Source: an uncultured Spirochaetaceae bacterium
GTDB taxonomy: Bacteria; Spirochaetota; Spirochaetia; Sphaerochaetales; Sphaerochaetaceae
Reading direction: 5' to 3'
Length of the DNA stretch: 39,024 bases
Assembly (NCBI GenBank): GCA_944389075.1
Contig: CALXLA010000011.1
Span: 1 to 39,024, forward strand
How positions within the stretch are numbered: position 1 is the stretch's first letter; each line of letters begins with the position of its first letter. Below the pieces are notes generated by a model, which saw nothing but the letters and a program-made list of their open reading frames with translations, had not been told where the DNA came from and searched no databases. Made by a program: the position numbers and the translations under genes. Shown here piece after piece: positions 1 to 39,024 of this stretch.

Positions 1-165
1 CAGGTACTGTTGTCTCAGGTGCTGTTGTCTCAGGTGCTGTTGTCTCAGGTACTGTTGTCTCAGGTACTGTTGTCTCAGGTACTGTTGTCTCAGGTACTGT
101 TGTCTCAGGTACTGTTGTTTCAGGTACTGTTGTTTCAGGTACTGTTGTTTCAGGTACTGTTGTTT
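1..165. repeat. 15-bp tandem repeat, at least 11 units, coding ETTVP
   Basis: Eleven head-to-tail copies of a 15-bp unit (CAGGTACTGTTGTCT on the + strand), continuing past the left edge. Variants are regional: units at 16-45 have GTGCTG (Val to Ala), and units at 106-165 end in TTT instead of TCT (a silent GAG/GAA change). A unit of 15 bp keeps the frame, so copy number can change without breaking the protein. It is read on the - strand inside the secreted-protein gene. Confidence 0.95.
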
Positions 166-1240
166 CAGGCTCGACAACCAGGATTATGCCAGGATCAGAT
201 ACCTGAGGCCTTGTAGGTATTATTTCCTGCTCAGGCTTTGCAACGACAGGTGCTGAAGGAATGTCGATTCTCTGCTCTGATATTGAGATAGCTGGTTTTT
301 CAGGGATTGCGGGGTACTTTATTGAGATGAACTCTTCAATATCTGCTGTGAGCAGAGGAACGTATGAGCAGATTGTTTCTCTTGGAATATCTGAAGAGTA
401 GTAGAGCGTGGTCTTTCCACTATCTGTGCTGTATGTGACAAGAGCTGCATCTGCAGGTCTCTTCTCACTCTCAAATGCCATGAATTCAACAGCATCGTTT
501 TCTGTCACGACAGATGATGGATATTCGATTTCAGTCATTCCATTGTTGATGGTGAATGTGATTGGATAGCCAAGTATCTGTTTTTTTATCACGATAGGCT
601 CTTCGGCCTCGATTTCAGGCTCTGTTGTCTCAGGCTCTGTTGTCTCAGGCTCTGTTGTCTCGCCGCCGAATACTGCATTATCAAGGACAGATGATGCATA
701 GTATTCATCTGCGGTGACTTCTGCCGGCTGCTGAGCTTCCATGAGATTGATGCCAGACATTGCAGGGACTTCTATTTCCTTTCCATAGATTGAGTCATAT
801 GCATAAGCAGGAAATTCCGAGTAGTTGTAGAACTGCTCAGTATCGGTTGTTGATGTGAATGCATATTCACCAGGTTCTGCGATTGTGTAAAGTGTTGTAG
901 GGGTATAGATAGATAAGGAAATCTCATTGCCTGGAAGTACGATGTTCATGCCGCCATCAAGAAGGTAAAGCGATGGGTCTGCAACAGTGAAATCCGTGAT
1001 GGCGATGATTGATGCATCATTGATGTAGATATCACCGAATTCACAGGAGAATACCTGACCACCTCTCTCTGTTCTGATTATGAATCCGCTGTCGTTGATT
1101 TCAGTCTCGGAATCAATTCTCGTTCCATCAGGAGCATAAAGCTGGATATCATCAAGATTTCCTTCTTTTATTGAAAGAGGTGCTGCAAATGATGCAGCAA
1201 GGGAGAGTAATGTTGCCAGTACAGCCAGAGTTTTTTTCAT
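1..1240 (-). CDS. Secreted protein with ETTVP tandem repeats, FecR-like N-terminal half (partial)
   Basis: The frame is open from an ATG at 1240 to the left edge of the window (about 413 residues seen, C-terminus missing). The start is supported by GAGGGG 5-10 nt upstream. MKKTLAVLATLLSLAASFAA is a clear type I signal peptide, so the product is exported to the periplasm or surface. After it comes a beta-rich stretch (DGTRIDSETEIND, RTERGGQVFSCEFGDIYI) that resembles FecR-type ligand-sensing folds; this likeness is by eye only. Around residues 193-208 there are three ETTEP units. A second folded segment follows (about 209-345), then a Pro-rich linker, then at least eleven ETTVP/ETTAP units running off the edge. 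Repeats rich in Pro, Thr and Glu usually form extended, wall- or periplasm-spanning spacers. No function can be assigned. Confidence 0.85.
   Translation of the reverse strand, partial: MKKTLAVLATLLSLAASFAAPLSIKEGNLDDIQLYAPDGTRIDSETEINDSGFIIRTERGGQVFSCEFGDIYINDASIIAITDFTVADPSLYLLDGGMNIVLPGNEISLSIYTPTTLYTIAEPGEYAFTSTTDTEQFYNYSEFPAYAYDSIYGKEIEVPAMSGINLMEAQQPAEVTADEYYASSVLDNAVFGGETTEPETTEPETTEPEIEAEEPIVIKKQILGYPITFTINNGMTEIEYPSSVVTENDAVEFMAFESEKRPADAALVTYSTDSGKTTLYYSSDIPRETICSYVPLLTADIEEFISIKYPAIPEKPAISISEQRIDIPSAPVVAKPEQEIIPTRPQVSDPGIILVVEPETTVPETTVPETTVPETTVPETTVPETTVPETTVPETTVPETTAPETTAPETTVP
616..660. repeat. Three 15-bp units coding ETTEP
   Basis: Three identical copies of CAGGCTCTGTTGTCT, differing from the 1-165 units by two bases (Val to Glu). 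This is a second repeat island in the same gene, so the two spacers probably share an origin. Confidence 0.9.
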
Positions 1241-1630
1241 AGTAACCCCTCAGAGGGCAAAAGCCCTTTGTCTAAGTTTACCACAGTAGAGGAATGCAAA
1301 CTATATTAAATTGTTCTATATTGCATCAGAAATAATCATTGGCAATCGTGATGGATCGATATGTATTTGGTGTGTGCCGAATTTTGCTTATCAGGATTTT
1401 TGATTTTGATGACATGATATAATGTTGTTTATCAGTACTCAGGAACGGCAATCACCAGAAAGATGTATGCAGATTGCGGCTCATTCGCTGTTACAGGCCG
1501 AGAGCTTGTCATAAGTGATTTCTGCCGATTTCATGGCATGGGTATCGGGATTTCTGAAAACAAGGATTTTGATGATGATTGAGAATGATAATATCAAGTA
1601 CAAGGTAAAGTTGGCTGCTACGTTGGAAGG
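1241..1630. other. Non-coding stretch upstream of the repeat-protein gene
   Basis: About 390 bp without a convincing gene. The AT-rich part (about 1290-1420) probably holds the promoter of the leftward secreted-protein gene; a small GGGCAAAAGCCC hairpin (about 1256-1267) lies in its leader. From about 1440 to 1580 one + strand frame stays open for about 47 codons and reads SFAVTGRELVISDFC in its middle, ending just before the small helix-turn-helix ORF. It has no clear ribosome site and could be a gene remnant. Confidence 0.5.
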
Positions 1631-1834
1631 ATGCCGTGTCATTTATTCACAACTGTTGAAGATAGAATAGTCTCTCTGTTGTCTCAGTTCCCGGATCTGA
1701 CATATGGAGATCTTGCAGAATCGCTATCTGTCAGCAGAGCTACTGTAATAAGAAATATGAAGAAAATGATTGATAACGGTCTTGTAGAAAGAGTCGGGTC
1801 AAAGAAAACAGGAAAACGGAAGCTTCTGAAATAA
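1631..1834 (+). CDS. Small winged helix-turn-helix protein, possibly the remnant of a larger gene
   Basis: 67 residues. Residues about 10-60 (EDRIVSLLSQFPDLTYGDLA, then SVSRATVIRNMKKMIDNGLV) are a standard winged helix-turn-helix, ending in a basic tail GSKKTGKRKLLK. This layout matches the extreme C-terminal domain of AlbA_2/Fic-type ATP-binding regulators, where the same module follows a large N-terminal part. Here a stop (TAA at 1589) closes the frame upstream, only weak GGAAGG precedes the ATG, and nothing recognisable lies before it. It may be the surviving end of a decayed gene or a true mini-regulator. Target unknown. Confidence 0.5.
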   Translation: MPCHLFTTVEDRIVSLLSQFPDLTYGDLAESLSVSRATVIRNMKKMIDNGLVERVGSKKTGKRKLLK

Positions 1835-1865
1835 CCATACTGTTGATTAGCTGTTATGAAAGTCT

Positions 1866-1897
1866 GGCATGCGTGGATACGGATATCCTTGCATGCC
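1866..1897. terminator. Hairpin between convergent genes
   Basis: GGCATGC and GCATGCC form a perfect 7-bp outer stem, and GGATA/TATCC an inner 5-bp stem separated from it by a 2-nt mismatch. It sits between the HTH ORF (+) and the TtcA-like gene (-). There is no long T-run on either side, so efficient intrinsic termination is uncertain. Confidence 0.45.
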
Positions 1898-1906
1898 TAG
1901 TATGAA

Positions 1907-2698
1907 TCAACGCTTGTCAGATTCAGCTGGTACAGGCTTTTCAGGCAGGACCGAAGAACTGAAATCGTGAGCATTGTAGATATGTTCCCTTGTAAGCTTA
2001 TCTATGTGGCTCAGCTGTGATATCACAGGTTTGAGCTGGGATCTTATGTTGGTCTGGTCATAGGGGCATACGGGCTTGACGACAGGGAGGTCATAGACTT
2101 CAGCCAGTCTCCTGGTCACGCTTTCATGTGTCTCGATCATCGGCCTTATGATATGCATCTTGCCTCCGAAGAATTCCTGCACAGGCTTCATTGTCGAGAA
2201 GTCGGCCCTGAAGCATAGATTCATCAGCGTTGTCTCCGCCAGATCATCCAGATGATGTCCCATCGCAATAAGCTCTGCACCTGTCTTCTCCGCATATTCG
2301 AACAGTATCCGCCTTCTGTTCCTCGCGCACAGATAGCAGTTGAAATCTCCCTTGAATGAATCAGGAAACTGCGGCTCGTCGAAAATCGTGAAATCGATGG
2401 ACAAGTCGGAGAAATATCTTTCGAGCTTCTCCCTGTACTCATCAGGAATCGGATGCTCGATCCAGTTTATCATCACAGCCTTCATTGAATAGCTTACAGG
2501 AAGCCATTTGCGCCTGATTGAGAGCGCAAGAGCCATAGCAAGAGAGTCCTTTCCTCCTGATGCCGCTATGACGACCTCATCTCCGCCCTGTATCATCCTG
2601 TAGCGGCTTACAGCTCTTCCCACGCTTTTGATGAAGCGCATGACCCATGGTGGTATGTCACCTGCAAGCAGGTCCTGGTATGGAATCTTCTCACTCAT
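1907..2698 (-). CDS. ttcA: TtcA-like PP-loop tRNA 2-thiolation protein
   Basis: 263 residues from the ATG at 2698. A longer frame exists upstream, but this start overlaps the stop of the preceding HD gene as ATGAGTGA, typical of translational coupling. The PP-loop SGGKDS (about residues 47-52) binds ATP to adenylate the target base. CYLC (about C121/C124) and a third Cys in KPVCPYDQ fit the cysteines that hold the Fe-S cluster in TtcA/Ncs6-type tRNA thiolases. MGHHLDDLAETTLMNL is the conserved second PP-loop motif. TtcA makes 2-thiocytidine at position 32 of tRNA. The relative TtuA/Ncs6 modifies other bases, so the exact substrate is inferred. Confidence 0.82.
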   Translation of the reverse strand: MSEKIPYQDLLAGDIPPWVMRFIKSVGRAVSRYRMIQGGDEVVIAASGGKDSLAMALALSIRRKWLPVSYSMKAVMINWIEHPIPDEYREKLERYFSDLSIDFTIFDEPQFPDSFKGDFNCYLCARNRRRILFEYAEKTGAELIAMGHHLDDLAETTLMNLCFRADFSTMKPVQEFFGGKMHIIRPMIETHESVTRRLAEVYDLPVVKPVCPYDQTNIRSQLKPVISQLSHIDKLTREHIYNAHDFSSSVLPEKPVPAESDKR

Positions 2699-3962
2699 CC
2701 TTGTCCACCTTCTCAAAAGCAAGCATCGCGTCTTTTTCTGCGACATAATGGGGCAGATAAAGCGCTACCATTCTCAGTGTTTTCGAGAAAACGGAACCCG
2801 CCTGCTGGAATATCATGCCGAAACTGCTGATAGGAGAGACAGAACCATCGGCTGTCCTTATGGCTATATCTGTCTCGAAGCTTATGGGCTCAGGGATATC
2901 GATTATGACTTCATATTCCCTGAGGTCCGGATACTTCTCAGCAAGTTCCTCATAGATCATGTTCTCTGTCCTGAATCGCTCTGTGATGTTCAGCGATTTC
3001 TTTTCCACATTTCCTTCTGCATTGAATGGTCTTGAATATTTACGCTCAAATAATATTCCGTGTTCGGCTTTCTCTATCAGTGAAAATGGAGGATACTCTG
3101 ATTTCTGCCTGCAAAGCTCATGGAACTCGTAATCATCCTTTATATAGAGATCGTCGTATTCTATGTATCCATCGCGGAGTGCGGAAAGCAGGGCTTTCTT
3201 TATCATGCATGTCGCGCTTCTGACTCCTTTGTGCCAGTAGAGGTTCCTGTACATCATGTACTTTGAGAAAAGAACCTGCTCAACACTTGATAGCGCGCTC
3301 TCGTCGAGTACGATGCGTCCATCCGTGAATGAAAGGGATGAGATAATGTAGTCAGTATCCTGCTTGCCATATGGGATTCCCGCAAAGAACGCATCCCTCG
3401 TAAGATAATCAAGCTTGTCAGGATCAAGAGTTCCCGAAAGGATATTCCTATAGAATGAAGTCTCCCAATCAGCAGACGGCAGGTCCTTCGCTATTATCAT
3501 CGCAGTCATCTCAGGGCTTGCCCCGGTCTTTGCCAGAGCTTCATTGAGAGCGCCTTTCCTGAGTATCAGGTCTGCGGCAATCTCCTCATGTTCCCTGAGC
3601 GCGAGTTCCTTCAAGGAGTGCGCATACGGAAAGTGTCCGATATCATGGAGAAGGCATGCCGCGAGGAAGCTGAATATTCCGGTGGCTGTCAGCGGAAGTT
3701 CTGCTGCCTTCGTTGCGACGGAAAGCAGTATCTCCCGTCCGAGGTGATAGACACCAAGGCTGTGGTTGAGCCTTGTATGCACGGCCCCCGGATATATATG
3801 GTATGCGGGGCCGTTCTGCTTTATCCGTGAGAGCTTTTCCACATCATCTGTCTCAAGCAGATTCTTGAGAGCCTCTGTCATAGGTATGTTTCCCCATAAT
3901 GGATCCTTGACTGTGTGTATGAATCCTCCATGGAGGAGATCGAGGGCTTCGCTTCTTTTCAT
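2691..3962 (-). CDS. HD-domain phosphohydrolase (dGTPase-like)
   Basis: 423 residues. The N-terminal half carries metal-binding HD motifs in order: RLNHSLGVYHLGREI, then CLLHDIGHFPYAHSLKEL, with DPDKLDYLTRDAFFAGI further on. This series is typical of the HD superfamily branch that includes dGTP triphosphohydrolases and YdhJ-like proteins. The C-terminal about 200 residues are less conserved. It probably hydrolyses a nucleotide or phosphate ester; the substrate cannot be read from the sequence. It is the first gene of a two-gene leftward unit with the TtcA-like protein, overlapping it by 8 bp. No clear ribosome site precedes the ATG. Confidence 0.78.
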   Translation of the reverse strand: MKRSEALDLLHGGFIHTVKDPLWGNIPMTEALKNLLETDDVEKLSRIKQNGPAYHIYPGAVHTRLNHSLGVYHLGREILLSVATKAAELPLTATGIFSFLAACLLHDIGHFPYAHSLKELALREHEEIAADLILRKGALNEALAKTGASPEMTAMIIAKDLPSADWETSFYRNILSGTLDPDKLDYLTRDAFFAGIPYGKQDTDYIISSLSFTDGRIVLDESALSSVEQVLFSKYMMYRNLYWHKGVRSATCMIKKALLSALRDGYIEYDDLYIKDDYEFHELCRQKSEYPPFSLIEKAEHGILFERKYSRPFNAEGNVEKKSLNITERFRTENMIYEELAEKYPDLREYEVIIDIPEPISFETDIAIRTADGSVSPISSFGMIFQQAGSVFSKTLRMVALYLPHYVAEKDAMLAFEKVDKDE

Positions 3963-4024
3963 ATGCCAAGCTTAGCATAACCGCCTTTTTGACAAAAGAA
4001 GAGGCAAGTGAGAGTATTAGGCCT

Positions 4025-4402
4025 GTGAAGAAGCTAGTATTGATGCTGACAGCATTCCTGTCCCTGCAGCTTTATGCAGTTGCCCCTGAATCATCTGCCA
4101 TCGGTACTGTTGCTGTTGCAGTCGGGCAGGGGACTATTACGGAGATAGCGCTTGAAGCCGTAAGGGAAGAATACACCGAAGAGTGGCTTGGGAAATATAC
4201 AGAAGACCCGATTGTCTCTGGAGAGATTCTCTCCCCCTATCTTTCGCATGTCCTGCCGCTGACCAACCCGATCGCGGGACTTGAGAAAAACAGCAGTGTG
4301 GAGATCCTGGATCTCGACGGGGGAGAGAAGGTAGCCCTTATCTTCCATGAAGGCAAGATAAAGGCAGCTTACTCAGAGGTTCCTGAACTTCCTGAACTCT
4401 GA
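4025..4402 (+). CDS. Small secreted hypothetical protein
   Basis: I do not recognise the family. The best start is the GTG at 4025, which gives a normal signal peptide: VKKLVLMLTAFLSLQLYA followed by APESSA. An ATG at 3989 in the same frame would add 12 residues and weaken the signal. The mature part is about 105 residues, acidic, with the stretch SSVEILDLDGGEKVALIFHE that looks like a small beta domain. The last 30 bp overlap, tail to tail, the end of the oligoendopeptidase gene. It stands alone between two leftward units and is divergent from the HD gene. Confidence 0.6.
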   Translation: MKKLVLMLTAFLSLQLYAVAPESSAIGTVAVAVGQGTITEIALEAVREEYTEEWLGKYTEDPIVSGEILSPYLSHVLPLTNPIAGLEKNSSVEILDLDGGEKVALIFHEGKIKAAYSEVPELPEL

Positions 4403-6148
4403 AAGCAGGGCAGAGAAATGTTCAGTCGCCTTTCTTACAGGATCTGGCGTGCTCATATCGACACCAGCTTTCTTCAATGCCTGGATAGGATATGCGGAGC
4501 CTCCTGACTTCAGGAATCCCATATAGTCATTCCTTTCCTTTTCTCCACCATTGAGCACTCGTTGGGAAAGTGCAATCGATGCAGAGATTCCCGTAGCATA
4601 CTTGAAGCAATAGAATGCCCTGTAGAAATGCGGGATCCTGAGACATTCAAGGTCGCTGACTTCCTCGAATTCCATAATCGGCCCGAAGTATTCCTGAAGG
4701 AGATTCCTGTAGACGGACCTCAGCACAGCCAGAGTCAGAGGCTCTTTCGCTTCCGCCATCTCATGGATCCTGAGCTCAAACTCAGCGAACATTGTCTGCC
4801 TGAACAGGGTTGCGACTATATCGTCGAGATTCTTGCCGAGGATATAGGCTTTCTCCTCGTTGTTTTCAGATGTACTGAGAAGATATGCTGAAAGCAGATT
4901 CTCATTGAATGTCGATGCGACTTCAGCCTCGAATATGGAATAGCTGTAGCACATGAATGGGTTGTTCTTCGCAGAGTACCATGAATGCATCGAGTGTCCG
5001 CCTTCATGAATGAGCGTGAACACGGAGTCCAGCACATTGTCCTCATAGTTCGTGAGGATATATGGCTTCCCTGTGTAGCCGCCAGCGGAGAATGCGCCGC
5101 TTCTTTTACCCTCGTTCTCATATCTGTCTACCCAGCGGTCATCCGTAAGCCCATTGAGAAGGATATCCCTGTATTCATCGCCAAGAGGCCTGACAGCTTC
5201 TCCGATCAAAGACACAGCTTCGTCATATGTACGTGAGGCATTCACCCCGCTGACCATCGGAACATAGCAGTCCCAGTGCCTGAGCGTCTTCTTGCCCAGT
5301 ACAGCTGCCTTTGTGTCATAGTAGCTGTGAAGTATTGGGAATGCTTCATGAACAGCATCGATGAGAGATCTGTAGACGCTTTCCGGGATATTGTCAGAGA
5401 AGAGCGCTGCATCAAGTGATGACTTATAATGTCTTGCCTTCGATGTGAAGATATCTTCGTTGACAGAGCTTATATAGAGGTCCGCAATAGTATTCTTGTG
5501 TGCATCATAGGCTCTGTAGTAGTTCTTGTAAGCCGCTTCCCTTATGGTCTCATCATGACTTTTCAGGAACTTCTGATAGGTACCATGCGTAAGCTTCTCG
5601 CCATAGACGTCATCGAATGCCAGCTCGATGTTGTTCAGGTCCATGAATGCCTTCTCCGCGGATCCCGAGACAGGCGAGTAGAGCGAGAGGAGTCTCTCCT
5701 CCTTTTCCGAGAGGATATGCTTCTTTTCCCTGAGACTCTTCTTCAGATACACCCTGAACTCCGCGAACCTCGGCTCCTTCATCCATGCTTTGATTTTCTC
5801 ATCATCAATCGAAACAAGTTCCGTTGAGTACCAGGAAATATCTTCCGCAAATGTAGATGCCGCATTCTGGTACATCATCATGCGTTTCTGGACATCTGGG
5901 TTGCTGCTGTCAGCCTCATATGACAGATATGCCCAGCTCCCGATTCTCTCAGCCTCCATCTCCGTATCCCTGAGATAGCAGAGGAATGCATATAGTGAAT
6001 CGGAACTTCCCGAAAGAGAGCCCTTGTATGACCTGGCTTTGGAGAATGCTTTCTTCAGTTTCTTCAGGTCCTTCTCCCAGCTCTCCGCGTTTTTTGCAAG
6101 TGATGACAGATCCCAGGTGTCCTTCTCTATCTGTTCGTTTCTTTTCAA
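4373..6148 (-). CDS. pepF: Oligoendopeptidase F (M3 family)
   Basis: 591 residues, a normal length for PepF, a cytoplasmic zinc metallopeptidase that cuts short peptides. The catalytic HExxH is HEGGH at residues 381-385 (TLIHEGGHSMHSW), followed by the downstream zinc ligand region SIFEAEVASTFNE. The N-terminus DTWDLSSL matches the family. The start is a TTG at 6148: it has GGAGG 7 nt upstream, and it overlaps the rdgB stop as TTGA. Translation is therefore coupled to rdgB. The gene end overlaps the secreted hypothetical on the other strand. Confidence 0.92.
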   Translation of the reverse strand: MKRNEQIEKDTWDLSSLAKNAESWEKDLKKLKKAFSKARSYKGSLSGSSDSLYAFLCYLRDTEMEAERIGSWAYLSYEADSSNPDVQKRMMMYQNAASTFAEDISWYSTELVSIDDEKIKAWMKEPRFAEFRVYLKKSLREKKHILSEKEERLLSLYSPVSGSAEKAFMDLNNIELAFDDVYGEKLTHGTYQKFLKSHDETIREAAYKNYYRAYDAHKNTIADLYISSVNEDIFTSKARHYKSSLDAALFSDNIPESVYRSLIDAVHEAFPILHSYYDTKAAVLGKKTLRHWDCYVPMVSGVNASRTYDEAVSLIGEAVRPLGDEYRDILLNGLTDDRWVDRYENEGKRSGAFSAGGYTGKPYILTNYEDNVLDSVFTLIHEGGHSMHSWYSAKNNPFMCYSYSIFEAEVASTFNENLLSAYLLSTSENNEEKAYILGKNLDDIVATLFRQTMFAEFELRIHEMAEAKEPLTLAVLRSVYRNLLQEYFGPIMEFEEVSDLECLRIPHFYRAFYCFKYATGISASIALSQRVLNGGEKERNDYMGFLKSGGSAYPIQALKKAGVDMSTPDPVRKATEHFSALLSEFRKFRNL

Positions 6149-6750
6149 ATCAATGCCTCCTTTGAAAGCTCTCTGTCCAGAATCATCTTCATGAGACGGG
6201 CGGCTTTGCCTCTGTGGGAATATATATCCTTCTCATCCGGTGAGAGCTCAGCGGAAATGCGTCTGGCTTCATCGCTGTAGAATACAGGGTCATATCCGAA
6301 GCCGGATGTTCCGGAAGGAGAGAGCGCGATAGAGCCTTTACAGCTCTCCTGTATTATGAATATTCTTTCCTCGTCGAGAATCAGGCATAGCGCGGCAATG
6401 AAGGATGCGCTTCTGTCCTCAGTACCTTCCATGTTCTTCAGAAGGAGCATGTACTTCTCTTCGGAAGAGAGCTTCTTTCCATTCTCTTCACCATATCTGG
6501 CGCTGTGAATCCCCGGTTTTCCGCCGAGTGCCTTCACGCTCAGTCCTGAGTCATCGGCTATCACTGGCTGGTGGACGATATCCCAGAGAGCCTTTGCCTT
6601 TATCTGGGCATTCTCGATATATGATGAGCCATTCTCATCAGGCGAGAAGCTGATTCCCTCGTCGGAAGGAATCGTCAGCTGATATCCTCCCAGGAGACGC
6701 GACATCTCATCTCTCTTGTGTTTGTTTCCAGATGCAAAATAGAGCTTCAT
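6145..6750 (-). CDS. rdgB: XTP/dITP diphosphatase (RdgB/HAM1)
   Basis: 201 residues starting MKLYFASGNKHKRDEM, the usual family N-terminus; an upstream in-frame ATG at 6870 would add 40 unrelated residues and run into the MarR operator. Key motifs: SGNKHKRDEM (phosphate/base binding), DDSGLSVKALGGKPGIHSAR (metal-binding Asp pair and substrate loop) and GTSGFGYDPVF near the C-terminus. The enzyme removes non-canonical purine nucleotides (ITP, dITP, XTP) from the pool. It is the first gene of a unit with pepF and is divergent from the MarR/ABC exporter operon. Confidence 0.93.
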   Translation of the reverse strand: MKLYFASGNKHKRDEMSRLLGGYQLTIPSDEGISFSPDENGSSYIENAQIKAKALWDIVHQPVIADDSGLSVKALGGKPGIHSARYGEENGKKLSSEEKYMLLLKNMEGTEDRSASFIAALCLILDEERIFIIQESCKGSIALSPSGTSGFGYDPVFYSDEARRISAELSPDEKDIYSHRGKAARLMKMILDRELSKEALI

Positions 6751-6825
6751 ATCTGAAATATATCCTAAAAGAGCAGGAAGAGGCAGATGGCTGAATGTGT
6801 ACAGAATGTGTAGTTTTTCATTTCC

Positions 6826-6849
6826 TGTTGACCAATGCATTGGAGAACA
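6826..6849. promoter_or_regulatory. 24-bp palindrome, probable MarR operator
   Basis: Arms TGTTGACCAATG and CATTGGAGAACA match at 10 of 12 positions, with a perfect 12-bp core CCAATGCATTGG at 6832-6843. It ends 27 bp before the MarR start codon and lies between that gene and the divergent rdgB gene. MarR dimers bind palindromes of this size, usually autoregulating their own operon; the assignment to this MarR is by position. Confidence 0.7.
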
Positions 6850-6876
6850 ATAATATTCGTTCGGAAGCAAACAAAT

Positions 6877-7302
6877 ATGGATGAACCAGTTTCTTTGACT
6901 ATAAATAAGATTTCAAGGCTTTCGAAGAGAATCACGGACCGCCTGCTGCTTCCATATGGGCTCAGGACATCAGAGATCAGGTTCCTTGGCTATATGGCGG
7001 AGCACGGAGCCGTGTCTCACAAAGACCTCCAGAATGTGTTCCGGATGACAAGGGCGACTGTTTCACAGCTTGTCGGCAATCTCAAGGCGGCAGGTCTGAT
7101 AAACATGGAGGAATCGCCGTCGGACAGAAGGCAGTATGTGCTGACTCTCAGTGATAAGGGTACCGCTATCTTCGGTGAGGCTATCAGGAATATAAGGGAA
7201 ATAGACCGGAAGGTCGCTTCCGCGTTTTCCCCGGAGGAGCTTTCCGCCTTTTCGGAAATCGCTGACAAGCTGATAAGGCTTTATGAGGAGGAGCTATGCT
7301 GA
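6877..7302 (+). CDS. MarR family transcriptional regulator
   Basis: 141 residues from the ATG at 6877; an earlier ATG (6835) would place the start inside the palindromic operator. Winged helix-turn-helix at about residues 30-95: TSEIRFLGYMAEHGAVSHKD, FRMTRATVSQLVGNLKAAGL (recognition helix), and wing SPSDRRQYVLTLSDKG, the MarR signature. The flanking helices form the dimer interface. The stop overlaps the start of the first ABC exporter gene by 7 nt, so the regulator and the exporter pair are one operon. Probably a drug- or metabolite-responsive repressor of that exporter. The ribosome site is weak. Confidence 0.9.
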   Translation: MDEPVSLTINKISRLSKRITDRLLLPYGLRTSEIRFLGYMAEHGAVSHKDLQNVFRMTRATVSQLVGNLKAAGLINMEESPSDRRQYVLTLSDKGTAIFGEAIRNIREIDRKVASAFSPEELSAFSEIADKLIRLYEEELC

Positions 7303-9020
7303 GGATATTGCTTTCCAGAGTGCGCGAATATTGGAAATACGCTGCCATAACGCCGCTTTTCATGATAGGTGAGGTCGCCATGGAGGTCCTTATACCTACA
7401 TTGATGGCTTATGTCGTCGATTCAGGCATCTCCGCTTCCGATATGGGTGTAATAGGCCGTGTGAGCGTGATGCTTGTAGGGGCTGCCATGCTGTCGCTTG
7501 CTTTCGGCATGCTTGGCGCATGGAGCGCATCGAAGGCATCTGCAGGATTCGCGAAGAACATCAGGCATGATGAGTATGCGAAGGTGATGTCGTTCTCGTT
7601 TGCTGATATAGACAAGTTCTCGACATCTTCTCTCATAACCAGAATGACTACTGATGTCCAGAATGTGCAGATGTCCTTCCAGATGATGATCCGAATCTGC
7701 GTAAGGGCACCGATTATGTTCATATTCGCCATAATAATGGTATGGCATAATGGCGGCGTCCTTTCACTTGTCTTCGCTGTCGCGATCCCTGTCCTTGCGT
7801 GCGGCATATATTTCATACTCAGCAGGACGCATAAGTATTTTACCAAGGCGTTCAAGGGCTATGACGTATTCAACAGGGTCGTACAGGAGAACCTCAATGG
7901 AATCCGTACAGTAAAGGCATATGTGAGGGAAGACCAGCAGCAGGCGCTTTTCAATGACTCTGCCGCTGATATCCGCGACAACTTCAAGAAAGGCCAGAAG
8001 ATAATGGCTTTCACGAATCCGATAATGATGACTGTGACATTCGTCTGCATCATAACGCTTTCGTATCTTGGGGCTAAATACATAAATATCGGCACGCTGA
8101 CTACCGGCGAGCTGCTTTCCATTTACACGTACACATTCCAGATTCTCTCATCGCTCCTGATGGTCGGCATGGTCATCGTCATGTTCTCGGTCTCATGGGC
8201 ATCCATCGTGAGAATCGCAGAGGTTCTGTCTACTGAGCCATCCATGGATTCCAATGAGGAAGGGGAGACTTCGATAGCAGATGGATCCATACAGTTTGAC
8301 CATGTTTCCTTCGGCTATGGCAAGGATTCGGTTGTGCTTGATGATATCAATCTGGATATCAAGAGCGGCGAGATGATTGGCATACTGGGGCCTACGGGTT
8401 CTGGAAAGACCACTCTCATCTCGTTGATTGCGAGACTTTATGACACGCAGTCAGGCACAGTCAAAGTAGGCGGCAGGAATGTCAGGGAGTACAATCTCAA
8501 GGCGCTCCGCGACAATGTGGCTGTTGTCCTCCAGAAGAATACGCTTTTCACAGGCACTGTCTCTGAAAACCTCAGATGGGGCAATCCCGATGCGACTGAT
8601 GAGGCTATCAGGAAGGCCTCTGACATAGCTTCCGTGACTCCATTCATCGCATCTATGAAGGATGGTTTCGACAGCCATGTCGAGCAGGGTGGCACAAACT
8701 TTTCTGGTGGGCAGAAGCAGAGGCTCTGTATCGCGCGTGCGCTTCTCAAGAATCCCAAGATCCTGATACTTGATGATTCGACATCAGCTGTGGATACTGC
8801 GACAGATGCGCAGATAAGACGTGCATTGCGGGAGGATGTCCAGCATCTTACGAAGATCATAATCAGCCAGAGGCTCTCATCCATCATGGAAGCAGATCAG
8901 ATTCTCATGATGGAGAACGGCAGAATCGTGGACAGAGGTACTCATGAAGAGCTTCTGTCGCGCAATGAAGAGTACAGGATGCTGTACGAGACACAGGAAG
9001 GAGATAAGAAGAATGCTTAG
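7296..9020 (+). CDS. ABC exporter half-transporter, degenerate-site NBD subunit
   Basis: 574 residues: six transmembrane helices (about 15-310), then a nucleotide-binding domain. Walker A is GPTGSGKT (about 365) and the signature is FSGGQ (about 469). Two catalytic positions are not canonical: Walker B reads LILDDSTS with Asp at 494 instead of the catalytic Glu, and the switch His is Gln (SQRLSS, Q525). These are the marks of the impaired half of heterodimeric type IV ABC exporters such as BmrC/BmrD or TM287/TM288. The partner is the next gene, overlapping by 8 bp. Substrate unknown; a MarR-controlled multidrug role is the usual guess. Confidence 0.92.
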   Translation: MLRILLSRVREYWKYAAITPLFMIGEVAMEVLIPTLMAYVVDSGISASDMGVIGRVSVMLVGAAMLSLAFGMLGAWSASKASAGFAKNIRHDEYAKVMSFSFADIDKFSTSSLITRMTTDVQNVQMSFQMMIRICVRAPIMFIFAIIMVWHNGGVLSLVFAVAIPVLACGIYFILSRTHKYFTKAFKGYDVFNRVVQENLNGIRTVKAYVREDQQQALFNDSAADIRDNFKKGQKIMAFTNPIMMTVTFVCIITLSYLGAKYINIGTLTTGELLSIYTYTFQILSSLLMVGMVIVMFSVSWASIVRIAEVLSTEPSMDSNEEGETSIADGSIQFDHVSFGYGKDSVVLDDINLDIKSGEMIGILGPTGSGKTTLISLIARLYDTQSGTVKVGGRNVREYNLKALRDNVAVVLQKNTLFTGTVSENLRWGNPDATDEAIRKASDIASVTPFIASMKDGFDSHVEQGGTNFSGGQKQRLCIARALLKNPKILILDDSTSAVDTATDAQIRRALREDVQHLTKIIISQRLSSIMEADQILMMENGRIVDRGTHEELLSRNEEYRMLYETQEGDKKNA

Positions 9021-10914
9021 GGCACAGAGGACAGGCACAGCAGCAAAAGACCCGATGAAAGCGCTCAAGCGCCTCCTGTCGATCATCTTCGGTGACAGGA
9101 AAGGGCATCTTGCCGTGATCTTTCTATGCATAATCGCATCATCCATAGCTATTGTTTATTCCGCATCGTTCCTCGGGATGTTCGTGGATAGCTTCATAAC
9201 ACCTATCATAGGGAAGGAGAATCCTGATTTCAGACCTATCATAATGGCTCTCGCAGGATATGGCTGCGTGATAGCGATATCTGTTGTATTCTCCTATATC
9301 CTGAGCCGCATCATGGTGACAATAAGCCAGGATACGCTCTTCCGCATCCGTGTTCAGATGTTCAAGAAGCTTGAGTCGTTGCCGCTGTCATATTTCGACA
9401 GGAATGCGCACGGCAACATCATGTCGCGTTTCTCGAACGATACCGATACGCTGAACCAGATGATTTCCAATTCCCTCGTGCTTGTCATGCAGTCAGCGAT
9501 CACCATTGTCATGCTGGTGGTCTCGATGCTGGCAAACAGTGTGGTGCTCACAGTCGTCGTTGCGGTTTTCGCATTCATGACAGTGAAGGCCTCAGGCTTC
9601 ATAACAAAGCGCTCGAGGTCGAGATATGCATCGCAGCAGGCAGCTCTCGGTACTGTCAATGGCTTTATCGAGGAGATGATGAACGGCCAGCGCGTCATCA
9701 AGGTCTTCACCCATGAAGAGGCCAGCAAGGAAGATTTCGACAAGATCAATAATGAGCTTTTCGACCAGATGTCATCGGCAAATACGCTTGCGAATATCAT
9801 GGGTCCTGTGACGATGAATATCGGAAATCTCCAGTATGTCGCCCTTGTCATCATCGGCGCGGTGATAGCCATCAGCACAGGCGGTGCCTCATCCGGCTAT
9901 ACGGTGGGTGCTCTGGCTGCATTCCTACAGCTTTCACGCTCGTTCTCGAACAACATCAACCAGATAGCCCAGCAGTCGAATATCATGCTTCAGGCACTTG
10001 CCGGCGCAGAGAGGATCTTCGATCTCCTTGATCAGGAGAGCGAGACAGATGATGGATATGTGATGCTTGTCAATTCGAGGACAGATGAGAATGGCAATAC
10101 CGTGGAGACTGATGAGCACACGGGCCAGTGGGCATGGAAGCATCCTCATCATGATGGAAGCCCTATCACATATACGCCTCTCCGTGGTGACATCGTTATG
10201 CATGATGTCGATTTCGGCTATGTTCCTGACAAGATCGTCCTTCATGATATCTCCCTGTATGCAAAACCCGGGCAGAAGATAGCATTCGTCGGCTCTACGG
10301 GAGCAGGAAAGACCACAATCACGAACCTCCTGAACCGCTTCTATGATATACAGGATGGCAAGATAAGATTCGATGGAATCAATATCAACAAGATCAGGAA
10401 GTCCGATCTCAGACGCTCCCTCGGCATGATCCTTCAGGATACCAATCTCTTTACCGGTACGATCAAGGACAATATAAGGTTCGGCAAGCTCGATGCCACA
10501 GATGAGGAGATCGTCAGCGCAGCAAAGCTCGCCAATGCCCATGATTTCATAATGATGATGCCTGATGGCTACGATACGATGCTTGAGAACAATGGTGAGA
10601 ATCTCTCGCAGGGGCAGAGGCAGCTTCTCTCCATTGCGCGTGCAGCTGTTGCGGATCCTCCTGTACTTGTCATGGATGAGGCGACAAGTTCCATCGATAC
10701 CCATACAGAGAAGCTTGTCCAGGATGGCATGGATAAGCTCATGGCGAACAGGACCGTATTCGTCATAGCCCACAGACTGTCGACTGTCCGCAACTCGAAT
10801 GCCATCATGGTCCTCGACCATGGAAGGATCATCGAGCGCGGAGACCATGATGAGCTTATGGCTCAGAAAGGTACATACTACAGGCTCTGTACAGGCGAGA
10901 CAGAACTTGAATGA
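9013..10914 (+). CDS. ABC exporter half-transporter, catalytic NBD subunit
   Basis: 633 residues from the ATG at 9013, which has GGAAGGAG just upstream and overlaps the preceding stop; an ATG at 8944 is inside the first gene. Six transmembrane helices, then a linker of about 50 residues (around TGQWAWKHPHHDG) before the NBD. Walker A GSTGAGKT, Walker B VMDEATSS with catalytic E556, and switch H587 (VIAHRLST) are intact. The signature is LSQGQ (531-535), altered at Gly to Gln. In a heterodimer this signature would face the impaired Walker B of the first subunit, so the two defects fall in the same ATP site and one canonical site remains. Confidence 0.92.
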   Translation: MLRAQRTGTAAKDPMKALKRLLSIIFGDRKGHLAVIFLCIIASSIAIVYSASFLGMFVDSFITPIIGKENPDFRPIIMALAGYGCVIAISVVFSYILSRIMVTISQDTLFRIRVQMFKKLESLPLSYFDRNAHGNIMSRFSNDTDTLNQMISNSLVLVMQSAITIVMLVVSMLANSVVLTVVVAVFAFMTVKASGFITKRSRSRYASQQAALGTVNGFIEEMMNGQRVIKVFTHEEASKEDFDKINNELFDQMSSANTLANIMGPVTMNIGNLQYVALVIIGAVIAISTGGASSGYTVGALAAFLQLSRSFSNNINQIAQQSNIMLQALAGAERIFDLLDQESETDDGYVMLVNSRTDENGNTVETDEHTGQWAWKHPHHDGSPITYTPLRGDIVMHDVDFGYVPDKIVLHDISLYAKPGQKIAFVGSTGAGKTTITNLLNRFYDIQDGKIRFDGININKIRKSDLRRSLGMILQDTNLFTGTIKDNIRFGKLDATDEEIVSAAKLANAHDFIMMMPDGYDTMLENNGENLSQGQRQLLSIARAAVADPPVLVMDEATSSIDTHTEKLVQDGMDKLMANRTVFVIAHRLSTVRNSNAIMVLDHGRIIERGDHDELMAQKGTYYRLCTGETELE

Positions 10915-10922
10915 TTCATCGG

Positions 10923-10957
10923 GGCTGCTGCATTGAATGCATGCAGCCTCTGTTTTG
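10923..10957 (+). terminator. Probable terminator of the exporter operon
   Basis: GGCTGC and GCAGCC pair, with TGCAT/ATGCAT continuing the stem through a one-base bulge, followed by CTCTGTTTTG. The T-run is short. It lies 9 bp after the last exporter gene. Confidence 0.5.
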
Positions 10958-10961
10958 CACG

Positions 10962-10980
10962 GCAATCATACATGGATTGC
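10962..10980. promoter_or_regulatory. Inverted repeat upstream of the aldo/keto reductase gene
   Basis: GCAATC and GATTGC, perfect 6-bp arms separated by 7 nt, about 64 bp before the reductase start. Possible operator; no regulator gene is adjacent. Confidence 0.3.
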
Positions 10981-11043
10981 ATAACAAAGTATCTGGAATA
11001 AGCATTGGACATCCTCTATCTGCCGATGTAGAGTCGGTGCTGT

Positions 11044-12138
11044 ATGGAATACAGAGTCAACAGAAGAACAGGAGACAGGATCAGCGTAATCGGAATCGGC
11101 ACCAGCTATATCTGCGAAAGCGATGAGAGGGATGCAGTCGAGGCTCTTGAGTTCGCATATGAGAAAGGCATCAACTATGCAGACCTTGCCACGGCAAAGA
11201 GCAATACATTCAGATATTTCGGCAAAGCCTTATCAGGCGTCCGCGGCAACATGTTTTACCAGGTGCATTTCGGTGCGGATTATGAGACGGGTGAATATGG
11301 CTGGACACTTGATCTCGAGAAAGTGAGGAAACAGATTGATTTCATGCTTTCGGCGCTGAAGACAGATTATATCGATTATGGTTTCGTGCATTGTCTTGAT
11401 GATATCAGCGACTGGGAGAAGTATCAGGACAATGGGATACTGGACTATCTTCTTTCGATGAAGGAACAGGGGATTGTCAGGCATATCGGGCTTTCATCTC
11501 ATACGCCAGCAACAGCATCCCATATACTGAAGACAGGTCTTATAGACCAGCTGATGTTCTCGGTGAACCCATCATATGATTATGAGAAGGGCGAGTATGC
11601 GAAAGGCAGCACAGGGGAAAGGATGATGCTTTACAGGGAAGCCGAGAGCCTTGGCGTCGGCATTTCTGTCATGAAGCCATTCTCAGGCGGGCATCTGCTT
11701 TCCGCATCCTCATCTCCTTTCGGAAAGGCACTTACGCCTTATCAGTGCATCAAGTATGCGCTGGATAAGCCTGCGGTGCTGACAGTGCTTCCGGGAATGA
11801 GGAACAGGGAAGAGGTAGAAAGCACTCTCAGGTATTTTGATGTTCCCGATGAGGAGAAGGACTATTCGATGATTTCCTCTCTTGCTCCGGAAGATGCCAG
11901 AGGACGCTGCGTGTACTGCAATCACTGCCATCCGTGCCCTGCCGGAATCAATATTGCGCTTGTCAGCAAGTACTATGATCTTGCTGAGAATGGCGATGAT
12001 ATGGCAAGAGAACACTATATGAAGCTTGAAAGAAAAGCAGGAGACTGCATCTCATGCGGACATTGCAACCGCCGTTGTCCTTTTGGTGTTGATATGAGCG
12101 GCAAGATGAATGTGATAAAGGAGTATTTCGGCAGGTGA
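11044..12138 (+). CDS. Aldo/keto reductase with C-terminal ferredoxin domain
   Basis: 364 residues. Residues about 1-270 form an AKR TIM barrel (SVIGIGTSYICESDERDAVE, GIVRHIGLSSHTP, GVGISVMKPFSGGHL). The C-terminal about 75 residues hold two Cys groups for Fe-S clusters: CVYCNHCHPCPAG and CISCGHCNRRCPFG. The usual catalytic Tyr of the AKR tetrad appears absent: where DTAxxY is expected the sequence reads DLATAK, and the Lys strand reads MFYQVHFG. The His of the tetrad is present (YGFVHCLDD). This fits a clostridial-type Fe-S AKR subgroup of unknown substrate. The ribosome site is weak. It appears to be transcribed alone. Confidence 0.85.
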   Translation: MEYRVNRRTGDRISVIGIGTSYICESDERDAVEALEFAYEKGINYADLATAKSNTFRYFGKALSGVRGNMFYQVHFGADYETGEYGWTLDLEKVRKQIDFMLSALKTDYIDYGFVHCLDDISDWEKYQDNGILDYLLSMKEQGIVRHIGLSSHTPATASHILKTGLIDQLMFSVNPSYDYEKGEYAKGSTGERMMLYREAESLGVGISVMKPFSGGHLLSASSSPFGKALTPYQCIKYALDKPAVLTVLPGMRNREEVESTLRYFDVPDEEKDYSMISSLAPEDARGRCVYCNHCHPCPAGINIALVSKYYDLAENGDDMAREHYMKLERKAGDCISCGHCNRRCPFGVDMSGKMNVIKEYFGR

Positions 12139-12157
12139 TATCTGCCTTGATTATACA

Positions 12158-12184
12158 GCCAAGCTTCGTTCCGGAAGCTCTGGC
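12158..12184. terminator. Hairpin between convergent genes
   Basis: AGCTTC/GAAGCT stem flanked by GCC/GGC, between the reductase (+) and the small membrane protein (-). T-runs are poor on both sides, so a bidirectional terminator is only possible. Confidence 0.4.
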
Positions 12185-12216
12185 ATAACAGCTGATTTTC
12201 CGGGAATGATGGGTGA

Positions 12217-12531
12217 TCAGGCTTCAGGATCTGCTTTCTCTTCAGTCTTGGCCTTTATCTCTTTCAGGAGCTCTGCGGATGCGTAGACATTCTGGGAGAT
12301 GGTCGCGAGCTCATCAGCGACTTTCTTCCTTGTCTTGTCTGCCGTGACCTGGAGAACGATTGCTGTAAGAAGAGGGGACAGGAAGATTCCCGCGAAAAGA
12401 TAGAAGCCATAGCTTTCACCTCTGTTCTGGGCTTCTTTCGCGACTTTGTTCGCGAGCATGATGTAGGCAACTGCAATCGCAACGAGCAAGACTATTGCAA
12501 GTAGCATGAGAATTAAAGAAATGAATGCCAT
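12217..12531 (-). CDS. Small two-helix membrane protein
   Basis: 104 residues. Start at the ATG at 12531, which has AGAAGGAGG just upstream; an earlier in-frame ATG (12579) has no such site. Two predicted transmembrane segments: LILMLLAIVLLVAIAVAYIM (about 5-24) and GFYLFAGIFLSPLLTAIVLQ (about 42-61), joined by a charged loop. The rest is a soluble, Lys/Glu-rich helical tail (KKVADELATISQNVYASAEL onward). I do not recognise a family. It is divergent from the oxidoreductase gene with only 48 bp between their starts. Confidence 0.7.
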   Translation of the reverse strand: MAFISLILMLLAIVLLVAIAVAYIMLANKVAKEAQNRGESYGFYLFAGIFLSPLLTAIVLQVTADKTRKKVADELATISQNVYASAELLKEIKAKTEEKADPEA

Positions 12532-12579
12532 ATTTATTCCTCCTTCTGTATAATATAAGCACATGGAGGCTGAAAGCAA

Positions 12580-13563
12580 ATGAGAATCGGAATAATCGGC
12601 TGTGGCAATATAGCAGGAACACTTGCTTCTACTATGGTGAAGATGGGTGATGGCATCCAGCTGATGGCTGCAGCAAGCAGGGATATCGCGAAGGCGGAGG
12701 AGTTCGCTTCCCGTTTCGGCATAGAGAAGGCATATGGCTCATATGAGGAGCTTTATCAGGATGAGGATATCGATCTTGTTTATATAGCTGTACCTCACAG
12801 CCATCACAAGAAAGAGATGATCGATGCGATAAACCATGGCAAGGCCGTGCTTTGCGAGAAGGCATTCTGCGTGAATGCTGCAGAGGCAGAGGAAGTCTTC
12901 GCGCTTGCCAAGGAGAAGAGGGTATTTGTCGCAGAGGCAATCTGGACAAGGTACATGCCATCCAGAAAGAGGATTGATGAGATAATTTCCTCAGGACAGA
13001 TCGGCAGAGTTGTCTCGATAAGCGCTAATCTCGGCTATAAGATCTTCCAGAAGCAGAGGATATCGGATCCTAAGCTTGCAGGCGGAGCTCTCCTTGATGT
13101 AGGTGTCTATCCACTGAATTTCGCTATGATGTTCGCTCATTCGGATCTTGCGTCCATCACAGGCCTTGCGAATATCAAGGATGGTGTTGATTCACGCAAT
13201 TCCATCTCCCTTCTTTTCAAAGATGGTTCGATGGCGTCAATATACAGCGATACCGAGATGATATCCGACAGAAAGGGAATCATATATGGTACTGAAGGAA
13301 CGATAGTCATCGAGAACATCAATAATCCTGAAAAACTTACCGTATACAATGGTGACAGGAATCCAGTGGAGCTCTCATCCGAGACATTCGAGCATGAGAT
13401 CAATGGCTATGAGTATGAAATCAGGGAATGTGCGGAATGCCTTGAGAAGGGACTTCTCGAACCGCCTTCGATGCCATGGGCAGAGACTGTGAGAGTCCTT
13501 AAGGTCACTGATAGTCTGAGAAGCATCTGGGGCATCAAGCTTGCTTCTGAGATTACCGTATGA
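12580..13563 (+). CDS. Gfo/Idh/MocA family NAD(P)-dependent oxidoreductase
   Basis: 327 residues. N-terminal Rossmann fold: RIGIIGCGNIAGTLAST is the dinucleotide-binding loop. VYIAVPHSHHKKEMIDAINH and VLCEKAFCVN follow; the second is the family's EKP motif with Pro replaced by Ala. AEAIWTRYMPS begins the C-terminal alpha/beta domain and, with GGALLDVGVYPLNFA, places it near the dimeric dihydrodiol dehydrogenase/sugar dehydrogenase group. These enzymes oxidise or reduce sugars and cyclitols in the cytoplasm; the substrate is not known. GGAGG lies about 11 nt before the ATG. A strong hairpin follows the stop. Confidence 0.87.
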   Translation: MRIGIIGCGNIAGTLASTMVKMGDGIQLMAAASRDIAKAEEFASRFGIEKAYGSYEELYQDEDIDLVYIAVPHSHHKKEMIDAINHGKAVLCEKAFCVNAAEAEEVFALAKEKRVFVAEAIWTRYMPSRKRIDEIISSGQIGRVVSISANLGYKIFQKQRISDPKLAGGALLDVGVYPLNFAMMFAHSDLASITGLANIKDGVDSRNSISLLFKDGSMASIYSDTEMISDRKGIIYGTEGTIVIENINNPEKLTVYNGDRNPVELSSETFEHEINGYEYEIRECAECLEKGLLEPPSMPWAETVRVLKVTDSLRSIWGIKLASEITV

Positions 13564-13568
13564 TGACA

Positions 13569-13602
13569 GTCCCCGGGCATCCGGGGACATTTCTTTCGTC
13601 TT
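13569..13602 (+). terminator. Terminator after the oxidoreductase gene
   Basis: Perfect 8-bp stem GTCCCCGG/CCGGGGAC with a GCAT tetraloop (13569-13588), followed by ATTTCTTTCGTCTT. Strong stem, imperfect T-run. Confidence 0.6.
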
Positions 13603-13661
13603 GATCATCCATCTGGCTTTCCGAAGTCCCCGTCTTTGATTAGACTGTGGTCCGATGGCCT

Positions 13662-14825
13662 ATGAAAGATAATTCATTTACACCAGCTTCCTTTCTGGAT
13701 GTGAAAAAGGAAGATGCACCGCTTCTTGCGAGGATTTACTTCCTCTTCTTTGTCTCTGGGATGATGAGCACTGTCCTTGGCGTCATACTGCCTCTTCTTG
13801 GGGATGAATACGGACTTTCGCAGACTGCGCGCGGTACTTTGCTTTCAGCTCATCAGATAGGCAATCTGATTGCGCTCTTCGTCTCAGGTATTCTGCCATA
13901 TGCAATCGGACGCAAGCAGAATACAGTGCTTCTTGGATCGGGAATTGTCCTTGGACTCATAATCATCACGCTTACAGGAAATCCTGTGCTTCTTTTCTGT
14001 GCATTCGTTCTGACAGGAGTAGGAAGAGGTACTATGTCGAACATCACCAATGTGGTGGTGGGCGAGAGCGTCGGCAACAAGGCGGCAGGGCTCAATCTCC
14101 TTCATGCGACATTCGCAGTAGGTGCATTCATATCGCCTTTCATGGTCATTGCGCTTGCTGGTGCGGGGTGGAGGGCGGAACCCCTTGTTATAGCCGTCCT
14201 TATGGCTATCGCGCTTCTCCTGATTGTCTTCTCGGCACTCTCATCAAAACGTTCTATAAAGGAAAAAGGCGAAGAAGCATTCCCTGTCTCATTCACGTTC
14301 TGGCTCAACACATTCATAATGTTCTTCTATCTCTGCGGGGAAGCATCGCTGATGGGATGGCTTGTGACTTATTTCGCATCGCTTGATGCAGGTACAGGAT
14401 TCTCGACGGCCATGCAGTCAATACTATGGATAATGATTCTCGTCGGAAGGCTTGCATGTGCCGCATTGTCATCGCGTGTGAACAAGTCCCGCCTGATACT
14501 CTTCCTTGGAATACTCATGCTTTCCTCATTCATTCTTCTGATTGCCTCGGATAGCATGGTCCTGAAGGTTATAGGAGTCATCGGAACAGGACTTGCCATG
14601 AGCGGCATCTATCCGACAACGCTTTCCACCATGGATAAGAAGTACAACAACTCCACGATAGCGACTGGAATCTGCATTGGTACCGCAACCGTCGGAGCGA
14701 TAATAATGCCTATAATCATAGGAAGCGTTGCTGATGCCGTGAACGTGGCTGCAGGTTTCTCGCTCATTGCCGTTCCTGTAGCCATCATGGTTGTTCTCCA
14801 GATTGTGAAAGCAGTCAGGACCTGA
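13662..14825 (+). CDS. MFS transporter, sugar-permease-like
   Basis: 387 residues from the ATG at 13662 (a GTG at 13647 is also possible; neither has a good ribosome site). About 12 transmembrane segments, with a cytoplasmic loop after helix 6 (SSKRSIKEKGEEAFP). Helix 1 region FFVSGMMSTVLGVILPLLGD and LLSAHQIGNLIALFVSGILP are typical of the fucose-permease-like branch of the Major Facilitator Superfamily. Substrate not readable; the preceding dehydrogenase suggests a sugar or polyol, but a terminator-like hairpin separates the two genes. The end overlaps malQ by 11 bp, tail to tail. Confidence 0.85.
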   Translation: MKDNSFTPASFLDVKKEDAPLLARIYFLFFVSGMMSTVLGVILPLLGDEYGLSQTARGTLLSAHQIGNLIALFVSGILPYAIGRKQNTVLLGSGIVLGLIIITLTGNPVLLFCAFVLTGVGRGTMSNITNVVVGESVGNKAAGLNLLHATFAVGAFISPFMVIALAGAGWRAEPLVIAVLMAIALLLIVFSALSSKRSIKEKGEEAFPVSFTFWLNTFIMFFYLCGEASLMGWLVTYFASLDAGTGFSTAMQSILWIMILVGRLACAALSSRVNKSRLILFLGILMLSSFILLIASDSMVLKVIGVIGTGLAMSGIYPTTLSTMDKKYNNSTIATGICIGTATVGAIIMPIIIGSVADAVNVAAGFSLIAVPVAIMVVLQIVKAVRT

Positions 14826-16368
14826 TTGCCTGCAGATGCTCTTCTGCCGTGAGACCATTGCGGCCAGAGATCTTCGCAAGGAATGAGAAGCGTGATGTCC
14901 GGTATGAATCAAAGGCGCCGCTTCTCATTCTCCAGGACCAGTTCTTGCTGTTGCATGTCGATGGGAAGTTCATCCTGGCATCATCGTCGAGCTCAAGAAT
15001 ATCCTGCATAGGGATTATCACGGTGTCTGCATTGCTCATCATTATCGCACGGATCAGGGCCCATACTATATCGTCATCCGGTGATGAGAGGTATTCGCGT
15101 ATTATGTGCTTCTCGATATCAGGATGTGCGAAAAACCAGCTTTTTGCTGTGTGGTTGTCGTGGGTCCCCGTATATGCGACGAATCTTCTCGTATAGTTAT
15201 GCGGAAGGAAATCGTCATATGTATTCAGGTAGCCTTTCGCATCCATCGTGAATCCATCCTGCGCTATCTTCATTCCGGGAAGTGAGAATGAGTCCCTGAG
15301 CTTCCTGACACTGTCCGTTATCCAGCCGAGATCTTCTGCGATGATAGGAACATTGCCGAATTCTTCCTTTATCGCTGAGAGCAGCTTCTTCCCGGGGCTC
15401 TTCCTCCATTTTCCATGTTCTGCTGTCTTCTCTCCCGCTTTGATCTCGAAATATGCATCAAGTCCCCTGAAATGGTCTATGCGTATGATGTCAGCCATCT
15501 CAAGTGTCCTGCGGATTCTTTCCTTCCACCATCTGAAACCGGTTTTCTCATGGACTTCCCAGTCGTATACAGGATTGCCCCAGAGCTGTCCGGTGGGAGA
15601 GAAGCCATCAGGCGGTACTCCTGATACTGCGCTGTAATGGCCTTTGCTGTCTGTTTTGAAAAGCTCTATATGGGACCAGGTGTCCGCGCTGTCTGCACCA
15701 GCGAATATCGGGATGTCGCCGATTATGCGTATGCCGAGCTCTCTGACATGCTTTCTGAGCTCTTTTATCTGCATATCGAAGAGATACTGCATCGCGACAT
15801 ATGCATCGATATCCTTCCTGTACTTCTTTCTGATATCGGAAAGGACTTCTGGATCCCGTCTGCTTTCGCCATCATCCCAGACAGTATGCCATCTCGCATC
15901 ATAGTACTTATCGTAAAGGACCATGAACATGGCATAGTCCTCTATCCAGAAGCTTTCGCGTTTCCTGAACTCATCGATTTCTTTCCTGAGTTTCGCTTTC
16001 CTCAGCGCTTTATGAGCTGCTTTCCTTATCAGGGGGAGCTTCCATTCCTCTACGGTCTGGAAATCCACATGGCCTTCAGGAAAGTCTGGAGCGCCCATGA
16101 GGTCTTCATCATCGAGGAGACCTTCCATCCTAAGCATGTCAGGGGAGATCAGGAGCTCATTGCCTGCGAAGGAGCTTCTCTGCGCATATGGGCTGTTCCC
16201 ATATCCTGTGGGGCCTAGTGGAAGCATCTGCCACAGCGTTGCACCTGCGGTTTTCAGCTGGTGCGCGAATTCATAGGCAGAAGGTCCCAGATCCCCGATT
16301 CCATAGCCCCCTGGAAGCGATGTTATGTGCATCAGTATGCCAGCCTCTCTTCTGCCTTCAATATCCAT
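14815..16368 (-). CDS. malQ: 4-alpha-glucanotransferase (amylomaltase)
   Basis: 517 residues, normal for GH77. N-terminus GILMHITSLPGGYGIGDLG is the family signature, followed by WQMLPLGPTGYGNSPY. Catalytic regions: IIRIDHFRGLDAYFEI (nucleophile Asp), PIIAEDLGWI (acid/base Glu) and YTGTHDNHT (third Asp). The enzyme transfers glucan chains between malto-oligosaccharides and releases glucose, in the cytoplasm. It is the last gene of the leftward importer operon: its start overlaps the end of the LacI regulator by 11 bp, and its AGGAGG site lies inside that gene. This context points to malto-oligosaccharide use. Confidence 0.95.
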   Translation of the reverse strand: MDIEGRREAGILMHITSLPGGYGIGDLGPSAYEFAHQLKTAGATLWQMLPLGPTGYGNSPYAQRSSFAGNELLISPDMLRMEGLLDDEDLMGAPDFPEGHVDFQTVEEWKLPLIRKAAHKALRKAKLRKEIDEFRKRESFWIEDYAMFMVLYDKYYDARWHTVWDDGESRRDPEVLSDIRKKYRKDIDAYVAMQYLFDMQIKELRKHVRELGIRIIGDIPIFAGADSADTWSHIELFKTDSKGHYSAVSGVPPDGFSPTGQLWGNPVYDWEVHEKTGFRWWKERIRRTLEMADIIRIDHFRGLDAYFEIKAGEKTAEHGKWRKSPGKKLLSAIKEEFGNVPIIAEDLGWITDSVRKLRDSFSLPGMKIAQDGFTMDAKGYLNTYDDFLPHNYTRRFVAYTGTHDNHTAKSWFFAHPDIEKHIIREYLSSPDDDIVWALIRAIMMSNADTVIIPMQDILELDDDARMNFPSTCNSKNWSWRMRSGAFDSYRTSRFSFLAKISGRNGLTAEEHLQAIRS

Positions 16369-17380
16369 AAATCCTCCTAAGGGTCGCTCCTTCCTGGAAT
16401 GCGAATCCTATATGCTTCCTTTCTGTTACCAGACTGTCATCTCCGATTGCGGAGAAGAGCATCGATGCGCTCAGCCTGCCTTTCTCGGATGCACTCTGCA
16501 CGATTGTCGAGAGCACAGGGCCTGCTGTGTGCTCAATGCCATCGAAACCGACAACCGAGACATCCTCCGGTATCGATATGCCACGGCTGGAAAGCGATGA
16601 TATCACTCCAAGAGCTGCAATGTCAGCCATCGTCACGATGCAGCTTGGCTTATGATCAGATAGGATCCTGTCGGCGGCTTCTTTGCCACCAGAATATGAT
16701 GCGGATGATTCCACCATCAGGATGCTGCTGAGGCTCATGCCCGCTTCTGCAAGGGCCCTCTCGTATCCAGCTTCCCTTCGTCTTGTGACATCGGACTTTG
16801 ATTTCCCATAAGCAGTCTTCGGCAGGGATACCACCGCGATGTCCCTGTGTCCATGACCGAGGACTTTGTTCATTTGCAGATAGCCGGCTGCCTCATCATC
16901 TATTCCGACTGAGGGAAAGCCATCTTCCTCAAGACCATCGATTGAAACTACGGGGAGACATCTCCCGCGGAGCGCATCCCTGATGTTCCTGTCCACATAC
17001 AGCCCCATCGTTATTAGGCCATCGACCGGGGCATTCTTCACAGCTTCCGGAATCGATGACCTGAAAGGCGGGATGATTGATAGGACATATCCGTTTTCCT
17101 GGCAGACCTCTGCGATTGCTGCGATCACAGCCTGTGTATAAGGATTGCCCAGTGCCTTATCAGGATTCTGCGGAAGCAGGAATCCTATGGCCATATGACG
17201 TCCTTTCGAGAAGTTCCTTGCCATGGGATCAGGAGAGTAGCCGAGTTCCCTTGCTATACAGAGGATCCTGTCTCTTGCTTCTGCCGAGATTTTCTCCGGC
17301 GCATTGAATGCGAATGATACAGCAGTCTTTGAGTATCCTGACTTCTGCGCGATGTCCTGGATTGTCGCTCTCTTTCCCAC
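16358..17380 (-). CDS. LacI family transcriptional regulator
   Basis: 340 residues. N-terminal helix-turn-helix ATIQDIAQKSGYSKTAVSFA (about 5-24) and hinge helix region GYSPDPMARNFSKGR, then a periplasmic-binding-like effector domain (AIGFLLPQNPDK, DGLITMGLYVD, PSVGIDDEAAGYLQ, ISIPEDVSVVGFDGIEHTAG). It lies 10 bp after the second permease gene and before malQ, inside the operon it most likely controls. The probable operator is the palindrome at 20502-20521, over the binding-protein promoter. The effector is probably a malto-oligosaccharide or related sugar (inference). Confidence 0.93.
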   Translation of the reverse strand: MGKRATIQDIAQKSGYSKTAVSFAFNAPEKISAEARDRILCIARELGYSPDPMARNFSKGRHMAIGFLLPQNPDKALGNPYTQAVIAAIAEVCQENGYVLSIIPPFRSSIPEAVKNAPVDGLITMGLYVDRNIRDALRGRCLPVVSIDGLEEDGFPSVGIDDEAAGYLQMNKVLGHGHRDIAVVSLPKTAYGKSKSDVTRRREAGYERALAEAGMSLSSILMVESSASYSGGKEAADRILSDHKPSCIVTMADIAALGVISSLSSRGISIPEDVSVVGFDGIEHTAGPVLSTIVQSASEKGRLSASMLFSAIGDDSLVTERKHIGFAFQEGATLRRIYGY

Positions 17381-17390
17381 ATGTCCTCCA

Positions 17391-18227
17391 TCAGCCTTTC
17401 ACAGCACCTGCAAGGACACCGTTGATGATGTATCTCTGGCAGATCAGATAGAAGATTATAACAGGAAGCATCGCAAGGAAGAGCATTGCCATCATAGCTC
17501 CCATGTCAACAGCTCCGTATCCTCCTCTCAGGTACTGTATCGCAACAGGAATGGTCCTGTACTCGGTTCCTATTACGAGATATGGCATTAGATAATCGTT
17601 CCAGACCCACATCGTCTGAAGTATGGCGACAGTCACTGCCGTTGATTTCAGCATAGGGAACACGACAAGGAAGAATGTCTGCGGAGGGTTTGCCCCGTCG
17701 ATCATGCAGGCTTCCTCAAGAGCGATGGGAATGGACTTCACGAAACCTGCGAACATGAATGATGCTATGCCAGCTCCGAATCCGACATAGAGGATTATTA
17801 TGCCGACAGGATTGTCGATTCCAAGCATGTTCGCGATTTTAGACATCGGGAACATAACCATCTGGAATGGTACTATCATCGAGAATGCAAGCGCATAGTA
17901 GATGAGGGATGTGAGAGTCCCATGTACCCTTGTTATATACCAGGCAAGCATGCTCGTGAGGAGTATTATCATCGCCACAGATGCGACTGTTATCCACAAT
18001 GAATAGCCGAATGCCGAGAAGAATCCAGTCCTTGCAAGTCCTGTCGTATAGTTCTCGAATCCTATGAATGTATCGCTGTCAGGCAATGCGAATGGCGCTG
18101 ATGAGATGAAGAGTCTTGATTTGAATGAATTCATCACGACAACCGCGATAGGGAATATGACGATTGCCGAGATGATGATCATGGATGCGAATGCAATCCA
18201 TCTTGGGTATCTGCGTGATACTGTCAT
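17391..18227 (-). CDS. Sugar ABC transporter permease, MalG type
   Basis: 278 residues with six transmembrane segments. The cytoplasmic EAA loop is EEACMIDGANPPQTFFLVVF (about 157-176), the site that docks the ATPase. Family features: N-terminal WIAFASMIIISAIVIFPIAV, and FPMSKIANMLGIDNPVGIII. This is the second inner-membrane permease of a carbohydrate CUT1 importer. The ATG overlaps the stop of the first permease gene as TGATG. No ATPase gene is in the operon, so a shared MsmK/MalK-type ATPase elsewhere in the genome is expected. Confidence 0.92.
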   Translation of the reverse strand: MTVSRRYPRWIAFASMIIISAIVIFPIAVVVMNSFKSRLFISSAPFALPDSDTFIGFENYTTGLARTGFFSAFGYSLWITVASVAMIILLTSMLAWYITRVHGTLTSLIYYALAFSMIVPFQMVMFPMSKIANMLGIDNPVGIIILYVGFGAGIASFMFAGFVKSIPIALEEACMIDGANPPQTFFLVVFPMLKSTAVTVAILQTMWVWNDYLMPYLVIGTEYRTIPVAIQYLRGGYGAVDMGAMMAMLFLAMLPVIIFYLICQRYIINGVLAGAVKG

Positions 18228-19072
18228 CAGTTCTCAACCTCCTTCCTTCGTGTCGCAGCAAGCTGTCCCAGCGCTATCATTCCGACTAGTATGGTGAAGA
18301 TCACGGCCTTTGCCTGACCGACACCTTCGAAGCCGACGCGGGAATAGAATGTGTTGAAGATATTCATGGCGAGCATCTCTGTCTGATGATTCGGATTGCC
18401 TGCAGTAAGCGCGAGATTCTGGTCATATAGCTTGAAGCCATTCGTGAGCGTCAGGAAAAGACAGATCGTTATGGATGGCATCACAGTCGGTATTATGATC
18501 CTGAACAGTTTCGTGGTGTATGATGCGCCATCGATCGAGGCAGCCTCAAGCATGTCTGTGGATACATTCTGTATCGCTGCGATGTATATGACCATCATGT
18601 AGCCTGTGTTCTGCCAGAGCATAAGCACGACAAGTCCCCAGAATCCGAATGATGGGTCGGACATAATGTTCAGCTCATAGCGGGCGAGGAATCCATTGAT
18701 GATGACATTCCAGATCCAGCCCAGGACTATGCCGCCGATAAGGTTCGGCATGAATATGATTGTCCTGAATGCATTCTTCCCCGGCACGCTTCCTGTAAGC
18801 ACGAGTGATAGCGTGAATGCCAGGAGATTGATGCCTGCCACGCTTACGACTGTGAAAAGGAGAGTGAAGAAGAATGAATGTATGAAGTAGTTATCAACGG
18901 TGAATGCCCGCACATAGTTGTCTAGACCTGTGAATGACACATCGGTTATGGCAGTGAAGCGGCAGAATGAAAGCACGAGGCCCCAGACGAATGGGACGAG
19001 GAATGCGATTGCAAAACAGATCAGTGCTGGCAGTGCGAACAGGACTCCCCATCTGCGTATAGATTTCTCCAT
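18227..19072 (-). CDS. Sugar ABC transporter permease, MalF type
   Basis: 281 residues, six transmembrane segments, without the extra N-terminal helices of enteric MalF. EAA loop: EAASIDGASYTTKLFRIIIP. The stretch FMPNLIGGIVLGWIWNVIIN is typical of CUT1 permeases. Translation start has CCGGAG 7-12 nt upstream, right after a hairpin that separates it from the binding-protein gene. It pairs with the next gene to form the membrane channel. Confidence 0.92.
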   Translation of the reverse strand: MEKSIRRWGVLFALPALICFAIAFLVPFVWGLVLSFCRFTAITDVSFTGLDNYVRAFTVDNYFIHSFFFTLLFTVVSVAGINLLAFTLSLVLTGSVPGKNAFRTIIFMPNLIGGIVLGWIWNVIINGFLARYELNIMSDPSFGFWGLVVLMLWQNTGYMMVIYIAAIQNVSTDMLEAASIDGASYTTKLFRIIIPTVMPSITICLFLTLTNGFKLYDQNLALTAGNPNHQTEMLAMNIFNTFYSRVGFEGVGQAKAVIFTILVGMIALGQLAATRRKEVEN

Positions 19073-19085
19073 AAGTCAACTCCGG

Positions 19086-19110
19086 AAAAGGGCCACCGGA
19101 AAGTGGCCCT
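19086..19110 (-). terminator. Intercistronic hairpin between binding-protein and permease genes
   Basis: On the - strand AGGGCCAC, a 6-nt loop, GTGGCCCT, then TTTT: an 8-bp perfect stem with a short T-run. It lies in the 46-bp gap after the binding-protein gene. Such hairpins act as partial terminators or 3' mRNA stabilisers, giving more binding protein than permease. Confidence 0.65.
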
Positions 19111-19118
19111 GTATCTTT

Positions 19119-20468
19119 TTATCTTCCTGCGATTTCAGCTTCCGCTGTCCATGCTGATCTCGCATGCTCTGCAACGGATGGCCAGTCAGCGCTTCCATTT
19201 ATGTATGACAGGAGGTCGGCTCCGAATTCAGCCTTCCACTGTTCCGAAGGGATTCCCGAGAATACCCATGGAATTGACTTCACGGAAGAGTCCGCCATCC
19301 ATCTCATCACTTCCTTTGCAAGAGGATCTGTCGGTCCTTCATCCTCGCCGAATGTATTGAATGGGGTGATGAACCCGAGTCTGTTCGTCACAAGTTCCTT
19401 TCCTTCATCAGAAGAGAAGAGCCATTCGAGGAATGCGATGGCATTGGCCTGAGCTGCAGGATCCGCATTCTTGTTTATGCAGAGATAGTTCTCCGTACCG
19501 ATGCAGATTCCATAGCCTTCCTCTCCCTCGATTCCCATGTAGAGCGGCATGAACTTTATATCTTCGCTCTTCACTACAGAACCAGGGATGCCCAGGACCT
19601 GGCTTGCTGCCCAGTTGCCGTTCTGCACCATAGCGCACTGTCCGAGCGCAAACTCAGCCATCGAGTCATCTGTGCTCTTGCCGCCAAGAAGACCCTTCGC
19701 GGTCGTGGAGTTGTCAAGATAGAGATCCCACAGGGCTTTGAAGTTATCAGCATATGTGAAATCAAAGTCAGTCGCGGAAGCTGCGGCTGCAGTTGCCAGC
19801 GCTCCTTCACCTGCCTTATCCCTGAATTCAGCCCAGAGTGGAATATTGAAGAGATGCGTCTGCCATCTCCAGTCATTGCCAGGTGCCATCGATGTCGAGG
19901 CGAACACTCCCTGGATCCCAAGTTCATCCTTATGCTTAGTCATGTCCTCGACAACTGCTTTCAGTGTATCGAAGTCCTTGATCTCTTCCGCAGATGATAT
20001 CGCTACGGCTTTGTCAGGCAGTGCGAAGTATTTCCTCATTATAGCATCGTTGTAGATGATACCATAGCCTTCTACCGTGTATGGGATCGCAACTGCATGA
20101 CCTTCATATGTGAGTGCCATCGATTTATCGGAAAGCATCCCATAGAATTCAGTATCCTCAAGCGGAGCTGTATAGGAAGCCCAGTTCTGCAATCCAACAG
20201 GTCCGTTCACCTGGAAAATCACAGGAGGCTCTGATTTTGTTATCTCACTTCTGAGTGTCGGTTCATACTGATTCGATGCGGCTGTGACCACACGAAGAGG
20301 AATGCCGGTTGCTTTTTCGAATGCAGGAGCTACTTCCTGCGTATATACTTCTGCGATCTCAGGCTTGAAGTTCAGGAAGTATACCTCTCCTGAGCTTTCA
20401 TTGCTTCCGCCTGCAAAAGCAGACAGGGCCATGAGAAGGGCAAGTGCCAGTGTCAATCCTTTTTTCAT
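19119..20468 (-). CDS. Sugar ABC transporter substrate-binding protein (MalE-like)
   Basis: 449 residues. MKKGLTLALALLMALSAFA is the signal peptide, followed by GGSNESSGEVYFLNFKPE. There is no lipobox Cys, so the protein would be a free periplasmic protein, unlike most Gram-positive homologues. Family 1 solute-binding fold: VAPAFEKATGIPLRVVTAAS, NDAIMRKYF, ALGQCAMVQNGNWAASQVLG, and C-terminal AIAFLEWLFSSDEGKELVTN. The GGAGG site is 7 nt before the ATG. First gene of the operon with the promoter and operator upstream; a hairpin follows it. Confidence 0.93.
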   Translation of the reverse strand: MKKGLTLALALLMALSAFAGGSNESSGEVYFLNFKPEIAEVYTQEVAPAFEKATGIPLRVVTAASNQYEPTLRSEITKSEPPVIFQVNGPVGLQNWASYTAPLEDTEFYGMLSDKSMALTYEGHAVAIPYTVEGYGIIYNDAIMRKYFALPDKAVAISSAEEIKDFDTLKAVVEDMTKHKDELGIQGVFASTSMAPGNDWRWQTHLFNIPLWAEFRDKAGEGALATAAAASATDFDFTYADNFKALWDLYLDNSTTAKGLLGGKSTDDSMAEFALGQCAMVQNGNWAASQVLGIPGSVVKSEDIKFMPLYMGIEGEEGYGICIGTENYLCINKNADPAAQANAIAFLEWLFSSDEGKELVTNRLGFITPFNTFGEDEGPTDPLAKEVMRWMADSSVKSIPWVFSGIPSEQWKAEFGADLLSYINGSADWPSVAEHARSAWTAEAEIAGR

Positions 20469-20488
20469 TTTGTTCCTCCGATAACTTC

Positions 20489-20521
20489 ATGCTATGGGCA
20501 GTTACTAAACCGGTCAAGTAA
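20489..20521 (-). promoter_or_regulatory. Promoter with overlapping LacI-type operator for the importer operon
   Basis: On the - strand TTGACC (20517-20512), a 17-bp spacer and TAGCAT (20494-20489) make a good sigma-70 promoter. A 20-bp palindrome with a central CG covers the -35 box (20502-20521; arms TTACTAAACC and GGTCAAGTAA, 8 of 10 matching). LacI-family operators have this length and central CG, so repression by the operon's own LacI protein is likely. It could also affect the divergent gene. Confidence 0.7.
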
Positions 20522-20587
20522 AATCTTTTTTGCCTATTTCCAATACTGCTATGGAATCTTTCAGACCTATCCAGTAGAATCGTGGCC

Positions 20588-21688
20588 ATGAATACCGAGT
20601 TGGTTAACCAGTTGATTATGATTGCAGTTGGCGTACTGCTTATTTATCTTGCCATCTGCAGGAAGATGGAGCCTACGCTTCTTCTTCCAATGGGATTCGG
20701 CGCTATTCTCGTCAATCTCCCAGGTTCGGTTATGCTAGAGGAGCATGCCATCCTCCAGTGGCTCTATTCAGTCGGAATCGAGAGTGCTGAAGCTTTCCCA
20801 CTGCTTCTTTTCATCGGAATCGGTGCAATGATTGATTTCGGTCCGCTTATCTCCAAGCCATGGCTCATCTTCATCGGAGCTGCAGGGCAGGGTGGTATCT
20901 TCATCTCGATGATCATCGCATCTCTGATGGGTTTCCCTCTCAACGATGCTGCATCGATTGGTATCATCGGAGCTGCCGATGGTCCTACGGCGATCCTCGT
21001 TTCCCAGAGGCTGAATTCAAACTTCATCGCAGCTATCCTTGTAGTGGCATACTGCTACATGGCTCTTGTTCCGATGATTCAGCCAGTTGTCCTCAAGGCA
21101 ACTACCACCAAGAAGGAAAGAGCTATCCAGATGCACTATTCAGCAGCATCTGTATCAAAGACGACAAGGATCATCTTCCCGATCGTAGCTACTATCGTCT
21201 GCGGTATCCTTGCTCCGGATTCAGCTGCTCTTGTTGGTATGCTCATGTTCGGAAACCTTATCCGTGAATGTGGTGTTCTTGATTCACTTTCACGCGCAGC
21301 TCAGGATATGCTTTCTCCGCTCATCACGCTGGTGCTTGGCCTTGCAATCTCTCCGATGATGTCTGCAGAGTCCCTGCTTACTCCTGCAACGCTCATGATC
21401 ATGGGATTCGGTCTCGTGGCATTCATCTTCGATACTGCTTGCGGTGTGCTGTTCCTCAAGATAGTCAACATCTTCCTTCCAAGGGAAAAGAAGATCAATC
21501 CGCTTATCGGAGGCGCTGGAATCTCTGCATTCCCGATGTCTTCCCGTGTTGTACAGAAGGTCGGTATCGAGGCAAACAAGCAGAACCACCTGCTTCCATT
21601 TGCTCTTGGTGCCAATGTCTCAGGTCAGATTGCATCCGTACTCGCTGGAGGACTCCTGCTTTCTGAGCTTCTCCCGATATTCGGCTAA
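20588..21688 (+). CDS. oadB: Sodium-pump decarboxylase beta subunit (OadB/GcdB/MmdB family)
   Basis: 366 residues from the ATG at 20588 (a GTG two codons earlier is possible). Very hydrophobic, about nine to eleven membrane segments. Recognisable family blocks: PLLLFIGIGAMIDFGPLIS, GIIGAADGPTAILVSQRL (re-entrant ion-path region with the conserved Asp), LLMFGNL-like MLMFGNLIRECGVLDSL, and FPMSSRVVQKVG. The beta subunit couples decarboxylation of carboxybiotin to export of sodium ions. The alpha (carboxyltransferase) and biotin-carrier subunits are not in this window, so which acid is decarboxylated cannot be told. Followed by a mini gamma-like gene. Confidence 0.92.
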   Translation: MNTELVNQLIMIAVGVLLIYLAICRKMEPTLLLPMGFGAILVNLPGSVMLEEHAILQWLYSVGIESAEAFPLLLFIGIGAMIDFGPLISKPWLIFIGAAGQGGIFISMIIASLMGFPLNDAASIGIIGAADGPTAILVSQRLNSNFIAAILVVAYCYMALVPMIQPVVLKATTTKKERAIQMHYSAASVSKTTRIIFPIVATIVCGILAPDSAALVGMLMFGNLIRECGVLDSLSRAAQDMLSPLITLVLGLAISPMMSAESLLTPATLMIMGFGLVAFIFDTACGVLFLKIVNIFLPREKKINPLIGGAGISAFPMSSRVVQKVGIEANKQNHLLPFALGANVSGQIASVLAGGLLLSELLPIFG

Positions 21689-21699
21689 GGAGGATTCAT

Positions 21700-21825
21700 A
21701 TGCCTAATGTTTTCGTAATTGCATTCTCAAGCTGGGGACTCCTCGCTTGTGCACTTGGAATTCTTTTCGTAGCTCTTGTGATCCTCAACAAGGTCACAGG
21801 AAAGAAGAACAAGAAGGATAACTGA
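21700..21825 (+). CDS. 41-residue membrane protein, probable mini gamma subunit of the decarboxylase pump
   Basis: Starts 11 bp after the beta-subunit stop with AAGGAGG just upstream (21687-21693). The sequence has one transmembrane segment (WGLLACALGILFVALVILNK) and a Lys/Asn-rich tail KVTGKKNKKDN. OadG-type gamma subunits have one N-terminal helix followed by a soluble, often zinc-binding tail; this one keeps the helix but almost no tail. Position and shape support a gamma role; sequence identity is too short to prove it. A terminator follows directly. Confidence 0.7.
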   Translation: MPNVFVIAFSSWGLLACALGILFVALVILNKVTGKKNKKDN

Positions 21826-21839
21826 TCCGATGTTCTGAG

Positions 21840-21875
21840 AGGGACTGCTGCTTCGTCAGTGGTCCCTGTTTTTTT
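21840..21875 (+). terminator. Intrinsic terminator of the decarboxylase unit
   Basis: AGGGAC/GTCCCT stem, extended inwards by CTG/CAG across a 2-nt mismatch, followed by G and seven T. It lies 15 bp after the mini gamma gene. Confidence 0.85.
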
Positions 21876-21975
21876 GTCGAAGTCATCAGCTGATGGTAAA
21901 GCTGTTATGCTGGATTCAGTTCCTTGAATTGCCTTGGAGATTGCCTATCTTTCTCTGCTATGCTAGATTGCTTTC

Positions 21976-22446
21976 ATGATCCGTAAAGCATCATCTGAAG
22001 ATATTCCTGCGATAATGGCTGTATATGACAAGGCACGCTCATTCATGCGTTCCTATGGGAATGATGTGCAGTGGACAGGAGGATATCCTCAGCCTGAGGT
22101 TATCGAGGATGACATCGCGAAGGGCAGTCTCTATGTGATCGATGATGTGGCAGGTGTCTTCTTCTTTGCGGTGATGGATGATCCGACATATCATGAGATA
22201 GATGGAAGCTGGAGTTCAGACAGGCCTTATGGGGTCATTCACAGGATCGCATCAGCTGGTTCCCATGGTGTTCTTGATAAGGCAATAGATTTCGCATTCT
22301 CTCAGATTGACTATCTCCGCATAGATACCCATGAGAAGAATATCGTAATGAACAGGGCATTGTCAGAGCGTGGATTCAGGCGCTGCGGCATAATTCATAT
22401 AGCAGATGGCACTCCACGCATTGCCTATGACAGGGAGAGGAAGTGA
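21976..22446 (+). CDS. GNAT family N-acetyltransferase
   Basis: 156 residues. MIRKASSEDIPAIMAVYDKA is the standard GNAT beginning; GVIHRIASAGSHGVLDKAID corresponds to motif A (acetyl-CoA binding), and IDTHEKNIVMNRALSERGFR to motif B, with the common N-x-x-M-x-x-x-x-x-x-x-G-F pattern. Substrate unknown. Its stop overlaps the nrdG start (TGATG), so the two are co-translated, though no functional link is known. Confidence 0.85.
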   Translation: MIRKASSEDIPAIMAVYDKARSFMRSYGNDVQWTGGYPQPEVIEDDIAKGSLYVIDDVAGVFFFAVMDDPTYHEIDGSWSSDRPYGVIHRIASAGSHGVLDKAIDFAFSQIDYLRIDTHEKNIVMNRALSERGFRRCGIIHIADGTPRIAYDRERK

Positions 22447-23138
22447 TGGTTATCCATGGATTCCAGAAGATGACGCTTGTCGATTTCCCGGGTCTTGTCG
22501 CATCGATACTTTTCACCGGAGGCTGTAATTTCCGCTGTCCGTTCTGCCAGAATGGTTCTCTTGTGCTACATCCTGATACAGAGCCTGTCGTATCCGAGGA
22601 AGAGATCTTCTCCTATCTGGAAAAGAGAAGGAAGATGATTGAGGGTGTTGTGATCACAGGAGGAGAGCCGACTCTCCAGAACGATCTCCTTCCATTCGCA
22701 GGACGGATCAGAGCGCTTGGATTCAAGACGAAGCTTGATACCAATGGCTACAGGCCTGCTGTCCTGAAGGAAGCTGTAAGGGAAGGGCTTTTCGATTATG
22801 TCGCGATGGATATAAAGAATTCTCCTGATCGCTATGCGGAGACTGCCGGTCTTGATGATATGGATATCTCTGCGATAAAGGAATCAATAGAATTCCTTCT
22901 TGAGAATCATGTGAGCTATGAGTTCCGCACCACAGTCATGGCAGAGCTTCATGACGATGAATCGTTCAGGCAGATAGGCGAGATAGTGAATGGTGCTGAA
23001 AGGTATTATCTTCAGGCTTACAGCGATGCAGGTGATGTGATAAATCCTGTCTATTCGACTCCTTCGAAAGAGGATATGGATAGATATGTATCGATACTCT
23101 CCTCATATGTCCGCAACGCCACAGTACGCGATAGGTAG
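22446..23138 (+). CDS. nrdG: Anaerobic ribonucleotide reductase activating enzyme (radical SAM)
   Basis: 230 residues from the ATG at 22446. The radical SAM motif is C27-NFR-C31-PF-C34 in FTGGCNFRCPFCQNGSLV; it binds the [4Fe-4S] cluster that cleaves S-adenosylmethionine. GVVITGGEPTLQ is the SAM-contacting GGE motif. The N-terminus GFQKMTLVDFPGLVASILF marks the NrdG2-type activases that pair with NrdD. The enzyme makes the glycyl radical of NrdD, encoded next. The two genes are separated by 249 bp containing two NrdR boxes, so nrdD has its own promoter. Confidence 0.92.
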   Translation: MVIHGFQKMTLVDFPGLVASILFTGGCNFRCPFCQNGSLVLHPDTEPVVSEEEIFSYLEKRRKMIEGVVITGGEPTLQNDLLPFAGRIRALGFKTKLDTNGYRPAVLKEAVREGLFDYVAMDIKNSPDRYAETAGLDDMDISAIKESIEFLLENHVSYEFRTTVMAELHDDESFRQIGEIVNGAERYYLQAYSDAGDVINPVYSTPSKEDMDRYVSILSSYVRNATVRDR

Positions 23139-23284
23139 TTTCCCGGAATTATTTTCTAAAGTGGCGGAATCCAGCCTGGCAAAGCTTTGTATTGCATGAC
23201 ATAACGAGGGAAAGAATTTTATTCCTGCAGGATTTCCATGCTTGTGGAATTATATAATTCAGATAGTTGTTTATAATATATATA

Positions 23285-23300
23285 CCGCTATATATGGTGT
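23285..23300 (+). promoter_or_regulatory. NrdR box 1
   Basis: CCGCTATATATGGTGT agrees with the NrdR consensus ACAC-WATATATW-GTGT at 13 of 16 positions. NrdR is the zinc/ATP-cone repressor of ribonucleotide reductase genes. Its centre is 31 bp (three helical turns) from the second box, the usual spacing. Confidence 0.8.
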
Positions 23301-23315
23301 ATTTGATAAAAAGCG

Positions 23316-23331
23316 ACACTTTGTATTGTGT
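23316..23331 (+). promoter_or_regulatory. NrdR box 2
   Basis: ACACTTTGTATTGTGT agrees with the NrdR consensus at 14 of 16 positions. With box 1 it forms the tandem pair that cooperative NrdR binding needs. The nrdR gene is not in this window. Confidence 0.82.
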
Positions 23332-23339
23332 TAAAGTTC

Positions 23340-23368
23340 TTGCCCATTGCCAACCCCTGTGCTATAGT
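23340..23368 (+). promoter_or_regulatory. Candidate nrdD promoter
   Basis: TTGCCC, a 17-bp spacer, TATAGT. Transcription would start near 23375, a few bases before the GGAGG site. The alternative is the TATAAT at 23272, which would put both NrdR boxes downstream of the start. Confidence 0.5.
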
Positions 23369-23387
23369 TGTCATCCACGGAGGAATA

Positions 23388-25766
23388 ATGTACCAGGTAG
23401 TAAAACGTGATGGAGCAGTAGTCTCCTTTGATATTTCCAAGATCTCATCAGCTATCAGGAAGGCATTCGATTCTATTCAGAAGCCTTATGATGACAATGT
23501 CATAGATTTCATTGCGCTCAAAGTCACGGCGCACTTCTCGCAGAAGGTCGTTGATGACAAGATTACGGTTGAGGCTATCCAGGACAGCGTTGAGGAAGTC
23601 CTTGCTGATGCCGGTTATGCAGATGTCGCGAAGTCCTACATTCTCTATCGCCGTCAGCGCGAGAAGATAAGGAATATGAAATCCACAGTCCTCGACTATA
23701 AGAAGATCGTGGACGATTATCTCAAACTCAATGACTGGCGTGTCAAGGAGAACAGCACTGTATCTTATTCGATTGGAGGACTCATCCTTTCGAACAGCGG
23801 AGCTATAACTGCCAATTACTGGCTTTCTGAGGTCTATGACGATGAGATTGCCAATGCCCACCGCAACTGCGATATCCATATCCATGATCTTTCGATGCTT
23901 TCTGGATATTGTGCAGGCTGGTCCATCAAGCAGCTGATCCAGGAAGGTCTCGGTGGCGTACCTGGAAAGATAACATCCTCTCCTGCAAAACATCTGTCCA
24001 CACTTTGCAACCAGATGGTCAATTTCCTCGGAATCATGCAGAACGAGTGGGCAGGAGCTCAGGCATTCAGCTCATTCGATACATATCTTGCTCCATTCGT
24101 GAAGGTGGACAACCTTTCATATGATGAGGTAAAGCAGTGCATCCAGTCCTTCGTCTATGGAGTCAACACGCCATCAAGATGGGGTACGCAGGCTCCGTTC
24201 ACCAATGTGACGCTTGACTGGGTGATTCCTCAGGATCTGAGGAATGTGCCTGCCCTTGTAGGTGGAAAGGAGATGGATTTCACATACGGCGAATGCCAGA
24301 AAGAAGCCAATATGGTGAACAAGGCTTTCATCGAGGTCATGATCGAAGGTGATGCCAACGGCAGAGGATTCCAGTATCCTATCCCGACATACTCGATCAC
24401 AAAGGACTTTGACTGGTCAGAGACCGAGAACAACAAGCTCCTTTTCGAGATGACTGCGAAATATGGCACTCCGTATTTCTCGAACTACATCAATTCAGAT
24501 ATGGAGCCATCAGATGTCAGATCGATGTGCTGCCGTCTCCGCCTCGACCTCAGGGAACTGAGGAAGAAGTCCGGCGGGTTCTTCGGATCAGGCGAGAGCA
24601 CGGGTTCCGTGGGTGTTGTCACAGTCAATCTTCCACGCATCGCATATCAGGCAAAGGATGAGGCTGATTTCTACAAGAGGCTCGACAGGATCATGGATAT
24701 CTCTGCACGTTCCCTCAAGGTGAAGAGGACAGTCGTGACCAAACTTCTTGAAGAGGGACTCTATCCATATACGAAGAGATATCTCGGAACATTCGACAAT
24801 CACTTCTCTACAATCGGCCTTGTCGGCATGAATGAGGCATGCCTCAATGCTTCATGGCTTGGTGTGGATCTTGGTGAAAAGAGGGCGCAGGACTTTGCTG
24901 TCGAAGTGCTCAATCATATGAGGACAAGGCTTTCCGATTATCAGGAGCAGTATGGGGATCTCTACAATCTCGAAGCTACTCCCGCAGAGTCAACATCCTA
25001 CAGGCTCGCAAAGCATGATGTCGAGCAGTTCCCTGATATCATCACGGCATCAAGCGATTCGAATGCTCCATATTACACGAACTCATCGCACCTTCCTGTC
25101 GGCTATACCGATGATATCTTCCAGGCCCTTGATGTCCAGGACAGGCTTCAGACTCTCTATACATCCGGTACCGTATTCCACGCATTCCTCGGAGAGAAGA
25201 TGCCTGACTGGAAGAGCGCTATGACTCTTGTCAGGAAGATCGCGGAGAACTATGAGCTTCCGTATTACACTCTCAGCCCGACATACTCTGTCTGTGCCGA
25301 GCATGGCTATCTCGCAGGAGAGGTATATGAATGTCCTCATTGCCATAGGCCTACGGAGGTTTACTCAAGAATCACAGGCTACTATCGTCCTATCCAGAAC
25401 TGGAATGTGGGAAAAGCAGAGGAATTCAAGGAAAGAAAGACCTATGATATTCCGCACTCGAAGCTCACGCACAATGGCGTGCTCGGGAAGCCTGCTGCCA
25501 GGAGAGAGGACTGCTTCGCATCAGAGGGTAATGGTGCAGAGAATCTTCTCTTTGTGACGAAGACGTGCCCTAACTGCCGTATCGCAAAGGCTGCTCTCGA
25601 CAGGGCTGGCATAAGCTACAAGGTTGTCGATGCGGAGGAGAACATGGATCTCTGCAAGCAGTATGGCATCGTTCAGGCTCCGACTCTTGTCACATTCACA
25701 GATGGTGTCGCGACTGTGGTTTCCAATGCTTCCCAGATAAGGACATTCGCGGAAAGCGCAGTATGA
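23388..25766 (+). CDS. nrdD: Anaerobic ribonucleoside-triphosphate reductase with fused glutaredoxin-like tail
   Basis: 792 residues from the ATG at 23388, preceded by CGGAGG; an in-frame ATG... upstream TTG-type start (23328) lies in the promoter. Residues about 1-90 are an ATP-cone regulatory domain (YQVVKRDGAVVSFDISKI). The reductase barrel follows (HNCDIHIHDLSMLSGYCAGW-type start reads NCDIHIHDLSML). The glycyl radical site is RITGYYRP with G664, just after a Cys/His cluster (SVCAEHG ... ECPHC). Unusually, about 75 residues follow: LLFVTKTCPNCRIAKAALDR with a CPNC redox pair (C727/C730) and a cis-Pro motif QAPTLV, a glutaredoxin/NrdH fold. It probably supplies electrons in place of formate. 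Made active by NrdG. Confidence 0.93.
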   Translation: MYQVVKRDGAVVSFDISKISSAIRKAFDSIQKPYDDNVIDFIALKVTAHFSQKVVDDKITVEAIQDSVEEVLADAGYADVAKSYILYRRQREKIRNMKSTVLDYKKIVDDYLKLNDWRVKENSTVSYSIGGLILSNSGAITANYWLSEVYDDEIANAHRNCDIHIHDLSMLSGYCAGWSIKQLIQEGLGGVPGKITSSPAKHLSTLCNQMVNFLGIMQNEWAGAQAFSSFDTYLAPFVKVDNLSYDEVKQCIQSFVYGVNTPSRWGTQAPFTNVTLDWVIPQDLRNVPALVGGKEMDFTYGECQKEANMVNKAFIEVMIEGDANGRGFQYPIPTYSITKDFDWSETENNKLLFEMTAKYGTPYFSNYINSDMEPSDVRSMCCRLRLDLRELRKKSGGFFGSGESTGSVGVVTVNLPRIAYQAKDEADFYKRLDRIMDISARSLKVKRTVVTKLLEEGLYPYTKRYLGTFDNHFSTIGLVGMNEACLNASWLGVDLGEKRAQDFAVEVLNHMRTRLSDYQEQYGDLYNLEATPAESTSYRLAKHDVEQFPDIITASSDSNAPYYTNSSHLPVGYTDDIFQALDVQDRLQTLYTSGTVFHAFLGEKMPDWKSAMTLVRKIAENYELPYYTLSPTYSVCAEHGYLAGEVYECPHCHRPTEVYSRITGYYRPIQNWNVGKAEEFKERKTYDIPHSKLTHNGVLGKPAARREDCFASEGNGAENLLFVTKTCPNCRIAKAALDRAGISYKVVDAEENMDLCKQYGIVQAPTLVTFTDGVATVVSNASQIRTFAESAV

Positions 25767-25808
25767 TTTCCAGCTCTGCCTCGCGCAGGGCTCAGATATC
25801 CGGATTCA

Positions 25809-25836
25809 GCGGCGGTTCTTGTGCGAGGACTGCCGC
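25809..25836 (+). terminator. Possible nrdD terminator
   Basis: GCGGC/GCCGC stem extended by GTTC/GGAC across one mismatch, followed by TTATTCATTGCTTG. The T-run is weak. Confidence 0.45.
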
Positions 25837-25868
25837 TTATTCATTGCTTGTCCCGTCTTTGCGATCAC

Positions 25869-25888
25869 GTGATTTCAGGTGAAATCAC
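25869..25888. promoter_or_regulatory. Perfect inverted repeat upstream of the flavodoxin/ferredoxin gene
   Basis: Arms GTGATTTCA and TGAAATCAC are perfect 9-bp complements around GG. It ends 26 bp before the start codon and overlaps the expected -35 region, with TACAAT at 25902-25907 as -10. The half-site spacing does not fit a CRP or FNR site. Likely a repressor operator of an unknown regulator. Confidence 0.6.
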
Positions 25889-25914
25889 ATCTGCCATGTA
25901 GTACAATAATCCCC

Positions 25915-26676
25915 ATGACTGTATATGCTGCTTACTTTTCGCCTACAGGTAATTCCCGGAAGGCTGCGCTGGCAATTGCTTCCGGGATTTCCAATGATGT
26001 GAAAGAACTTGATTTCACGCGCTTCGGTGCGGCTCCGGAATGCTCTTTCGCTTCCGATGATATCATCGTGATCGCTGCTCCTGTATATAAAGGAAGAGTA
26101 TATAAAGGCGCTATTGAGCGATTCTCGGCATTGAAGGGTCCTGCTTATTGCATAGCAGCTGTGACATATGGCAACAGGGCCTATGACGATGCGCTTCTTG
26201 AGCTGGTTTCTTTTATGAAAGCCCAGGACTTTGATGTGGTTTCCGCAACAGCAGTGGTGGGACAGCATACTTATGGGAATATTCAGGAAGGCCGTCCTGA
26301 CAGCGCGGATGCAGAGGCGCTGCGATGTTTTGGCAAAGCTTCTTATGAAAGCATAGGCAAAGGTGGTGAACTTTATGTTCCAGGATCCTATCCGTATCGC
26401 GAAGGAGGCGATGGAGGAAATTTCACACCGCTGACAGGTGATGGCTGTGTCTCGTGCGGTCTCTGTGTCAGGCAATGTCCTGTCGGCGCGATAGGCGATG
26501 ACTGCAGGACAATAGACAGCTCTGTATGCATCTCCTGTTTCAGATGCATCAGGATCTGCCCCAAGTCAGCAAAGACCATGGATGGTGATGATGGATATGC
26601 CGCGTTTGCGGAAAGCTTCACTGAAAAGCTGGCCAGACGCAAAGAGAATGAATTCTTCATGAAGGAGGTAAGATGA
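25915..26676 (+). CDS. Flavodoxin/ferredoxin fusion protein (EFR1-like)
   Basis: 253 residues from the ATG at 25915. Residues about 1-150 are a flavodoxin fold: YAAYFSPTGNSRKAALAIAS holds the FMN phosphate loop (SPTGNSRK). Residues about 180-230 carry two [4Fe-4S] motifs of bacterial ferredoxin type, CVSCGLCVRQCPVGA and CISCFRCIRICPKSA. Such proteins shuttle electrons in anaerobes; the partner is not known. There is no ribosome site before the ATG, and the likely -10 box is only 7 bp upstream, so a leaderless mRNA is possible. It overlaps nagB by 4 bp. Confidence 0.87.
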   Translation: MTVYAAYFSPTGNSRKAALAIASGISNDVKELDFTRFGAAPECSFASDDIIVIAAPVYKGRVYKGAIERFSALKGPAYCIAAVTYGNRAYDDALLELVSFMKAQDFDVVSATAVVGQHTYGNIQEGRPDSADAEALRCFGKASYESIGKGGELYVPGSYPYREGGDGGNFTPLTGDGCVSCGLCVRQCPVGAIGDDCRTIDSSVCISCFRCIRICPKSAKTMDGDDGYAAFAESFTEKLARRKENEFFMKEVR

Positions 26677-27395
26677 TAAGGATAAATATCACGGACAATG
26701 CTGAAGAGCTTGGGAAAAAGGCTGCAGAGGCAGCCGCTTCCCTGATCAGGGATGCAATAGAAGAAAAAAGCTGGTGCCGTATGGTGCTTTCCACTGGCAC
26801 ATCGCAGTTTGAGTTCTTCTCAGCTCTTGTTAAAGAGGATATAGACTGGAGCCGGGTCGAGATCTTCCATCTCGATGAGTATGTCGGGCTTCCTGAGAAT
26901 CATGCGGCAAGCTTCCGCTTTTATCTGGCAAGGCGATTTGTCGATAAAGTTCATCTGGGGAAGGTCAACTATGTGAATGAGGGCAATATAGACGAGATAT
27001 CTGCCCTCTGGAGGGAGAAGCCTGTCGATATCGGTGTGATCGGAATTGGCGAGAATGGCCATATAGCCTTCAACGATCCTCCGGCTGATTTTTCTTCCGA
27101 TGATATTTACCGTATTGTCACGCTTGATGACAGATGCAGGCGTCAGCAGGTAGGTGAGGGCTGGTTCCCTTCTGTTTCAGATGTGCCTGAGAAAGCAGTG
27201 ACCATGCTTCCCAGGGCCATAATGAGCGTCGGGCACATCATCACGGCATGTCCTCATACGGTCAAGGCCGAAGCTGTCATAAAGGCGATAACCGCTCCTG
27301 TTTCAGAACGCATTCCTTCAACTATACTGAAGACACATCCGGACTGGCAGCTCTTCCTTGACAGGGATTCGGCTTCGCTTCTTCTGAGCATATGA
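26673..27395 (+). CDS. nagB: Glucosamine-6-phosphate deaminase
   Basis: 240 residues, family length. Motifs: MVLSTGTSQFEFFSAL (phosphate loop), EIFHLDEYVGL (catalytic Asp), IGIGENGHIAFNDPP (catalytic Asp/His region), and C-terminal ERIPSTILKTHPDWQLFLD. It converts glucosamine-6-phosphate to fructose-6-phosphate and ammonia, feeding amino sugars into glycolysis. Its start overlaps the preceding stop. The last 74 bp overlap the end of an ABC ATPase gene on the other strand; the conserved C-terminus shows the nagB frame is genuine. GGAGG precedes the ATG. Confidence 0.92.
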   Translation: MIRINITDNAEELGKKAAEAAASLIRDAIEEKSWCRMVLSTGTSQFEFFSALVKEDIDWSRVEIFHLDEYVGLPENHAASFRFYLARRFVDKVHLGKVNYVNEGNIDEISALWREKPVDIGVIGIGENGHIAFNDPPADFSSDDIYRIVTLDDRCRRQQVGEGWFPSVSDVPEKAVTMLPRAIMSVGHIITACPHTVKAEAVIKAITAPVSERIPSTILKTHPDWQLFLDRDSASLLLSI

Positions 27396-28020
27396 GCTTC
27401 CCGTCCTTGAGACGGTAGATTCTGCCGCATATCGCTGAAAGGACATCCTCGTCATGGCTGATGATGATCATTGCGGCATCAAGGCCTGCAAAAGTATTCA
27501 GGACAGACGCCCTGAGTGATGCATCAAGCGATGCGGTAGGTTCGTCAGCTATCAGAAGAGAAGGAGAGACAGACAGGGCTCGCGCAATGGCAATCCGTGC
27601 TTTTTCCCCTCCCGAAAGCTGGGAGGGTTTTCTTCCTGTGATTTCCGCAGAGAGCCCTGTTTTCTTCAGGATGTCCGCAAGTATTCTGTCGTGCTCTTTT
27701 CTGTTCCTGATTCCCTCGAGCATTATCGAACGGACGTTCATCTTCTCTTCGAGGGATGAACCGGGATTCTGGGGTATCAGCTGTATTCCCAGCATCTCTT
27801 TCCTCTTCAGAGTGGCAATGTCCCGGCCTCTGAGGAATATCCTGCCGCTGTCAGGCCGCAATATGCCTGCGATGCATAGCGCAAGCGTTGTCTTTCCTTC
27901 CCCGGATGGCCCTGCGATTCCTATGCGTTCCCCCTCGCTTATGATCATGCATACATCATCAAGGACTGTATTCCCGTTGTATTCCTTGCAAAGATGCTCG
28001 ATTCTCAGAAGTTCATCCAT
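27322..28020 (-). CDS. ABC transporter ATPase, oligopeptide/nickel type (DppF/OppF-like)
   Basis: 232 residues from the ATG at 28020, which overlaps the stop of the preceding ATPase gene; a longer frame to 28092 lies inside that gene. Walker A GPSGEGKTT, Q-loop QLIPQNPGSS, signature LSGGEKARIAIARAL, Walker B LLIADEPTASLD, switch IISHDEDV. Shorter than typical OppF: it lacks the C-terminal oligopeptide-transporter Cys domain and ends in a low-complexity tail (SEEAKPNPCQGRAASPDV) that overlaps nagB by 74 bp. No permease or binding protein is nearby. Confidence 0.88.
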   Translation of the reverse strand: MDELLRIEHLCKEYNGNTVLDDVCMIISEGERIGIAGPSGEGKTTLALCIAGILRPDSGRIFLRGRDIATLKRKEMLGIQLIPQNPGSSLEEKMNVRSIMLEGIRNRKEHDRILADILKKTGLSAEITGRKPSQLSGGEKARIAIARALSVSPSLLIADEPTASLDASLRASVLNTFAGLDAAMIIISHDEDVLSAICGRIYRLKDGKLICSEEAKPNPCQGRAASPDVSSV

Positions 28021-28939
28021 GTATGCATCTCCATCTGTGGTTCCCATCATATTTCCATCCAGGTGTTTCCGAAAAGCAGATCTTTTCTGCATATGGGCAC
28101 CTGCGTGCGAACGAGCAGCCTTCTATTTTCTCCCAGGAACCTGGCATTGAGCCTTTTATCGTGAGGAATGTCCCATCTGGATTCCTTTCAAGTCTTGATG
28201 TCCTTATAAGAAGTTCCGTGTATGGATGTCTGGGACTGCTTATGACATCAGCAGTATCGCCATCCTCGACTGTGAAGCCGCCATGCATCACAGCTACTGA
28301 ATCTGAATAGGCTGATGCAAGCGCGATTGAATGAGAGATGAAAAGCATCGAAAGTCCTTGCGTGGTCATGAGGGAGACAAGGAGATCCATGATCTCAGCC
28401 TCTGTTTTCCTGTCAAGCGCTGATGTCATTTCATCTGCTATCAGGAGGGAAGGAGATGATGATATGGCTGCTGCGATGAGCGCTCTCTGTTGCATGCCTC
28501 CTGAGAGCTGGTGGGGATACTTCCTTCCGGCTCCGGTAATTCCTGTTGCTTTCAGAAGGGCTTCTGCCCGTTCCGCAGCATCATCATTTCCGTTGATTCT
28601 CGCGATTCTCTCTATCTGTTTTCCTATTCTATATACAGGATTCAGAGCCCCATCCGCACTCTGGCAGATCATGGATATTTCAGAACCTCTGATAGCTGAG
28701 AGCTGCCTCTCATCCATATTGAGGATATTCCTGTTCCTGTATGCCACGATTCCGTCCGCTGAGGCATTTTCCGGCAGAAGGCCGATTATGGCAGAGGCTG
28801 TCATCGTTTTCCCGCAGCCTGATTCGCCGATAAGCGCTTTTGCGCTTCCTGACTTTATTGAGAATGATGAGTCCCTGACAGGTTCCCTGCTGCCAATCCG
28901 CACTTTGAGACCGGAAACAGTAAGAAGCGATTCTTCCAT
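28013..28939 (-). CDS. ABC transporter ATPase, oligopeptide type (DppD/OppD-like)
   Basis: 308 residues. Walker A GESGCGKTMTASAIIG, Q-loop ICQSADGALNPVYRIG, signature HQLSGGMQQRALIAAA, Walker B LLIADEMTSALDRKTEAE, switch FISHSIALAS. The C-terminus has the OppD-type Cys motif GCSFARRCPYAEKICF. The family N-terminus (LLTVSGLKVRI) shows that the ATG at 28939 is the only possible start, yet it lies 2 nt after the 3' end of tRNA-Pro, with no Shine-Dalgarno site other than the folded tRNA itself. It works with the next ATPase; permeases and binding protein must be elsewhere. Confidence 0.9.
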   Translation of the reverse strand: MEESLLTVSGLKVRIGSREPVRDSSFSIKSGSAKALIGESGCGKTMTASAIIGLLPENASADGIVAYRNRNILNMDERQLSAIRGSEISMICQSADGALNPVYRIGKQIERIARINGNDDAAERAEALLKATGITGAGRKYPHQLSGGMQQRALIAAAISSSPSLLIADEMTSALDRKTEAEIMDLLVSLMTTQGLSMLFISHSIALASAYSDSVAVMHGGFTVEDGDTADVISSPRHPYTELLIRTSRLERNPDGTFLTIKGSMPGSWEKIEGCSFARRCPYAEKICFSETPGWKYDGNHRWRCIHG

Positions 28940-28941
28940 TA

Positions 28942-29015
28942 TCGGGCAAGGCGGATTTGAACCGCCGACCCCAAGTCCCCCAGACTTGTACGCTAAACCC
29001 CTGCGCTATTGCCCG
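28942..29015 (-). tRNA. tRNA-Pro (GGG anticodon)
   Basis: 74 nt, folded by eye: acceptor CGGGCAA/TTGCCCG, D-stem GCGC/GCGT, anticodon stem CAAGT/ACTTG with loop CTGGGGG (anticodon GGG), variable GGGTC, T-stem GGCGG/CCGCC with loop TTCAAAT, discriminator A. The 3' CCA is not encoded. The start codon of the OppD-like gene comes 2 nt after the discriminator base. Confidence 0.95.
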
Positions 29016-29024
29016 CTTTTGTGG

Positions 29025-29054
29025 AGGGTAGCACAAGCAGGCAATAGTTGTAAA
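29025..29054 (-). promoter_or_regulatory. tRNA-Pro promoter
   Basis: On the - strand TTTACA (29054-29049), an 18-bp spacer and TACCCT (29030-29025), about 10 bp before the mature tRNA 5' end. It is the only promoter seen for the tRNA and, unless one lies inside the tRNA, also for the two ABC ATPase genes. Confidence 0.55.
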
Positions 29055-29065
29055 GATGCGTGGAG

Positions 29066-29097
29066 TTGACACATTCGGATAAAAGTTTCATTGTAAT
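29066..29097 (+). promoter_or_regulatory. Possible V-ATPase operon promoter
   Basis: A consensus TTGACA at 29066-29071 is followed by weak -10 candidates (CATTGT at 17 bp, ATTGTA at 18 bp, TGTAAT at 20 bp). The operon start codon is at 29114. Confidence 0.4.
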
Positions 29098-29113
29098 CGG
29101 CGATGGAGCGCAT

Positions 29114-29440
29114 ATGCAGAGCGAAGTGATTGATGACATCCTCTCCGTCGAGGATGAAGCCGCGAAAATCATAGAGGATGCAGAGAAAGAGGCGCAGAGC
29201 ATCATAAATGATGCTCATCAGAAAGCCGCTGCAGAGATCAATGCTGCGATTGCCCAGTCAGCAAGAGACGGGCAGGCTTCGCTTGAAGAAGCTGAGAGAG
29301 CCATGAACGAACATCTTCAGGAACTGCAGGAGAAGCTTGATGATCCAGCGAAGGCTCCTGATCTTCCAGAGGATCTCGTAGAGCGCGCATCCGACAGGAT
29401 TGTCAGCAGGATTCTGAGCACAGGATCAAGGAACGCCTGA
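29114..29440 (+). CDS. V-type ATPase peripheral stalk subunit G/H
   Basis: 108 residues from the ATG at 29114, preceded by GGAG. Almost wholly a long amphipathic helix: VEDEAAKIIEDAEKEAQSII followed by NDAHQKAAAEINAAIAQSAR, the alanine- and glutamate-rich coiled coil of AhaH/subunit G. It pairs with subunit E to form the stator that holds the catalytic head. First gene of the operon; its stop overlaps the subunit C start (TGATG). Assigned mainly by composition and position. Confidence 0.75.
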   Translation: MQSEVIDDILSVEDEAAKIIEDAEKEAQSIINDAHQKAAAEINAAIAQSARDGQASLEEAERAMNEHLQELQEKLDDPAKAPDLPEDLVERASDRIVSRILSTGSRNA

Positions 29441-30537
29441 TGGGGAAGGTTTCTGATTATGCATTCATCAATGCAAAGCTCAGAGCCAGAATCGGCATAA
29501 TCCGTACTGAGACAGTTATTGATGACATGATAAAGGCTCCGACACTTTCCGAAGCTGTAGCGAAACTCGATGGCACAAGGTTCTCAGCGCTTGCCGAGAT
29601 CTACAGGGCCACAGGCGACCTGCAGCAGGTTGAGCTTGCCCTCGTCAGCAATGAGATCGCTTCCTACAGGGAAGTCGCCTCTTATCTTGAGGACAGGGGG
29701 AAGGCTTTCATCAATGTCCTTCTTGAGAAGGTCGAGATAGACAACCTCAAGAATGCCTTGAGGATCTGGTATTCATCTGCAATCAGGGGACATCAGATCA
29801 ACAGCCGTTCCCCGTATATAGAGAAGCGCCTCATAGTGCATCCGATAGATTACGATAAGATCCTGAATGCATCATCGTTCTCCCAGGTGGTCCACTCACT
29901 GCAGGGAACTCCGTATCACGATGTCGCAAGACAGTTCGCTGATAAGGATTTTTCCTCAATGGGCCTTTTCCCGCTGGAGATCGCGCTCGATCATCTCTGG
30001 TTTGACCAGCTTGGGAAAGCTGAGGCTGCGCTTTCTTCAGAGGACAGGAAGATCGCATCTGCCATCTTCAGCACCGATGTCGACCTGAAGAACATACTCT
30101 TCATCGTAAGATACAGATTCTATTACAATATAAGTGCGGAGACGCTGGATAGGATCCTGCTTCCTTATGGCACAATAGGAAAAGAAGCCAAGAAGCTCGG
30201 GACCATGAGCGATGACGAGATGATGGCAAGATTGAAGAGGATCGTCAGCTATCGCTATCCTGAGATTGTACAGGAAATCGAAAGCATCAGGGCAATGGCG
30301 GATGATCTTACAAGACAGCAGGAGAATGCCATGCAGATACTGAAGATAGAGAACTATCTTGCGCGTACGAGGGAGAAGGAATATTCCCGTCTTCTCTTCG
30401 GCAATCCATTCTCCATCGGCGTTGTCCTTGCTTACTTTTTCATCAGCAGACAGCAGGATAGCCTGATTCAGGCTGTGCTTTCTGCAAAGTACTATAATTG
30501 GGAAGAGGGTAGAATCAGGGAGGCTTTGCATATATGA
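29440..30537 (+). CDS. V-type ATP synthase subunit C
   Basis: 365 residues, soluble and helical. The N-terminus VSDYAFINAKLRARIG and DNLKNALRIWYSS are typical of the archaeal/bacterial subunit C (eukaryotic d), the funnel-shaped socket that links the central stalk to the membrane rotor ring. YNWEEGRIREALHI is the end of the chain. It overlaps subunit I by 4 bp (ATGA). Here C lies before I and K, whereas many bacterial operons place it after E. Confidence 0.87.
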   Translation: MGKVSDYAFINAKLRARIGIIRTETVIDDMIKAPTLSEAVAKLDGTRFSALAEIYRATGDLQQVELALVSNEIASYREVASYLEDRGKAFINVLLEKVEIDNLKNALRIWYSSAIRGHQINSRSPYIEKRLIVHPIDYDKILNASSFSQVVHSLQGTPYHDVARQFADKDFSSMGLFPLEIALDHLWFDQLGKAEAALSSEDRKIASAIFSTDVDLKNILFIVRYRFYYNISAETLDRILLPYGTIGKEAKKLGTMSDDEMMARLKRIVSYRYPEIVQEIESIRAMADDLTRQQENAMQILKIENYLARTREKEYSRLLFGNPFSIGVVLAYFFISRQQDSLIQAVLSAKYYNWEEGRIREALHI

Positions 30538-32519
30538 GCATATTTACCGAAAAAATGAAGATGCTGACTGCTGTTGTCATGGAAACAGACAGGGATGCTG
30601 TCGTAAAGGCTCTTCTTGCAAAGGGTGTGATGGAATTCGTCAGGATGGATTTCCTTCCTGCTGATAAGATGGCAAGGCTTTCAGGTCATTCATCATCTGT
30701 TCCACGTGCTGTGCTTACTGATATGAGAGTCAGGATAGAGACCCTCATGAGGGAAGCGGGAATTGACCTTCCGGATCTTGAGTCCGTGGATATAGGGGAC
30801 CTTCCTCCTCTTGATATGGAATCGAACAGACGCCTTCTCGACAGGGTCAGCGGCTCGCTGCAGTCTGTCAGGAACAGCCAGAAGGAGCTGAATACAGAGA
30901 TAAATGAGATTTCAGAGCTCCTGAGGTATCAGAGGGAAGGGAAGATGGAGTATCTTGACCTGAGAGTCGGACGCATCACCCATTCCACGGCATCAGAGCT
31001 CCTTAGCAGGCTTTCGCAGATAGGAGGCATCTTCCTCTTCTCATCAGAGCCTTATATATCGCTTACGCTTAAAAGGGATTCCCAGCGCGTCAGCGATGTC
31101 ATGGATAAGTTCGGGTGGACTGAATCCACTGATTCCGAAGAGCAGAAGGCCGCTCTTGATGAGGCTGTAGGCAAGGCCAGGGCTGATATCGAGGAGAAGA
31201 AGAGACAGCTTGAGGAGCTTTCGCATACTGCAGCCGGTAAGATCGCAGGGCGGAAGGATGAGCTTTCATCGATGTGGGTCAATGTCCGCATACATGAGCT
31301 TTGCGAGCATGTCGAGTCGAAATTCTCCTATACAAAGAACACGACGCTTTTCTCAGGCTGGGTTCCTGCTGACAGGCAGGATGAAGTCGAGAGGACAATA
31401 TATGAGTCATCTTCAGGAAGATGCATAATCGAATGGACGGATGCATCTGATCTTCCACGCGAGGAAGTCCCCGTCATGATGACAAGCCCGAAGATCCTCA
31501 ATCCGTTCAGGAGAATGGTCGATAACTACTCGACGCCTGAGTATGGCTCAATCGATCCGACTCCATTTACGGCTGTGGCTTATCTTGCGATGTTCGCTTT
31601 GATGTTCGCGGATCTGGGACAGGGATTCATCCTTCTCCTTGCAGGAATCATCGGTACCATATACTACAAGAAGAATCCCCTGAAGAAGGATGGGATAATC
31701 TCCCGTTACCTGTGCAATCTCCTTCTGTATCTCGGGCCTGCATCGATGATCGGAGGAATCCTTTTCGGTTCCTGTTTCGGTCTTCCTGTCTTCCCGGCCC
31801 TGTGGTTTGAGTATGAAGCGGTTGTGGCGGGTACTGCCACGGAAGGGCTTATAACGACGATATATGATATCCTCGGCATCACGATAAAGTTCGGTATCGT
31901 GATAATCTACCTCGGCCTTGTCCTGAACTGGATAAACCTTGTAAGAAAGAAGAGGTTCTTCGAGCTTGTGTTCGATAAGAACGGGATCATGGGCGGTCTC
32001 ATCTATACGCTTGGCATATGGTTTGCTTTCGGATTCGTTGGATCAGGCTACAGGACATTCCCTTCAGCATCATGGTTCGCCCCGATTCTCATCGCTTCGC
32101 TTATTGTTCTTTTCCTCAAGGGGCCTGTGGGTTATATAATCGCGAAGAAGAACGGTAAGGCTGAAGGTGGTATCGGTCATCTTGTGGTCGATACAATCAT
32201 GGACTTCGTTGTCCAGGTGCTTGAGATCTTCTCAGGTTTCCTTTCGAACACGCTCTCATTCATGAGAGTCGCAGGTCTCGGCATTGCACATGCATCGCTG
32301 ATGTCCGCGTTCTATCAGATGGCTGAGATGCCAGGCAATACGGTTGCCTATATCGCTATTGCATTGATCGGAAATGTGCTCGTCATAGTCCTTGAAGGGC
32401 TTTCGGCAGGAATACAGTCCCTCAGGCTCAACTATTACGAGTTCTTCACAAAGTATTTTACCGGCAAGGGTATTGCTTTTGAACCAGTAAGCTTCAAAAG
32501 CAGGATTGTTGCCGATTGA
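30534..32519 (+). CDS. V-type ATP synthase subunit I (membrane stator)
   Basis: 661 residues. The N-terminal half (to about 335) is cytoplasmic, with long coiled coils (EAVGKARADIEEKKRQLEEL); the C-terminal half has about seven to eight transmembrane helices (TPFTAVAYLAMFALMFADLG, KFGIVIIYLGLVLNWINLV). The essential Arg that drives ion release from the rotor is R578 in SFMRVAGLGIAHASL. It forms the ion half-channels against the K ring. Confidence 0.95.
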   Translation: MSIFTEKMKMLTAVVMETDRDAVVKALLAKGVMEFVRMDFLPADKMARLSGHSSSVPRAVLTDMRVRIETLMREAGIDLPDLESVDIGDLPPLDMESNRRLLDRVSGSLQSVRNSQKELNTEINEISELLRYQREGKMEYLDLRVGRITHSTASELLSRLSQIGGIFLFSSEPYISLTLKRDSQRVSDVMDKFGWTESTDSEEQKAALDEAVGKARADIEEKKRQLEELSHTAAGKIAGRKDELSSMWVNVRIHELCEHVESKFSYTKNTTLFSGWVPADRQDEVERTIYESSSGRCIIEWTDASDLPREEVPVMMTSPKILNPFRRMVDNYSTPEYGSIDPTPFTAVAYLAMFALMFADLGQGFILLLAGIIGTIYYKKNPLKKDGIISRYLCNLLLYLGPASMIGGILFGSCFGLPVFPALWFEYEAVVAGTATEGLITTIYDILGITIKFGIVIIYLGLVLNWINLVRKKRFFELVFDKNGIMGGLIYTLGIWFAFGFVGSGYRTFPSASWFAPILIASLIVLFLKGPVGYIIAKKNGKAEGGIGHLVVDTIMDFVVQVLEIFSGFLSNTLSFMRVAGLGIAHASLMSAFYQMAEMPGNTVAYIAIALIGNVLVIVLEGLSAGIQSLRLNYYEFFTKYFTGKGIAFEPVSFKSRIVAD

Positions 32520-32532
32520 ATAGGAGAGTCTT

Positions 32533-32877
32533 ATGACCGCATATGCATTTAAAAGGAAGATTGGTCTTTCACTCGTACTCACACTTGTGCTTCTTGCACT
32601 GACAGCGTTCATCTTCACTCCGACGCTCAGCGCTGCAGCAGAGGCTGTGCAGCAGGGCGACAACACAGTTGCCTGGGTTTTCATTGCAGCAGCACTCGCT
32701 TTCGGATTTGGTGCTATCGGAGCTGGAATGGCAATCTCCAATGTAGGATCTGCTGCTATGGCCGCAATATCCGAAAAGCCGGAGATCGCGACAAATGCGC
32801 TGATTTTCATTGCTCTTGCTGAAGGTCTCGTTGTCTTCGGATTTATCACAGCACTGATGATTCTCGGAAAGGTCTGA
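32533..32877 (+). CDS. V-type ATP synthase subunit K (rotor proteolipid)
   Basis: 114 residues. One helix hairpin: AFGFGAIGAGMAISNVGSAA and ALIFIALAEGLVVFGFITAL, with the ion-binding carboxylate at E97. The first about 37 residues (RKIGLSLVLTLVLLALTAFI, then LSAAAEA) look like a cleavable signal peptide, as in the Thermus rotor subunit, so the mature protein has two helices, not four. No Gln is seen on the first helix and E97 is followed by Gly, so the known sodium-site pattern is not evident; this favours protons weakly. GGAG precedes the ATG. Confidence 0.93.
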   Translation: MTAYAFKRKIGLSLVLTLVLLALTAFIFTPTLSAAAEAVQQGDNTVAWVFIAAALAFGFGAIGAGMAISNVGSAAMAAISEKPEIATNALIFIALAEGLVVFGFITALMILGKV

Positions 32878-32878
32878 G

Positions 32879-33175
32879 ATGGAGTATTTCGTGATCGGCA
32901 ACGATGATACCGTACTCGGTTTCTCGCTTGTCGGAGTCTCTGGCCAGGCAGTCAGGACAGAACAGGATGCCACTGCTGCCTGGGATAAGGCTCTTGAGAA
33001 TAAGGACTATGGTGTCATCATCATCACATCCGATGTCGCTGACCTGATAAGGCCGACTGTCGACAGGTTCCTTTTCTCTGAGTCTTTTCCGCTTGTCGTG
33101 GAGATTCCTTCCGCAGGCGGGAAGAGCCCGGATCTGAGGACGCTGGTCAATGATGCGATAGGAGTTTCCATATGA
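32879..33175 (+). CDS. V-type ATP synthase subunit F
   Basis: 98 residues. EYFVIGNDDTVLGFSLVGVS and YGVIIITSDVADLIRP match the CheY-like fold of subunit F, which sits in the central stalk beside subunit D. FPLVVEIPSAGGKSPDL is the conserved end. It begins 1 bp after the subunit K stop and overlaps subunit E by 4 bp. Confidence 0.92.
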   Translation: MEYFVIGNDDTVLGFSLVGVSGQAVRTEQDATAAWDKALENKDYGVIIITSDVADLIRPTVDRFLFSESFPLVVEIPSAGGKSPDLRTLVNDAIGVSI

Positions 33176-33792
33176 CAGAGAATCCCCTTGTTGAAGGAAT
33201 CATCAGCGATGCAAAAGCCAGAGCTTCGGCTATGGTGGAACAGGCCCGCAAGGATGCATCAGCAATCGAAAGCGATGGCCATAGAAGAGCTGATAAGGAA
33301 AGAGAAAGCCAGCAGAAGATGTTCAGCCTGAAGCTGGAACAGGTCAGGCTGAAGGAAGAAAGCTCTGTAAAGAGCCTTGAGCGCACTGCAGAGCTGAAGA
33401 TGCTTGATGTTTCGTTTTCCAAGGTGATGGACCGTGTCAGCCAGAAGATCGAGGCTCTTGTCGCAGATCCTGCATTTTCCGATGTCATCATCGACTGGAT
33501 AGCAGAAGCTGCCATCGGTCTTTACAGATCCGAGGCGGTGGTGTCTTATTCTGCGGCATGCCCGGTTACCGAGGCGATGCTTGAGAAGGCACGCGCTGTC
33601 GTGAAGGAGAAGTCGGGGCTTGATGTGAAGCTTGTGCTCGGGACTTCGGATCTAAGGGATGCAGGTGTCGTGCTTTCCTCTGCTGATGGCAGCGTCTCAT
33701 ACAATAATCAGCTCAATGTCAGGATGCGCAGGTATCAGAGGGATATCAGAAGGATAATCCAGGAAGAATATGCAAGGCAGAATAGTAGGTAA
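33172..33792 (+). CDS. V-type ATP synthase subunit E
   Basis: 206 residues. N-terminal coiled coil (SDAKARASAMVEQARKDASA) and C-terminal globular domain ([37 protein letters not shown]), the usual subunit E layout. It joins subunit G/H in the peripheral stalk and binds the top of the catalytic head. The last 23 bp overlap the start of subunit A in another frame. Confidence 0.9.
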   Translation: MTENPLVEGIISDAKARASAMVEQARKDASAIESDGHRRADKERESQQKMFSLKLEQVRLKEESSVKSLERTAELKMLDVSFSKVMDRVSQKIEALVADPAFSDVIIDWIAEAAIGLYRSEAVVSYSAACPVTEAMLEKARAVVKEKSGLDVKLVLGTSDLRDAGVVLSSADGSVSYNNQLNVRMRRYQRDIRRIIQEEYARQNSR

Positions 33793-35551
33793 GGTCAAAC
33801 GCGTCAACGGACCTGTTCTTCAGATTTCAGGCATAACTGATGCCAAGATGATGGAGCTTGTCCATGTTTCAGATGCCGGTATCGTAGGTGAGATCGTAAA
33901 GCTCAACGAAGATCAGGCTACTGTGCAGGTCTATGAGGACGCAACCGGTATTTCACCAGGTGATAATGTCTATGGTTCGGGAATGAGCCTTTCGGCAGAA
34001 CTCGGTCCCGGACTCATAGGGAATATATATGATGGGATACAGCGTCCTCTTGAGGAGATAAGGACTGTCTCCGGTGATTTCATAGGACGCGGTATCGATG
34101 TCCCGGCAATCAGCCATGAGAAGCTCTGGCATTTTGTCCCGGTTGCTTCTCCCGGCGATATAGTCTCCAGAGGATTCATCATCGGAAAGGTTCAGGAAAC
34201 TGAGCGTGTCGAGCATCGGATAATGGTCCCTGCGGATGCAGGTGAGGATCTTGAGATTGTCAGTATAGCTGATGAGGGTGATTACCGTGTCACTGACCAG
34301 ATTGCCATGGTCCAGGATAAGTCAGGCAGGGCAATGCCGCTGACAATGGTGCAGCACTGGCCGATCAGAGTCCCCCGTCCTATCAAGGATCACATGGATC
34401 TCGGTACTCCGCTTGTCACAGGGCTCAGGGTCATTGATACGCTTTTCCCGCTTGCGAAGGGCGGTACGGTTGCAATCCCCGGAGGATTCGGTACGGGAAA
34501 GACGATGACACAGCATTCGATTGCCCAGTGGTGCGATGCTGATATCATCGTATACATCGGATGCGGAGAGCGCGGTAATGAGATGACTGATGTTCTCAGG
34601 GAGTTCCCTCATCTTGTCGATCCGAGAACAGGGCTTTCCCTCATGCAGAGGACAATACTGATTGCCAATACATCGAATATGCCTGTATCGGCCCGTGAGG
34701 CATCGATTTATACAGGCATCACGATGGCTGAGTATTATCGCGATATGGGATACTCAGTCGCAATCATGGCTGACAGCACATCCAGATGGGCAGAAGCGCT
34801 CAGGGAGCTTTCGGGAAGAATGGAAGAGATGCCTGCTGAAGAAGGATTCCCTGCCTATCTTCCAACACGTATTGCCCAGTTCTATGAGAGAGCAGGCCAC
34901 ATGAGGACGCTTTCTGGAAATGAAGGTTCTGTCTCCGTAATCGGTGCTGTGTCTCCTCCCGGAGGCGACTTCTCTGAGCCTGTCACCCAGCATACCAGAC
35001 GCTTTGTCAGGGCATTCTGGGGGTTGGACAGGTCCCTTGCATCCGCACGTCATTATCCTGCCATTTCATGGCTTGACAGCTATTCTGAGTATATCGATGA
35101 AGTCAGGCGCTGGTGGGATGGACAGAGTCAGGGCAAGTGGTATGAGAACAGGAAACGGATTATGGAGCTTCTTCAGAAGGAAGTCAGGCTTCAGCAGATT
35201 GTCAAGCTCGTAGGACCTGATGCGCTTCCGGATTCGCAGAACTTCATACTTGAGGTATGCTCGCTTTTCAAGACAGCTTTCCTCCAGCAGAACGCATTCG
35301 ATGAGATTGACCGCTACTGCTCGATAGAGAAGCAGATCAAGATGCTCAGCGTGATTCTGCATTACTATGATCTCGGGGCTGAAGCTATTTCAAAGGGAGT
35401 TCCGCTTGTGAAGATACGCCGTCTTCAGGTCGTGCAGGATATCGCGAAGATGCGTTTCAGTGTCTCCAACGATAATACAGAAGCCATCGACAGCATCGAG
35501 CTCAAGCTTGAGCGCTCGATGATGCAGCTTGGGAGCCTTTATGAGGAATGA
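33770..35551 (+). CDS. atpA: V-type ATP synthase catalytic subunit A
   Basis: 593 residues, normal length. N-terminal barrel [18 protein letters not shown], the insertion typical of A subunits, then Walker A GGFGTGKT (238-245, K244; most relatives have GAFGCGKT-like), [20 protein letters not shown] (catalytic Glu), and [20 protein letters not shown] (Walker B and Arg region). It hydrolyses or makes ATP in the cytoplasmic head with B. It starts inside the end of subunit E and overlaps subunit B. Confidence 0.97.
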
Positions 35552-36962
35552 TGATATTCTTAGCAGCAGCCAGATAGACAGAACCCTTCTTGCTGGAAGG
35601 GAATACAAAGGTGCGTTCAGGATCGATGGACCTCTTGTATATATGAGGAATACCCATCCGGTAGGATACGGAGAGCTTGTCGAGATACTCGCGCCAGATG
35701 GGTCTGTCCGCTCAGGCCAGGTCCTTGATACTTCCGATGAGGCTGTGTGCGTGCAGTGCTTTGAAGGTACGGATGGTCTTTCCCTTCCGGGTACTAGGAT
35801 GCATTTTCTTGGTGAGCCTCTGACGCTCGGAGTATCCGAGAAGATGCTCGGCCGTGTCATGAATGGCCTTGGAAAGAGCCGTGACGGGGCTGCGGTTCCT
35901 GCTTCATCCGATGAGCGTGATGTCAACGGAGTCCCGATGAATCCAACTGCAAGGGAGTATCCGAGGGATTTCATCCAGACAGGTATTTCGGTGATTGATG
36001 GCATGATGACGCTGATCCAGGGGCAGAAGCTGCCTATATTCTCCGGAAACGGCATGGAGCACAATCAGCTTGCGGCTCAGATCGTAAGACAGGCCAAGGT
36101 AAGGGGAGGTGCTTCTGATTTCGCCATCGTTTTCGCTGCCATGGGTGTCAAATACGATGTCGCGAAGTACTTCATCGATTCCTTTGAAGAGACTGGTGTT
36201 CTTGGCAATGTCGCGATGTTCCTCTCCCTTGCTGATGATCCGTCACTTGAGAGGACGATCACTCCTAAGACAGCGCTGACGCTTGCGGAGCATCTCGCGT
36301 TCGACTGCGGCAAGCAGGTTCTGGTCATTATGACTGATATGACGAACTACTGCGAATCGCTGAGAGAAATTTCCACACAGCGCGGAGAGATTCCTTCGAG
36401 GAAGGGATATCCAGGATACCTTTATTCGAATCTCGCTGAGATCTATGAGCGCTCAGGCAAGCTCATCGGAAAGCCCGGCTCGATTACACAGCTTCCGATC
36501 CTCACGATGCCTAATGATGATATAAGCCACCCGATTCCGGACCTGACAGGGTATATCACGGAGGGACAGATAGTCTTCGACCGCGATATGCACGGCAGGG
36601 GAATCTATCCGCCTATCAATGCGCTTTCATCGCTTTCGCGTCTGATGAAGGACGGAATAGGAGAGGGAATGACGAGGGATGATCATCCTCATCTTTCGAA
36701 TCAGCTCTTCGCATCCTATTCGCATGTGCAGGATGTCAGGAACCTCGCATCGGTAATCGGTGAGGAAGAACTGACGGAACTCGATCATAAGTACATCGAG
36801 TTCGGTGATTATTTCGAGAAGAAGTTCGTCTCTCAGGCATATGATGAGGACAGGACGATAGAGACTACCCTTGATATCGCATGGGATGCCCTGTCGATTC
36901 TTCCTGCGGAAGAGCTGCAGCGTCTTACGGATGAAGAGATCGCTCAGCATTACAAAGGCTGA
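35541..36962 (+). CDS. atpB: V-type ATP synthase subunit B (non-catalytic)
   Basis: 473 residues from the ATG at 35541 ([11 protein letters not shown]), with GGGAG just upstream; a TTG at 35529 is also possible. It overlaps the end of subunit A by 11 bp. Family blocks: [60 protein letters not shown] (no functional P-loop, as expected for B), and [20 protein letters not shown]. It alternates with A in the head and supplies the Arg finger. Confidence 0.96.
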
Positions 36963-36964
36963 TT

Positions 36965-37597
36965 ATGAGTGTCCAGATAGCGCCTACGAGAAGCAACCTG
37001 ATGAAGATAAAGAACGAGCTTTCGTTCTCCAGGACAGGTTATGAGCTTCTCGATCAGAAAAGATCCATTCTTGTCTCAGAGCTTCTGACGCTTGTCGATC
37101 AGGCTGTCGATTACCAGAACAGAGTTGAGAAGGCTTTGGCCGAGGCGGAGGAGAGCCTCCAGAACGCCATCATGCATATGGGACGTCTGAAAGTCGCTAA
37201 TCTGGCAGGCGCCGTCAGCATTTCATCTTCCATATCGCTCTCAAGCAGGAAGGTGATGGGCGTCTCCCTTCCCAAGGTCGAGACGGAGTTTTCAGGGAAG
37301 GGGCCGTTCTTCTCGCCTGAAGGTGTCAGCATGCTTTCAGAGGTGGCGGTCACGCAATTCAGCGACGCGCTTTCGCTGATGGGGCAGATGGCAGAGCTGA
37401 AGGTCTCGATCATGCGTCTTTCGAAGGAAGTCAAGAAGACTATCAGGAAAGTCAATTCGCTCGAAAAGCTCGTGATTCCTGATAGAATGGAGACTGTGAA
37501 GTATCTTACTGGCAGGATAGAGGAAGCGGAGAGAGAGAATTTCGTCCTCATGAAGGCTGTCAAGGATAGGATGGAAAGGGAAAAGGGAGGAAAGTAA
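36965..37597 (+). CDS. atpD: V-type ATP synthase subunit D
   Basis: 210 residues, mostly two long helices that form the antiparallel coiled coil of the central rotor shaft. N-terminus IAPTRSNLMKIKNELSFSRT is the family signature; the C-terminal helix includes NSLEKLVIPDRMETVKYLTG. It starts 2 bp after subunit B and is the last ATPase subunit gene. Confidence 0.93.
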   Translation: MSVQIAPTRSNLMKIKNELSFSRTGYELLDQKRSILVSELLTLVDQAVDYQNRVEKALAEAEESLQNAIMHMGRLKVANLAGAVSISSSISLSSRKVMGVSLPKVETEFSGKGPFFSPEGVSMLSEVAVTQFSDALSLMGQMAELKVSIMRLSKEVKKTIRKVNSLEKLVIPDRMETVKYLTGRIEEAERENFVLMKAVKDRMEREKGGK

Positions 37598-38080
37598 GTG
37601 AAAGTTCCTTTCGGCAAGATTCTTGTTTATCTTGATGGAAGCGAGGAATCAATCAGCGCATTGATGTACTCTATACTTCTTGCAAAGAGTACAGGAGCCG
37701 AGCTTCATGCTGTGTATGTCGTGAATACGAAGGCCCTGAGCGAGCTTGTCCGCGCTCATGTCTTCATCACTCAGGAAAAGAGCGAATACCTTGCGGATCT
37801 GAGGAAGGATTCCGCACGCCATATAAGGCATGCTGAACGTCTCGCTGGTTCCAAGGATCAGGACATCATCGCAAAAGCCATTGAGGGCTCACCGGCTTTT
37901 GTTATCCAGGATTATATAAAAGCAAATGATATAGATCTTCTTGCAATAGGTCCTGTCAATGCAATACGATCGAGACGGGATGAACTGACAAGCGAAAATG
38001 ACCGCATGATGCGTACAGTCCCATGCCAGGTTCTGATTGTCAGGGATGACAGCGGAATATGGGAACAGTTTGAGGGGTGA
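37598..38080 (+). CDS. Universal stress protein (UspA family)
   Basis: 160 residues, starting at a GTG directly after the subunit D stop, with GGGAGG upstream. FGKILVYLDGSEESISALMY is the UspA beginning and DLLAIGPV the strand before the nucleotide loop. The loop of ATP-binding members, G-x2-G-x9-G-(S/T), is not evident: the region reads PVNAIRSRRDELTSENDRMM. So it is probably a non-ATP-binding member. Its place inside the V-ATPase operon suggests a link to ATPase or energy state, but this is inference. Confidence 0.85.
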   Translation: MKVPFGKILVYLDGSEESISALMYSILLAKSTGAELHAVYVVNTKALSELVRAHVFITQEKSEYLADLRKDSARHIRHAERLAGSKDQDIIAKAIEGSPAFVIQDYIKANDIDLLAIGPVNAIRSRRDELTSENDRMMRTVPCQVLIVRDDSGIWEQFEG

Positions 38081-38083
38081 TAT

Positions 38084-38530
38084 ATGACATTGCTTGAAAC
38101 ATTGGATAAGGATCTTATCAAAGTACCGCTTTCTTCAGCTGAGGGAAATTCAGTCATTGATGAGCTTGTAGGGCTGTATGCGGCAAAGTATGGCCTGAGC
38201 GATTCGCAGTCTGCGGCTATCGCGGATAAGGTGAAGGCCCGTGAGGCTCTCGGTTCCACCGCGATGGAGAACGGGATCGCGATACCGCATGCGAGATTCT
38301 CTGATATAAAGAAGAATGCCGTCATGATCGGAGTGTCCCGCCTTCCTGTCGCTTTCGGAGGAAAGGAAGGAACCAGGATATTTTTCCTTGTTCTTGCTTC
38401 CGATGATAATCCTTCCGAGCATATACAGCTTCTTTCATCTATCGCGAAAGTCGCATCTTCGCAGCTTTTCGTGAGAATGCTCCTCTCTTCCAAGAATGCG
38501 GATGATGTGTATCGGCTGTTCTTTGAATAA
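38084..38530 (+). CDS. PTS EIIA protein, fructose/nitrogen (PtsN) type
   Basis: 148 residues. ALGSTAMENGIAIPHARF holds the phosphorylated His (H69) of the PTS_EIIA_2 family; FFLVLASDDNPSEHIQLLSS and KVASSQLFVRMLL follow as usual. It is a free-standing IIA with no IIB or IIC next to it, more like the regulatory PtsN than a sugar transporter. Probably accepts phosphate from HPr or NPr. It lies 3 bp after the Usp gene, last in the V-ATPase operon, and a strong terminator follows. Confidence 0.88.
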   Translation: MTLLETLDKDLIKVPLSSAEGNSVIDELVGLYAAKYGLSDSQSAAIADKVKAREALGSTAMENGIAIPHARFSDIKKNAVMIGVSRLPVAFGGKEGTRIFFLVLASDDNPSEHIQLLSSIAKVASSQLFVRMLLSSKNADDVYRLFFE

Positions 38531-38555
38531 TAGTATTAACAGGGGATTTTCATGC

Positions 38556-38584
38556 CAGTGTCTGTGCACACTGGCTCTTTTTTC
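38556..38584 (+). terminator. Intrinsic terminator of the V-ATPase operon
   Basis: Perfect 8-bp stem GCCAGTGT/ACACTGGC with a 6-nt loop, followed by TCTTTTTT. It begins 26 bp after the PTS IIA stop and isolates the operon from the rRNA genes. Confidence 0.92.
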
Positions 38585-38753
38585 CGAATAAAAAAGCATT
38601 AAAAAATTTTTCAGCAGAATAAATATATATAATACAGAGAGATGGGAGCGGATTGATGGGAAACCGGGACTGAATTCCGGAAAAATTTGCGAAAAGGGGT
38701 TTACAAAAGGGGAGGAAGTGTGCAGAATGTCACAGGTCGGCAGGAGAAAGGGC

Positions 38754-38783
38754 TTGACAGGAGATGGAAAGCCGGAGTAGACT
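38754..38783 (+). promoter_or_regulatory. Best rRNA promoter candidate
   Basis: Consensus -35 TTGACA (38754-38759), 18-bp spacer, -10 TAGACT (38778-38783). This would give a leader of about 180 nt before mature 16S. Confidence 0.55.
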
Positions 38784-38946
38784 GTCATGGCCTCGAGAGA
38801 GGCGAGAGGCGATCTTTAGCATCTGGAGCGAAGGGGAAGAGAGAGAAAATAGAAGCTTGGAAGCTTCTGTCAATTCAAGAACGAACGGCAAGGAAATAGA
38901 AGCCGGTTTCGTTGGCGAGCGGCAGGAAAGAACGTAATGGTTAACA

Positions 38947-38966
38947 GCGCCGTCTTCGGACGGCGT
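38947..38966 (+). other. UUCG tetraloop hairpin just before 16S rRNA
   Basis: Perfect 7-bp stem CGCCGTC/GACGGCG closing a C(TTCG)G tetraloop, flanked by a G-T pair, ending about 5 nt before the mature 16S end. No T-run follows, so it is not a terminator. Probably a processing or folding element of the precursor. Confidence 0.7.
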
Positions 38967-38970
38967 ATCA

Positions 38971-39024
38971 ATGACGGAGAGTTCGATCCTGGCTCAGAAC
39001 GAACGCTGGCGGCGCGTCTTAAGC
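38971..39024 (+). rRNA. rrs: 16S rRNA, 5' end (partial)
   Basis: AGAGTTCGATCCTGGCTCAG aligns with E. coli 16S positions 8-27, so the mature 5' end is at about 38971. It is followed by AACGAACGCTGGCGGCGCGT and CTTAAGC, a spirochaete-like pattern. The gene runs off the right edge. One base differs from the usual bacterial 8-27 sequence (T to C at E. coli position 14). Confidence 0.97.

Follow-up and report, generated by a model that had tools for sequence, protein, structure and literature searches.

In animal mitochondria, open reading frames abut tRNA genes, the excision of the tRNAs makes the 5' ends of the mRNAs, and the messages are leaderless or nearly so (tRNA punctuation). In bacteria, a protein gene can share the promoter of an upstream tRNA, and the tRNA is then cut from the precursor, as in the thrU-tyrU-glyT-thrT-tufB and metY-rimP-nusA operons of E. 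coli. Some bacteria make many leaderless mRNAs, and Leptospira interrogans has about 440 messages with a 5'UTR of <10 nt (PMC5243855). In E. coli, leaderless mRNAs are made by the nuclease MazF (as cited in PMC3848588). A literature search carried out without most subscription papers yielded no description of tRNA 3' processing that generates a leaderless mRNA in bacteria.

We analyzed a stretch of 39,024 nt from an uncultured Spirochaetaceae bacterium (the window; genome G000), in which a gene for an ABC transporter ATPase begins almost immediately behind a tRNA gene. The tRNA-Pro(GGG) gene, detected by ARAGORN and by Rfam RF00005 (58.7 bits), occupies 28942..29015 on the minus strand, with the discriminator A at 28942. 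The spacer between the discriminator and the start codon is UA (28940..28941, minus strand). RNase Z is predicted to cut on the 5' side of these two bases, and the ATG of oppD (28939-28937) follows 2 nt after the discriminator, so that the minus strand across the junction reads ...TTGCCCGA-TA-ATGGAAGAATCG. The coordinates given in the initial annotation (discriminator at 28942, ATG at 28939) were exact. Its remarks that no CCA is encoded and that no ribosome-binding site lies outside the tRNA were confirmed as well, as the sequence after the discriminator is UA, and the 20 nt before the ATG give an anti-Shine-Dalgarno (anti-SD) pairing energy of -1.5 kcal/mol, while most other window genes lie between -6 and -18.

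The oppD gene (28013..28939, minus strand) encodes 308 aa, and we classify the product as an OppD/DppD-like ATPase by its PF00005 domain (77.5 bits) and its C-terminal oligo_HPY domain (PF08352, 56.9 bits), both over the cut-off; the protein scores below the curated NCBIfam cut-offs for OppD/DppD (204.8 vs 541 and 202.6 vs 575). The Walker A, signature and Walker B motifs are kept in all 11 relatives. The second gene, oppF (27322..28020, minus strand), encodes an OppF/NikE-like ABC ATPase of 232 aa (PF00005, 101.7 bits) with its own SD, GGAG, and overlaps the oppD stop by 8 nt (ATGGATGA). The overlap is of equal size in G045, G044, G035, G043, G037 and G040. At the loci of G004, G042, G056 and G041 oppF is absent and a reductase-like gene follows oppD. 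We also noticed a 243-aa frame on the plus strand (28338-29069), antisense to oppD and the tRNA and reading GGFEPPTP over the latter, which is an artifact of a familiar type rather than a gene.

Comparison with related genomes, proposed in the initial annotation as a check, revealed that the tRNA-Pro/oppD junction is kept in all species that have the gene family. Among 48 genomes of the genus, a family profile search detected this oppD in 11, with 433-524 bits vs at most 298 for other OppD copies, and all 11 members were located directly 3' of tRNA-Pro(GGG). In a scan of named genomes, the OppD copies were all distant (at most 42% identical). The 11 genomes constitute one clade (support 99/97) in a tree built from two V-ATPase subunits, with a weakly supported order of its three subclades (83/65), on which the SD could have arisen once or disappeared twice. 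The junctions were of two kinds. In six species the spacer is 2, 5, 6, 6, 7 or 7 nt long (TA in G000, TATAA in G045, TATAAT in G004, CTCAAG in G041, TTAGGCT in G042 and CAATGCA in G056), and oppD starts with ATG without an SD, at anti-SD energies of -2.6 kcal/mol or weaker; in the five others (G044, G043, G040, G037 and G035) the spacer has 17-22 nt and a strong SD with GGAGGG, at -11.2 to -12.8 kcal/mol. One short gap among 44 tRNAs would be unremarkable; a junction kept over a clade of 11 species, six of them without an SD, is not.

The short-spacer junctions resemble mitochondrial punctuation in that the oppD frame abuts a tRNA without a promoter or leader. Unlike the mitochondrial case, they lie on a bacterial chromosome where SD-led genes are the rule, at one to two loci per genome, and the junction is no member of mitochondrial-type punctuation in the genome-wide sense. 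As in bacterial tRNA-mRNA operons, oppD is downstream of the tRNA on the same strand, and a terminator between the two was absent in 11 of 11 species. However, the E. coli operons keep an SD leader that oppD of the six species lacks; the five SD-bearing relatives represent the ordinary form of such an operon. With the leaderless mRNAs of Leptospira, oppD would share an AUG predicted to lie within 10 nt of the 5' end and has in common the lack of an SD, but the Leptospira ends are transcription starts, whereas the oppD end is predicted to come from tRNA processing and to carry a monophosphate. Like the products of MazF, the oppD mRNA is proposed to become leaderless after transcription; MazF, however, is a stress toxin that leaves a 5'-hydroxyl, and the proposed cutter is a housekeeping tRNA enzyme.

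We propose that oppD, with oppF behind it, would be transcribed from the tRNA-Pro(GGG) promoter in one precursor. RNase P would produce the mature 5' terminus of the tRNA and, as CCA is not encoded, RNase Z would cut behind the discriminator; the latter cut would free an mRNA whose 5' end lies 2 nt before the AUG (2-7 nt in the six species). Such a near-leaderless mRNA should bear a 5'-monophosphate and may be translated without an SD, by the leaderless route that the genus seems to use elsewhere. In the sister subclade, the SD within the 17-22 nt spacer suggests that the released mRNA would be translated in the usual way. Since oppD of six species lies 2-7 nt behind the tRNA with neither a promoter nor an SD of its own, one and the same cut probably matures the tRNA and generates the 5' end of the mRNA. 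We consider the whole chain of co-transcription, RNase Z cleavage and near-leaderless translation to be the best explanation, with a probability of about two in three. This reading had been put forward in the initial annotation and is partly supported. Its sequence-level predictions, where tested, agreed with what we found (CCA-less tRNAs, an RNase Z gene, the junction in relatives, neither an own promoter at leaderless distance nor an upstream start, purifying selection, and a genus with signs of leaderless genes); from these data we infer the mechanism itself, i.e. the co-transcription, the position of the cut and the translation of oppD.

The processing machinery required for such a cut is encoded. 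CCA is present in 0/44 tRNA genes of the window's genome, 0/42 of G045, 1/39 of G004 and 1/35 of G041. The window's genome has an RNase Z gene (TIGR02651, 332 bits vs a cut-off of 292.95), and of the 16 genomes tested, 15 had an RNase Z above the NCBIfam cut-off, with the enzyme split over two contigs in the remaining one. RNase Z cuts CCA-less precursors right after the discriminator, and CC at that place inhibits it (PMC8549757, PMC7479834). The junction UA fits such a substrate, as the tRNA is CCA-less and no CC stands behind the discriminator. The exact position of the cut is the most serious uncertainty of the chain: in vitro, B. subtilis RNase Z placed 50% of its cuts on one substrate 5-6 nt after the discriminator (PMC7479834), and a cut 5-6 nt past the discriminator would remove the oppD AUG.

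Alternatively, the genes could be co-transcribed, and oppD could be translated for the most part before the precursor is cut, by a ribosome that binds beside the folded tRNA, or from a 5' end that another nuclease makes a few bases off. Co-transcription is required in any case, cleavage need not precede translation, and other bacteria have RNase E-type cleavages close to the 3' ends of tRNAs (PMC4681348). However, a spacer of 2-7 nt is too short for a ribosome beside the folded acceptor stem, an SD is lacking, and a functional tRNA requires excision. We regard this alternative as unlikely, roughly a one-in-seven matter.

The proposed chain also depends on where transcription begins. The putative tRNA promoter of the window, TTTACA-18-TACCCT (29054-29025), consists of a -35-like hexamer (TTTACA, 29049..29054, minus strand) and a -10-like hexamer (TACCCT, 29025..29030, minus strand), the latter preceded by TGC and located 9 nt upstream of the tRNA. 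In nearly all genomes, TTGACA (in most) or TTTACA is combined with a -10-like box located 8-16 nt upstream of the tRNA; the -35-like hexamer is at the same place in most relatives, and boxes of the (TG)nTAAT type stand where the window has the weak TACCCT. A strict sigma-70 scan of the window at 28700-29200, which TTTACA fails, returned no promoter, in agreement with the earlier statement that no other promoter was seen, and the pair upstream of the tRNA is the weaker candidate left. The tRNA promoter of the window's genome is a poor match to the consensus, and this counts against the best explanation; in nearly all relatives the match at this place is better.

Could oppD be transcribed from a separate promoter, be it within the tRNA gene or at another place, and abut the tRNA only incidentally? 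Consensus scans can miss cryptic promoters within tRNA genes, and in G004 a TATAAT stands directly before the ATG; a TATAAT touching the ATG would, however, put the transcription start inside the gene. At 5-9 nt before the oppD ATG, the best match to TATAAT in the six short-spacer species was 1-2 of 6 positions, so that no fitting -10 box exists at leaderless distance in any of them and a promoter-made leaderless start was rejected. The spacer sequence is also not conserved among the species. We therefore find an own promoter improbable, at some one chance in ten. In most relatives that lack oppD, a terminator hairpin lies within ~80 nt behind tRNA-Pro(GGG), often followed by a reductase-like gene, which indicates that oppD probably arrived once between the tRNA and the terminator. 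The simplest history would be a single entry of the gene pair at this place, with the tRNA promoter driving its transcription ever since.

The genus appears to use leaderless mRNAs for other genes. The loci analyzed comprised 213 gene families, in which TANAAT boxes peaked at a distance of 5-9 nt upstream of the first ATG (9.4 families vs 1.8 expected from more distant positions), a peak that is only indicative, because the loci are non-random and the first ATG was assumed to be the start. The best candidate for a leaderless gene in the genus is rfbB (dTDP-glucose-dehydratase-like), which in about ten relatives has a TATAAT-type box 6-8 nt before the ATG; in the rfbB genes with their own promoter, the best -10 match reaches 5-6 of 6 positions. 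In G000 the rfbB ATG follows tRNA-Gly(CCC) by 6 nt (TTTTCT) without an SD (L184:760-843; G000:C57:35859-35942), and in the sister genome G045 it is likewise 6 nt (TTTCCT) behind this tRNA (L188), with no -10 box before the ATG in either. In G037, G035, G043, G040 and G044, rfbB begins ~60-90 nt downstream of tRNA-Gly(CCC), and the interval contains terminator-like sequence. The comparison suggests that in G000 and G045 the promoter was replaced by the tRNA end. Genes abutting a tRNA were counted for 2/44 tRNAs in G000, 2/42 in G045, 1/39 in G004 and 1/35 in G041, and no further convincing gene within 10 nt was found among these 160 tRNAs of four genomes. The longer spacers of G000 behind tRNA-Arg(CCG), tRNA-Thr(GGT) and tRNA-Thr(TGT) contain an SD-like sequence, as judged by eye. 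Elsewhere in the window, two likely true ATGs at 20588 and 25915, downstream of the GTG starts called in the ORF list, lie 7 nt behind the -10-like boxes TAGAAT and TACAAT; these genes are probably leaderless by virtue of their promoters.

The initial annotation had held in reserve that the junction is a scar, left when an insertion or deletion at the tRNA end took the promoter away, and in the form of decay the genes would now be silent. The absence of oppF in four relatives and of permease genes beside the ATPases could be taken as signs of this. However, the frames are intact in 11 species, and dN/dS of oppD, computed for pairs with unsaturated dS only, was 0.10-0.33, which indicates that the gene is maintained under purifying selection. 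Moreover, the junction is retained throughout the clade and the tRNA end is not repeated in the window, so that decay seems very improbable. A fresh scar thus suits neither the 11 species nor the missing att-like copy, and an older insertion event may hold. An integrated element with the tRNA as its att site was also rejected, as the 3' end of tRNA-Pro(GGG) occurs once in the window and no long repeats were found nearby.

In the window, the oppD frame is open back into the tRNA and holds no ATG, GTG or TTG there, and the next in-frame start after the ATG is a GTG at codon 13, within the first beta strand of the ABC domain. In G045 a stop codon stands in frame immediately before the ATG, and in G042 an in-frame stop occurs six bases before it, with no other ATG, GTG or TTG in the 39 codons after it. 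The spacer length modulo 3 differs among the species with the junction, and, with a near-invariant tRNA, no shared start inside the tRNA could serve them all; together with the stops in G045 and G042 this excluded a common start there. An internal start at an in-frame GTG at about codon 18-21, preceded in some relatives by the SD-like AAGGAAGAGG (anti-SD energy of -8.8 to -10.3 in G045, G004 and G041), was rejected and is hardly to be expected, as this GTG is missing in G000, the window's own genome, and in G042, G056, G043 and G040, its purine run codes for GKEEAV, and such a start would remove the first beta strand, conserved in all 11 species.

Close to the start, codons 15-27 are the most synonymously conserved part of oppD. 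In eight species they form a long hairpin whose 3' arm is rich in pyrimidines, GGAAAGGAAGAGGCY-GTGA-GGTCATCTTCCTTTTCT, resembling a terminator or attenuator within the coding sequence; G056 has a different hairpin, and G000 and G042 have none. The element was placed at nt +43..+84 (or +34..+75) of oppD at nine loci and is degraded at the corresponding 28856-28897 of the window. The fold was stronger than in codon shuffles in most species, but compensatory changes did not exceed those of the shuffles in a covariation test. Because of this and of the loss in G000 and G042, we did not accept the hairpin as a proven RNA element and treat it only as a lead. Possibly it acts in attenuation, making read-through dependent on early translation, and it has no bearing on the window's own genome.

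If the proposed chain is true, the maturation of tRNA 3' ends can serve a bacterium as a step of gene expression, as it does in mitochondria. We put forward tentatively, at somewhat less than even odds, that RNase Z in this genus would also be a maker of mRNA 5' ends, in a bacterial form of tRNA punctuation. Expression of the transporter ATPase would thereby be tied to the synthesis and maturation of tRNAs, as would that of a sugar-nucleotide dehydratase gene in two of the species, and such punctuation could replace the promoter of a gene that is already leaderless; the hairpin, conserved in nine of 11 species, could add attenuation dependent on the freed mRNA already being translated. An evolutionary path may be envisaged here: a gene with a leaderless mRNA needs no signals of its own, and any RNA end just before the AUG would serve, whether it comes from RNA polymerase or from a tRNA enzyme, a swap that rfbB appears to show. 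The six near-leaderless junctions, the five with an SD at the same place and the relatives with a terminator instead form a natural test series.

Regarding the neighborhood, no permease or binding-protein gene adjoins the two ATPases in the window. The V-type ATPase operon is divergent from tRNA-Pro(GGG), and a nagB-like gene is convergent with oppF, their ends overlapping by ~70 nt (27322-27395). We also observed that tRNA-Pro(GGG) adjoins the V-type ATPase operon in nearly all genomes of the genus inspected (L088-L125) and that its orientation to the operon flips between species, being either divergent or codirectional and upstream. At three loci (L089, L091, L092), a second OppDF-like pair is located on the other side of the tRNA and divergent from it; this pair forms one long open frame in G003 and is 38-42% identical to the window OppD.
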